A stretch of 46,635 nucleotides of DNA, from assembly GCA_022865905.1 (NCBI GenBank), contig JALHUM010000119.1, positions 1 to 46,635 of the forward strand, read 5' to 3'. Of the stretch, positions 1 through 46,635 are shown one piece after another. The DNA is from Anaerolineales bacterium. Lineage in GTDB: Bacteria > Chloroflexota > Anaerolineae > Anaerolineales > Villigracilaceae. Numbering within the stretch: position 1 is the stretch's first letter; every line of letters begins with the position of its first letter. The position numbers were made by a program, and so were the translations under genes. Under the pieces are notes generated by a model. That model had not been told where the DNA came from and made no database searches. It saw only the letters and a list, made by a program, of their open reading frames with translations.

Positions 1-20
1 ATCATTGCATATAGAGACGG

Positions 21-26
21 TATAAT
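21..26 (+). promoter_or_regulatory. Putative -10 box upstream of obg
   Basis: A perfect TATAAT lies 20 bases before the obg start codon. The matching -35 would fall at or beyond the window edge, so only half of the promoter can be judged. If used, the leader would be very short, about 14 bases. A GGAG-type ribosome site (ctggagacagc) precedes the ATG. Confidence 0.4.
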
Positions 27-46
27 CATGCCTGACTGGAGACAGC

Positions 47-1312
47 ATGTTTATTGACCAGGCAGAGATCGAAGTCAAATCCGGCAAGGGCGGGGATGGC
101 ATGGTGCATTTCCATCGCGAGAAATACGTGCCGCGCGGCGGCCCGGATGGCGGCGACGGCGGGCGCGGCGGCGATGTAATTCTCGAAGTCCGCCCCACGC
201 TCAACACCCTGGCGGCTTTCCGTCACACCATCCGTTACATCGCCGAAGACGGCAAAGGCGGAGGCACCAATAACAAGTTTGGCAAGTCCGCCGAAAATCT
301 GGTGATCCCGGTCCCGCCCGGCACGGTAATATACGATGCGCATACAGGCGATTTGATTGGCGACCTGACCGCTCCCGACCAGCGACTCGTCGTCTGCAAG
401 GGCGGGCGCGGCGGGCGCGGCAACACCCATTTCAAGAACTCTATCAACCAGGCCCCGCGCACGGCGGAGAAGGGCGAGCCGGGTGAGGAAAAGCGTCTGC
501 GCCTGGAACTGAAACTCATCGCCGACATCGGTATTGTCGGCGTGCCGAACGCGGGCAAGTCCACGCTGCTTTCGGTGCTAACCAACGCCAAGCCTAAGAT
601 TGCCCCATACCCATTTACCACGCTCGAACCCAATCTCGGCGTGGCAAACGTGGACGAGGAGACGACCGTCGTCCTGGCCGACATCCCTGGCCTGATCGAG
701 GGGGCGAGTCAAGGCGCGGGGTTGGGTCACGACTTCCTGCGCCACGTCCAGCGGACCCGAGTCCTGATTCACATCCTGGACGGTCTCTCGGCTGATCCGC
801 TGGCGGATTTCTCACAGATCAACACTGAACTGGCGCTGTTCGACCCCAACCTCGCCAAAAAGCCGCAGATCGTAGCGCTGAATAAAATTGACCAGCCCGA
901 GGTCCAGGAACGCTGGCCGGAAATCCAGAAGGAACTCAAGAAACGCGGCTACGCGGCGATGAAAATTTCTGCCCTGGCGCGAACGGATGTCCATGAACTG
1001 CTGCTGAAAGCTGCTGGAAAACTGGCCGAGACTCCGCCGCTGGAAGAGACCGCGCCGCCCATGCCGGTCTACCGTCCAGCGGAAGACAGCCGCCAGTTCA
1101 CGATCAAGCGGGAGGGCGCGCACGAATGGCGTCTTTCCGGCGCGGGGATCGAGCGCGCCGCGGCCATGACTCCCTGGGATCAGGATGGCTCTGTGCGCCG
1201 CTTCCAAAAACTGATGGAGCATCTCGGCGTGGACGAGGCCCTGCGCAAGGCGGGCGTCAGGGAGGGGGATACGGTGCATATTGGGGAGTACGAGTTGGAG
1301 TGGCAGGAATAG
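47..1312 (+). CDS. obg: Obg/CgtA family GTPase
   Basis: Essential ribosome-associated GTPase acting in 50S subunit maturation and stress control. The protein has the three Obg parts in order. A glycine-rich N-terminal Obg fold (about residues 1-158) is full of GGDGGRGGD-type turns. The G domain follows, with P-loop GVPNAGKST near residue 165, G3 DIPGLIEGA and G4 NKID. A C-terminal OCT domain covers roughly residues 340-421. Length (421 aa) is normal for OCT-containing Obg proteins of Gram-positive-like lineages. The start at MFIDQAEIEV matches the family N-terminus and has a GGAG ribosome site. It is transcribed away from whatever lies upstream of the window and is followed by a 214-base gap. 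Identification is secure. Confidence 0.97.
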   Translation: MFIDQAEIEVKSGKGGDGMVHFHREKYVPRGGPDGGDGGRGGDVILEVRPTLNTLAAFRHTIRYIAEDGKGGGTNNKFGKSAENLVIPVPPGTVIYDAHTGDLIGDLTAPDQRLVVCKGGRGGRGNTHFKNSINQAPRTAEKGEPGEEKRLRLELKLIADIGIVGVPNAGKSTLLSVLTNAKPKIAPYPFTTLEPNLGVANVDEETTVVLADIPGLIEGASQGAGLGHDFLRHVQRTRVLIHILDGLSADPLADFSQINTELALFDPNLAKKPQIVALNKIDQPEVQERWPEIQKELKKRGYAAMKISALARTDVHELLLKAAGKLAETPPLEETAPPMPVYRPAEDSRQFTIKREGAHEWRLSGAGIERAAAMTPWDQDGSVRRFQKLMEHLGVDEALRKAGVREGDTVHIGEYELEWQE

Positions 1313-1526
1313 AACAGTGATCGATGTTCAGTTTTCAGTGATCGTTTCAAGAGACCGTGCGCGCGGCAATCCGGTTTGGCGGTTTTGCCGGAATAGCTCT
1401 TTTCCTTAAAATCCCTTGAGACTTCGCATCCTTCGTGTTCATCCGACTATCCGCGTTTATCTGTGTTTACACCTGCACTTGCAGCAGGTGCAAGTGTCTA
1501 TGGTTGATTGTCTTAGGAGTACTAGC
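1313..1526 (+). repeat. Intergenic gap with repeat-like DNA and two mutually exclusive hairpins
   Basis: This gap has no ORF. Its first part (acagtgatcgatgttcag...cagtgatcg) resembles the 'actgatcactg' dispersed repeat found in murC and at the rsmH end. The middle (cttcgcatccttcgtgttcatc) resembles the 'cttcgtg' repeats found elsewhere in the window. At 1470-1496 two 7-bp stems overlap: CACCTGC (1470-1476) pairs with GCAGGTG (1484-1490), while CACTTGC (1476-1482) pairs with GCAAGTG (1490-1496). Only one can form at a time. A clear promoter for the next gene was not recognised. Confidence 0.5.
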
Positions 1527-1991
1527 ATGTCTAAAGTTGCTATTAACACTCCCGCTCCCGATTTCACTCTGCCTGATTACACCGGCAAAACAGTGTGCCT
1601 TTCGGATTTTCGCGGTAAGACCCATGTTCTGCTGGTCTTCAATCGTGGCTTTATGTGACCGTTCTGTCGGGCGCACATGGCGCAGTTGCGCCAGGACTTT
1701 GCAGAATTCGAGCAGCGACAGACTACGATCCTGGTCGTCGGCCCGGAAAACGCTGCCGCCTTCGTCAGATACTGGCAGGAAAACGGACTGCCATTCGTCG
1801 GCTTACCCGACCCAACACACAGTGTGCTGAAATTGTACGGTCAGGAAGTCAACCTGTTCAAACTGGGACGCATGCCCGCCCAGGTTGTGGTGGACAAGAA
1901 AGGCATGGCGCGCTTTGTTCACTATGGGGATTCGATGAGCGATATTCCCGAAAATGGGGAATTGCTGGCACTGCTGGATGCGTTGAATTAA
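1527..1991 (+). CDS. Peroxiredoxin-like thioredoxin-fold protein, probable selenoprotein (TGA at codon 44 read as Sec)
   Basis: The frame opens MSKVAINTPAPDFTLPDY, a typical AhpC/TSA-redoxin start. After 43 codons it meets TGA (1656-1658) and continues in the same frame without loss of family similarity (PFCRAHMAQLRQ...) to TAA at 1991, giving 154 residues if the TGA is decoded. In this family the segment reads GF[WM]CPFCR. The TGA sits exactly at the first, catalytic cysteine, so the motif would be U-P-F-C. A stem TGGCGC/GCGCCA with loop AGTT (1678-1693) lies 25 bases downstream. It has a G in the first two loop positions, as bacterial SECIS hairpins do. The TGA is followed by C, a weak termination context. 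A TAGGAG ribosome site precedes the ATG. Likely role: thiol peroxidase or disulfide reductase in the cytoplasm. The alternative is a Cys-to-stop mutation or a sequencing error, since other genes here are interrupted. Confidence 0.7.
1678..1693 (+). promoter_or_regulatory. Candidate bacterial SECIS hairpin
   Basis: A perfect 6-bp stem TGGCGC/GCGCCA closes a 4-base loop AGTT. It begins 19 bases after the in-frame TGA of the peroxiredoxin-like gene, and its apical loop is 25 bases after it. Position, stem length and the early loop G agree with the loose bacterial SECIS consensus. A competing stem, GGCGCA (1670-1675) with TGCGCC (1687-1692), is also possible. The hairpin also encodes conserved protein, so the pairing could be incidental. 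Confidence 0.5.
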
Positions 1992-2000
1992 GGACGATCC

Positions 2001-2060
2001 AACTGGCATGAAAAACGAACGGCGCACCTTTCGATGCGTCGCTCGTTCGTGCCGCGCCCA
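2001..2060. terminator. Possible terminator hairpin between convergent genes
   Basis: Between the convergent peroxiredoxin-like gene and ftsZ the sequence ACGAACG...CGTTCGT (about 2016-2047) forms a long imperfect stem that includes GCGCA/TGCG inside. No clean T-tract follows on either strand. A role as a transcription boundary is therefore only suggested by its position. Confidence 0.3.
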
Positions 2061-2122
2061 CGGTTTGATTGTGCCGCTCCCTTGGCCCCTTTGCTTAGGG
2101 CGAAGGTGTGTGGCACGTAATT

Positions 2123-3264
<1,142 letters not shown>

Positions 3265-3398
3265 GTTGTGCCTCCTGTAATTTTGTCCGATAGTCGGTTT
3301 GTTTGATAGTCTAATTGTCTGTTGGTCTGATGGTCGAATTGACCACTTGTTTAACGGGGCGTCGCTGCTTCCGCGCATCCCTGTATCACCGCGTCTTG
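3265..3398 (-). repeat. ftsA-ftsZ spacer with degenerate GATAGTC-type repeats
   Basis: The 134-base spacer contains gtccgatagtcgg, gatagtctaattgtc and gtctgatggtcgaattgacc. This short repeat style recurs at 22387-22460 upstream of ssnA (tctgatggtc, tagtctaattgtc). On the minus strand it forms the leader of ftsZ and ends in the AGGAGG ribosome site. No clear promoter is seen. Confidence 0.5.
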
Positions 3399-4637
3399 CT
3401 ATGGGAGCAGCCGTTTGAACCAATTTTTTATGGGTTCAATGTTCATACGACTCTCTCCTTTCGGGCGGTGGCGCGGACGATTACGCGCCGAGGGCATTTC
3501 CTCATCCTGCATGGCTGCTGCCCATTGCAGCAGACCCACGCTTGTGGAATATGCGGGTGATGACAGCTTGTCTACCAGGCCGACCAGATTCTCCGGCTTG
3601 GCGGTGCGGACGGGGAGGCCGAGCACCTGGCTGGCCAGTTGTCGGATTCCGGGCAGGTTGCTCGTCCCGCCGGTTAGCACCATGCCAGCTGGCAGCAGAC
3701 CATCGTAGCCGGAGCGTTTGATCTCCTGCAGGGACAGAAGGAAGATCTCTTCGACGCGCGCCTCGATGATGTGGGCCAGCTCCTGGCGGTTGATCTGTGC
3801 AGGTTGTTCTTCTCCGAAGGGGCGGACGGTGAAGTGTTCTTCGCTGCCGACCCCGGATTTCAGCGCATAGCCGTACTCTATTTTGACTTCCTCGGCTTGC
3901 GGGATGGGCAGGCGTAGGCCGTGGGCGATGTCAGCTGTGATGTGATTACCGCCGACGGCCAGCACCATCGTATGCCAGATGTTGCCGCCCACGTAGATGG
4001 CTAGGTCGGTAGTTCCGCCGCCGATGTCGCACACGGCCACACCCATCTGGCGCTCGGAGTCGGTTAATACCACGTCACCGGAGGCCAGCGGGTTGAGCAC
4101 GAACTGGAGCACTTCCACGCCTGCCGCGCCCACGCACTGGCGCAGGTTCTCGGCCGTGGCGGAGGCTGCGGTGATGATGTGCGCCTCTACTTCTAGCCGG
4201 AAGCCGTGCATGCCGATGGGGACATTGATGCCGTCCTGACCGTCCACCACGAAGCCGCGCTGGATGATGTGTATGATCTCGCGGTTGTGGGGGATGGCGA
4301 CAGCGCGGGCGGCGTCCAGGGCGCGTGCGATGTCGTATTCGTCAATCACATCACCCGAAACGCCCACCACGCCGCGGCTGTTTATCGAGGCAACATGCGC
4401 CCCGGCCAAGCTGACCAGCGCGGCGGTGATCTCCACGCCGGAAGTTTGTTCGGCCTTCTCCACCGAACGGACAATGGCCTGCGAGGCCGCCGCCAGGTCT
4501 ACGATCACACCCTTGCGGATGCCTTCCGAAGGCTCGATGCCCACACCCAGGATGCGGATGGCTTCTTCTTCCACCCGCCCGATCAGGGTGCAGACTTTGG
4601 TGGTACCTACGTCAATTCCTACGACAATCTCGTCCAT
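3399..4637 (-). CDS. ftsA: Cell division protein FtsA
   Basis: Actin-like ATPase that tethers FtsZ to the membrane. It starts [20 protein letters not shown], the phosphate-1 region of the actin/Hsp70 fold. It contains the 1C subdomain region typical of FtsA, a phosphate-2 motif [14 protein letters not shown], and the adenosine motif [12 protein letters not shown]. The last residues ([15 protein letters not shown]) form the conserved amphipathic membrane-targeting helix. Length (412 aa) is normal. It lies 27 bases downstream of ftsQ and directly upstream of ftsZ, the usual order. Confidence 0.97.
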
Positions 4638-4664
4638 AAGTGGTAGCTCCTGGCTACCATAGTG

Positions 4665-5657
4665 TCACTGGGTCTCACGAAAGAATGGGGCATTCAGGTA
4701 TTCCACACTGATAAGCGTGGGCCGGATGCCTTTGTTGGTGAGTGTATCAACGATAGCTTGATATATTTTTAGCTTCATCGGAATGTCATCCGTATTTTGT
4801 CCAAAGTAGACCTGCCAGCCGCGCGTATCTTGCCAGCCCAGGCCATACGTCATGTCGTAGATCATCGGCGCTCCACCGGGGATAAATGAATTCAGGGTGA
4901 TAATCACTTGGACCATGGCCGGGTCGAGGAAGGGGTGCGTCTGACCTGCGGCCTGCTGAGGGTCAAGCTGGACCGGAGGTGGGTTCCCGTTTGCGACGAC
5001 GCTGATCAGGTTCCCAGACTTGCCGCGCGGTGGGAAGGCCACACCCTGGGCGTCAATCCAGGCCATCGTCCCGTCCTGATACCAGGCGATGAGTGGGATG
5101 CGTTCAGCCACGCTGACAATAATCCGGTTCGGAAGAACGATATGCACCTCTGCGCTGGAGAGGTCGGGGTAGTCAGCCAGTATGTTCGCCGTGATCTGGG
5201 TCGGGATGGCCATGAAGATAGGCTGCCCGATAAATTGCAAGGCGGCGTTGATCTCGTCCTCGCCCAGGCGCTGGTTACCGCTGATCTCGGCCCCGTTCAC
5301 CTTGAAAGTAGAAGAAGTCCATATTGTGTAGAGACTGAAGATGAGCGCGGCGCACAGCAGGGTTGAGAATATACGTGTGCTGAATTGTGGGATGGCGATG
5401 CCGGGCGTGCGCACGTCTGTTCTGCCCATGCTGAAGGCAATATCGTAGTGCTGGCGGCGAGGTTTCTTCGTGGTTGGCCGCGCCGCTTTGCCTTTCGGCG
5501 TGCGGGTTTGTTTGACCAAGCGCGGCGTCACGGGCAGGAACACTGTCTCCGGACGGTAGACAGTTTTTTGGGTCTGCGTCAGGCGCTGGTGAGTCTGTTG
5601 CGTCCGGCGCGCGCGGACGAGTTCGGCGCGAGGTAGGTCCTGTTTCATACGGCTCAT
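4665..5657 (-). CDS. ftsQ: FtsQ/DivIB-type division protein
   Basis: Bitopic membrane protein of the divisome that contacts FtsL/FtsB-type partners. A long basic cytoplasmic tail (about residues 1-90, rich in R, K, T and Q) precedes one membrane segment (IFSTLLCAALIFSLYTIW). A POTRA domain follows, beginning FKVNGAEISGNQRLGEDEI, then the beta domain. The segment SSAEVHIVLPNRIIVSVAERIPLIAW is characteristic of the family. At 330 aa it is somewhat longer than E. coli FtsQ because of the N-terminal tail. It overlaps ddl by 4 bases (ATGA), so the two are probably translationally coupled. Confidence 0.93.
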   Translation of the reverse strand: MSRMKQDLPRAELVRARRTQQTHQRLTQTQKTVYRPETVFLPVTPRLVKQTRTPKGKAARPTTKKPRRQHYDIAFSMGRTDVRTPGIAIPQFSTRIFSTLLCAALIFSLYTIWTSSTFKVNGAEISGNQRLGEDEINAALQFIGQPIFMAIPTQITANILADYPDLSSAEVHIVLPNRIIVSVAERIPLIAWYQDGTMAWIDAQGVAFPPRGKSGNLISVVANGNPPPVQLDPQQAAGQTHPFLDPAMVQVIITLNSFIPGGAPMIYDMTYGLGWQDTRGWQVYFGQNTDDIPMKLKIYQAIVDTLTNKGIRPTLISVEYLNAPFFRETQ

Positions 5658-6784
5658 GCTGTTCTCCGGAATCGTCGTTCGGTGCGGTCGCGCTCGGCCT
5701 TGCGTTCGAGCGCCAGTTCGATCAGCCGGTCAACCAGTTTGGCGTAGGGCAGACCTGTGGCTTCCCAGAGTTTGGGATACATGCTGATGCTGGTGAAGCC
5801 AGGGATGGTGTTGACCTCGTTCAGAAATATTTCTTCTGTCACTTTGTCAATGAAGAAATCCACGCGCGCCATGCCGGCGCAATCAATAGCTTTATAAGCA
5901 GATACAGCCATCTGGCGGATTTTCTCAGCGGTCTCGGTCGGGAGGGGCGCCGGGATGAGCAGGCAGGAAGTACCGTCTATGTACTTGGATTCGTAGGAAT
6001 AAAACTCGCGGCTGGGCAGCACCTCGCCCGGGACAGAGGCCTGCGGCTCGTCGTTGCCCAACACGCTGGCCTCGATCTCTCGGGCGTTCACGCCGCGCTC
6101 GACCAAAACGCGCCGGTCATAGGAGGCCGCCTCGAGCAGACCTTCGGCCAGGTCAGCGCGGCTGCGGCACTTGGTGATGCCGACCGAGGAACCCAGGTTG
6201 GCGGGCTTGACGAACAGCGGATAGGCAGCCACAGCCTCGGCTTTCCGGATGACCGATTCCATATCCTTCTCGATTTCGTTGCGCAAGACGATCACGGACT
6301 CGACCGTCGGGATGCCGTTTGTGCGCATCACATCCTTGAAAACCCCCTTGTCCATGCCGACCGCGGAGCCAGTCACGCCTGCGCCGACGTAGGCCAGGTC
6401 AGCCATTTCCAACAGGCCTTGCAGCGTCCCGTCTTCGCCACAAGTACCGTGCAGGACGGGGAAGATTACGTCAATGTCCGTGAGTTTTTCCAGCACTGTG
6501 CCGTGATCAGTAATACGTAAAGCATAAAGGCCGGGCTTGGAGGGATCGGGCAGGAGGGTGCAGGGTATCAGGCCTTTGGTCTCGCCTTTTTCCAACAAGT
6601 CGCGAACATTATCGCCGGTCAGCCAGGCACCCTCGTGTGTGATACCGACTTGAAGAACCTCGTACTTGGCCGGGTCTAGTACCGATAGAACGGATTGCGC
6701 GGAAACGAGGGATACTTCGTGTTCGCCGGAGCGTCCTCCGAAGAGAACTGCAATTTTAAGTCGGGTTGAAGGGTTTGTTGTCAT
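5654..6784 (-). CDS. ddl: D-alanine--D-alanine ligase
   Basis: ATP-grasp ligase making the D-Ala-D-Ala dipeptide for peptidoglycan in the cytoplasm. The N-terminus KIAVLFGGRSGEHEVSLVSAQSV is diagnostic. Further landmarks are VFPVLHGTCGEDGTLQGLLE, the ATP-grasp segment YPLFVKPANLGSSVGITK, and the metal/phosphate site FLNEVNTIPGFTSISMYP. Length (376 aa) is typical of the longer, Gram-positive-type Ddl. It abuts murB with no gap and overlaps ftsQ by 4 bases, placing it in the middle of one polycistronic unit. Confidence 0.97.
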   Translation of the reverse strand: MTTNPSTRLKIAVLFGGRSGEHEVSLVSAQSVLSVLDPAKYEVLQVGITHEGAWLTGDNVRDLLEKGETKGLIPCTLLPDPSKPGLYALRITDHGTVLEKLTDIDVIFPVLHGTCGEDGTLQGLLEMADLAYVGAGVTGSAVGMDKGVFKDVMRTNGIPTVESVIVLRNEIEKDMESVIRKAEAVAAYPLFVKPANLGSSVGITKCRSRADLAEGLLEAASYDRRVLVERGVNAREIEASVLGNDEPQASVPGEVLPSREFYSYESKYIDGTSCLLIPAPLPTETAEKIRQMAVSAYKAIDCAGMARVDFFIDKVTEEIFLNEVNTIPGFTSISMYPKLWEATGLPYAKLVDRLIELALERKAERDRTERRFRRTA

Positions 6785-7735
6785 TTACGAATTCCATTCG
6801 CCGATCAGCTCAATCTCCATCTCGAGACGGACGCCAAATCTTGCCTCAACAGCGTTCCTGGCTAAATCAATCAACCCTTTCACATCCTTCGCGCTCGCCT
6901 TTCCATGATTGATAAAGAAGTTCGCATGGATGGGGCTGATCTCCGCATTGCCGATGCGCGTTCCTTTCAATCCAGCAGCCTCGATCAAGCGACCTGCAAA
7001 ATCGCCCAGCGGGTTTTTGAACATCGAACCCATGCTCGCTCCCGGTGGCTGGGTGCTTCGTCGGCGGGCGGATAGCTGCTTCATCTTGGCCTGGATCTCG
7101 TTCGGTTCTCCTCTTCCTAGTCCCAATGTAGCAGCCAGGACGAGCACCGGTTGGGGTTCGCGCTTCAACAGGCTGCTGCGGTAGCTGTAAGCCATCTTCT
7201 CCACTGGCCAGACTTCGCCTCCGCGCTGGCGATGCAGGATTTCGACCGAGATCAGGTTCCCAGCGATGTCGCCATCGAAGGCGCCCGCGTTGCCGTAGAT
7301 CGCGCCACCCAGACTGCCCGGCACCGTCGCGGCCCATTCCATGCTGTTCAGGCCAAGTCGCGCTGCCCGCTGGGCAATGGTATTGAGTGTGGTGCCCGAT
7401 TCGGCCCGTAGGCTGGGTGGTTCGGATTGCGTATCGAAGCGCACCAGTCGCGCCCGGTTGACGAGCGCAACACCGCGCAGGCCCTTATCGCCGACCAGCA
7501 CGTTCGTGCCTCCGCCCAGGATGACAAAGGGCTGCTTCATCTCCCAAAGCCTGGTGGCTGTTGCAGCCAGCTCGTCTGCCGAATGGACGAAAACCAGCGC
7601 ATCGGCCGGGCCGCCAATGCGCGCCGAGGTGTAACCGGCCAATGGAGCGTTCTCTTGCAGGCGGTCGCCGAACAGTTCGCGCAGGGTGGAGAGGGTTGCA
7701 GGTCGCATTTCAGGTGTGTCTTGAGTCTTTCGCAT
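6785..7735 (-). CDS. murB: UDP-N-acetylenolpyruvoylglucosamine reductase
   Basis: FAD- and NADPH-dependent reductase that converts UDP-GlcNAc-enolpyruvate into UDP-MurNAc. FAD-binding motifs are visible: TSARIGGPADALVFV near residue 40, VILGGGTNVLVGDKGLRG, and GSLGGAIYGNAGAFDGDI. The Y-loop YSYRSSLLK and the C-terminal GRLIEAAGLKGTRIGNAEISPIHANFFIN match type-II-like short MurB proteins. 316 aa is normal. It ends one base before the ddl start, so coupling is likely. The 48 bases upstream carry no obvious promoter. Confidence 0.97.
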   Translation of the reverse strand: MRKTQDTPEMRPATLSTLRELFGDRLQENAPLAGYTSARIGGPADALVFVHSADELAATATRLWEMKQPFVILGGGTNVLVGDKGLRGVALVNRARLVRFDTQSEPPSLRAESGTTLNTIAQRAARLGLNSMEWAATVPGSLGGAIYGNAGAFDGDIAGNLISVEILHRQRGGEVWPVEKMAYSYRSSLLKREPQPVLVLAATLGLGRGEPNEIQAKMKQLSARRRSTQPPGASMGSMFKNPLGDFAGRLIEAAGLKGTRIGNAEISPIHANFFINHGKASAKDVKGLIDLARNAVEARFGVRLEMEIELIGEWNS

Positions 7736-7783
7736 CTATACTAAATCTCGGTAGAGGTGGCTCCCATGCCGCCTACGAGCGGG

Positions 7784-7972
7784 CTAGCTGTTTTCGAAAT
7801 ACTCGATCAGCCGGAGCACAATGGCGATCATTTCGGGGGTGGATGTTTGCTGTTTTTGAACGGCTCTACGCCATTTCTTTTCGGGCTTGGCGGAGGGCTT
7901 GTCGCCCGATGTCGTCTTAAGTTTAAGCATAGTGACAACGTTGGTTTCGTAAACAAGTCCTTTTTCAAGCAT
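7784..7972 (-). CDS. Small ORF coupled to murC, function unknown
   Basis: A 62-residue ORF starts at an ATG overlapping the murC stop codon (ATGCTTGA), the same 8-base overlap style used at mraZ/rsmH. The predicted product is MLEKGLVYETNVVTMLKLK... with a basic middle (KPSAKPEKKWRR) and a hydrophobic, helical C-terminus (PEMIAIVLRLIEYFENS). No family was recognised. In favour: the coupling, the strand, and its fit into the murC-murB gap. Against: small size and no homology argument. The ORF track extends it upstream to 8056, which would overlap murC deeply and is less likely. Confidence 0.4.
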   Translation of the reverse strand: MLEKGLVYETNVVTMLKLKTTSGDKPSAKPEKKWRRAVQKQQTSTPEMIAIVLRLIEYFENS

Positions 7973-9359
7973 GACGCACCTCACTTGTCTGCATGGCAGC
8001 CAGCACCTGCGTGCTGACCAGGTCGGCATCCCCGGCGGAAAGCACCAGTAGCACATCGCCGGGTCGGAGATGAGAGACGAGATAATCGCTCACGGCTGGC
8101 AAATCCGGGATGAACTGCGCCGAGAGGTGGGGCATGGCCTGCACAACCTGGGCGGCGGAATAATCCTGGATTGGCTCGCGTGCGGCGTAGATTTCGGTCA
8201 CGATGACCTGGTCGGCGTCAGCGAAGGCATGGGTGAACTGGTCGAACAGCGTCTGTGTGCGCGAGAAGGTGTGCGGCTGCCAGACTGCCCAGATGTGACG
8301 GTCCGGATAACGGGAACGCGCCGCCGCCAGCGTGGCCCGGATTTCGGTGGGATGGTGGGCGTAGTCATCAATGACGACGATCCCGTTCGCTTCTCCGCGG
8401 ACCTCGAACCTGCGTCCCGTACCCGTAAACTGTCCCAAGGCCTGGGCGGCAGCTTCCAGCGAAAGGCCGAGCAGGCTGACCACTACCAGCGAGGCCAGCG
8501 CGTTGAGAACGTTGTGGCTGCCGGGTACTTGGAGATTTACGATTGACGATTGACGATTTACGATTGCCTCGAAGCTGAAGCCACCTCTTTCATTGGCTTT
8601 CACGTTCTTTGCCAGCGCCCACTGATCACTGTTCATTGATAACTGATCACTGATACCGTATGCAACGGCTTTCCTGCCGGCCCTCCCCGCTTCTGCGAGT
8701 AGGGCATTCGCGCCCACATCCTCAACACAGGCAACCAGAACACCATCGGGAGGCAGGAGCTTTACAAATTCTACGAACGCGGCCTGGAAATCGGCCGGTG
8801 TCGGATAACAATCCGGATGGTCGTGTTCGACGTTGGTTACCACTTCGATGACAGGTTTCAAGCCCAGGAACATGCGGTCATACTCGTCGGCTTCGATGAC
8901 GAAAGTCTTGCCCTTCCCGGCGCGGGCGTTTACGCCCAGGTTGTTCAGCACGCCACCGACGATGAAAGAAGGTTCCTGCCCAAGAGCCGTTAGCAGCCAG
9001 ACGAGCATGGCGGTGGTGGTGGTCTTGCCGTGCGTCCCGGCCACGGCGATGCCGGTCTTGCCAGCCATCAGCCTGCTGAGAAAATTAGCCCGCTTGAGCA
9101 CCGGGATGCCAGCCGCCCGCGCCGCCGCCACTTCCACGTTGTCATCTGGTATGGCCGAGGAGCGCACCACCAGGTCGGCGTCCGAGACATTCTGGGGGCT
9201 GTGTCCGAGGCCGATGGTTATGCCAGCAGACCGGAGTTCCGCAAGCAAGGGCGTCTCGGCGCGGTCAGAGCCGCTCACCGCGTATCCCATCTCCTTCAAG
9301 AGACGAGCAATTGCTGAGAGTCCGCTTCCGCCGATGCCGATCAAGTGAATGTGTTCCAT
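7965..9359 (-). CDS. murC: UDP-N-acetylmuramate--L-alanine ligase, with two in-frame repeat inserts
   Basis: First Mur ligase, adding L-Ala to UDP-MurNAc in the cytoplasm. It shows the Rossmann start HIHLIGIGGSGLSAIARLL, the ATP loop GTHGKTTTTAM, the ligase centre VTNVEHDHPDCY, and the C-terminal DDYAHHPTEIRATLAAAR. Around residues 235-285 the protein departs from the family, with SDQLSMNSDQWALAKN and later IVNRQSSIVNLQV. In the DNA these coincide with two repeat-like tracts, actgatcactgttcattgat (8630-8655) and gatttacgattgacgattg (8533-8566). They lie in a surface region between conserved blocks and keep the frame. 464 aa is normal overall. The gene sits 3 bases downstream of the CvpA-like gene. 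Confidence 0.96.
   Translation of the reverse strand: MEHIHLIGIGGSGLSAIARLLKEMGYAVSGSDRAETPLLAELRSAGITIGLGHSPQNVSDADLVVRSSAIPDDNVEVAAARAAGIPVLKRANFLSRLMAGKTGIAVAGTHGKTTTTAMLVWLLTALGQEPSFIVGGVLNNLGVNARAGKGKTFVIEADEYDRMFLGLKPVIEVVTNVEHDHPDCYPTPADFQAAFVEFVKLLPPDGVLVACVEDVGANALLAEAGRAGRKAVAYGISDQLSMNSDQWALAKNVKANERGGFSFEAIVNRQSSIVNLQVPGSHNVLNALASLVVVSLLGLSLEAAAQALGQFTGTGRRFEVRGEANGIVVIDDYAHHPTEIRATLAAARSRYPDRHIWAVWQPHTFSRTQTLFDQFTHAFADADQVIVTEIYAAREPIQDYSAAQVVQAMPHLSAQFIPDLPAVSDYLVSHLRPGDVLLVLSAGDADLVSTQVLAAMQTSEVRHA
8533..8566. repeat. Repeat tract inside murC (GATTTACGATTGACGATTG type)
   Basis: The tract agatttacgattgacgattgacgatttacgattg is a run of a degenerate 'cgattta/cgattga' unit. It is placed in frame in murC and encodes IVNRQSSIVNL on the minus strand. 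Its low complexity and poor fit to MurC conservation suggest an inserted dispersed element. Confidence 0.6.
8628..8658. repeat. Repeat tract inside murC (ACTGATCACTG type)
   Basis: The tract cactgatcactgttcattgataactgatcactgata is partly self-complementary (actgatca/tgatcagt). It encodes SDQLSMNSDQW in frame. Similar DNA occurs at 18338-18370 (gttcactgatgactgataactg), where it forms the C-terminal tail of RsmH, and near 1316-1345. Confidence 0.6.
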
Positions 9360-9362
9360 ATC

Positions 9363-9893
9363 CTAAATAAAGACGACAATGATGAAGACGAATGCCAGGA
9401 CGACGGCGAAGTAGATGCCTGGTATGCCCAGCAGGTGGGGTGGCATATACTGGAGCATGGCAGTGGTTATTTTAGCAAGATCACCGGTGGGAGCAGCGAC
9501 AACCTGTGAAAACGGGTAGTCAGATGCAGACATATAAAACCAGATAGAGCCAGCGATCAGGTAGCCATTGATCGCGCCGATGATGACGCCCAGTAGGATA
9601 TCCTGCAATTTCTCGCGGGTCAATTTGGGGGCGAAACGAGCGATATTGGTGGTCTGGTAGCCGAAGAAAACCAATATGCCCAGGATGAGCGAGCGCAGCC
9701 AGAAAAGCACCGAGCCTTTTCCCGGCACCAGGATGTCGCGAATGAACGGAACGTAACGCTCCAGCAGAACTGTTAAGGCCATCGCCAGGATGACGCTGCA
9801 CGAAACTAGGATTTCCTTGGCCCAGCCGCGCATCCCGCCAATAATGGCGAACAGGATGACGTACATCCAGAAAACAATGATCAGGCTTACCAT
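9363..9893 (-). CDS. CvpA-like membrane protein within the dcw operon
   Basis: A 176-residue protein with about four hydrophobic segments: the N-terminal SLIIVFWMYVILFAIIG, then ILVSCSVILAMALTVLL, SLILGILVFFGYQ, ILLGVIIGAINGYLIAGSIWFYM, and a C-terminal hydrophobic run. The early motif GGMRGWAKEIL is like the 'G...G..re' opening of CvpA (colicin V production) family proteins, which act in envelope homeostasis. It lies between murG (4-base gap) and murC (3-base gap), so it is co-transcribed and probably coupled. CvpA-type genes are not usual dcw members. The assignment is by topology and motif only. Confidence 0.65.
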   Translation of the reverse strand: MVSLIIVFWMYVILFAIIGGMRGWAKEILVSCSVILAMALTVLLERYVPFIRDILVPGKGSVLFWLRSLILGILVFFGYQTTNIARFAPKLTREKLQDILLGVIIGAINGYLIAGSIWFYMSASDYPFSQVVAAPTGDLAKITTAMLQYMPPHLLGIPGIYFAVVLAFVFIIVVFI

Positions 9894-9897
9894 GGTC

Positions 9898-11019
9898 TCA
9901 TCTCCTCTCGCCAGCCAGGGCGAGCAGTTGGTGGCCGATCTCGGCGGCAGCCTGCGGGTGGGACAGGTGGTTCATCGCCTCGCGCATGGATTTCATTTTG
10001 GTGGGATTCTTGAGCAAATCTTTCACTGCTGGAATGAGTTTCTCGGATAATGGTCGCTGATTGCGCGACCTTAATTGCGCATCTTCGATCATGACCGCTG
10101 CACCGCGCTTGACCAGGTAATCAGCGTTGACCTTTTGGTAGCGCCAGGCATAGGGGTAGGGGATCAGGATGGCTGGAAGGCCATAGAGGGGCAACTCGCC
10201 CAGCGTGGAGGCCCCAGCGCGCGAGACTGCCAGGTCGGCAGCCGCCAGCGTGGCGCCCATCTCCTCGTGCAGGTACGGGAAGGCGTGGTGGCGAGCGGCC
10301 TGTGTCTTGGAAAGGTTCTCGCGAGCGGCCTGGACATTCGGCCAGTCCAATTCGCCGCTGATGTGGACAACCTGTGCAAGTTCCAGCAGGGCGGGAAGGT
10401 TTTGGCACACGGCGTTGTTGATTGAGCGTGCGCCCTGGCTGCCGCCGAAAACTAAAAGGACAGGTAGATCATTATCGAGGCCTAGCTTCTTGAGGGCATC
10501 CTTACGCGTCCAGTTGGCGAGACCGGCGCGGGTCGGGTAACCGGTGAAGACAGTCTGTGCCCGGGGCGAGAAGTATTTGCGCGAGTCCTCAGCGGTGAGG
10601 GCGATGCGGTCCGCGAAGCGGGCCAGGGTCTTGAGCGCCAGTCCCGGCTCGATATCCGGTACGTACAGCAGGGTCGGGATTTTCCAGCCAGCCAATGCCA
10701 TTGGCACGGCTACATACCCGCCAGTGAAGAACAGCACGTCTGGCTTGAACTGGCGCAAGATGCGCCGCGAGGAGAAATAGCCGCGCCGCAACTGCCCAAG
10801 ATTGCGGGGCAGTTGTTCAAGACCCACGCCGTGTACGCCAGCGGCCGGGATGGCCTGGAAGGGGATGCCAGCGCGCTTAATCAGCGCAGCCTCCATGCCG
10901 CCTTCTCCGCCTACCCACAAAACGTTCAACGCTGCTCCTTCAATGTTCAACGTCTCAAGCACGGCGAGCGCGGGATACACGCCGCCGCCGGTCCCGCCGG
11001 CGCAGATCAGCAGACGCAC
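9898..11019 (-). CDS. murG: MurG glycosyltransferase (GTG start)
   Basis: Membrane-associated transferase that adds GlcNAc to lipid I, giving lipid II. The N-terminus RLLICAGGTGGGVYPALAVLE carries the glycine-rich loop. Later landmarks are LLVFGGSQGARSINNAV and the UDP-sugar site SRAGASTLGELPLYGLPAILIPYPYA. The ORF track begins at 11058, but a GTG at 11019 has GGAGG 7 bases upstream and begins right at the family N-terminus, so it is preferred (373 aa). Even so the gene overlaps the ftsW 3' end by 65 bases. The murG N-terminal codons thus also encode the basic FtsW tail. Confidence 0.95.
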   Translation of the reverse strand: MRLLICAGGTGGGVYPALAVLETLNIEGAALNVLWVGGEGGMEAALIKRAGIPFQAIPAAGVHGVGLEQLPRNLGQLRRGYFSSRRILRQFKPDVLFFTGGYVAVPMALAGWKIPTLLYVPDIEPGLALKTLARFADRIALTAEDSRKYFSPRAQTVFTGYPTRAGLANWTRKDALKKLGLDNDLPVLLVFGGSQGARSINNAVCQNLPALLELAQVVHISGELDWPNVQAARENLSKTQAARHHAFPYLHEEMGATLAAADLAVSRAGASTLGELPLYGLPAILIPYPYAWRYQKVNADYLVKRGAAVMIEDAQLRSRNQRPLSEKLIPAVKDLLKNPTKMKSMREAMNHLSHPQAAAEIGHQLLALAGERR

Positions 11020-12193
11020 CGTACGACCTCCATTCTTCGGTGACCGGTCCACTTTCACTGGTCTGCCGAGAGATGTTCAATAAAATACCGATTGCTGCAA
11101 GCGTTGAAATCAAGTTAGAACCGCCTGCGCTTATGAACGGAAGGGCATTACCCGCGAAGGGCAGCAAACCAACCATGACCGCCATATTGATGAAAGCCTC
11201 GATGGTGATCCAGAATGTCAGGCCTGCGGCCAGGAGCGCGCCCAGCGAATCGGGGGCTTTCGCCGCGATCTTCAGCCCGCGCCACAGCAGCAGACCATAG
11301 AAGCCGACCAACGTCAGTGCGCCGAGCAGGCCCAATTCCTCGACGACCACGGCGAAGATGCTATCGGTCGGCGCGACCGGCAGCCCGGTCCACTTGCCGC
11401 TGCCGCGCCCGATGCCGACCCCAAACCAGCCGCCGCGGATGATGGCGCCCAGCGAGAGGCGCACCTGATCGGTGCTTTGCAACGGGTCCTTCAAGCCGGT
11501 GATGTACGAACTCAACCTGTTGCGCCCGGTGCTGCTGAGCTGCACGACCAACGCGCCGGCTAGCAAGGCGATGATCATGAAAAGGACAATTTGCCGCAAA
11601 TCGCCGCCGGCCAGAAAGAAGAGCAATCCACCCAGGATGAAAATGGTAAAGGTGGCGCTCAAATCCGGCTCGAGGTAGATCAGGCCGCCGAGGATGCCCA
11701 GGATAACGGCGAGAGGGAAGAGTCCCAATTCTATGTTTTGGAGATAATTTCGTTTGCTGTACAGCCAGACCGAGAGATAAACCACTATGGCGAGTTTTGC
11801 CAGTTCTGAAGGCTGGACCGAGCCGCCGAGCAAGGATCGCACTGCGCCGAAGCGAGCCTGGTTATTGAACAGCACGCTGACGAGCAGGACGATCGTGACG
11901 CCCATCAGCGGAAGGGCATATTTTTGCCACAGGTGATAGTCCATGCGGGCCAGGATGAAGGCAATGCCTGTTCCGACGATCATCCATAACACCTGCTTGT
12001 TGAACATGTAGTAAGGTTTATCGTAGACGAATAGAGAAAAATCCGTGCTTGCGGAAAAGACCATCAGCAAGCCAAAGACCGTCAATGCAATGGCAACCAC
12101 CAGCAGAGGCAGATCAATATTCGTCGGTTTTGGCCGGCGAATAACGGCTGCTTGGCTCTTGGCAGCCTGGTTTACGAAAGTTCCGATACCCAT
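10955..12193 (-). CDS. ftsW: FtsW lipid II polymerase (SEDS family)
   Basis: Polytopic SEDS glycosyltransferase that works with the FtsI-type PBP at the septum. About ten membrane segments are visible, starting LPLLVVAIALTVFGLLMVFSAS. Family landmarks include GSVQPSELAKLAIVVYLS, YLEPDLSATFTIFI, and the C-terminal GNALPFISAGGSNLISTLAAIGILLNISR. 412 aa is normal. The last approximately 25 residues are strikingly basic (RRRDRRRRVSRARRA) and are encoded by DNA that is also the start of murG, so they may be a by-product of the overlap. The start overlaps the murD end by 22 bases. Confidence 0.96.
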   Translation of the reverse strand: MGIGTFVNQAAKSQAAVIRRPKPTNIDLPLLVVAIALTVFGLLMVFSASTDFSLFVYDKPYYMFNKQVLWMIVGTGIAFILARMDYHLWQKYALPLMGVTIVLLVSVLFNNQARFGAVRSLLGGSVQPSELAKLAIVVYLSVWLYSKRNYLQNIELGLFPLAVILGILGGLIYLEPDLSATFTIFILGGLLFFLAGGDLRQIVLFMIIALLAGALVVQLSSTGRNRLSSYITGLKDPLQSTDQVRLSLGAIIRGGWFGVGIGRGSGKWTGLPVAPTDSIFAVVVEELGLLGALTLVGFYGLLLWRGLKIAAKAPDSLGALLAAGLTFWITIEAFINMAVMVGLLPFAGNALPFISAGGSNLISTLAAIGILLNISRQTSESGPVTEEWRSYGASADLRRRDRRRRVSRARRA

Positions 12194-13626
12194 GTGCGAA
12201 AAACCTCCCCGCGCTCTTCAAAGTCGCGGAATTCGTCGAAACTGGTTCCGCCCGGCGAAAGCAGGACGACATCTCCCGGCTCTGCGGTATGGGCCGCTGC
12301 CTGAACAGCCTCTTTCAAACCTGAGCAGTGTGCCAGCGTGTACGGGCGTTTCCCCCCGTATTGCGAAGGGAGACCCAGGACAGGTGCTCCCAACGCGGCG
12401 TTGATCTTCTCTGCCGCCTCGCCGAACAAGACGACATGGTCAACTCGTTCATGCACCAGGGCAGCCAGCTCTTCCCAGAGCAGGTTCTTGTCCCGCCCGC
12501 CGAGCAGCAGCACGATTGGCTCGTCGAATGAGCGGATGGCAGCTATTGTCCGCTCCGGTGTGGTGGCGATGGAGTCGTTGTACCAGCGCGCCCCATTCCA
12601 CTCCCGCACAAGCTCCAGGCGATGCGCCACGCCGTGGAAATCCTGGATGCCGGCTTGGATCGCCTCGACTGGTATGCCGGCCGCGCAGGCAATCGCGCAG
12701 GCCGCTTGGACATTGAGCCGGTTGTGGTCGCCGCGTAATTGGATGTCACACTCGTTCAGCAGGGCGGTCTCGCCGTCTTTCGTGCGCAGGTAGATCACGC
12801 CCTGGCGGACGAAAGTCCCCTGGCCGCTGGCCGGCATTGGGCTGAAGCCGAAGGAATACAGACGACCGCGCACTTCGGTGCTCAGGCTCCAGGCGCCGGG
12901 ATCGTCGCGACCCAAGATGGCGGTATCCTGATCGGTCTGGAATTGGAGGATGCGGGCTTTGGCGGCTGTATAAGCCTCCATTGTCCCGTGCCGGTCTAGG
13001 TGGTTGGGCGTGACGTTCAGGAGAGCAGCGATGTCTGGCGAGATGGTCATCTGCTCCAGTTGAAAGCTCGAAATCTCCAGGATGGCGAGATCGTCTGGCT
13101 GCATGTCGTCCACGTAGTTGAGCAGCGGGTCACCGATGTTGCCTCCTACGAAGGCAGAAGGATGAGGGAGGACATTTGAATCAGCTTTTTCTTCAGCTTT
13201 CATCCTTCTGATTCCATCCTTTTCCTTAATCGCCATGCGTCCTACCAATGTCGTCGTGGTCGTCTTGCCGGCTGAGCCGGTGATCCCAATGGTGCGGGAG
13301 GTGACGATTTCCATGAAAATCTGCGTATCGTTAGTGAGCGGGATGCCACGCTTGATCGCCTCGGCCACGATCAGATTGGCGAGCGGCACGCCGCCGGAAA
13401 GACATACCACGTCGGCGCCGTCGAGCAGTTCGATTGGGTGCCCGCCCAGCGCCCAGGTCACGGGCAGGTCAGCCAGGGTGGCTTGAGCGGCGCGCATCGC
13501 CTCGCTGGACTGGCGGTCGTTCACGGTCACGCGCGCCCCGTGACGCGTCAACCAGCGCGCCAAAGCCTGTCCCTGGCGGCCGCCGCCCAGTATCAGTACA
13601 CGCTTTCCTTTCCAGTTGGTTTTCAT
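12172..13626 (-). CDS. murD: UDP-N-acetylmuramoyl-L-alanine--D-glutamate ligase, with an in-frame repeat insert
   Basis: Mur ligase adding D-Glu. It shows the N-terminal Rossmann motif VLILGGGRQGQALARWL, the ATP loop GITGSAGKTTTTTLVG, EISSFQLEQM, NVTPNHLDRHGTMEAY, and the C-terminal LLLGGRDKNLLWEEL. Between GRMAIK and FVGGNIGDPLLNY, where the family is short, there is an extra stretch EKDGIRRMKAEEKADSNVLPHPS. The DNA there holds an 11-bp inverted repeat (cagaaggatga ... tcatccttctg, 13155-13210), so it looks like an inserted palindromic element kept in frame. 484 aa is slightly long for that reason. Separated from mraY by 76 bases of repeat-like DNA. Confidence 0.96.
   Translation of the reverse strand: MKTNWKGKRVLILGGGRQGQALARWLTRHGARVTVNDRQSSEAMRAAQATLADLPVTWALGGHPIELLDGADVVCLSGGVPLANLIVAEAIKRGIPLTNDTQIFMEIVTSRTIGITGSAGKTTTTTLVGRMAIKEKDGIRRMKAEEKADSNVLPHPSAFVGGNIGDPLLNYVDDMQPDDLAILEISSFQLEQMTISPDIAALLNVTPNHLDRHGTMEAYTAAKARILQFQTDQDTAILGRDDPGAWSLSTEVRGRLYSFGFSPMPASGQGTFVRQGVIYLRTKDGETALLNECDIQLRGDHNRLNVQAACAIACAAGIPVEAIQAGIQDFHGVAHRLELVREWNGARWYNDSIATTPERTIAAIRSFDEPIVLLLGGRDKNLLWEELAALVHERVDHVVLFGEAAEKINAALGAPVLGLPSQYGGKRPYTLAHCSGLKEAVQAAAHTAEPGDVVLLSPGGTSFDEFRDFEERGEVFRTWVSELS
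13154..13212. repeat. Palindromic insert inside murD
   Basis: An inverted repeat cagaaggatga/tcatccttctg flanks an AT-rich centre (gggaggacatttgaatcagctttttcttcagctt). It is in frame and adds about 20 residues between the ATP loop and the FVGGNIG block of MurD. The lack of a family counterpart at this point is judged from memory of MurD proteins. Confidence 0.6.
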
Positions 13627-13702
13627 TCTGTCAGTCGTTTCAAACTTTTTTCGTACAACGTAATTCGTAAAACGTAAGATCGTTACATTTCACGTTTTGC
13701 GT
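13627..13702. repeat. Palindromic repeat in the mraY-murD spacer
   Basis: The 76-base spacer includes cgtaaaacgtaagatcgttacatttcacgttttgcg, an imperfect palindrome (CGTAAAACGT pairing with ACGTTTTGCG). It stands out because nearly all other dcw genes here touch or overlap. No promoter is obvious. Confidence 0.6.
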
Positions 13703-14695
13703 TCACACCAACGCCAATCCAATACCGATCATGGCTCCGAGCAGACCGATCAGCCAAAAGCGTTGCACGATCTGCGTTTCGCTCCAACCGAGCAGCTCGA
13801 CGTGCAGGTGGACGGGTGCCATCTTGAAGAAGCGCCCTCCGTGAGTTAATTTGAAATAGGCGATCTGGATGACGACGCTCAGGGCTTCGCTAACCGGGAT
13901 GACGGCAATGAGAGGCAGCAGCGCCCATTGGCCGGTCATCAGCGCGACGACCGCCAGCGTAGCGCCTAGCGAAAGGGAACCGGTATCTCCCATGATGAGC
14001 TGCGCCGGGTGGACATTGAACCACAAGAAGCCGAATAGCGCGCCGATCATCGTGAAGCAGAAACGCGCCAGGAAGACTTGACCTTGCAGCAGCGCGATGC
14101 CTCCGTAAGCTGCAAAGGCGGTGGCAGCGATCAGCCCGGCCAGCCCGTCCAGGCCATCGGTGAAATTGATCGCATTGGACATACTGACGATGATAAAGGC
14201 CGCGACGGGAACGTACCAGATGCCCAGATCGAGCGTGAATGGGATGCCCGGTAAGATGACATCTGGGGCCTTGAGCAAATATTTGAGCACCCATGCCAGC
14301 CCTAGAGCCAGCAGCACTTGCGTCATGAACTTCGTGCGGATGCGCATCCCCTCGCCCTTGCGTTTGCCGCGAATACCTTCCCAGTCGTCTATGCCACCCA
14401 GGATGGCATAAGCGACCATTGCCATCAGCGGAACGAGCACAGAGCGCCCCAGCAGCCTCATGCCAGCCAGCGCCACTGCGTTGAGCAAAATGGTCACGAT
14501 TGCGACGGGTATGATAATCATCACGCCGCCCATGGTGGGGGTGCCCATCTTGATAAAATGGTTGGCTGGTTCTTCCACGCGGATCTGTTTGCCAATATTG
14601 AAGTGTCTCAGGATGCGCAGCAGGGGGCCGCCCCAGATGACGGTCATCATGAAGCTCAACCCGGCCAGGCTTAGCGCCATCGTAGAGTCGTTCAT
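13703..14695 (-). CDS. mraY: Phospho-MurNAc-pentapeptide transferase MraY
   Basis: Polytopic transferase forming lipid I on undecaprenyl phosphate. Landmarks are FIKMGTPTMGGVMIIIPV, the catalytic segment NAINFTDGLDGLAGLIAAT, FNVHPAQLIMGDTGSLSLGA, and the HXH-type loop MAPVHLHVELLGWSETQIVQRFW. The track ORF starts at 14794, but the ATG at 14695 overlaps the murF stop (ATGA), has GGAGG upstream, and opens with MNDSTMALSLAGL just before the first membrane segment. It is preferred (330 aa). Confidence 0.96.
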   Translation of the reverse strand: MNDSTMALSLAGLSFMMTVIWGGPLLRILRHFNIGKQIRVEEPANHFIKMGTPTMGGVMIIIPVAIVTILLNAVALAGMRLLGRSVLVPLMAMVAYAILGGIDDWEGIRGKRKGEGMRIRTKFMTQVLLALGLAWVLKYLLKAPDVILPGIPFTLDLGIWYVPVAAFIIVSMSNAINFTDGLDGLAGLIAATAFAAYGGIALLQGQVFLARFCFTMIGALFGFLWFNVHPAQLIMGDTGSLSLGATLAVVALMTGQWALLPLIAVIPVSEALSVVIQIAYFKLTHGGRFFKMAPVHLHVELLGWSETQIVQRFWLIGLLGAMIGIGLALV

Positions 14696-16152
14696 GGTTG
14701 AACCTCCAGCGCGGCGACGATGCGATCCATGCGGATGCCATGTGAACCTTTGATCAGAACAACGTCCTTTCCGGTGAGATGTTCGTGCAGCCATTTGACG
14801 GCCTGTTCGGTGTTTTCACACTCGACAACTCTACTGGACCTCAGGCCGGTTCGCCGCGCCGCGGCCGCAATCATGCGCCCAAGCTCGCCCACGGTAACCA
14901 GCATTTCGGCTACCCTGGCTGCCCGCACGCCGATCATCTCGTGTCCCTGCTGCTCGTACGGACCAAGCTCGAGCATATCACCCAGCACGGCCACCTTACG
15001 GCCATCCAATTCAGAAAGCAGGTTGAGCGCCGCCAGCGTGGACTCGGGCGAGGCGTTGTAAGTGTCGTCCAGGAGCAGGGCACCGCTTTGGCTGCGCACG
15101 GCGACCAGGCGCAGTTGCGTAAGGCCTGAACGCAGTCCGCTTATGATCTCTTGCCAGGTCAGCCCATCCACCAGGCCGACGGCCGCCGCCCGCAGAGCCG
15201 TATGCACCGAGTGTTGGCCGATCATCGGCACGCGCATATGCAGGATTTCTTTGCTATAGTGCAGGCGGAAGCGTATGCCCTCCAACCCCAGGCCTTCCAC
15301 ATCATCGGCCCACAGGTCGGCGTTGGGATCCAGCCCGTAGAAGAAGACGCGCGCCTCCGTTTTTTCGGCCATCGGGCGCACGAGAGGGTCATCATAGTTC
15401 AAGACGGCGACGCCATCCGGCGAGGGGGGCAGGGCCTGAACCAACTCGGTTTTGCCGCGTACGATGGCCTCCTGCGAACCGGCGCGCTCAGCGTGGACGG
15501 TACCGACATTGGTCACCACGCCGATCTGCGGCAGGGCGATGTCGCACAAGAAGGTGATCTCGCCTGGGACGTAAAAACCCATCTCCAGAACGGCGCGCTC
15601 GTAACCTGCTCCAAGCCTCAAAATGGTGAGCGGCAGGCCGATCTCGTTATTGAGATTGCCGGGACTTTTCAGCGTGCGATAACGCTGGTTGAGCACCTCA
15701 GCGATCACTTCTTTGGTCGTGGATTTTCCCACGCTGCCGGTGATTCCCACCACGCGCAATTCCAGCTTGCGCCTCCAGAACCGGGCCGCCTGCTGCAAGG
15801 CCGAGAGTGCGTCCTCGACACGCAGGCAATAGGGAGGCTCCAGCCCGGCCAGCGCTGAAGCGTCGAAACCGGCGCGCAGGTCGAGGGTCGGGAACGGTTC
15901 GGGAAGATCGTGCTGGATGAAAGCAAAAGAAGCCCCTCGCTGGAAAGCCTCAGCCACGAAGTCGTGACCGTCCACACGCTCGCCAGGGATAGCGACGAAC
16001 AGCGCGCCAGGAATGATCTGCCTTGAATCAACTGTCGCCTCGGTGATGACCTGGGGGGGCATCTCGGGGCGGATGTTCGTCAGAGCTTCGATTACGTCAG
16101 CTAGGATCAGCAATTTGTCCTCACGGGCCTGCTGGTTGAAGGCGGACAACAT
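14692..16152 (-). CDS. murF: UDP-MurNAc-tripeptide--D-Ala-D-Ala ligase
   Basis: Last cytoplasmic Mur ligase, adding the D-Ala-D-Ala dipeptide made by Ddl. It shows an N-terminal substrate domain (ATVDSRQIIPGALFVAIPGERVDGHDFV), the ATP loop VVGITGSVGKSTTKEVIAEVL, EMGFYVPGEI, VTNVGTVHAERAGSQEAIV, and the C-terminal LLDDTYNASPESTLAALNLL. 486 aa is within the family range. It overlaps the end of the PBP gene by 32 bases and shares ATGA with mraY. The family context normally has murE just before murF. Here murE is missing. Confidence 0.96.
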   Translation of the reverse strand: MLSAFNQQAREDKLLILADVIEALTNIRPEMPPQVITEATVDSRQIIPGALFVAIPGERVDGHDFVAEAFQRGASFAFIQHDLPEPFPTLDLRAGFDASALAGLEPPYCLRVEDALSALQQAARFWRRKLELRVVGITGSVGKSTTKEVIAEVLNQRYRTLKSPGNLNNEIGLPLTILRLGAGYERAVLEMGFYVPGEITFLCDIALPQIGVVTNVGTVHAERAGSQEAIVRGKTELVQALPPSPDGVAVLNYDDPLVRPMAEKTEARVFFYGLDPNADLWADDVEGLGLEGIRFRLHYSKEILHMRVPMIGQHSVHTALRAAAVGLVDGLTWQEIISGLRSGLTQLRLVAVRSQSGALLLDDTYNASPESTLAALNLLSELDGRKVAVLGDMLELGPYEQQGHEMIGVRAARVAEMLVTVGELGRMIAAAARRTGLRSSRVVECENTEQAVKWLHEHLTGKDVVLIKGSHGIRMDRIVAALEVQP

Positions 16153-17872
16153 CGGGAGGAATTCCCATCAGCACCACGAGCTTTTCGACCACTTGCTTGA
16201 AGACCGGCGCTGCCACCTCTGAGCCCCAAATGGAAGTCTGCGGTTTTTCGAGCCAGACGTAGATCAGGAATTTCGGATCGTCCACCGGCCCCCAGCCGAC
16301 GAAAGAGGCATTGGTCGTGCTGCTGTCGTAAACCCCGTAGGGCGTAGGGATTTGCGCCGTGCCAGTCTTGCCGGCGATGTGGTAACCAGGGACGAGGGAG
16401 TTGGAAGATTCTTTTTCTAGTGAAATAGCCAGCATGTCGTTCAAAGTGTGAGCGGTGGCGGCCGAGATGGGCGATCCCGCGACCTGAGGGGAGATATTCT
16501 GCTGCCACCCATCCTGTACCATCGCAAGTACCAGGTGGGGATAGACCATCTTGCCATCGTTGGCGATGGCGGACGCGGCCATTACCATCTGAATGGGCGT
16601 GACCGACACGCCCTGGCCGAAGGCGTTTGTGCCCAGGTCAATCGGATACCAGTCACTGTCGCCGGGGAGTTTCAGATGGCCGGTCGCCTCGCCTGCCAGG
16701 TCAATACCTGTGGTATGGCCGATGCCGAACTTCTGCATGTAGCTGTAGAAGCTGTCGTTGCCCAATAGAGAGGCGACGTGGACCAGGCAGGTGTTGATTG
16801 AGTGCTGCAGGCAGCCGATCATATCCTGCTGGCCCCAAACAGTATTGTTCCAATTACGGATAGCGACGCCCCCTATCAGGTTGATGCCGCTGTCCCAGTA
16901 GGTGTCTTCTGGTTTAACTACGCCTTTGTCCAGCGCGGCGGCCATGGTCAGGATCTTGTAGACGGAGCCAGGTTCGTAGGCCTGGCTGATAGCCCGATCG
17001 AAGGGCGTCTCGCCGGGGAAGATTTCCTTGAATCTCGAGTATTCGTTCAGATTCATGTGCGGCGTGACGGCCAGGGCCAGGATCTCACCGGTTTTCGGAT
17101 CCATAACGACCACCGTGCCGGATGCCGCGCCGGTATTGAGGATGGCCGCGTCGAGGATCTCCTCGACAGAGGCCTGGACCTCCCGGTCGAGGGTCAGGAT
17201 CAGTGTCACGCCTGGCGGGATGTTTGGCAATTCCTCGGCCCGGTTTGGGTCAGCCGAGACCCAAACCTTGACCGGTACGCCGGCCAGGAGGCTGTTATAT
17301 TTCTCCTCGACGCCGTAATAGCCAACGCCCTCCTGGGTCACGAAGCCGATTATGTTGGCTGCCAGAGAGCCTTCGGGATAAGTGCGCACCAGGTGAGGTT
17401 CGGAATTCAGCCCTTCCAAGGTTTGATCGCGCGGTTTATCTTTCACCGATTCCTGCAAATCCATGAGTGCTTTCTCTTCATCTGAGGAGGCGAAATTGTC
17501 TAATACAATGTAACGGAGTTCTTCGGGAGGTTGGGTGATCCAGTTCAAGACGGTGGCGAAATCGAGGTCGAGGTAGACGCTGGCGGCCAGGGCGATTGTG
17601 TTCGCGTTGGCATACTCATTCTCATTAAGTACCTGGAGATCCACGCCGACTTCGTAGACAATCTTATTGCCAGCCAGTAGGTGACCTTTGAGGTCGAGTA
17701 TCTCACCCCGAGCCGGGTAGAAAGTTTGTACGCCTCCGCCAGGATCTTTGTCGAGGATCGCTTTCGCCTCCGCGCTGTGCTGGATGCGGAGAATCTGGAC
17801 CAGGATGCTGAAGCCGAAAACGACCAGCATGATCTGCACAGTCACGTAACGCCACGTGTGCGGATTTTTCAA
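16121..17872 (-). CDS. ftsI: FtsI-type class B penicillin-binding protein
   Basis: Membrane-anchored peptidoglycan transpeptidase of the divisome and partner of FtsW. One N-terminal membrane segment (VTVQIMLVVFGFSILVQILRI) is followed by the pedestal domain (FYPARGEILDLKGHLLAGN) and the transpeptidase domain. The active-site motifs are present: SXXK as EPGSVYKILTMAAALDKG, SXN as HSINTCL, and KTG as AGKTGTAQIP. 583 aa is normal. No PASTA repeats follow the catalytic domain. The start overlaps the ftsL-like stop by 4 bases (ATGA). Confidence 0.95.
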   Translation of the reverse strand: MKNPHTWRYVTVQIMLVVFGFSILVQILRIQHSAEAKAILDKDPGGGVQTFYPARGEILDLKGHLLAGNKIVYEVGVDLQVLNENEYANANTIALAASVYLDLDFATVLNWITQPPEELRYIVLDNFASSDEEKALMDLQESVKDKPRDQTLEGLNSEPHLVRTYPEGSLAANIIGFVTQEGVGYYGVEEKYNSLLAGVPVKVWVSADPNRAEELPNIPPGVTLILTLDREVQASVEEILDAAILNTGAASGTVVVMDPKTGEILALAVTPHMNLNEYSRFKEIFPGETPFDRAISQAYEPGSVYKILTMAAALDKGVVKPEDTYWDSGINLIGGVAIRNWNNTVWGQQDMIGCLQHSINTCLVHVASLLGNDSFYSYMQKFGIGHTTGIDLAGEATGHLKLPGDSDWYPIDLGTNAFGQGVSVTPIQMVMAASAIANDGKMVYPHLVLAMVQDGWQQNISPQVAGSPISAATAHTLNDMLAISLEKESSNSLVPGYHIAGKTGTAQIPTPYGVYDSSTTNASFVGWGPVDDPKFLIYVWLEKPQTSIWGSEVAAPVFKQVVEKLVVLMGIPPDVVRLQPAGP

Positions 17873-18339
17873 GGCTGACCTCCTGCTGCTGAGGGAGCGG
17901 ATGGCACCCTCTCAATGAACCAATCGAAGAGCGACCGTGTGTATTCCGGCGGGATGACCGGTGCAGATGAATGAGTCTCTTGGGGGGCCATGTTGATGGC
18001 TGGCGGGGGCGCGTACCCGCTCACCGGCACATAAGTGATCTCGGCCGGGTCCACCGGATAGAAGCCGATCGCGATCGCCAGCTCCTTCATCTCTTGAGCC
18101 GAGGTCAGCGCGGCCAGTTGAGACTCCAGGTTGGCATTGACGCGCTCGCCGCTGCGGATCGCCGCCTCAAGGCTTTGGATCTTACGTCCCGTTAGGGCAG
18201 CGCGTGCCGAGACACTCAGGTAAAGTCCGGCTACCAGGGCAACCGCCACCAAACCAAGCACGAACAGGACGAGCCACTGGAGCTGGACTCGCCAGGAGGC
18301 CTGTCGGTATTTCTGGACGAAATGCGAGATATTATTCAT
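17869..18339 (-). CDS. FtsL-like bitopic division protein
   Basis: A 156-residue protein in the usual ftsL position between rsmH and ftsI. A short basic cytoplasmic head precedes one membrane segment (WLVLFVLGLVAVALVAGLYLSVS). A predicted coiled coil follows (KIQSLEAAIRSGERVNANLESQLAALTS), then a Pro-rich tail. This is FtsL-type topology. FtsL sequences diverge too far for motif proof, so position and architecture carry the call. It overlaps rsmH by 8 bases and ftsI by 4. Confidence 0.75.
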   Translation of the reverse strand: MNNISHFVQKYRQASWRVQLQWLVLFVLGLVAVALVAGLYLSVSARAALTGRKIQSLEAAIRSGERVNANLESQLAALTSAQEMKELAIAIGFYPVDPAEITYVPVSGYAPPPAINMAPQETHSSAPVIPPEYTRSLFDWFIERVPSAPSAAGGQP

Positions 18340-19288
18340 TGTTCACTGATGACTGATAACTGATTACTGGCAACTTCTCTGCTATTCTCAACTTGGTGCT
18401 GCGTGCACGCGGGTTCTGCTGGATTTCTTCGGCCGCCGGTTGGATTGGGCGGCGGGTGACTTCACGGATACTGGCTTTGTGCCCACAGGTGCAGATCGGC
18501 TGGCGGGGAGGGCAGATGCAATCCCGGCTCTCCTGGCGGTAGAATTGTTTTACGATGCGGTCTTCCAGCGAGTGGAAGGCGATGACCGCCAGCCGTCCGC
18601 CCGGCTCGAGAGCCTGCACGGCTTGCGGCAGGACGGCTTCGATGGACTTGAGTTCCTGGTTGACAGCGATGCGCAGGGCCTGGAAAGTTCGCGTGGCGGG
18701 ATGGATGCGACCGCGCTTCCCGCCGCTGGCTTTTACGATGATTTCGGCTAGCGCCTGGGTGCCGCTTACTGGTCGGGCGCGGACGATGGCCTGCGCTATG
18801 CGCCGAGCGGCGGGTTCCTCCCCGTAGCGGTAGATCACGCTGGCTAGCTCAACTTCGGGCAGGCCATTGACCAGCTCGGAGGCGGTGAGGGGGTTTGCCG
18901 GGTTGAAGCGCATATCGAGCGGGCCATCTGCCTGGAAGGAAAAGCCGCGCTCCGGCGTATCGAACGCCATCGAGGAGGCTCCCAAGTCGAGCAGGATGCC
19001 GTCTACAGGGGGCCAATCGAGGGCGGTCAGTTGATCGCCAAGGGTGGTGTACGAGGCCTGTATCAGACAGGCACGCTCTCCGAAGGGAGCGAGTCTCTGG
19101 CGGGCCAGTTCGAGCGCCTGGGGGTCCACATCCAGACCGAGCAACAGACCGTCGGGTGAGCTCGCGGCTAAAATCCCAGCTGCGTGCCCCCCCGCGCCGA
19201 GCGTCCCATCTACGTAACGCCCTCCGCTTTTCGGGTGCAAAGCGAGTATAATGTCATGGTAAAGGACAGGTTGGTGTGCTTCAGTCAT
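18332..19288 (-). CDS. rsmH: 16S rRNA (cytosine-1402-N4)-methyltransferase RsmH
   Basis: SAM-dependent methyltransferase of the 30S P site. Diagnostic motifs are HQPVLYHDIILAL, YVDGTLGAGGHAAGIL, DGILLDLGASSMAFDTPERGFSF, LAVIAFHSLEDRIVKQFYR and a CxC-type C-terminus. The last residues, PVISYQSSVNNE, are encoded by the 'actgatgactgataactg' repeat at 18338-18370, so the C-terminal tail appears to be built from repeat DNA. 318 aa is normal. It overlaps mraZ by 8 bases. Confidence 0.97.
   Translation of the reverse strand: MTEAHQPVLYHDIILALHPKSGGRYVDGTLGAGGHAAGILAASSPDGLLLGLDVDPQALELARQRLAPFGERACLIQASYTTLGDQLTALDWPPVDGILLDLGASSMAFDTPERGFSFQADGPLDMRFNPANPLTASELVNGLPEVELASVIYRYGEEPAARRIAQAIVRARPVSGTQALAEIIVKASGGKRGRIHPATRTFQALRIAVNQELKSIEAVLPQAVQALEPGGRLAVIAFHSLEDRIVKQFYRQESRDCICPPRQPICTCGHKASIREVTRRPIQPAAEEIQQNPRARSTKLRIAEKLPVISYQSSVNNE
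18338..18370. repeat. ACTGATAACTG-type repeat forming the rsmH 3' end
   Basis: The sequence gttcactgatgactgataactgattactgg resembles the insert in murC at 8628-8658. It overlaps the rsmH stop and the ftsL-like start codon region, so it supplies the RsmH tail and part of the translation junction. Confidence 0.55.
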
Positions 19289-19742
19289 TCTTATGGCTTG
19301 AGAGATCGAGAGTAGCCAGGCGTTGCGTGTTGGCCTCGGTATCCTGGATTTGAACGATCTGCTCGTTCCACAATTCCGGCGTCCAGATTTCGAAGTAATC
19401 GCCCTGGCCGACGACGAAGGCTTCGTTATTCAGGTCAATGAAAGCCCGCAGGCTTTGCGGTACCAGGATGCGCCCGAGCTTGTCGGCCTCGACCGAATAA
19501 GCCGTAGCCAGGATCTGGCGACGCAGCAAGCGGACTTTCGGATCTGCCAGGTTCATCGCATCCAGGCGTTGATAGACCTCTTCGAAGTAAGCAATTGTTG
19601 AAACCATCAAACAGCGGTCGAAGCCCTGGGTGATGAAAGCACCCCCTGCCAACAGATCTCGGAAGCGCGCCGGGATCGTGAGCCGACCTTTTTCGTCCAG
19701 CGAGTGTTGATATGTGCCCAGGAACTTTTGCAAGAGGAACAT
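19281..19742 (-). CDS. mraZ: Transcriptional regulator MraZ
   Basis: SpoVT-AbrB-fold regulator that autoregulates the dcw operon. The N-terminus MFLLQKFLGTYQHSLDEKGRLTIPARFR contains the conserved DxKGR block. A second copy of the fold has SVEADKLGRILVPQSLRAF. The ring-forming protein binds GTGG-type direct repeats upstream of its own gene, which are visible here. 153 aa is normal. It is the first gene of the operon. An AGGAG lies 12 bases before the ATG, rather distant, so initiation may be weak. Confidence 0.96.
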   Translation of the reverse strand: MFLLQKFLGTYQHSLDEKGRLTIPARFRDLLAGGAFITQGFDRCLMVSTIAYFEEVYQRLDAMNLADPKVRLLRRQILATAYSVEADKLGRILVPQSLRAFIDLNNEAFVVGQGDYFEIWTPELWNEQIVQIQDTEANTQRLATLDLSSHKND

Positions 19743-19756
19743 TAGTTCTAATATCT

Positions 19757-19779
19757 CCTAAAAAGCGGCGAACGCCGGG
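19757..19779 (-). promoter_or_regulatory. Small hairpin plus T-run in the mraZ leader
   Basis: On the minus strand CGGCGTTCGCCG is followed directly by CTTTTTAGG, between the MraZ boxes and the ribosome site. It resembles a very short intrinsic terminator and could attenuate the operon, but the stem is only about 4-5 bp. Confidence 0.3.
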
Positions 19780-19793
19780 AATGTTGGCGTCCT

Positions 19794-19817
19794 CCACAAT
19801 TTACCACTTTTATCCAC
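19794..19817 (-). promoter_or_regulatory. MraZ operator: three GTGG boxes at 10-bp spacing
   Basis: On the minus strand the sequence reads GTGGATAAAA GTGGTAAATT GTGGAG. The three GTGG cores lie exactly 10 bp apart, on one helix face, just after the predicted start site. This matches the known MraZ binding mode of repeated TGG-containing boxes in front of mraZ. Confidence 0.85.
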
Positions 19818-19827
19818 TTATGACCCT

Positions 19828-19856
19828 ATTGTAGCAAAAGTTTCCATAAAAATCAA
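19828..19856 (-). promoter_or_regulatory. Sigma70-type promoter of the dcw operon
   Basis: On the minus strand TTGATT (-35) and TACAAT (-10) are separated by 17 bases. The MraZ boxes begin about 10 bases downstream, so bound MraZ would sit on the start site. This is the only strong promoter found for the roughly 17-kb operon. Confidence 0.8.
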
Positions 19857-19883
19857 GTAGCAAATGTAGGTGTTAAGAGAATG

Positions 19884-19907
19884 TTAGCCGCCACCCCTGG
19901 CGGCTAA
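19884..19907. repeat. Perfect palindrome between mraZ and the methyltransferase gene
   Basis: TTAGCCGCCA and TGGCGGCTAA form a 10-bp perfect stem around CCCC. It lies between two divergent genes, where a terminator is not expected, and so fits the dispersed palindromes of this genome. A second perfect palindrome, GACAAGATG-C-CATCTTGTC, follows at 19934-19952. Confidence 0.65.
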
Positions 19908-19933
19908 GTGCTATAGCGCATGAACGCGTATGG

Positions 19934-19952
19934 GACAAGATGCCATCTTGTC
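19934..19952. repeat. Perfect 9-bp palindrome upstream of the methyltransferase start
   Basis: GACAAGATG and CATCTTGTC are separated by one base, 25 bases before the preferred ATG. It may be a dispersed repeat or an operator-like site. The track ORF extends through it, but the better ribosome site lies downstream of it. Confidence 0.55.
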
Positions 19953-19977
19953 TACGGCTGCGGCTGGAGGCCTCGCG

Positions 19978-20988
19978 ATGTCCCCTTTCCCTGGAATTTC
20001 CCTGCTTGCTTCTCAGGCCTGGAAAGATTACGAGCTGCTGGATAGCGGTGATGGTCAGAAACTGGAACGCTTCGGCGAATATATCTTCGTCCGCCCGGAG
20101 GTGCAGGCGTTGTGGCGTAAGTCCCTGCCAGCTGCGCGCTGGGAGGCAGCGCACGCGGTCTTCCAACCGACGGTGGAGGAGAGCGGCGGGCATTGGGAAT
20201 TCAAGAAACGAGTGCCCGAGAAATGGGAGATGGAGTATGCCCTGGACCTCACCCCCGGCCCCTCTCCTAGAAGGAGAGGGGGGTTGAGGTTTTATGCTAT
20301 GAACACGCCAGGCAGACATCTCGGTGTCTTCCCGGAAGGCGCGGCGCACTGGGATTGGATCAGCGTGTTGATTAGTAATACCGCCCATCACCACAAAAAA
20401 CACAGAGAGCACGGAGAAGAATTGAATGATCTCTCTGTGAACTCTGTGTACTCTGTGGTGAATGTTCTTAATCTCTTTGGCTACACCGGCCTGGCGACCC
20501 TAACGGCCGCGGCGGCCGGGGCGAAGGTCACGCACGTGGACGCCTCGAAGAAGGCCGTCGCCTGGGCGCACGAGAATGCGGCCCTCTCCGGCTTGCAGGA
20601 AAAGCCCGTTCGTTGGCTCGTGGACGACGCCCTGAAATTCGTCCAGCGCGAGGCGCGGCGGGGCGTGAAATATGATGGGATTTTGCTCGACCCGCCCAAG
20701 TTCGGGCGCGGGCCGAAGGGCGAGGTGTGGGAGGTGTACAAGTCCCTGCCGCTGCTGTTGCAGGCTTGCCGGTCAGTGCTGAGCGACCAGCCTCTGTTCG
20801 TAGTCGTGACGGTCTATGCCGTCAAGGCTTCGGCGGTGCATTTGTATTACGCGCTGGAAGAGATGGTAAAAGGATTTGGGGGCAAGCTGGATTGCGGAGA
20901 GCTGGTCATAGAGGAGAAGAGCGGTGGGAGGTTGCTTTCGCAGGCGGTGTATGCGAGGTGGGAAGCCCCAGACCCTAAAGGTCTCTAA
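19978..20988 (+). CDS. RlmI-like SAM-dependent methyltransferase with two in-frame repeat inserts
   Basis: Class I methyltransferase resembling the catalytic part of rRNA cytosine methyltransferases such as RlmI. SAM motif I is NLFGYTGLATLTAAAAGAKVTHVD and the catalytic motif IV is DGILLDPPKFGRG. Substrate is not certain. The ATG at 19978 has GGAGG 7 bases upstream and is preferred to the track start at 19930. Two segments have no place in the fold: DLTPGPSPRRRGGLRF (20247-20289, C-rich palindrome) and HHHKKHREHGEELNDLSVNSVYSVVN (20388-20463, 'cacagagagcacggag' palindrome). Both are inverted repeats, and both keep the frame. The C-terminal DPKGL is also repeat-derived, with the TAA inside a hairpin loop. 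Convergent with nagA. Confidence 0.85.
   Translation: MSPFPGISLLASQAWKDYELLDSGDGQKLERFGEYIFVRPEVQALWRKSLPAARWEAAHAVFQPTVEESGGHWEFKKRVPEKWEMEYALDLTPGPSPRRRGGLRFYAMNTPGRHLGVFPEGAAHWDWISVLISNTAHHHKKHREHGEELNDLSVNSVYSVVNVLNLFGYTGLATLTAAAAGAKVTHVDASKKAVAWAHENAALSGLQEKPVRWLVDDALKFVQREARRGVKYDGILLDPPKFGRGPKGEVWEVYKSLPLLLQACRSVLSDQPLFVVVTVYAVKASAVHLYYALEEMVKGFGGKLDCGELVIEEKSGGRLLSQAVYARWEAPDPKGL
20247..20289. repeat. C-rich palindrome inside the methyltransferase gene
   Basis: cctcacccccggcccctctcctagaaggagaggggggttgagg folds into a long hairpin (CCCCTCTCCT/AGGAGAGGGG core, CCTCA/TGAGG ends). It encodes LTPGPSPRRRGGL in frame. The same family is seen in ssnA (23513-23563), xdhD (39538-39575) and, altered, nagA (21109-21176). 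Confidence 0.8.
20388..20463. repeat. CACAGAG-type palindrome inside the methyltransferase gene
   Basis: The arms catcaccacaaaaaacacagag and ctctgtgtactctgtggtgaatg are inverted copies, and an inner cacggaga/tctctgtg pair adds to the stem. It encodes a highly charged, His-rich insert just before the SAM-binding loop. Related DNA is intergenic at 37504-37712 and similar in style at 28338-28410. Confidence 0.75.
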
Positions 20989-21001
20989 GACTTTTAGGGT
21001 C
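20971..21001. terminator. Bidirectional hairpin between convergent genes
   Basis: GACCCTAAAGGTCT-CTA-AGACTTTTAGGGTC forms a 14-bp stem (one G-T pair) with a 3-base loop. The methyltransferase stop codon TAA lies in the loop region, and the nagA stop follows a few bases later. Its symmetry suits a two-way transcription end. It may also be one of the dispersed palindromes. Confidence 0.65.
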
Positions 21002-21005
21002 CATG

Positions 21006-22199
21006 CTATTGGTAAACGATCTCTCCCCCCACAATTGTCATTTCCACTCGAAATTCCTCATCCATTACCACCACGTCCGCGTCATAGCTGGGTAGCAGGC
21101 GGCCTTTGGACTTCACCCCCGGCCCTTTTGCGAAGCACCCCTGTGGGATTCCTGGAAGGAAAGGGGAGTCAAGTGCGCGGGAAGGTACTTCGCTGGTGCA
21201 GATGGATGCTGCCGAGGGTGTCAAGCCGAGGCTGTGAATCAACGTTCGGAAACCGGTATCCAGAAACGCATAGGCTCCAGCCAGGTTGCCCTCCGGCGTG
21301 CGGCAGGTTTGGCCGTCCAGGATGACGGTGTAGCCTTCCCATTCATATTGTCCGGCAGGCAAACCGGCAAAGGGAGCGGAATCCGAAACCAAGCAAACAC
21401 CCTCTACACCTTTGGCATTGAGCAGGGCGCGCATCGCCCCGGCGTGTACGTGGTGGCCGTCGGCGATGAGTTGGGCGATGATCTGTGGGAAGGCTAGCAC
21501 AGCGCCAATCACGCCCGGCTCACGGTGATGGAATGGAGGCATGGCATTGAAGGTGTGCGTGGCGTGATCCAGGCCCAGGCGCACGGCCTCGGCGACCTGC
21601 TCGTAACTGGCGTCCGAGTGGCCGATGGAAGGGATGACGCCTTGCTCCAGGAGATAGGGGATCAATTTCAGGGAATCGCCCTCCTCGGGCGCAAGGGTGA
21701 TCATTTTGATGTGGCTTGCGGCGGCTTCTTGTAACTTGTCGAATTCTGCGCGGGTCAGCGGATGGCACCAGGCGGCGTTGGCCATGCCGGTGCGCTTTGG
21801 GGAGAGATGCGGGCCTTCGATGTGGATGCCCAGGCAGCGCGCCCCCGCGGGAGGTTTTTGCAAAATATCAGCCATCTCTCGTAAACGGGCGTAAACATCT
21901 TCCATTGGCAGGGTTATGGTGGTCGCCAGGAAGGAGGTCACGCCGTATCGCGGCAGCAGCCGGATGACATCAGCCAGGTCGCGGCTGAAGGCATCCTTGC
22001 CAAGCAAGCCGTGCGTGTGCAGGTCAATGAAGCCGGGGAAGGCTTTTCGCCCGGGTAGGCTCAGGCGGCGCGCCTGGCTTGGGATTGGCGCGCAGGCTTC
22101 AGGTCCGGCAGCGACGATTTTGTCCCCCTCGATGAGCAGCGTTCCATTTGGAAAAACCTGCCTGGGAGTGTAGAGTTCAAGTCCGGTCAAGGCCAGCAT
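21006..22199 (-). CDS. nagA: N-acetylglucosamine-6-phosphate deacetylase
   Basis: Amidohydrolase-fold enzyme releasing acetate from GlcNAc-6-P in amino-sugar recycling. The metal site begins GFIDLHTHGLLGKDAFS. Later landmarks are HIEGPHLSPKRTGMANAAW, IGHSDASYEQV and ATHTFNAMPPFHHREPGVIGAVL. The catalytic aspartate block is CLVSDSAPFAGLPAGQYEW. Near the C-terminus the sequence SRALDSPFLPGIPQGCFAKGPGVKSKGR interrupts the usual short link to GRLLPSYDADVVVMD. The DNA is a C-rich inverted repeat (21109-21176), another in-frame insert. 397 aa is close to normal. Monocistronic here, next to a cell-wall gene cluster. Confidence 0.93.
   Translation of the reverse strand: MLALTGLELYTPRQVFPNGTLLIEGDKIVAAGPEACAPIPSQARRLSLPGRKAFPGFIDLHTHGLLGKDAFSRDLADVIRLLPRYGVTSFLATTITLPMEDVYARLREMADILQKPPAGARCLGIHIEGPHLSPKRTGMANAAWCHPLTRAEFDKLQEAAASHIKMITLAPEEGDSLKLIPYLLEQGVIPSIGHSDASYEQVAEAVRLGLDHATHTFNAMPPFHHREPGVIGAVLAFPQIIAQLIADGHHVHAGAMRALLNAKGVEGVCLVSDSAPFAGLPAGQYEWEGYTVILDGQTCRTPEGNLAGAYAFLDTGFRTLIHSLGLTPSAASICTSEVPSRALDSPFLPGIPQGCFAKGPGVKSKGRLLPSYDADVVVMDEEFRVEMTIVGGEIVYQ
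21109..21176. repeat. C-rich repeat insert inside nagA
   Basis: acttcacccccggccctttt and aaggggagtcaagt are imperfect inverted arms around gcgaagcacccctgtgggattcctggaagg. The left arm matches the cctcacccccggcccc arm of the methyltransferase insert. The centre is different, as if one element were modified by another. Confidence 0.55.
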
Positions 22200-22242
22200 C
22201 AGATTGCTCCTTTGGCGAAATAACTGTTCTATCGTCGAACTT

Positions 22243-22248
22243 AGTATA
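22243..22248 (-). promoter_or_regulatory. Extended -10 upstream of nagA
   Basis: On the minus strand TGCTATACT is an extended -10 (TGn TATACT) about 45 bases before the nagA ATG. No good -35 is seen at 17 bases. Confidence 0.4.
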
Positions 22249-22326
22249 GCACGGCGACAAGCGAAAAATTGCTGGCCTTACTGCGGGATTGTACTTGGTC
22301 TCAATGGGAGCAAGTTCGTCGGGCAA

Positions 22327-22355
22327 TTGACATCCTCCTTCTTTTTTGCTACACT
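22327..22355 (+). promoter_or_regulatory. Strong sigma70-type promoter for ssnA
   Basis: TTGACA and TACACT are separated by exactly 17 bases. The predicted start lies near 22362, leaving a leader of about 100 bases that is filled with tagtctaattgtc/tctgatggtc-type repeats up to the ssnA ATG at 22465. No riboswitch-like fold was recognised in that leader. Confidence 0.75.
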
Positions 22356-22383
22356 ATAGGCAGGGTGTCAGACAACTTTAGTT

Positions 22384-22462
22384 AATCTGATGGTCACGTA
22401 GTCTAATTGTCAAATGGTCAGACTATGAGGCTATCAGACCAGTAGCCTATCCGACTACAAGA
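22384..22462. repeat. TCTGATGGTC / TAGTCTAATTGTC repeats in the ssnA leader
   Basis: Short related units (tctgatggtc, tagtctaattgtc, aatggtcagactatg, ctatcagacc) alternate in both orientations over about 80 bases. tagtctaattgtc is identical to a unit in the ftsA-ftsZ spacer near 3309. No ribosome site is evident before the ssnA ATG (gactacaagaccATG). Confidence 0.55.
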
Positions 22463-22464
22463 CC

Positions 22465-23877
22465 ATGCCTACCCTCCTCATCAAGCACGCCCACCTCGTC
22501 ACCATGGACGACCACCAGCAGGAGATTCCCGAGGGTGGTCTTTTCATTCGGGATGGCTTCATCGAGCAGGTTGGCCCAACGAGCGAGTTGCCCACCACTG
22601 CCGATGAAATCCTCGATTTACGCGGCCACATTGTTTTGCCTGGGCTGATCAACATCCACCACCACTACTACCAGACGCTGACGCGCGCTGTCCCGGCTGC
22701 CCAGGATGCCAACCTGTTCAACTGGCTGAAGACGCTCTATCCCATCTGGGCGCGCATGACGCCGGATGACATCTTTATCTCGACGCAGATGGCTCTATCC
22801 GAATTGGCCCTTTCCGGCTGCACGACCGCATCCGATCATCTTTACCTCTTTCCGAACGGCTCGCGCCTGGATGATGAGATTGCTGCCGCCAAAGAGACAG
22901 GCGTGCGTATCCAAGCCTCGCGCGGCTCCATGTCGCTGGGCGAATCGAAAGGTGGTCTTCCGCCCGATAGCGTGGTGGACAGTGAAGAGCACATTCTGAA
23001 GGACAGCCAGCGGCTGATCGAGGCCTACCACGACCCCAAGCCGGGTTCGTTCGTCCAGATCGTCCTGGCCCCCTGTTCGCCCTTCTCGGTGACCGGCGAG
23101 CTGATGCGCGAATCGGCGAAACTGGCGCGCGAATATGGCGTCCATCTGCACACGCACCTGGCCGAGACAGAAGACGAGGAAGCCTTCTGCCTGCAAAAGT
23201 TCGGCCACCGCCCGGTGGGTTACATGCAGGCTGTGGATTGGGTGGGGGAAGATGTCTGGTTCGCCCACGCTGTTTACGTGAACGAGGCCGAAGTCAAAAC
23301 ATTTGCAGAACACGGCTGCGGCGTGGCGCACTGTCCCACTTCCAATATGCGCCTAGCCTCCGGCATTGCCCCAATCCGCGAATATCTGGCTTTGGGTGTG
23401 AAGGTCGGTCTCGGCGTGGACGGCTCAGCCAGCAATGATAGTTCACACATGCTGGGTGAAGTCCGCCAGGCGATGCTACTGGCGCGGCTGAAGGAAGGAA
23501 TTACTGGTTTCTCCCTCACCCCTTCCCCTATCCCGAAATCGGGAGAGGGGTTAGGGGTGAGGGCGTTAATGACCGCCCGCGACGCCTTGCGTCTTGCCAC
23601 GCGCGGCGGGGCGGCGGTACTGGGACGGTCCGACATCGGCAGCCTCGAGGTTGGAAAATGCGCCGATTTCTTCGCCATCAATCTCAACTGTCTCGACTAC
23701 GCTGGCGCGCTGCACGACCCGCTCGCAGCGACGATCTTCTGCCAGCCGGTCAAGGTTGATTTCACGGTGGTTGGGGGAAAATTTGTGGTCAAAGACGGTC
23801 AATTAGTAACAATAGAGATTGGGAAATTAATCGAGAAACATAACAAGGCTGCCAAACAGCTGTTAGGAAACTTGTGA
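22465..23877 (+). CDS. SsnA / 8-oxoguanine deaminase-type amidohydrolase
   Basis: Zinc amidohydrolase of the guanine deaminase/AtzB/SsnA group, expected to deaminate an oxidised purine or related ring in the cytoplasm. Metal ligands are visible in GLINIHHHYYQTLTR, VHLHTHLAETEDEEAF and the Asp of LGVDGSASNDSSHML. The stretch DGFIEQVGPTSELPTTADEILDLRGHIVLPGL and LTRAVPAAQDANLFNWLKTLYPIW are like 8-oxoguanine deaminases. A C-rich palindrome (23513-23563) adds SLTPSPIPKSGEGLGVR in frame after ARLKEGITG. 470 aa is slightly long because of it. It opens the purine island, has its own promoter, and overlaps the next gene by 4 bases (GTGA). Guanine deaminase or hydroxy-triazine hydrolase activity cannot be ruled out. 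Confidence 0.85.
   Translation: MPTLLIKHAHLVTMDDHQQEIPEGGLFIRDGFIEQVGPTSELPTTADEILDLRGHIVLPGLINIHHHYYQTLTRAVPAAQDANLFNWLKTLYPIWARMTPDDIFISTQMALSELALSGCTTASDHLYLFPNGSRLDDEIAAAKETGVRIQASRGSMSLGESKGGLPPDSVVDSEEHILKDSQRLIEAYHDPKPGSFVQIVLAPCSPFSVTGELMRESAKLAREYGVHLHTHLAETEDEEAFCLQKFGHRPVGYMQAVDWVGEDVWFAHAVYVNEAEVKTFAEHGCGVAHCPTSNMRLASGIAPIREYLALGVKVGLGVDGSASNDSSHMLGEVRQAMLLARLKEGITGFSLTPSPIPKSGEGLGVRALMTARDALRLATRGGAAVLGRSDIGSLEVGKCADFFAINLNCLDYAGALHDPLAATIFCQPVKVDFTVVGGKFVVKDGQLVTIEIGKLIEKHNKAAKQLLGNL
23513..23563. repeat. C-rich palindrome inside ssnA
   Basis: CCCTCACCCCT...TCCCGA / TCGGGA...AGGGGTGAGGG folds into a stem of about 21 bp with an AA loop. It is in frame and encodes LTPSPIPKSGEGLGVR. 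It is the same family as the inserts in the methyltransferase and xdhD genes. Confidence 0.85.
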
Positions 23878-24350
23878 CCGATTCTCACGAAGCTCTCCTG
23901 AAACGATACCTGCAGCTCCCTGAGCGGCTGGAAGTTGCCATTGCTGGGTTGAGCAATTCCGAGTTGGATTTGACCAAAGGCGAGGGTTGGTCCATCCGGC
24001 AGTACGTGCATCACACCGTCGAAGGCAAGTTGATGTGGCAGATATTCTTGCGGGCTATCGCCGGGAGAGACGGCATCGAGTTCCCCATTGCCTGGTACTT
24101 CGACCTGACGCAGGAGGAATGGGCACAGCGTTGGACTTACGATAAGCACACCATCGAGCCGACTCTGGTGCTCTTCCGAAGCAGTACGCGTGCCCTTGTG
24201 GAGATGCTGCGGAAAATTCCTCCGGAAGCCTGGGAACACAACGGCCGCGTCACCTGACCGGGCGAGATCGAAGAAACTCGTTTGACTGTGCGCGACATCC
24301 TGCTTATCCACCTCCGCCACATGGATCAGCACACTGCTGACATCGGGTGA
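23874..24350 (+). pseudogene. DinB-like four-helix protein interrupted by TGA
   Basis: The frame starts at GTG overlapping the ssnA stop and reads MTDSHEALLKRYLQLPERLEVAIAGLSNSELDL. The spaced histidines (YVHHTVEGKLMW, later HLRHMDQHTADI) fit the DinB/YfiT metal-binding four-helix family. TGA at 24255-24257 interrupts the frame after WEHNGRVT. Family-like sequence continues in the same frame (PGEIEETRLTVRDILLIHLRHMDQH) to TGA at 24350. Related proteins often have V-T-W-P-G here, so TGG changed to TGA is the simplest reading. Sec is possible but there is no good hairpin after it. Function unknown, possibly a thiol-dependent transferase. Confidence 0.6.
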
Positions 24351-24383
24351 TCCTGGAGTTGCATCATCGCCGGACAGGATGCG

Positions 24384-24689
24384 ATGTCTGATATACTGGT
24401 ACAGATCATTTTCGGTTGGCCGGCGATCATCACCTCGCTGGCGCTTTCAGTTGCTGGTATCCTGTAGCGAAAACCGGTCATGCTGGTCATCGGCGCGGTG
24501 ATATGCGCACCGTTTGCCTGGTATTTGAGCGGTTACCCGGCCATCCGTTCAGCGGCCATTCTGCTGCCGTTTCTGACTGGCAGCGCGGCCTATGCCATCT
24601 ATAAGGATAAAACCAACCTTGCTTGGCTGCTGCTCTCACCGTTCATCCTCATCAGTGCCGGGCTGGCCTATATCGTTATCACGCAATAG
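24384..24689 (+). pseudogene. Small membrane protein gene interrupted by TAG
   Basis: One frame reads MSDILVQIIFGWPAIITSLALSVAGIL, then TAG at 24465-24467, then RKPVMLVIGAVICAPFAWYLSGYPAIRSAAILLPFLTGSAAYAIYKDKTNLAWLLLSPFILISAGLAYIVITQ. The two halves make a coherent protein of about 100 residues with three or four membrane segments, so the TAG looks like a point change in a once-intact gene. The shorter ORF from 24480 could still be translated. No family recognised. Confidence 0.55.
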
Positions 24690-24779
24690 AATCGCTCCGC
24701 AACTTCGACGAGGCGTATGATAACGTGATGCCTTCAATGCTAAAGCCTATTCTGTAGCTTTCCCTTTCTTGGAGCCTCC

Positions 24780-26585
24780 ATGCCTCCTTCTGTTTCTTCA
24801 ACCAAAACACTCATAGATGTTGCCATGGGTCGCACCCCAGCTGACCTGGTCATCCGCCACGGGACTTGGGTGTGCGTGCAGTCGGGCGAAATCGTGCCGG
24901 ATACCGACATCGCCATCAAGGATGGACGCATTGCCTACGTCGGGTCGGATGCCTCGCACACCGTCCATAAAGAAACGTTGGTGATGGACGCGGGCAACAA
25001 GTACCTGGTCCCAGGTCTGCTGGACGGGCACATGCACATCGAATCGGGCATGTTGACCGTGACTGAGTTCGTACGCGCCGTGATCCCGCACGGGACGACC
25101 GGCATGTTCGTGGACCCGCACGAGATCGCCAATATCTTTGGTTTGAAAGGCGTCAAGATGATGGTGGACGAAGCTGCCCTCCAGCCGATCCACGTTTGGG
25201 TGCAGATGCCGTCCTGTATCCCGTCCGCACCGGGTTTCGAGACGCCTGGCGCGCAGGTCGGACCGCAGGAAGTGGCCGAAGCGATGAAGTGGGACGGTAT
25301 CATTGGCCTGGGGGAGATGATGAATTATCCCGGCGTTGCGCGTGGCGATGAAAAAATGCTGGCCGAAATGGATGCGACGCGTAAGGCGGGCAAGGTCATC
25401 GGCGGTCATTACGCCTCGCCGGACCTGGGCAGGCCGTTCCACGCTTACGTTGCTGGAGGCGCAGAAGATGACCATGAAGGCACCACACTGGAGGGTGCCA
25501 TCACCCGCGCCCGCCAGGGGATGAAGGTTATGTTGCGTTATGGTTCGGCCTGGCATGACGTGGCTGCCCAGGTGGCCGCGATCACGAAGCTGGGCCTCGA
25601 CCCGCGCTTTTTCATCCTGTGCACGGATGATTCCCACGCTGCAACGTTGTCGCAGGAAGGGCACATGGATCGTGTCCTGCGCCACGCCATTTCGCAGGGT
25701 CTGCCGCCGATGACGGCCATCCAGATGGCGACCGTCAACACTGCCGAGCATTTCGGCCTCAGCCGCGACTTGGGCTTGATCGCCCCTGGCCGCTGGGCCG
25801 ACATCCTGCTGGTGGACGACTTGAACGACTTCCACGCCGAAATGGTCATCGCCAAAGGCCAGGTAATTGCCAAAAACGATAAATTGCTGTTTGACTTGCC
25901 GGCGTTTGATTACCCGGAATGGGCGGTCAATTCCGTTCATTTGAAGGGCAAACTGACTTCTGAAGATTTCCGCCTGGGCGTGGGTGGGCGGTTCGAAAAG
26001 GTTGAGAAGGTTGTGGTTAATGCAATTGGCGTTATTGAGAACAAAGCGTCTACGAGGCATATTCGGCTGGATGTGCCGGTCAACGATGCTGCGGTTCATG
26101 TGGATATAAGCCGCGATCTTGCCAAGGTTGCTCTTGTTGAACGCCATTGCGCTACTGGCGGTGTGACGGTGGGGCTGGTGCAGGGATTTGGTTTCACCGA
26201 GTCGTGCGCCGTCGCCTCCACCGTCGCGCATGACAGCCATCACATGCTGGTCGTCGGCACAGACGAGGGCAATATGGCGCTGGCGGCCAATAGGCTGGCC
26301 GAGGTCGGCGGCGGGCAGGTGGTGGTCAAGGACGGCAAAGTCATCGGCCTGGTGGAATTGAAGATCGCTGGCCTGATGTCGACCGAGCGTGCCGATCAAG
26401 TCGCAAAGAAGGCTGTTTCGATCTTAGAGGGTTTCCGCGCCTGTGGCTGTCAGCTCAACAATCCCAACATGCCCCTAAGCCTGCTGGCGCTGGTGGTTAT
26501 CCCGGAGCTGCGCATTTCGGACAAGGGCCTGGTGGATGTGACCCGCTTTGAGTTCCTGCCGGTTGTGCAAGGCCCTTCGGTATAG
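24780..26585 (+). CDS. ade: Adenine deaminase
   Basis: Fe/Mn-dependent amidohydrolase converting adenine to hypoxanthine and ammonia. It has the bacterial Ade layout. An N-terminal beta domain is followed by LVPGLLDGHMHIESGMLTVTEFVRAVIPHGTT, then DPHEIANIFG and FFILCTDDSHAATLSQEGHMDRVLRHAISQG. The C-terminal domain includes GFTESCAVASTVAHDSHHMLVVGTDEGNMALAANRL. 601 aa is typical. A GGAG site precedes the ATG. With the SsnA-like enzyme and the xanthine dehydrogenase-type genes it supplies the entry of adenine into the catabolic route. It ends 13 bases before the GntR-type regulator. Confidence 0.95.
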   Translation: MPPSVSSTKTLIDVAMGRTPADLVIRHGTWVCVQSGEIVPDTDIAIKDGRIAYVGSDASHTVHKETLVMDAGNKYLVPGLLDGHMHIESGMLTVTEFVRAVIPHGTTGMFVDPHEIANIFGLKGVKMMVDEAALQPIHVWVQMPSCIPSAPGFETPGAQVGPQEVAEAMKWDGIIGLGEMMNYPGVARGDEKMLAEMDATRKAGKVIGGHYASPDLGRPFHAYVAGGAEDDHEGTTLEGAITRARQGMKVMLRYGSAWHDVAAQVAAITKLGLDPRFFILCTDDSHAATLSQEGHMDRVLRHAISQGLPPMTAIQMATVNTAEHFGLSRDLGLIAPGRWADILLVDDLNDFHAEMVIAKGQVIAKNDKLLFDLPAFDYPEWAVNSVHLKGKLTSEDFRLGVGGRFEKVEKVVVNAIGVIENKASTRHIRLDVPVNDAAVHVDISRDLAKVALVERHCATGGVTVGLVQGFGFTESCAVASTVAHDSHHMLVVGTDEGNMALAANRLAEVGGGQVVVKDGKVIGLVELKIAGLMSTERADQVAKKAVSILEGFRACGCQLNNPNMPLSLLALVVIPELRISDKGLVDVTRFEFLPVVQGPSV

Positions 26586-26598
26586 AAGGTGTGTAAAT

Positions 26599-27312
26599 AT
26601 GGCTCATTACCCATTTCGACGTTTGCAGTCTGACCTGGCTGATCTGATCGCCTCCTTGCCTCCTGAAAGCAAGCTGCCATCTGAGCCTGCCCTGGCGCAC
26701 CAGTTGAGAGTCTCGCGGGCCACCTTGCGGGAGGCCATGCGCTCGTTCGAGGGTCAGGGGCTGATCCGCCGCCGTCAGGGCGTGGGGACGTTCGTCGTCG
26801 GTCAGGTGCCGGTCATTGATAGCGGGCTGGAGCTCCTGGAAAGCATCGAGAAGCTGGCCCAACGCATCGGATTGGCCGTCTCGGTGGGGGAGTTGCAAAT
26901 TGAAGAACTGTCGGCTGGCGAGGATTGTGCTACGGCTTTAGGGATTTCAGTCGGCTTGCAGTTGACGCGTATCTCGCGCGTGATCTATACCGACAGCCAC
27001 CCGGTCGCCTACCTGGTGGATACTTTGCCTGGTGATGTGCTCTCCGTTGATGAACTGCACGACAATTTTTCAGGTTCGGTGCTGGACCTGTTACTGCGTC
27101 GCGGTACCCCATCATTGGCCTACTCTCGCACCGACATCAAAGCCATCGGCGCTTCCCCGGAGGTGGCGCGTAAGCTTCAAGTCCAGCGCGATGACGTTCT
27201 GCTCCACTTCGTAGCCTCTCTTTATACGACCTCAGGCCGCGTGGTGGATTATTCATTCAGTTATTTCCTACACGGTTATTTCCGCTTCCATGTGGTGCGG
27301 CGGGTAGGTTAA
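26599..27312 (+). CDS. GntR/HutC-family transcriptional regulator
   Basis: An N-terminal winged helix (SKLPSEPALAHQLRVSRATLREAMRSFEGQGLIRRRQGVGTFV, residues about 25-68) is followed by a UTRA-type effector domain. That domain includes SRVIYTDSHPVAYLVDTLP and the typical ending VVDYSFSYFLHGYFRFHVVRR. 237 aa is normal. The ATG at 26599 is preferred to the track start at 26548, which runs back into ade. Position between ade and the carbamoyltransferase gene suggests it controls the purine island in response to a small metabolite. The ligand is unknown. Confidence 0.88.
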   Translation: MAHYPFRRLQSDLADLIASLPPESKLPSEPALAHQLRVSRATLREAMRSFEGQGLIRRRQGVGTFVVGQVPVIDSGLELLESIEKLAQRIGLAVSVGELQIEELSAGEDCATALGISVGLQLTRISRVIYTDSHPVAYLVDTLPGDVLSVDELHDNFSGSVLDLLLRRGTPSLAYSRTDIKAIGASPEVARKLQVQRDDVLLHFVASLYTTSGRVVDYSFSYFLHGYFRFHVVRRVG

Positions 27313-27317
27313 CCGTA

Positions 27318-27345
27318 TCAAGTGTCACGTTTCAAGTGTCACGTT
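27318..27345. repeat. Exact 14-bp tandem repeat before the carbamoyltransferase gene
   Basis: TCAAGTGTCACGTT occurs twice in direct succession, followed by ctaatctctaatctctgatctc, itself a loose 7-base repeat. The pair sits between the regulator stop and the next start codon. It could be an operator or one more piece of dispersed repeat DNA. Confidence 0.6.
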
Positions 27346-27379
27346 GACTAATCTCTAATCTCTGATCTCGGAGGTAAAA

Positions 27380-28336
27380 ATGCGTAGTTTTGCTGGCCGG
27401 GACATTCTGTCCCTTAAAGAGTTTGAACGTCAGGAATTTTTCCACGTCTTCGATGTGGCAGCGGAGCTGGAGCCGATTGCCGTCAGCCGTCGCAACGACG
27501 ATATGCTCGCCGAAAAGACGCTGGTGACGGCCTTCTACCAACCGTCCACGCGCACACGCCTGGCGCATGAAGCCGCCATGCACCGCCTGGGCGGTCACGT
27601 GACCGGTTTCGTGGATGCCAAGATGACCCGCGCCGGAGACTTCTACCAGGAGTCCATCAAGGATACGGTCAAGATGCTGGAGTTCTACGGCGACGTGATC
27701 GTCATGCGCCACTTCCAGCAGGGCGCGCCGCACGAGGCGGCCAAATGGGCCAGTATTCCGATCATCAACGGCGGCGACGGCTGGGGCGAACATCCCACCC
27801 AGATCCTGACCGACCTTTACACCGTGCTGAAAGAAAAAGGCACCATTGATGGCCTGACCTGGCTGGCGGTGGGCGACATGCGCATGAGGACGATGCACTC
27901 GCTCGGCTACGCCTTGAGCCAGTTCGACTGCCCGATCACCTTCGTCTCTCCGCCGGATATGTCGCTGACCGAGGAGTTCAAAGCCGAACTCAAGCAGTTC
28001 AGCGTCAACTTCCGCGAAGCCGAGCACGTCGAGCAGGCCATCGCCGAGGCGGACGTGATCCTGGTCGAGCCGGTCGTCCAGCCCGACTACACCAAATCCC
28101 GTGACGAGCGTGCTGGAAAAGAGGTAGGCCTGACCCCCGCCAACTACAAGATCACGCGTGAACTGCTGGAGACGAAGGCCAAGTCGGATGCCATTCTGCT
28201 GCACTCACTGCCGCGTATGGACGAGGTTCCAGTAGATGTAGATATTACCCGCTGGTCGCGCTACTGGCAGGAGGCCTTCAACGGCGTGGTGATGCGCATG
28301 GCACTGCTGGCTTTAGTTCTCGGCGCAATGGAGTAA
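27380..28336 (+). CDS. Aspartate carbamoyltransferase-family enzyme, divergent active site
   Basis: A 318-residue carbamoyltransferase with the carbamoyl-phosphate motif PSTRTRLAHEAAMHRLGG, then VIVMRHFQQGAPHEAA, NGGDGWGEHPTQILTDLYTVL and the hinge region VGDMRMRTMHSLGYAL. The overall match is to PyrB catalytic chains. Several signature positions differ from textbook PyrB: LAHE instead of SFE, HFQQ instead of HPQ, and HSLPRMDEV instead of HPLPR. Either it is a lineage variant of aspartate carbamoyltransferase or a catabolic relative handling a ureido compound. The purine-island setting and lack of pyrimidine genes nearby favour the latter slightly. A GGAGG site precedes the ATG by 6 bases. 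Confidence 0.8.
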   Translation: MRSFAGRDILSLKEFERQEFFHVFDVAAELEPIAVSRRNDDMLAEKTLVTAFYQPSTRTRLAHEAAMHRLGGHVTGFVDAKMTRAGDFYQESIKDTVKMLEFYGDVIVMRHFQQGAPHEAAKWASIPIINGGDGWGEHPTQILTDLYTVLKEKGTIDGLTWLAVGDMRMRTMHSLGYALSQFDCPITFVSPPDMSLTEEFKAELKQFSVNFREAEHVEQAIAEADVILVEPVVQPDYTKSRDERAGKEVGLTPANYKITRELLETKAKSDAILLHSLPRMDEVPVDVDITRWSRYWQEAFNGVVMRMALLALVLGAME

Positions 28337-28337
28337 T

Positions 28338-28412
28338 TTCACCACGAAGGACACGAAGTTTCACGAAGGATTCTTTGTGCCTTCGTGCCCTATGTGTTAT
28401 GTTGCTTCGTGG
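28338..28412. repeat. CACGAAGGACACGAAG-type intergenic palindrome
   Basis: Arms caccacgaaggacacgaag and cttcgtgccc...cttcgtgg form an interrupted inverted repeat directly after the carbamoyltransferase stop. It is similar in design to the cacagag palindromes at 20388 and 37504. Confidence 0.6.
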
Positions 28413-28421
28413 CTTTGAGCC

Positions 28422-28682
28422 ATGCCTGAAATGACCATCAAGGAGTGGGCAGCGGAATATCGGGCGATCAACGATGCCGAGCGCGAGATGCACAAGCAGG
28501 AGTTGCCCTTGATTCCTCCAAAGGAAGGTATTTTGCGGTAATTTCGCCTCTGTGAATTTGTCGCCAAACTGTTACTCGAGGCCCGCGATATCTTTACTGA
28601 GGAGCGGCGAAAACATTACCTTGAATTGGAAACGCGGCTGAGAAAAGTGGCGAAGTATTGGAACTATGATTTTCCAAATTAG
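28422..28682 (+). pseudogene. Small helical protein gene interrupted by TAA, upstream of a nucleotidyltransferase-like gene
   Basis: The frame reads MPEMTIKEWAAEYRAINDAEREMHKQELPLIPPKEGILR, TAA at 28539-28541, then FRLCEFVAKLLLEARDIFTEERRKHYLELETRLRKVAKYWNYDFPN and TAG. Both halves are charged and helical and look like one protein of about 86 residues. It overlaps the next gene by 17 bases, as toxin-antitoxin-like or two-gene modules do. No family recognised. The stop may be a real lesion or an error. Confidence 0.5.
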
Positions 28683-29222
28683 AACGCTGCGGAAAATAAC
28701 CGCTTTCCTGACTGAGTACAAAATTCCTTTTGCGGTGATTGGCGGGATTGCCAATGCCGAAAGGGGACGGATGCGTGCGACAGAGGCTGCGGACTTGAAA
28801 GTCCTCATTCAAGGTCGGACGATCTCTGTGTTCCGCAAATTGGCCGAGAGCTGTTTCAAGCCCTATCGCCGTCCCTGGCTTGGAAAGGCCGAGAGCGGAC
28901 TAATTGTTTCCGTCGAGGTTGAGCCTGGGATGGTCGTAGATATGCTGACTGCGGTTTTTCCCTATGAAGAGTTGGCAATCCGACGCGCTGAAATTATCAT
29001 AATTGACGGAGTTCCATTGCCGATTTGCACTGCCGAGGATTTGATTATTACCGAGCCATCTCAAACCGCAGCCAGGATTGGATAGATATCGAAGGAGTGT
29101 TGATCCGCCAGCGCGGCAAACTAGATGTTGCCTACATTCGCGACTGGCTTTCGCAATTTGCGGAGGCGCTCGAAAATCCCCAAATCCTGACGCGCTTCAA
29201 CCATCTGCACGAAACTGTCTAG
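28666..29222 (+). pseudogene. Nucleotidyltransferase-like protein (DNA polymerase beta fold), frameshifted
   Basis: The first frame reads MIFQIRTLRKITAFLTEYKIPFAVIGGIANAERGRMRATEAADLKVLI, the GG...RxT pattern of minimal or AbiEii-like nucleotidyltransferases. At CTAEDLII it runs out of frame. Restoring one T near 29048 (ATTATTACC to ATTATTTACC) gives DLIIYRAISNRSQDWIDIEGVLIRQRGKLDVAYIRDWL, the usual 'K...R..KD..Di..ll' type end. The first acidic residue of the expected DxD is Ala (EAADL), so activity is doubtful. With the preceding small gene it resembles a decayed two-gene accessory module. Confidence 0.65.
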
Positions 29223-29342
29223 ATTCAGTCATTGCAGACAGGGCTACCATGCCCTGTCGGGATGGCATGCCCGCAGGGTGCTCCGCGAGGAGCCATACCT
29301 GTATGAATTTCAGGATATATTATTCACGTAAGGAGAAAAACA

Positions 29343-30323
29343 ATGCAAACTTTTCTTCATGGTCGCGACTTGATCGGCGACCTCGATTTTACGAAAGAAG
29401 AAGTCGAAACCGTCCTGGATGTGGCCTTCGACTTGAAGCGGAAGCGCGCCCTGAATGAGCCGCATCCTTACCTGCGTGACAAGGTGTTGGCAATGCTGTT
29501 CTTCTTTTCGTCCACACGCACACGCGGCTCGTTCGAGGCCGGCATGGCCCAATTGGGCGGACACGGCGCGTTCATCGAGAGCAAGACTACCCAGATCGCG
29601 CACGGCGATACGCCCAAGGAAATCGGCGAGATTTTCGGGCGCTACTTTGACGGCATCGCCATCCGCCACGTGGACTGGGGCGTGGGCAACGGCTACCTTA
29701 ACGCGGTCGCCAAATACTCGCGCGCGCCGGTCCTTAACATGCAATGTGACATCTACCACCCCTTTCAGTGTCTGGCTGACCTGATGACCATCATCGAGAA
29801 GAAAGGCCGTGACCTGCGCCACAAGAAGATGGTTGTTTCATGGGCGTACGCGGCCTCATACCAGAAGCCGATTTCAGTGCCGCAATCGCTCATCCTGCAG
29901 ATGCCGCGCTTCGGCATGGATGTGATCCTGGCGCACCCGCCCGAATTCAAACTAATGCCCGACATTATGGATCAGGCGAAGGAACAGGCCAAGAAATTCG
30001 GCGCTGGCTTCGAAGTGGTGGACGACATGGAAGCCGCCTTCAAGGACGCGGACATCGTCTACGCCAAATCCTGGGGTGCGATGGTGCACACGCCGGACCC
30101 GGAAGAGGGCGCCAAGATCATCAAGAAATATCCGCACTGGATCACCGACGAGAAGAAGATGGCCCTCGCTAAACCGGATGCCATCTACATGCACCCGCTG
30201 CCCGCTGACCGCAACATCGAAGTTACCGACGGCGTGATGGACGGGGCGCAGTCGGTCGTTTATGACGAAGCTGAAAACCGCCTGCACGCGCAAAAGGCGG
30301 TGATGGCACTGACGATGGGGTAG
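29343..30323 (+). CDS. YgeW-like (knotted-type) carbamoyltransferase
   Basis: A 326-residue ornithine-carbamoyltransferase-fold protein. It has the carbamoyl-phosphate motif FFSSTRTRGSFEAGMAQLGG, HPFQCLADLMTIIEKKG, the loop VVSWAYAASYQKPISVPQSLILQMPRFGMDVILAHPPEF, and the C-terminal YMHPLPADRNIEVTDGV. The SWAY-SY-KP-SVPQ stretch is the hallmark of YgeW-type and acetylornithine-type transferases, which carry a knotted proline-rich loop. YgeW enzymes act in purine/urate catabolism on a ureido substrate. Textbook ornithine carbamoyltransferases end in HCLP, whereas this has HPLPADR. A GGAG site precedes the ATG. It lies 8 bases upstream of carbamate kinase, the expected partner. Confidence 0.88.
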   Translation: MQTFLHGRDLIGDLDFTKEEVETVLDVAFDLKRKRALNEPHPYLRDKVLAMLFFFSSTRTRGSFEAGMAQLGGHGAFIESKTTQIAHGDTPKEIGEIFGRYFDGIAIRHVDWGVGNGYLNAVAKYSRAPVLNMQCDIYHPFQCLADLMTIIEKKGRDLRHKKMVVSWAYAASYQKPISVPQSLILQMPRFGMDVILAHPPEFKLMPDIMDQAKEQAKKFGAGFEVVDDMEAAFKDADIVYAKSWGAMVHTPDPEEGAKIIKKYPHWITDEKKMALAKPDAIYMHPLPADRNIEVTDGVMDGAQSVVYDEAENRLHAQKAVMALTMG

Positions 30324-30331
30324 GAGGACAC

Positions 30332-31291
30332 ATGATCAATCGCAAACTTGCCGTCGTCGCCATCGGCGGCAACTCGCTCATCAAGGACGAAAAGCACAAG
30401 ACCGTCGAAGACCAGTACCAGGCCGCCAAAGAGACCACCTTCCACATCGCCGACATGATCGAGGCTGGCTGGGAGGTGGCCATCGGTCACGGCAACGGGC
30501 CGCAGGTCGGGTTCATTCTGCGCCGGTCCGAAATCGCCGCGAAAGTGGAAGGTATGCACGAGGTTCCATTGGATGTCTGCGGTGCAGATAGCCAGGGCGC
30601 CATCGGCTACGCCCTCCAACAAACTTTGCAGAACGAGTTGTACCGGCGCGACATCCAAAAGGCGGTTGCTACCATCATCACGCAGGTTCTCGTGGACAAG
30701 AACGATCCGGCCTTCAAGAACCCGTCCAAGCCTATCGGCAGTTTCATGGACGCGCCCGAGGCGAAACGGCGCCAGACAGACATGGGCTGGAACGTGGTCG
30801 AAGACGCCGGGCGCGGCTGGCGGCGCGTGGTCGCTTCACCGCTGCCGAAAGAAGTCGTCGAATTGGAGTCGGTGCAAACGCTATTGAATGCCGGGGCGGT
30901 GGTCATCACCGTGGGCGGCGGCGGCATCCCGGTGATAGATGCGGGCAAAGGCATTTATCAGGGCGTGGCGGCCGTCATTGACAAAGACTTCGCCTCGAGC
31001 TTGCTGGCTCGTCTCATCCAGGCAGACTTGTTCCTGATTTCCACTGCTGTGGAAAAGGTTGCCATCAACTTCGGCAAGCCCGACCAGAAATGGATTGACC
31101 GCATGACGCTGGACGAGGCCAAGAATTATCTCGCCGAAGGCATACATTTCGCCAAAGGCTCCATGGCGCCCAAGATCCAGGCCATCATCTGGTTCCTGGA
31201 AACTAACCCCGATGCCAAAGCGCTCATTACCAATCCCGAAAACATCGGGCGCGCCCTCAAAGGCGAAACCGGCACCTGGATTATGCCGTGA
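30332..31291 (+). CDS. Carbamate kinase
   Basis: Amino-acid-kinase-fold enzyme converting carbamoyl phosphate and ADP into ATP, carbon dioxide and ammonia. Motifs are VVAIGGNSLI, IGHGNGPQVGFILRR, VVITVGGGGIPV, IDKDFASSLLARLIQADLFLISTAVEKVAI, and FAKGSMAPKIQAIIWFLE. 319 aa is normal. It is cotranscribed with the YgeW-like gene, the pairing seen in fermentative purine and arginine pathways (YgeW-YqeA, ArcB-ArcC), so it most likely harvests ATP from the carbamoyl phosphate released there. The start has GAGGAC just upstream. Confidence 0.95.
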   Translation: MINRKLAVVAIGGNSLIKDEKHKTVEDQYQAAKETTFHIADMIEAGWEVAIGHGNGPQVGFILRRSEIAAKVEGMHEVPLDVCGADSQGAIGYALQQTLQNELYRRDIQKAVATIITQVLVDKNDPAFKNPSKPIGSFMDAPEAKRRQTDMGWNVVEDAGRGWRRVVASPLPKEVVELESVQTLLNAGAVVITVGGGGIPVIDAGKGIYQGVAAVIDKDFASSLLARLIQADLFLISTAVEKVAINFGKPDQKWIDRMTLDEAKNYLAEGIHFAKGSMAPKIQAIIWFLETNPDAKALITNPENIGRALKGETGTWIMP

Positions 31292-31460
31292 TGGAATCTG
31301 TGATTTAAAGCACTACCTACCGCCTTGCTGTCATGTTATGTTAGAATAGTTCAAACATATGGTGAGGAAAGGAGGCGTTACCCCAAATTTACAAAAGCCA
31401 TTACGTCGTTCTATCCGGTCAATTCCTGTAACTCTAATTTCAAAGAAGGAGAAGCATCTT
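31292..31460 (+). other. Leader region before the BMP lipoprotein gene
   Basis: 169 bases without a convincing ORF. A TAGAAT at about 31343 could be a -10, but no -35 is spaced correctly. I looked for a purine-type riboswitch and did not see the conserved core. The region ends in the AGGAG of the lipoprotein gene. Confidence 0.35.
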
Positions 31461-32747
31461 ATGCGCAACAAGATTTTGCACCTCACCTTTCTCGCCATGG
31501 CTTTCATGCTCATCGTGTCCGCTTGCGGACCGAAAACCACCGAACCTCCGGTCGTAACCGAGCCACCGGTCGTCGTGACCGAAGCGCCAACTGTTGCACC
31601 AACCGAAGCACCAACCGAAGCGCCGACCGAGGCTGTGGGTGGCCTCCAGATCCCCGAGGTTGAATCAGGCAAATTCAATGTGGGTATGGTATTGATCGGC
31701 CCCCACGACGATGGCGGCTGGTCCCAGGCTCACTATGAAGGCTTGCTCTATGTGGAAGCAAATGTACCTAATGTTCACACGGCTTACATCGAGAACGTGC
31801 CGGAAGGCGCTGACTCTGAGCAGATCTTCCGCAGCCTGGCCCGCAAAGGATTCGACCTGATCCTCGGCACATCCTTCGGTTACATGGATCCGATGGAAAC
31901 CGTTGCCGGTGAATTCCCGGATGCGATGTTCATTCACCTGACTGGTATCAAGTCGAACATGACAAACTTTGGCAACCTGATGGGTGCCATGGAAGATATG
32001 AAGTATCTGGCCGGTATGCTGGCTGGCGCTCGAGCCAAAGCCGATGGCAATCCGAAACTCGGTTACATGGCCACCTTCCCGATCCCTGAAGAAATCCGTC
32101 TGGGCAATGCCATTGCGCTGGGCATGAAGAAGACCTGTCCAGAATGCACGATGGATGTTCGCTGGATCAATACCTGGCATGACCCAATCATCGAGAAGGA
32201 AGCCGCGGCTTCCCTGTTTGATGCCGGTGCGCAAGTGGTCTTCACCGGAGCAGATACCCCCGCCGTGGCCGATGTTGCCCAGGAAAAGGGCAAATGGGGC
32301 GTCACTTACGACTGGTACGGCTCCTGCAAGGTGGATGCCTGTCTCACCGCCCCGTATTGGGTCTGGGGCCCGATCTATGCTGGAATCGCCGAAAAGGTGA
32401 TTGCCGGAACCTATGTTCCCGGTTGGGAATACTTCGATGCCGAAACAGGTGCCCTGGGACTCTACGGCTTTATGGAAGGCCAGACAATGCAACCCGGCGT
32501 TGTCAACCTTGATCCTGCAGTGATTACCATGGTTCAGGACATCCTCGCCCAGATGCTTGCCGGTGAATTCAACCGCTTCGATGTGTTCACCGGTCCGATC
32601 AATGACAATCAGGGTAATGTGGTTCTACCTGCTGGTCAAAGCCTGGAGCAGGTTGATCTCGACGCCTTCCCCGAATATGGTTTACCCTGTAGCATCCCGG
32701 TCTGTATGAAGTGGTGGGCTGAAGGCATTACTGCTGAACTACCATAA
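31461..32747 (+). CDS. BMP-family (nucleoside-type) substrate-binding lipoprotein
   Basis: Extracytoplasmic binding protein of an ABC importer. A signal peptide with lipobox (FMLIVSAC, Cys at residue 22) is followed by a Pro/Thr-rich linker (VTEAPTVAPTEAPTEAPTEA), typical of surface lipoproteins in Chloroflexota-like bacteria. The BMP/PnrA fold follows, with VGMVLIGPHDDGGWSQAHYEGLLYVE, LARKGFDLILGTSFGY, KYLAGMLAGARAK and DAGAQVVFTGADTPAVADVAQEKG. The ATG at 31461 with AGGAG replaces the earlier track start. BMP proteins usually bind purine nucleosides, which agrees with the surrounding purine genes. 428 aa including the linker. Followed by a hairpin and three transporter genes. Confidence 0.93.
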   Translation: MRNKILHLTFLAMAFMLIVSACGPKTTEPPVVTEPPVVVTEAPTVAPTEAPTEAPTEAVGGLQIPEVESGKFNVGMVLIGPHDDGGWSQAHYEGLLYVEANVPNVHTAYIENVPEGADSEQIFRSLARKGFDLILGTSFGYMDPMETVAGEFPDAMFIHLTGIKSNMTNFGNLMGAMEDMKYLAGMLAGARAKADGNPKLGYMATFPIPEEIRLGNAIALGMKKTCPECTMDVRWINTWHDPIIEKEAAASLFDAGAQVVFTGADTPAVADVAQEKGKWGVTYDWYGSCKVDACLTAPYWVWGPIYAGIAEKVIAGTYVPGWEYFDAETGALGLYGFMEGQTMQPGVVNLDPAVITMVQDILAQMLAGEFNRFDVFTGPINDNQGNVVLPAGQSLEQVDLDAFPEYGLPCSIPVCMKWWAEGITAELP

Positions 32748-32775
32748 CTGACTCCATAAACATTCCACGCAACAC

Positions 32776-32810
32776 GGGCCGGAACCCCCCGGGATTCCGG
32801 CCCCCCTTCT
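32776..32810 (+). terminator. Hairpin after the lipoprotein gene
   Basis: GGGCCGGAA and TTCCGGCCC pair over 9 bp and are followed by a short pyrimidine tract (cccttctattt). Position between the abundant binding protein and the transporter subunits suits a partial terminator or an mRNA-stabilising end. Confidence 0.65.
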
Positions 32811-32899
32811 ATTTGAAATTGTTGCATTTCTGAGCACATACGTTTAATAAAGGATGCGACGCCCACTGGGCAGGTATTGGCTCACCGCAGGAGCGACCA

Positions 32900-34507
32900 T
32901 TGAACACCCTGGAACGTAAAACCACAAATTCGTCTGGTATAGAAAAGGCCACGCTGTTTGTGGAGATGCGCGGGATCGTAAAGTGCTTTCCTGGCGTGCT
33001 GGCAAACGATCAAGTGGACTTTGAATTACGCGGCGGCGAAATCCATGCCCTGCTGGGGGAAAATGGTGCTGGTAAAAGTACATTGATGAACATCCTGGCT
33101 GGTTTATACCGGCAAGATTCTGGAATTATTAAAGTCAAAGGCAATCCTGTTTATTTCTCGTCGCCGCGCGATGCCATTCGCGCTGGAATTGGGATGGTGC
33201 ATCAACATTTTATGCTTGTGCCTTCCCAGACAGTCACAGAAAATGTTTTACTCGGCCTGGATGACCCGCGTTTCCTTCTGCGTTTGCCTGATTTCGACTC
33301 CAAAGTGGCAGATCTGGGCGAGCGCTTCGGTTTGAAAGTGGATCCGCGTGCCAAAATCTGGCAGTTATCAGTGGGTGAACAGCAGCGCGTGGAAATCATC
33401 AAGATGCTCTACCGTGGCACGGATGTGCTTATCATGGACGAGCCAACCGCCGTGCTCGCGCCGCAGGAAATCGAAGGCCTGTTCATGACCCTGCGAGCCA
33501 TGATTGCGGGGGGCAAGTCCGTTATTTTCATCAGCCACAAATTGCAGGAAGTAACCGCCATTGCCGATCGCGTCACGGTGTTGCGGCGCGGCAAGGTGAT
33601 GGCGGCCGGCCTGACGACGGCTGGCGTGACGCGGCAGGAACTGGCCTGCCAGATGGTCGGGCGCGAGGTCATCTTCCAGTTGGACAAAAAGCCGGGCAAG
33701 CCGGGTGAAATAGTGCTGGATGTGAATGACCTCCACGCCGAAAACGACAAAGGCCTGCCTGCTCTGCGTGGTGTATCGCTTAATGTGCGCAGCGGTGAAA
33801 TTGTGGGTCTGGCGGGCGTGGCGGGCAACGGACAACGCGAACTATCCCAGGTCATTAGCGGGCTGCGCAAATGCACGCAGGGACATGTGCTCCTGAACGG
33901 CGACCTGGTCAGCAATTGCAATACCCTGTTCGGGATTCAGCATGGCATGGCCTACGTCCCTGAAGACCGCACGCACGTGGGCACTGCGCCGAACCTGAGC
34001 GTGACCGATAACGTCATTATGAAAAAATATCGCCAAGCACCGATCTCGAAGCATGGCCTGCTGGATATGACTTCCGCTACGAAATTTGCCAACGAGCTCA
34101 AGCAGGCTTACGACATCATTGTACCAAACGTCGCCACGCCAGTGCGTCTGCTTTCGGGTGGCAATTTACAGCGCGTGATCCTGGCGCGCGAAATTTCGGG
34201 CCAACCAGCGTTCATGGTGGCAGTCCAGCCGACGCGTGGATTGGACGTGGGCGCCATCGAGGGTGTCCACCGGTTACTGCTGACGCAAAGAGAAGCGGGG
34301 GCGGCGGTGCTGCTTATTTCGGAGGAGTTGGAAGAACTTCTCTCGCTGAGTGACCGCGTCTACGTGATTTACGAGGGAAAAATCATGGGGGAGATTAAGG
34401 TGGATGTTGAAGAACCAGACCAAAGTCTGATTGAGACCGTTGGATTGATGATGACCGGCACACCGCTTGACCAGATCCCAAAAGAAGGAGCAGCCGCACA
34501 TGTCTGA
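32900..34507 (+). CDS. ABC transporter ATPase with two nucleotide-binding domains (nucleoside/BMP type)
   Basis: A 535-residue tandem ATPase like those of sugar and nucleoside importers. First domain: Walker A LLGENGAGKSTLMNIL near residue 52, signature LSVGEQQRVEIIKML, Walker B VLIMDEPTAVL. Second domain: degenerate Walker A GLAGVAGNGQRELSQV and signature LSGGNLQRVILAREIS. The first domain is the likely hydrolytic one, while degeneration of the second Walker A is usual in this family. It starts at TTG (32900) with GCAGGAG 6-7 bases upstream. It overlaps the first permease by 8 bases. Confidence 0.93.
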   Translation: MNTLERKTTNSSGIEKATLFVEMRGIVKCFPGVLANDQVDFELRGGEIHALLGENGAGKSTLMNILAGLYRQDSGIIKVKGNPVYFSSPRDAIRAGIGMVHQHFMLVPSQTVTENVLLGLDDPRFLLRLPDFDSKVADLGERFGLKVDPRAKIWQLSVGEQQRVEIIKMLYRGTDVLIMDEPTAVLAPQEIEGLFMTLRAMIAGGKSVIFISHKLQEVTAIADRVTVLRRGKVMAAGLTTAGVTRQELACQMVGREVIFQLDKKPGKPGEIVLDVNDLHAENDKGLPALRGVSLNVRSGEIVGLAGVAGNGQRELSQVISGLRKCTQGHVLLNGDLVSNCNTLFGIQHGMAYVPEDRTHVGTAPNLSVTDNVIMKKYRQAPISKHGLLDMTSATKFANELKQAYDIIVPNVATPVRLLSGGNLQRVILAREISGQPAFMVAVQPTRGLDVGAIEGVHRLLLTQREAGAAVLLISEELEELLSLSDRVYVIYEGKIMGEIKVDVEEPDQSLIETVGLMMTGTPLDQIPKEGAAAHV

Positions 34508-35639
34508 GTCATCCATCTCTGCATTAAAATCGAAGCGGCGTCTTCCGTTTCGGATTCACATTGAGCCGCGGCTGAGTGCCCCCCCTGCCTGGTATCCCGC
34601 GGCTGTTTCACTGGGAGCCATCGTCGCCGCTCTCTTCCTGGGCGGAGTTTTGATCGCGTATGCAGGCGGCGATCCCATCCGATCTTATCTCCACATTGCC
34701 AAAGCCTCGTTTGGGAACATTGGCGTGATCTCGGATACCATTGTCAAGGCCACGCCGATCCTGTTAACCAGCCTGGCCTGTTCGGTGGCCTTTCGCATGA
34801 AGTTGTGGAATATCGGTGCGGAGGGACAGTTCATCATGGGTGCGTTTGGTGCCAGCGCGGTGGTGTTGACACCCATGCTGGCGCCGGAAACGTCGCGCTG
34901 GCTGTTCATCCCGGCCATGATGCTTGCGGGAATGGCAGCGGGCGCAGTCTGGGGCTGGATACCTGGCGTTTTGAAGGCGCGCTTCAACGTTAACGAGATC
35001 ATCAGCACACTGATGCTGAACTACATCGCCGTGGCTTGGGTCAATTTCTGGATCTTCGCCGTGTGGACTGAAGGCGGCTTCCAGATGAGCCCAAAATTTT
35101 CTCAGAATGCCTGGTTCCCGCGTCTGCTGGACTATGCAAAGGCGATCCCCGTTTTCCGCGGCCTGACGACCCACCTGGGTTTGTTGATTGGCATTTTGGC
35201 GGCAGTCATTCTGTGGCTGGTGATCTATCGCAGTCGCTGGGGATATGAGATTCGCCTGATCGGCGATAATCCACGCGCTGCCCAGTATGCGGGCATCAAT
35301 ATCACCCGCAACACGATTCTGGTGATGATGCTTTCCGGCGCGCTGGCCGGGCTGGGCGGCATGTCTGAAGTGTCGGGCGTCGTCCACCGCTTGCAGACCT
35401 CGCCCATCGCGGCTGGCTACGGCTTCACGGGTATCATCGTTGCCTGGCTGGCAAAACTGCACCCGATCGTGATCATCGTGGTCTCAATCTTGTTTGGTGC
35501 GTTGATTCTGGCAGGCCGCGAAATTCAGCCTTCGGGCGTACCCAAGATGATCCAAGGAATTATTCTGGTGTGTTTAATTGCCAGCGACTTCCTTATGCGT
35601 TATCGAGTCCAAATCGTTCGCACGCACGCGGAGGGCTAG
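34500..35639 (+). CDS. ABC transporter permease (BMP/nucleoside type), subunit 1
   Basis: A 379-residue polytopic protein of the RbsC/YufP type. About eight to ten membrane segments are visible, for example AAVSLGAIVAALFLGGVLIAY. The family block IIRLIGDNPRAAQYAGINITRN is present as EIRLIGDNPRAAQYAGIN, followed by MLSGALAGLGGMSEV. The ATG at 34500 overlaps the ATPase stop and has GGAG upstream, better than the track start at 34467. It pairs with the second permease, 3 bases downstream. Confidence 0.92.
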   Translation: MSESSISALKSKRRLPFRIHIEPRLSAPPAWYPAAVSLGAIVAALFLGGVLIAYAGGDPIRSYLHIAKASFGNIGVISDTIVKATPILLTSLACSVAFRMKLWNIGAEGQFIMGAFGASAVVLTPMLAPETSRWLFIPAMMLAGMAAGAVWGWIPGVLKARFNVNEIISTLMLNYIAVAWVNFWIFAVWTEGGFQMSPKFSQNAWFPRLLDYAKAIPVFRGLTTHLGLLIGILAAVILWLVIYRSRWGYEIRLIGDNPRAAQYAGINITRNTILVMMLSGALAGLGGMSEVSGVVHRLQTSPIAAGYGFTGIIVAWLAKLHPIVIIVVSILFGALILAGREIQPSGVPKMIQGIILVCLIASDFLMRYRVQIVRTHAEG

Positions 35640-35642
35640 ACC

Positions 35643-36611
35643 ATGGACTTTATCGTCATTTTGCAAGCCGGCGTTGCCAGCGGGACCGTGCTGTTATTTG
35701 CTACGCTGGGGGAAATTTTCGCTGAACGGTCTGGCGTGCTCAACCTGGGCGTGGAAGGCATGATGCTGATCGGCGCGATGAGCGCCTACAGCGTGACCAT
35801 TGCCACGGGCAATCTTTGGCTGGGCGTGCTGACTGCCATTTTGTTAGCCGGTCTGCTCAGCCAGGTCCACGCTTTCATTACCATTACGCTTCAAGCCGAT
35901 CAGGTTGTCAGCGGTTTGGCGTTGACCTTCCTCGGCGTGGGCATCAGCCTGGTGTTGGGCGAGGGCCTGAGCAAGGCTGGCACGGTTTCGCTCATGCCAT
36001 CCTTCTCCATCCCGCTGCTTTCGCAAATTCCCCTCCTCGGTCCGATCTTCTTCAAAGAGCAGAGCGTGCTGGTTTACGTTGGCTATTTGCTCACGCCGCT
36101 GGCGTGGTTTTACATTAATCGCACGCGCCCGGGGATGCACCTGCGCGCGGTGGGTGAGTATCCTGCCGCGGCCGATGCGCTGGGCATCAACGTCTATCGC
36201 CTGCGCTACCTGTACGTCTTTATGGGCGGGATGCTGGCAGGTCTGGGCGGCGCGACCATCAGCCTGGCCATCTCGCCCGGCTGGTTCAGCGAAATGACCA
36301 CCGGCGGGCAGGGCTGGATCGCGGTGGGCTTGGTCATCTTCGCCCAGTGGAATCCCCTCCGTGCGGCGGTCGGTTCTTACGCTTTTGGCGCACTGCGTCG
36401 ACTCATCCTCGATATTCAAGGACCGACAATGCTTTTAGGCCTGCGCAATCCTTTTTACTATAATCCATACTGGGGATTCTTCCTGCAAATGATCCCATAC
36501 GCCTTCACAATTATTGTGCTGGTGATCGGCTCGCGCGAAGCGATGCGCAAGCGTCTCGGCGCGCCTGCTGCGCTGGGCACTCCCTATATTCGTGGCGAGA
36601 GAGGATTATAG
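35643..36611 (+). CDS. ABC transporter permease (BMP/nucleoside type), subunit 2
   Basis: A 322-residue membrane protein of the YufQ/NupC type. Landmarks are the opening AGVASGTVLLFATLGEIFAERSGVLNLGVEGMMLIGAM and MHLRAVGEYPAAADALGINVYRLRYLYVFMGGMLAGLGGA, the standard second permease of BMP systems. It completes a four-gene importer (lipoprotein, ATPase, two permeases). The FAD subunit gene follows 13 bases after its stop, tying import to oxidation of the imported purines. Confidence 0.93.
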   Translation: MDFIVILQAGVASGTVLLFATLGEIFAERSGVLNLGVEGMMLIGAMSAYSVTIATGNLWLGVLTAILLAGLLSQVHAFITITLQADQVVSGLALTFLGVGISLVLGEGLSKAGTVSLMPSFSIPLLSQIPLLGPIFFKEQSVLVYVGYLLTPLAWFYINRTRPGMHLRAVGEYPAAADALGINVYRLRYLYVFMGGMLAGLGGATISLAISPGWFSEMTTGGQGWIAVGLVIFAQWNPLRAAVGSYAFGALRRLILDIQGPTMLLGLRNPFYYNPYWGFFLQMIPYAFTIIVLVIGSREAMRKRLGAPAALGTPYIRGERGL

Positions 36612-36624
36612 TTGCGCTAATCCG

Positions 36625-37497
36625 ATGAACCTTTGGCAGCAATATCTCCGTCCGAAGACTGTAACTGAAGCATTACAGGCACTCAAGGCAACTCCCGGCC
36701 CCGCTTGCCTCATCGCAGGCGGGACTGATTTAATGCTGGATTTGCAGCAGGGCCGCCGCCCGCCCGTCCACATGCTGGTGGACCTTACCACCATTCCAGA
36801 AATGACTACCCTGGAACTCCGCCAGGGGGAGTTGTACATTGGGGCAGCCGTAGCGCTCAGCCGCATCGCCGCCTCGACCATGGCCGGGCAACACGCCCAG
36901 GCCTTGGTCGAAGCCTGTAACCTGATTGGCGGTCCACAGGTGCGCAATGTAGCTACACTGGGAGGTAACGTTGCCCACGCTTTGCCGGCTGCCGATGGCA
37001 CGATTGCACTGCTGGCATTGAACGCTCAAGCTGAAATTGCCAGCTTGCAAGATCGTCGTCGTGTGCCGCTGGGCGGTCTCTTCGTGGGGCCTGGACAATC
37101 TTCGTTGAAGATCGGGGAAGAACTCCTGGTGGGATTTTATCTGCCTTTGTACGCCGCGCATCAGGCTTCGGCCTTCGAGCGCATCATGCGAGCGCAAGGG
37201 ATCGCCCTGCCGATCCTCAATCTGGCCGTCTGGCTGGAACGGCGCTCAGACAGGATAGCCTGTATACGTATTGCTGTAGGTCCGGGCGGGCCAATACCAT
37301 TTCGAGCGCATGCAACAGAGAATGCTTTGAATGAAAAGTCCCCTACTACTGAGGCAGTGTCTTCGGCGCTGGATGTTTTGTTGCAAGAAGCCAAGTTCCG
37401 CACCAGCCCGCAGCGAGCCGGCGCTGGGTATCGTCGTCATTTGGCGGCGGCTTTGCTAAAAGATACCCTCGAAGTTGCGTGGCAGCGCGCCGGGTAA
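36625..37497 (+). CDS. FAD-binding subunit of a molybdenum hydroxylase (YgfM/XdhB-like)
   Basis: A 290-residue CO-dehydrogenase/xanthine-dehydrogenase flavoprotein subunit. FAD-binding motifs are CLIAGGTDLMLDLQQGRR and the second flavin loop NLIGGPQVRNVATLGGNVAHALPAADG. The C-terminal domain follows. It transfers electrons from the 2Fe-2S/Mo partner to NAD or another acceptor. The start at MNLWQQYLRPKTVTEALQAL is the family N-terminus. It lacks a clear ribosome site, so coupling to the upstream permease is likely. The Mo-containing partner lies 224 bases downstream beyond a repeat-filled spacer. Confidence 0.92.
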   Translation: MNLWQQYLRPKTVTEALQALKATPGPACLIAGGTDLMLDLQQGRRPPVHMLVDLTTIPEMTTLELRQGELYIGAAVALSRIAASTMAGQHAQALVEACNLIGGPQVRNVATLGGNVAHALPAADGTIALLALNAQAEIASLQDRRRVPLGGLFVGPGQSSLKIGEELLVGFYLPLYAAHQASAFERIMRAQGIALPILNLAVWLERRSDRIACIRIAVGPGGPIPFRAHATENALNEKSPTTEAVSSALDVLLQEAKFRTSPQRAGAGYRRHLAAALLKDTLEVAWQRAG

Positions 37498-37721
37498 AAA
37501 ACATGGGGTCACGGAGACACTGAGATATAAAGATTTTTCTCTGTGACGCCGTGTCTGGTACCACCACAGCAAATCGTGGAGTCTTCACCGGTGTGGCAAA
37601 TTAGCCACGAATTGCACGAATTTCTTGAAATTTTCGGGAGAATTCGTGAAATTCGTGGCAGACAAACCGCCATCAACGATTGAGGGCAGTCCTGCCCCGT
37701 GTCTCCGTGGTGAAAAAAACT
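37498..37721. repeat. Composite palindromic spacer between the FAD and Mo subunits
   Basis: Outer arms ggtcacggagacac (37505) and cccgtgtctccgtggtg (37698) are inverted. An inner pair gccacgaattgcacgaatt/aattcgtgaaattcgtggc matches at 18 of 19 positions. Another inner fragment, ctctgtgacgccgtgtctgg, belongs to the same style. The spacer thus looks like nested or stacked copies of the dispersed palindromes. The downstream ATG at 37722 follows gtggtgaaaaaaact, with no normal Shine-Dalgarno. Confidence 0.7.
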
Positions 37722-40553
37722 ATGGAAAAGAGTATTTCTTTTATCATTAACGGCAAACCAATTCAACTCGAACCCATCCCCGGCGAGACGCTGGCCAACC
37801 TGCTTCGCAAGCGGCTGCAATTGACTGGGACAAAGATCGGCTGTAACGAGGCCGAGTGCGGCGCTTGCACTGTTCTGGTGGATGGTGAGCCGGTCATGTC
37901 CTGTATCTATCCTGCTGAGCGAGCACGTGGCAAGCAAGTACTGACGATCGAGAGTCTGGCTGAGTCGCACGATGGTGGCATCAAGCTTCATGCGCTTCAG
38001 GAAGCCTTTGTCAAATTTGGGGCTGTGCAGTGCGGTTTTTGCATCCCCGGCCAGATCATGACCGCCTACGCGCTACTGCGGCGCAATCCAAACCCAACAC
38101 AGGCCGAGATTCGCTATGCCCTAAAGGATACGCTCTGTCGCTGCGCAGCGTATCCTTCCATCGAAAGCGCGATCCAGGCCGCGGCCCATTCGCTGAGGAC
38201 CGGCGAGCCTGTTTCCTCTCCCCACGTTCAGGAATCAGAGACCGCTTACAAGGTCATCGGCCGGACACAGGTCCGCCCGGATGCGGTGGATAAGGTCACC
38301 GGTCAGGCCAGGTTCAGCGATGATCTGGCCTTCGATGGCATGTTGTATGCACGCGTCAAACGGGCGGGCATTCCCCATGCGTTCTTGCGGCGATTGGATA
38401 TCGGGAAGGCGCGCGCCCTGCCGGGCGTTGCCGCCGTGCTGACAGCCGCAGACCTGCCCGCCGAGAAGAATCACGGTCTGGTCATCTACGATTGGCCGAT
38501 CCTGATTGGCCTGGGCGAACGCGTCCGTTACGTGGGGGATGCGCTTGCCATCCTGGCCGCTGAAACCCAGGAGATCGCTGACGAAGCCGTGGGCTTGATC
38601 GAGGCTGAGTTTGAGGAACTCCCGGTCGTCAGCGACCCGATCCAGGCGCGCCAGCCGGAAGCGCCGGTTCTGCACGCAAACGGCAATTTGCTCAAGCACA
38701 TCAAGGTGCGCAAGGGTAACATTGATCGAGGTTTTGCCGAGGCTGACGTGGTCTTGGAGCATACTTTCCACACGCCTATCATGGATCATGCCTTCCTAGA
38801 ACCGGAGTGCAGCATTGCCGTGCCAGTCAAGAGCAATGATGTGACAGTCACATCAGACCGGATGGAGATATACGTCGGGTCGCAGATTCCCTATGCCGAC
38901 CGTGAACAAGTCGCCAGGGCGCTTGGCTGGACGGAGGATCGGGTGCGCGTCGTCGGGCAGTTGATGGGCGGAGGCTTCGGCGGCAAGGAAGATATCGCCG
39001 GGCAGATCCACGCCGCACTGCTGGCTTACGCAACCGGGCGACCGGTAAAATTGCTCTTCGACCGGCGCGAAAGCCTGCTGGTCCATCCCAAGCGCCATGC
39101 GATGCAGATCCGCGTCAAGGTTGGTGCGAAGAGGAATGGTAAGCTGACCGCAATCGAAACCGAATTGTACGGCGACACTGGCGCATACGCTTCATTGGGG
39201 GAAAAAGTGATGACGCGCGCCACCACCCATTCGGCTGGCCCTTATGATGTGCCGCACGTGCGCGCTGATTGCTATGCCATGTACACAAACAACCCTCCGG
39301 CGGGGGCTTTCCGGGGATTCGGCGTCCTCCAGTCAGCCTTTGCAGTGGAGGGCATGATGGACATGCTGGCGGCGGAATTGAGCCTAGACCCAGTAGCCTT
39401 GCGGCGGATGAACGCCCTGCGCATCGGCAGCGTGACGAACACCGGTCAAGAGTTGCGTGAGAGCGTAGGCCTGATCGAGTGCATAGACAAAGTCGAGGCA
39501 GAGATGCGCCGGCTTTGCCCTAATCCATCCCCCTTCACCCCCTTCCCTCTCCCGAAAACGGGAGAGGGAAGGGGGACGGGGAGTAAGGTGAGCGCCTGGG
39601 GTTTTGCTGTCGCGTACAAGAACACTGGCCTGGGCGGCGGCGCGCCCGACAAAGCTGGTGCCGAGGTGCAGCTCTATCCGAACGGCATGTTGGAAGTGCG
39701 CACCTCTTCCGCAGAATTGGGGCAGGGATTGGTGACCGTCTTGCAGATGATCGTGGCCGAGGAATTCTCGCTACACCCGGACCATGTCCGCGTCCTGGTC
39801 ATGGACACGGACCTGACCCCCGACGGTGGGCCGACTACCGCCTCGCGCCAGACCTACGTCAGCGGCAACGCGGCCCGCCTGGCGGCTCGCTCGCTGCGCG
39901 CCGCGATTGTCTCCACGCTGGCCGAGAAATATGACCAGCCTCCGGAGCGGGTCACTTTTTCCTATGGTTTGGCATACGTAGGTGATCGCTCCATTCCGTT
40001 GGGGAACGTGGTGGAAGAAATGCACCTGGTCGGACAGGAGCCGCGTGCCTTGTACGAATATTGGGCGCCAGCCACCTTGCCTTTAGGCGAGGGAGGTGAT
40101 ATGCACTTTGCCTACTCGTACGCGGCTCAGGCCGCCGAGGTAGAAGTCAATACATTTACCGGAGAAGTTCGTGTCTTGCGAGTGATTGCGGCAAACGATG
40201 TAGGCCGGGCAATCAACCCCTTGGGATTGCAGGCTCAGGTCGAAGGCGGTGTGATGATGGGCTTGGGCAGTGCCCTCACCGAACACTTCATCGTCGAAGA
40301 AGGCTACGTAATCACCGACCGCATGGCGCGTTACCGCATCCCGTCCATCCTTCACACCCCTGAGATCATCTCCTTCGTGGTCGAACAGCCGACCAAAGAA
40401 GGGCCTTACGGCGCCAAAGGGATCGGGGAAATCGTCAGCATCCCAACCGTCCCGGCTATCGCCAACGCCATCTACAACGCTGTGGGCGTACGGTTTGACC
40501 GTCTACCGGTGGATCAAGAGCAGATCGCGAAGGCGCTGGAAAAAACGAATTAG
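37722..40553 (+). CDS. Fused 2Fe-2S and molybdopterin subunit of a xanthine dehydrogenase-type enzyme (XdhD-like)
   Basis: A 943-residue molybdenum hydroxylase that joins the small iron-sulfur subunit to the large Mo subunit, the arrangement and size of E. coli XdhD. The first 2Fe-2S cluster ligands lie in GCNEAECGACTVLVDG near residue 45-55, and the second in CGFCIPGQIM and DTLCRCAAYPSI. The Mo domain starts at about residue 170 (VIGRTQVRPDAVDKVTGQARFSDDL). It contains GQLMGGGFGGKEDI, PPAGAFRGFGVLQ and the catalytic-glutamate block GPYGAKGIGEI. Likely substrates are purines or related N-heterocycles. A C-rich palindrome (39538-39575) inserts SPFTPFPLPKTGEGRGTGS in frame. A role for a labile selenium ligand, as in purine hydroxylases of this type, cannot be read from the sequence. 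Confidence 0.92.
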   Translation: MEKSISFIINGKPIQLEPIPGETLANLLRKRLQLTGTKIGCNEAECGACTVLVDGEPVMSCIYPAERARGKQVLTIESLAESHDGGIKLHALQEAFVKFGAVQCGFCIPGQIMTAYALLRRNPNPTQAEIRYALKDTLCRCAAYPSIESAIQAAAHSLRTGEPVSSPHVQESETAYKVIGRTQVRPDAVDKVTGQARFSDDLAFDGMLYARVKRAGIPHAFLRRLDIGKARALPGVAAVLTAADLPAEKNHGLVIYDWPILIGLGERVRYVGDALAILAAETQEIADEAVGLIEAEFEELPVVSDPIQARQPEAPVLHANGNLLKHIKVRKGNIDRGFAEADVVLEHTFHTPIMDHAFLEPECSIAVPVKSNDVTVTSDRMEIYVGSQIPYADREQVARALGWTEDRVRVVGQLMGGGFGGKEDIAGQIHAALLAYATGRPVKLLFDRRESLLVHPKRHAMQIRVKVGAKRNGKLTAIETELYGDTGAYASLGEKVMTRATTHSAGPYDVPHVRADCYAMYTNNPPAGAFRGFGVLQSAFAVEGMMDMLAAELSLDPVALRRMNALRIGSVTNTGQELRESVGLIECIDKVEAEMRRLCPNPSPFTPFPLPKTGEGRGTGSKVSAWGFAVAYKNTGLGGGAPDKAGAEVQLYPNGMLEVRTSSAELGQGLVTVLQMIVAEEFSLHPDHVRVLVMDTDLTPDGGPTTASRQTYVSGNAARLAARSLRAAIVSTLAEKYDQPPERVTFSYGLAYVGDRSIPLGNVVEEMHLVGQEPRALYEYWAPATLPLGEGGDMHFAYSYAAQAAEVEVNTFTGEVRVLRVIAANDVGRAINPLGLQAQVEGGVMMGLGSALTEHFIVEEGYVITDRMARYRIPSILHTPEIISFVVEQPTKEGPYGAKGIGEIVSIPTVPAIANAIYNAVGVRFDRLPVDQEQIAKALEKTN
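39538..39575. repeat. Perfect 17-bp palindrome inside the xdhD-like gene
   Basis: CCCCCTTCCCTCTCCCG and CGGGAGAGGGAAGGGGG pair perfectly around AAAA. It encodes TPFPLPKTGEGRGT in frame, with no counterpart expected in molybdenum hydroxylases at this point. The intact symmetry suggests a recent insertion or selection on the fold. Confidence 0.9.
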
Positions 40554-40593
40554 AGAAGAGGGGTGATAAAATAAGGGCGTGGAGTCTGTTGAT

Positions 40594-41862
40594 ATGGACA
40601 AATTCATCGGTTATCGTTGTTCACTCTGCAAGGCAGAATACCTTCCCGGACAGGTGACGTACACCTGCCCGAAAGATCATGGCAACCTGGATGTATTGCT
40701 GGATTACAACGGCCTGCGCCAGAAATTCCAGCCGGAGGATTTCACCTCCCGAACCGACGAGTCCCTTTGGCGTTACCTGCCGCTCCTGCCCGTTCCGGAC
40801 CCCGGCGGCGAGGGGACGCCTCTGCGCGCCGCTGGCTGGACGCCGGTCTTCTCGCTGCCGCGCCTGGCCGAGAAACTCGGCCTGCGCCATCTCTGGCTGA
40901 AAGACGAGAGCCGCAATCCGACCGCTTCCTTCAAGGACCGCGCCAGCGCGGTGGTGGTGGCGCGCGCCCGTGAAATCGGCGCGGAAATAATCGTAACGGC
41001 CTCCACCGGCAACGCCGGCGCGGCGCTGGCTGGCATGTCCGCTGCGATTGGGCAGAAGGCGGTCATCTTCGCGCCGAAGTCCGCGCCACCGGCCAAGGTT
41101 GCCCAGTTGCTCATCTATGGTGCGCGCGTCCTGCTTGTGGATGGCACCTACGACGACGCCTTCGACCTGACCATCATGGCGGCTGAAGAGTTTGGCTGGT
41201 ACTGCCGCAACACCGGCTACAATCCCTTCACTGCCGAGGGGAAGAAGACCGCAGCCTTCGAGATTTGGGAGTGGTGGATTGCTGAGCATCGGGAGTGGCA
41301 CGCGCAAGGCGACCCGCGTGATCGACATCCACCCCTGACTGTCTTCGTTTCAGTCGGCGACGGCAATATCATTTCGGGAATTTACAAGGGGTTCAAGGAT
41401 TTGTTAGAGTTGGGCTGGATCAACCGCTTGCCGCGCCTCATCGGCGTGCAGGCCGAGGGTTCGGCGGCAATTGCCAACGCCTTCCATGCCGGTACAGAGC
41501 GGATCACGCCGGTCTCTGCCAGCACCCTGGCCGATAGTATTTCGGTGAATCTGCCTCGGGATGGCGTACGCGCCATCCGTGCAGCCCACAAGACGGGAGG
41601 CACGTATATAACAGTAAGCGATGCTGAAATCCTGGCTGCCATTGCTGCGCTTGGCCCGTTGGGTATCTTTGCCGAACCGGCCGGCGCGACTGCCTATGCC
41701 GGGCTGGTCAAGGCGGTGAAGCAGGCGATCGTTTCATCGGAGGATCCGATCTTGGTTTTGAACACAGGCTTCGGGCTGAAGGATATCCGCGCCGCGATGC
41801 AGGCGGTCAGCGCCGCGCCGGTCATCGAGCCGACGCTGGAGGCGATCAGGAAAATCCTATGA
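40594..41862 (+). CDS. thrC: Threonine synthase-like PLP enzyme with N-terminal zinc ribbon
   Basis: A 422-residue fold-type II PLP enzyme. An N-terminal zinc ribbon (YRCSLCKAEYLPGQVTYTCPKDHG) precedes the catalytic domain. The PLP lysine lies in LWLKDESRNPTASFKDRAS and the phosphate-binding loop in VTASTGNAGAALAGM. The C-terminal part has FAEPAGATAYAGL. Most relatives make threonine from O-phosphohomoserine. The ATG at 40594 is preferred to the GTG at 40579. It lies 40 bases after xdhD and overlaps the next gene by 4 bases (ATGA). A catabolic ammonia-lyase role, replacing YgeX in the purine island, is conceivable but unsupported. Confidence 0.85.
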   Translation: MDKFIGYRCSLCKAEYLPGQVTYTCPKDHGNLDVLLDYNGLRQKFQPEDFTSRTDESLWRYLPLLPVPDPGGEGTPLRAAGWTPVFSLPRLAEKLGLRHLWLKDESRNPTASFKDRASAVVVARAREIGAEIIVTASTGNAGAALAGMSAAIGQKAVIFAPKSAPPAKVAQLLIYGARVLLVDGTYDDAFDLTIMAAEEFGWYCRNTGYNPFTAEGKKTAAFEIWEWWIAEHREWHAQGDPRDRHPPLTVFVSVGDGNIISGIYKGFKDLLELGWINRLPRLIGVQAEGSAAIANAFHAGTERITPVSASTLADSISVNLPRDGVRAIRAAHKTGGTYITVSDAEILAAIAALGPLGIFAEPAGATAYAGLVKAVKQAIVSSEDPILVLNTGFGLKDIRAAMQAVSAAPVIEPTLEAIRKIL

Positions 41863-43007
41863 CCTATAAACGCTGGAGTATGTCGGCGCGCTACCTTGTC
41901 CTCGGGCTCCTCATCCTCCTGGCCCTTCTCGGACTCTGGTACATCCGCTCAGTCCTGAAACCGTTAATCGTGGCCGCTTTTGTTGCATATCTCATCAGCC
42001 CGGCAGCGAGCTATCTGACCCAGCATACGAAGCTATCGCGCCGGGCATCAGTCAATATCGTCTATATCATCAGCATCCTGCTTCTTATCGGTGCGCCGGC
42101 GAGCATGACATCGCTATTCTTCGACGAATTCCAGCAAATCATTTCCGATATCCTCGATCTAATTGACCAATTGATTTCCTGGCTGATCAAGCCGCACGCC
42201 TTTGGTGGGTTGTATATTGACTTCGGACAGCTTGCGAACCAACTGGCGCAGTTCCGTACAACCTTCCTTTCCTCGTTGTCAGAGAACGCGCTCCATTTGC
42301 TCGAGCAGACTTCCCTTGGCGCCCTATGGATTTTGGTGGTGATGGTGGTGGTGTATTACCTGCTCGCTGAATGGGCGAACCTGCGCGAGCAGATGATCGC
42401 CTTCTTCCCTGCCGATTTCCGACAGGAACTCGAAGAGCTTTACCAGCGTGTGCGTGCCATCTGGATGGATTACCTGCGCGGCCAGATCTTGCTCATGTTC
42501 ATCGTCGGTGTGGTGTTTACCATTGCCTGGACAATACTCGGCATCCCCGGTGCGCTGGTTTTGGGCGTCATTGCCGGTTTCTTCACACTGGTTCCCGACG
42601 TTGGCCCGTTCCTGGCGGCTGTATTGGCGGCCGGAGTTGCCTTATTGGAAGGATCGAGTTGGTGGCCTTCGCTTCCGCATGTCATTATGGCGGTGATCGC
42701 CATGGCGGTATACATCTTCCTAATCATGATCAAGAATTTTTGGCTGCGGCCTTTCATCATGGGGCGCAGCGTGCACATGCCGGAAGCGCTGGTTTTCATT
42801 TTCATCGTCATGGCAACCGTCCTGTGGGGCATCCTGGGGGCGCTGCTTGTCATCCCGGTGGCGGCCTCGCTGGCGGTCATCTTCGACTATCTCCGCCGCC
42901 GCGCCCTGGGGATGGCACCCTTCCCGGACCCCCTCCCTGAGACGAAAACCGAGATAACGGCGGGCAGGTCGAAGGTCCGCCCGCCTCACAAACGGGAGAA
43001 GAAATGA
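41859..43007 (+). CDS. AI-2E family transporter
   Basis: A 382-residue membrane protein of the AI-2E/PerM exporter family. The opening YLVLGLLILLALLGLWYIRSVLKPLIVAAFVAYLISPAASYL is typical. Later segments are VYYLLAEWANLREQMIAFFP, GQILLMFIVGVVFTIAWTILGIPGALVLGVIAGFFTLVPDVGPFLAAV and a conserved C-terminal GALLVIPVAASLAVIFDYLRRR. About eight membrane segments. The transported substrate is unknown, since the family name reflects one member. Overlaps of 4 bases with both neighbours make a three-gene coupled operon. Confidence 0.92.
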   Translation: MTYKRWSMSARYLVLGLLILLALLGLWYIRSVLKPLIVAAFVAYLISPAASYLTQHTKLSRRASVNIVYIISILLLIGAPASMTSLFFDEFQQIISDILDLIDQLISWLIKPHAFGGLYIDFGQLANQLAQFRTTFLSSLSENALHLLEQTSLGALWILVVMVVVYYLLAEWANLREQMIAFFPADFRQELEELYQRVRAIWMDYLRGQILLMFIVGVVFTIAWTILGIPGALVLGVIAGFFTLVPDVGPFLAAVLAAGVALLEGSSWWPSLPHVIMAVIAMAVYIFLIMIKNFWLRPFIMGRSVHMPEALVFIFIVMATVLWGILGALLVIPVAASLAVIFDYLRRRALGMAPFPDPLPETKTEITAGRSKVRPPHKREKK

Positions 43008-43936
43008 CCGTCACCTATTCTATCGTCGTTCCAGTCTACAACGAAATGGATAACCTGGAAGAACTCTATCGCCGCGTACGGGAGGTGATGTCCGCTGCGC
43101 GTGGGACTTGGGAACTGGTCATCGTGGACGATGGCTCCACCGATGGTTCCACCGAGCGTATCCGCGCGCTGGCGCGGCAGGATCAGCAAGTCCGGCCGGT
43201 AATTTTTGCGCGCAATTTCGGTCACCAGATTGCCATTACCGCCGGCTGGGATTACACCCGCGGTGAGGCGGTCATCATCATGGACGCTGACCTGCAGGAC
43301 CCGCCCGAGGTCATCCCGGAATTGATCGCAAAGTGGAAGGAAGGCTATGAAGTGGTTTACGCCGTGCGCGTCGGGCGAGAGGGGGAGAGCTGGTTCAAGA
43401 AAGCCACCGCCTCGCTGTTCTACCGGCTGATCTATCGCATCACCGATGTGAAGATCCCGCTTGACACCGGCGATTTCCGCCTTTTAGACCGCAAGGTGGT
43501 GGAAGTGCTCAAGACGATGCGCGAGCGACACCGCTTCCCGCGTGGCATGGCGGCGTGGGTGGGCTTTCGCCAGGTCGGCGTGGAATACGCGCGCGCGGTG
43601 CGTTTTTCCGGCGTGACCAAGTATCCCTTCAAGAAGATGTTCAGGCTGGCGATCAACGCCATCACAGGTTTCTCGTATTTTCCCCTGCAACTGGCAACCT
43701 ATGTCGGTTTTACGGCGGCGGCATTGAGCATCCTGGCCATCCCGGTAGTCATCGTCATGCGTTTGACCGGACATTCGGCTTTCCTCGGACAGGCCACTAC
43801 GCTCATTGCGGTCCTGTTCCTGGGCGGAGTGCAGTTGATCTCACTGGGCGTATTGGGGGAATACATTGGCCGGATCTACGACGAGTCCAAGGGCAGGCCT
43901 CTGTATATCGTCCGCGAAGCGCCGGATAAAAGTTAG
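43004..43936 (+). CDS. GT2 family glycosyltransferase (DPM1/GtrB-like)
   Basis: A 310-residue membrane-bound glycosyltransferase. The GT-A domain starts YSIVVPVYNEMDNLEELYRRVREV, with ELVIVDDGSTDGSTERI and the DXD-type AVIIMDADLQDPPEVIPELI. Two C-terminal membrane segments (LATYVGFTAAALSILAIPVVIVM and LIAVLFLGGVQLISLGVLGEYIGRIYDESKGRPLYIV) are typical of enzymes that load a sugar on polyprenyl phosphate (GtrB, DPM1). It ends 42 bases before the broken methyltransferase gene. Confidence 0.93.
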   Translation: MTVTYSIVVPVYNEMDNLEELYRRVREVMSAARGTWELVIVDDGSTDGSTERIRALARQDQQVRPVIFARNFGHQIAITAGWDYTRGEAVIIMDADLQDPPEVIPELIAKWKEGYEVVYAVRVGREGESWFKKATASLFYRLIYRITDVKIPLDTGDFRLLDRKVVEVLKTMRERHRFPRGMAAWVGFRQVGVEYARAVRFSGVTKYPFKKMFRLAINAITGFSYFPLQLATYVGFTAAALSILAIPVVIVMRLTGHSAFLGQATTLIAVLFLGGVQLISLGVLGEYIGRIYDESKGRPLYIVREAPDKS

Positions 43937-43978
43937 CCATTCGCAAGCCAACACGTTCATACAACGAAGGAAGTTATC

Positions 43979-44527
43979 ATGGCTCGAAAGTCCGACCGTA
44001 TGTCGGATAGATCCTACATGTCCATGGTCTGGCTGTTCAAGCCCATTGATTTCCTCATGCCCGATTTCATTGACAGGTGGGTAAATAAATTCGGCATCCG
44101 CGAGGGTATGACCCTCGTAGATTATAGCTGCGGCCCGGGGCGTTACACCACGCGCTTTGCCAAACTGGTCGGCGAGAAGGGCAAGGTTTACGCAATTGAT
44201 ATTCACGAAATCGCGCTCGAAATCGTGAGAGAGAAGATGGTGAAGCTTGGCTTGGACAACGTGGAGCCTATCCTGGCAAAAGGTTAAGACAGTGGTCTGC
44301 CTGACCACGTGGCAGACATGGTGACGGCGATTGACATGTTCTTCAGCGTCAACGATCCGGCCGCTTTCCTGGCTGAACTAAAGCGCATCGCTAAACAGGA
44401 TGGGATGTTGGTCATTGACGACGGCCACCAGGCGCGCGCTGTGACGAAAGCTAAGATCGCCACAGCCGGTAGTTGGAAGATTGTGCAAGAGAGTGGGGAT
44501 CATATGAAGTGCACGCCGTTGAATTAG
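43979..44527 (+). pseudogene. Class I SAM-dependent methyltransferase interrupted by TAA
   Basis: The frame starts MARKSDRMSDRSYMSMVWLFKPIDFLMPDF and has SAM motif I as LVDYSCGPGRYTTRFAKLVGEKGKVYAIDIHE. It stops at TAA (44285-44287) after EPILAKG. The same frame continues DSGLPDHVADMVTAIDMFFSVNDPAAFLAELKRIAKQDGMLVIDDGHQARAVTKAKI to TAG at 44527, giving about 182 codons. The stop stands where relatives often have Tyr (KGY), a one-base change. Without readthrough only the SAM-binding half is made. Substrate unknown. Confidence 0.7.
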
Positions 44528-44637
44528 GAAGTATCACCAGCAGCGGGGGAAAAATAACAAAAGTGTAAAGCCGGGTCAGAGGGTGATTAGGCTATAATCC
44601 AGACAGGTTCCGGGCCACCTGTTGAGGATTTCTGCTC

Positions 44638-45162
44638 ATGTATACCTTCGCTCCCGATGAAAAATCGTCCCCCGTCATGATTTATACGCCGGCCACACTT
44701 GTCTATGGCGAGGTGGTGACCAAGCAAGATATCCGCGTCAGCACCTGGATGCGCACCGAAGGCGCGCCAGAGTACCTGCACCTGCTCAAACCTCAGATCA
44801 TCAGCCTCATCAGCAGCCCGCCCAAGGTGCTGACCTATTCTGAAATCTACCTGCCGAATGCGCAAGTTGTTGGCTTTCACCTGACCCCGCCAGCGCACGA
44901 TCCGTTGGATTACGATGAGAACGAGCAGAACCGCATCATGCAGCCGATAAATATCCTGGTCGGCACTTTTATTCTTAATGGTCACCTTCGCATCTCCACC
45001 AAAGTTGATCTGGGCACCAGTTTCTCGACCGCGCGCAGCGCCTGGATGTCCGTCTATGATGTGAGGGTCTCCAATCCTTTTTTGCCGCAAATGGGGGAAG
45101 TGCGAGTGCCGATGCTGGTCGTGCGGCCCGGCCTGGTCAGCTTTGCGTTGCAGTCTGCCTGA
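44638..45162 (+). CDS. Hypothetical protein, 174 residues
   Basis: No family recognised. The protein MYTFAPDEKSSPVMIYTPATLVYGEVVTKQDIRVSTWMRTEGAPEYLHLL... is soluble, without signal peptide or membrane segment, and has many beta-prone stretches (ISTKVDLGTSFSTARSAWMSVYDVRVSNPFLPQMGEVRVPMLVVRP). The phrase 'YGEVVTKQDIRVSTWMR...PEYLHLLKPQI' suggests a ligand-binding or sensor-like beta domain. Codon use resembles the neighbours. It is single and followed by a hairpin at 45188-45218. Confidence 0.7.
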   Translation: MYTFAPDEKSSPVMIYTPATLVYGEVVTKQDIRVSTWMRTEGAPEYLHLLKPQIISLISSPPKVLTYSEIYLPNAQVVGFHLTPPAHDPLDYDENEQNRIMQPINILVGTFILNGHLRISTKVDLGTSFSTARSAWMSVYDVRVSNPFLPQMGEVRVPMLVVRPGLVSFALQSA

Positions 45163-45187
45163 CGTTCAGAGAAATAATTTTAATCGA

Positions 45188-45218
45188 ACAGGCGGAGGGG
45201 GGATACCCATCCGCCTGT
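45188..45218 (+). terminator. Hairpin after the 174-residue hypothetical gene
   Basis: ACAGGCGGA and TCCGCCTGT pair over 9 bp around ggggggataccca, 25 bases after the stop codon. No T-tract follows, so it is a terminator-like hairpin rather than a classic intrinsic terminator. Confidence 0.55.
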
Positions 45219-45234
45219 AGAACGACTTCCTACT

Positions 45235-45329
45235 GGAGGAAAAAGCAGGTAAGACCACGTTCATCGTGGGAAACTTCTGGCTCAGGTCGGAAACCTGCTG
45301 CCAGGATTTTGTCACCCGGTCTTCCCTCC
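45235..45329 (+). ncRNA. Predicted structured RNA element (multi-stem junction)
   Basis: This gene-free stretch can fold as an outer stem GGAGG/CCTCC (45235-45239 with 45325-45329) continued by AAGACC/GGTCTT (45251-45256 with 45318-45323). It encloses two hairpins: CCACG-TTCAT-CGTGG (45255-45269) and a longer arm CTGGC...GCCAG with CAGGT-CGGAA-ACCTG (45277-45304). The two CC bases at 45255-45256 are shared, so not all pairs form together. No known riboswitch, ribozyme or SRP core was recognised. Function and strand are unproven. Confidence 0.4.
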
Positions 45330-45589
45330 GATGTGTATTGCAACCAGTTCTTCGATGAAAAAACCTCCTTTCCAGACCAAAAGAAGTCTATCTATATCAT
45401 ACAACGGATTTGTGTAGATTGCATTAAAATCAGCCTACATATCTGAAAGGGATTGTCCAGACCGGGGAGGGGATGGCTCTCGTCCCTCCCGCCGGGACCA
45501 GGCTGGGAGAGGCGCGAAAGCGTGTGATTGTTTATGGTTTTGAAGGCCGCGGAAGTGATATATAATGGTGATGTAGAGCGGAGGCTGTT
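45330..45589 (+). other. Non-coding stretch upstream of the RHH gene
   Basis: No supportable ORF. It contains a second stem, GGGAGGG/CCCTCCC (45465-45471 with 45484-45490), and a TATAAT at 45561-45566 that could serve as the -10 of the following small gene. No convincing -35 is present at the right spacing. Confidence 0.4.
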
Positions 45590-45739
45590 ATGGGCGATAC
45601 GATGGTACGCAAGCAAATCCATTTGACTCAACAACTAAATCTCCTGCTCAAGCAATTGGCGAAAAAGCATGGCGTGAGCGAATACGAAGTTATGCGCCAG
45701 GCGTTCAAACATGAGTTTCGACGTACTGGGCTTGTTTAG
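45590..45739 (+). CDS. Small ribbon-helix-helix DNA-binding protein (antitoxin-like)
   Basis: A 49-residue ORF below the track limit: MGDTMVRKQIHLTQQLNLLLKQLAKKHGVSEYEVMRQAFKHEF... The pattern RKQIHLTQ(beta)-LNLLLKQLAKKHGVS-EYEVMRQAF fits the CopG/Arc ribbon-helix-helix fold of VapB-like antitoxins. GGAGG lies 5 bases before the ATG and a TATAAT about 25 bases upstream. No PIN-domain toxin follows. Instead a 44-residue ORF overlaps its end. It may be an orphan antitoxin or an autoregulator. Confidence 0.7.
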   Translation: MGDTMVRKQIHLTQQLNLLLKQLAKKHGVSEYEVMRQAFKHEFRRTGLV

Positions 45740-45845
45740 ACGAAGCCAAAATAAAGGGGAAGATTTCCAGGATGGACAGGTTCTGGAAGGAGTGCGTTTC
45801 GCCAACCCCTTCGCCGGGACGTTTGATGTGGAAGCTTGGCAGTAG
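45711..45845 (+). CDS. Overlapping short ORF, 44 residues
   Basis: MSFDVLGLFRRSQNKGEDFQDGQVLEGVRFANPFAGTFDVEAWQ overlaps the end of the ribbon-helix-helix gene by 29 bases in another frame, where a partner gene would be expected. No family recognised and no good ribosome site. It may be a real small protein or chance. Confidence 0.3.
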   Translation: MSFDVLGLFRRSQNKGEDFQDGQVLEGVRFANPFAGTFDVEAWQ

Positions 45846-46185
45846 CCATCTCACCAGGACAGGGCGAGAGACTCGAAAAAGGCTCATTCGTCTGGATTTT
45901 TCCTAAAGGCAAAGAGAGTACATCAACAGGCTAGAAGAGCCATTTTTCTCGAGTAAATTGGGAGGAACATAAGGCGAATCAATATGGGTATATAACCTTA
46001 ATTCAATTTCTTGTCACATAATCCACCTCGAAAAGCAACTTTGAACTAAGACTTCCAGATTGAATATCTTCGCTCTATAGCATGATCAAAAACGGCGCAT
46101 TTTCAAAGTGCGACGTGTTTTTTATTTTCGCGATATAATCTAAGTTGTCAGACATCTTCCCTTTTCCTCCCAGGAGTTCCCCGAA
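45846..46185 (+). promoter_or_regulatory. Gene-free region with promoter for the last gene
   Basis: This 340-base AT-richer region has no supportable ORF. Near its end CGCATTT...AAGTGCG (46097-46112) followed by acgtgttttttatttt looks like a small intrinsic terminator. A perfect TATAAT at 46134-46139 follows, without a good -35. It gives a leader of about 40 bases ending in CCAGGAG before the ATG at 46186. Confidence 0.45.
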
Positions 46186-46635
46186 ATGACCACGATTGAC
46201 CTCACCATCCACAAAGACCGCCGCGGGCGCGCCATCCAGCGCGCCCGCGAGCGGAACATCATCATCCCCACCTTTGCCCAGATGAAGGCCCCGGCCAAAA
46301 TCCCGGCCAAAATCAAGGAACAACTGAAGGGCATCGGCCTGTGGGATGTTCACCCGCGCAACCTGTTCCGCATCACCTGGAAGAACGAACCGAATGCCAA
46401 AGGGGGCGGGTTCGGCGGCGTGAACTTCCTCGAATTGCCCTCCTCGCTGACCGGGGTCCCGGCGCGCATCATCGTCCTGGTGGGCAAGTGGTTCCCGACC
46501 GGGGCGCACAAGGTCGGGGCGGCCTTCGGCTGCCTCGTGCCGCGGCTGGTCACGGGTCAGTTCGACCCGTCCACGCAGAAGGCCGTCTGGCCGTCCACCG
46601 GCAATTTCTGCCGCGGCGGTGCCTACGACTCGGCC
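46186..46635 (+). CDS. PLP-dependent fold-type II enzyme (cysteine synthase-like), cut by the window end
   Basis: The open frame begins MTTIDLTIHKDRRGRAIQRARERNIIIPTF and runs 150 codons to the last base without a stop, so it is not in the ORF track. The segment GKWFPTGAHKVGAAFG probably holds the PLP-binding lysine, and STGNFCRGGAYDSA is the phosphate-binding loop of fold-type II enzymes. It resembles the uncharacterised group related to tryptophan synthase beta and cysteine synthase chains rather than YgeX. CAGGAG 10 bases upstream supports the start. The substrate cannot be named. Confidence 0.8.
   Translation, partial: MTTIDLTIHKDRRGRAIQRARERNIIIPTFAQMKAPAKIPAKIKEQLKGIGLWDVHPRNLFRITWKNEPNAKGGGFGGVNFLELPSSLTGVPARIIVLVGKWFPTGAHKVGAAFGCLVPRLVTGQFDPSTQKAVWPSTGNFCRGGAYDSA

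Follow-up and report, generated by a model that had tools for sequence, protein, structure and literature searches.

Positions 1527 to 1991 on the plus strand of the window (the whole 46,635-nucleotide stretch of DNA analyzed here) are, as judged from sequence, one intact gene and not a broken one, predicted to encode an AhpC/TSA-Redoxin protein with a selenocysteine at its active site. We consider it very probable that the product is a 154-residue protein of peroxiredoxin/thioredoxin fold in which the UGA at 1656–1658 is decoded as selenocysteine and U44 and C47 carry out redox chemistry. The reading frame runs from ATG at 1527 to TAA at 1989–1991, with an AGGAG resembling a Shine-Dalgarno motif, read directly from the sequence, at 1515–1519 on the same strand, 7 nt ahead of the start codon. 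The TGA lies in frame and falls, as the initial annotation had proposed, on the first cysteine of a CPFC motif (FM-U-PFC), giving a UxxC active site (U44-P-F-C47) in which Cys47 (1665–1667, plus strand) is the presumed resolving partner of U44. Family similarity on both sides of the TGA was likewise borne out: the readthrough product matched AhpC-TSA (PF00578) with 78.1 bits over residues 6 to 127 (gathering score, 26; E = 7 × 10−22) and Redoxin with 66 bits, both across the TGA. Standard ORF rules cut the gene at the UGA, and the two fragments described earlier (1527–1658 and 1677–1991) both exist, the second as a listed ORF and the first within the listed ORF 1416–1658. The gene is flanked by obg and by convergent ftsZ/ftsA; when gene neighborhoods were clustered over ∼80 loci, no operon proved to be conserved, the commonest neighboring family occurring at 15 of them, and gene context thus points to no particular reaction.

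Homologs were fetched from two overlapping sources, genomes of the order and a scan of a contig collection. Over all fetched loci the codon homologous to position 44 was TGA in 204 rows, TGC (Cys) in 5 and TAA or TAG in none. Among the TGA rows, 178 were <95% identical to each other in nucleotides and 203 had no further in-frame stop. In the order, 133 of 301 genomes held a match at an E value of ≤10−20, in nearly all cases with a single in-frame TGA, and the contig-collection scan returned 80 loci, all 80 with a stop at the U44 position. In a 34-member alignment (A2), position 44 was always Sec or Cys and C47 was invariant. The gene is spread over much of the Anaerolineales and is sporadic in Bacillota, Actinomycetota, Thermodesulfobacteriota and KSB1 records; the TGA form is also present in the cultured relatives Levilinea saccharolytica and Leptolinea sp. 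HRD-7. One genome with two TGA copies has a third, out-of-frame copy containing TAG (L137, G299:C3:1523200-1525000), which resembles a decaying paralogue. It is extremely improbable that the TGA reflects an error of sequencing or assembly, or a pseudogene, in this one genome: the assembly is fragmented and the window has a probable indel (ftsZ, frameshift near 3130), but the TGA recurs at exactly the same codon in the 204 rows, most of them divergent and all but one otherwise open. As for ftsZ itself (window 3070–3260, minus strand), it is split across two frames, with the N-terminal part in ORF 3070–3423 and the remainder in 2123–3097, probably by an assembly indel, since ftsZ is essential.

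Judged from its genome, the organism uses selenocysteine. The assembly holding the window (3.17 Mb, 94.7% complete) was found to contain all four components named in the initial annotation: tRNA-Sec (selC; 67 bits, over the cut-off, with anticodon TCA by ARAGORN), selB (332 bits), selA, which is split over two contigs (503 bits up to the contig end, the C-terminal end lying on the other contig), and selD (350 bits; L258, G000:C148:3987-4922). The selD gene itself has an in-frame TGA, followed by a GC-rich hairpin (GGCGC-AGGTGCT-GCGCC) with a G in the early loop, and fdhA (L260, G000:C315:357-2456) also carries in-frame TGA, one in ARL-U-HSS, again followed by a GC-rich hairpin with an early-loop G. 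A bulk SECIS scan of the other genes of this genome was noisy, and was used for the FdhA and SelD sites only. A candidate TxxU peroxiredoxin (L003, contig C78 of the same genome, minus strand 1932–1492; TGA at 1800–1798 in TPV-U-TSQ) currently reads to 147 amino acids. Across the order, selB was matched in 121 of 128 genomes with the TGA-bearing gene versus 111 of the 168 in which the gene was not matched (Fisher P = 7 × 10−10, a guide only, because the genomes are related). The seven TGA-bearing genomes with no selB match are all metagenome-assembled, at 53 to 90% completeness. The closest Cys forms occur in three genomes, two of them (G016 and G030, 96 to 97% complete) without selB and one (G001) with it.

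The putative bacterial SECIS element is a hairpin at 1678–1693 on the plus strand (TGGCGC-AGTT-GCGCCA), with a 6-bp stem (1678–1683 paired to 1688–1693) and an AGTT loop (1684–1687) that has G as its second position. With its 4-nt loop, 6 bp, 25-nt distance from the UGA and energy of −10.0 kcal/mol, it falls within the published bSECIS model (loop of 3 to 9 nt, stem of 4 to 16 bp, G in the first two loop positions, 16 to 37 nt from the UGA, minimum free energy at most −7.5; PMC13188914). The hairpin 25 bases downstream and the C following the TGA had both been offered as evidence in the initial annotation; both are real, but each is weak support alone, since, for this single sequence, 58 of 200 codon shuffles that keep the protein gave a hairpin of equal energy, and the C is mostly dictated by the codon of the conserved Pro45 (CCN), so the case is made by comparative data. 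Among the 143 rows sharing the hairpin position (the window clade), 98.3% of stem pair cells held standard pairs versus 71.0% (SD, 1.1%) in protein-preserving codon shuffles, and sliding one stem side out of register lowered pairing to 17 to 67%. Silent sites appear frozen: Leu54 was TTG in 143/143 rows (20% elsewhere in these genes), Gln53 CAG in 141/141 (62% elsewhere) and Ala52 GCG in 131/134 (23% elsewhere). As rows were sorted into this clade partly for having codon 53 as CAG or CGG and codon 54 as TTG, the fairer figure for those two codons comes from 93 nonredundant Sec homologs of ≥55% identity left unsorted, in which Leu54 was TTG in 93/93, Gln53 CAG in 91/91 and Ala52 GCG in 87/88; the peptide patterns used for collection left out codons 49 to 55, so the freezing is not a product of the collection step. 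In 12 cells both stem sides had changed and still paired (GCG..CGC to ATG..CAT or to CTG..CAG), as in L115 (ATG-ATG-CAG-TTG-CAT-CAA; Ala52/Arg55 to Met/His) and L141 (TTG-CTG-CAG-TTG-CAG-CAG; Ala52/Arg55 to Leu/Gln), and the 6-bp stem was absent from all five Cys homologs. On this comparative record the predicted element is under both silent-site and covariation constraint and fits bSECIS. All the checks suggested at the outset that were carried out (machinery, homologs and hairpin) favored the initial annotation. Rfam gave no matches over the window and, around the gene, nothing beyond an 8-bit match attributable to chance; no bSECIS family was hit. A divergent UPHC subfamily (clade C; L139, L140 and L142 to L146; ∼36 to 42% identical) retains the ATGGCGCAGTTGCG hairpin of the window gene in an unchanged position.

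These data bear on two other readings of the UGA. It could end one gene at 1656, with reinitiation of a second at ATG 1677 (M51), which is in frame and conserved as Met in 129 of the 143 clade rows. This is highly unlikely: the stop is always TGA, stop-free homologs have only TGC there, many homologs have Leu at the M51 position, silent sites obey the hairpin and the two halves form one fold at high confidence in the AlphaFold2 model described below. Alternatively, the UGA might be read as another residue, either Trp under an altered code or Cys by near-cognate readthrough. We give this very little weight, as Cys is the only replacement in close homologs, tRNA-Sec (TCA), SelA, SelB and SelD are all encoded in the genome, and the hairpin is under selection.

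The hairpin is displaced in a group of 35 rows (clade B), all belonging to the window's own family (f1) and set apart from the other rows by one branch of the tree (SH-aLRT, 95). Here the hairpin at codons 51 to 56 is lost and GCGCGC-AGTTG-GCGCGC stands at codons 48 to 53, 9 nt nearer the UGA, placing the loop 16 nt after it versus 25 nt in the window clade. The frozen GCG-CAG-TTG-GCG motif is displaced with it, and the protein changes from RAHMAQLR to RAQLARM. In clade B, Leu51 was TTG in 26/35 rows (19% elsewhere) and Ala52 GCG in 33/34 (33% elsewhere), and pairing reached 96.2% versus 67.0% in shuffles, although the GC repeats make this register approximate (a slide of +2 gave 94.3%). Because codons 52 and 53 were part of the rule that assigned rows to clade B, independent support comes from the tree, which was built from protein sequences. 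When pairs were counted over all Sec rows together, the losses of pairing were misleading, as the clade B hairpin lies elsewhere, and the clades were then separated. Four genomes (G153, G189, G233 and G296) carry one copy of each hairpin form and one selB match each. It is probable, though less secure than the Sec reading itself, that the SECIS element moved within one subfamily, that the protein sequence followed, and that one SelB would read both forms. If so, clade B would directly exemplify how an RNA element can dictate amino acid sequence and how SECIS spacing is tolerated in nature; the two positions offer a natural experiment on the trade-off between spacing and coding constraint. In many family f1 genomes a copy of the gene (clade B where classified) shares a contig with selB, at a distance of ∼14 to 18 kb (G282:C29, G296:C137, G227:C22, G198:C38, G125:C27, G139:C44, G236:C1, G264:C1 and G103:C1).

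An AlphaFold2 model made with 34 homologs and with C in place of U (pLDDT, 92.3) has a peroxiredoxin fold, and its nearest PDB structures include Bcp1 (3drn) and Mycobacterium tuberculosis AhpE (4x0x), each at TM 0.89. In an alignment with AhpE, C47 matches the peroxidatic Cys, and R40 and U44 occupy the Pro and Thr positions of PxxxTxxC, so the canonical peroxiredoxin PxxxTxxC(U) motif is absent. With Arg in place of that Pro, the protein is not certain to be active as a peroxidase. The comparisons above support the coding of Sec, the SECIS element, the Sec machinery and the predicted fold; the substrate, reductant, catalytic order and enzymatic role we infer. By the standard bacterial route, the predicted mRNA hairpin would be bound by SelB carrying Sec-tRNA-Sec, which would be made by SelA with selenophosphate supplied by SelD. 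U44 stands in place of the Thr of the peroxiredoxin TxxC, with C47 at the peroxidatic Cys site. Most likely, U44 would attack a peroxide or disulfide, C47 would resolve the intermediate by forming a selenenylsulfide within the molecule, and the enzyme would be restored by a reductant of the thioredoxin type. An atypical peroxiredoxin in which Sec is inserted but C47 makes the first nucleophilic attack and U44 resolves is a less likely but serious alternative, given that C47 aligns with the AhpE peroxidatic Cys (U44 with the Thr) and that the closest fold is Bcp/AhpE. Against it, the Pro of PxxxTxxC is Arg40, the exposed nucleophile of a thioredoxin-type CxxC is its first residue, and selection keeps Sec there. 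With C47 invariant and position 44 always Sec or Cys, we favor a UxxC mechanism like that of thioredoxin, passing through an intramolecular selenenylsulfide.

The gene is common across much of the Anaerolineales and is nonetheless split at its UGA by standard ORF rules; a family model built from readthrough sequences would repair annotation in many genomes. The selenoprotein may also help to explain why Anaerolineales retain selB even in genomes lacking an annotated Sec formate dehydrogenase, as in Anaerolinea thermophila (PMC4959059). In the open-license papers found on the Anaerolineae, selenocysteine was mentioned for FdhA/formate dehydrogenase and an elongation factor only, and this subfamily was not found.

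The initial annotation placed the protein in an established class, thioredoxin-fold selenoproteins with UxxC, and this is correct: peroxiredoxin-like selenoproteins with UxxC replacing TxxU have been known since the 2000s (PMC1088965, PMC1794560, PMC2398784 and PMC13188914 [Table 1]). Since such proteins are already described, its wording "new selenoprotein" holds for the selenoprotein but should read as a new subfamily of a known kind. What is new is a mostly-Sec subfamily of this kind, widespread in Chloroflexota and without an NCBIfam model of its own, and a sister clade with its hairpin 9 nt closer to the UGA, four genomes having both forms. The window protein scored under the cut-off of every NCBIfam model that it matched. 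The best of these, the SelL-related redox protein NF040769, matched all 34 members scanned, but the window protein reached 79.1 bits against a cut-off of 120 and covered model positions 2 to 99 of 173 only, which makes it a nonmember by the curated rule. With the peroxiredoxin-like thiol:disulfide oxidoreductase selenoprotein (PF00578, UxxC; representative WP_010940744.1, likened by description and domain) it shares the AhpC/TSA domain, UxxC rather than TxxU, and a bacterial SECIS after the UGA, whereas the window subfamily is mostly from Anaerolineales and almost always has Sec. The selenocysteine peroxiredoxin (TxxU), a form of which is encoded in the same genome (TPVU, contig C78), belongs to the same fold family but has Sec at the Cp position, while the window protein has it three residues earlier. 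Lastly, the AhpE and Bcp (PrxQ) peroxiredoxins (4x0x and 3drn) share the fold but carry PxxxTxxC, where the window protein has RxxxUxxC.
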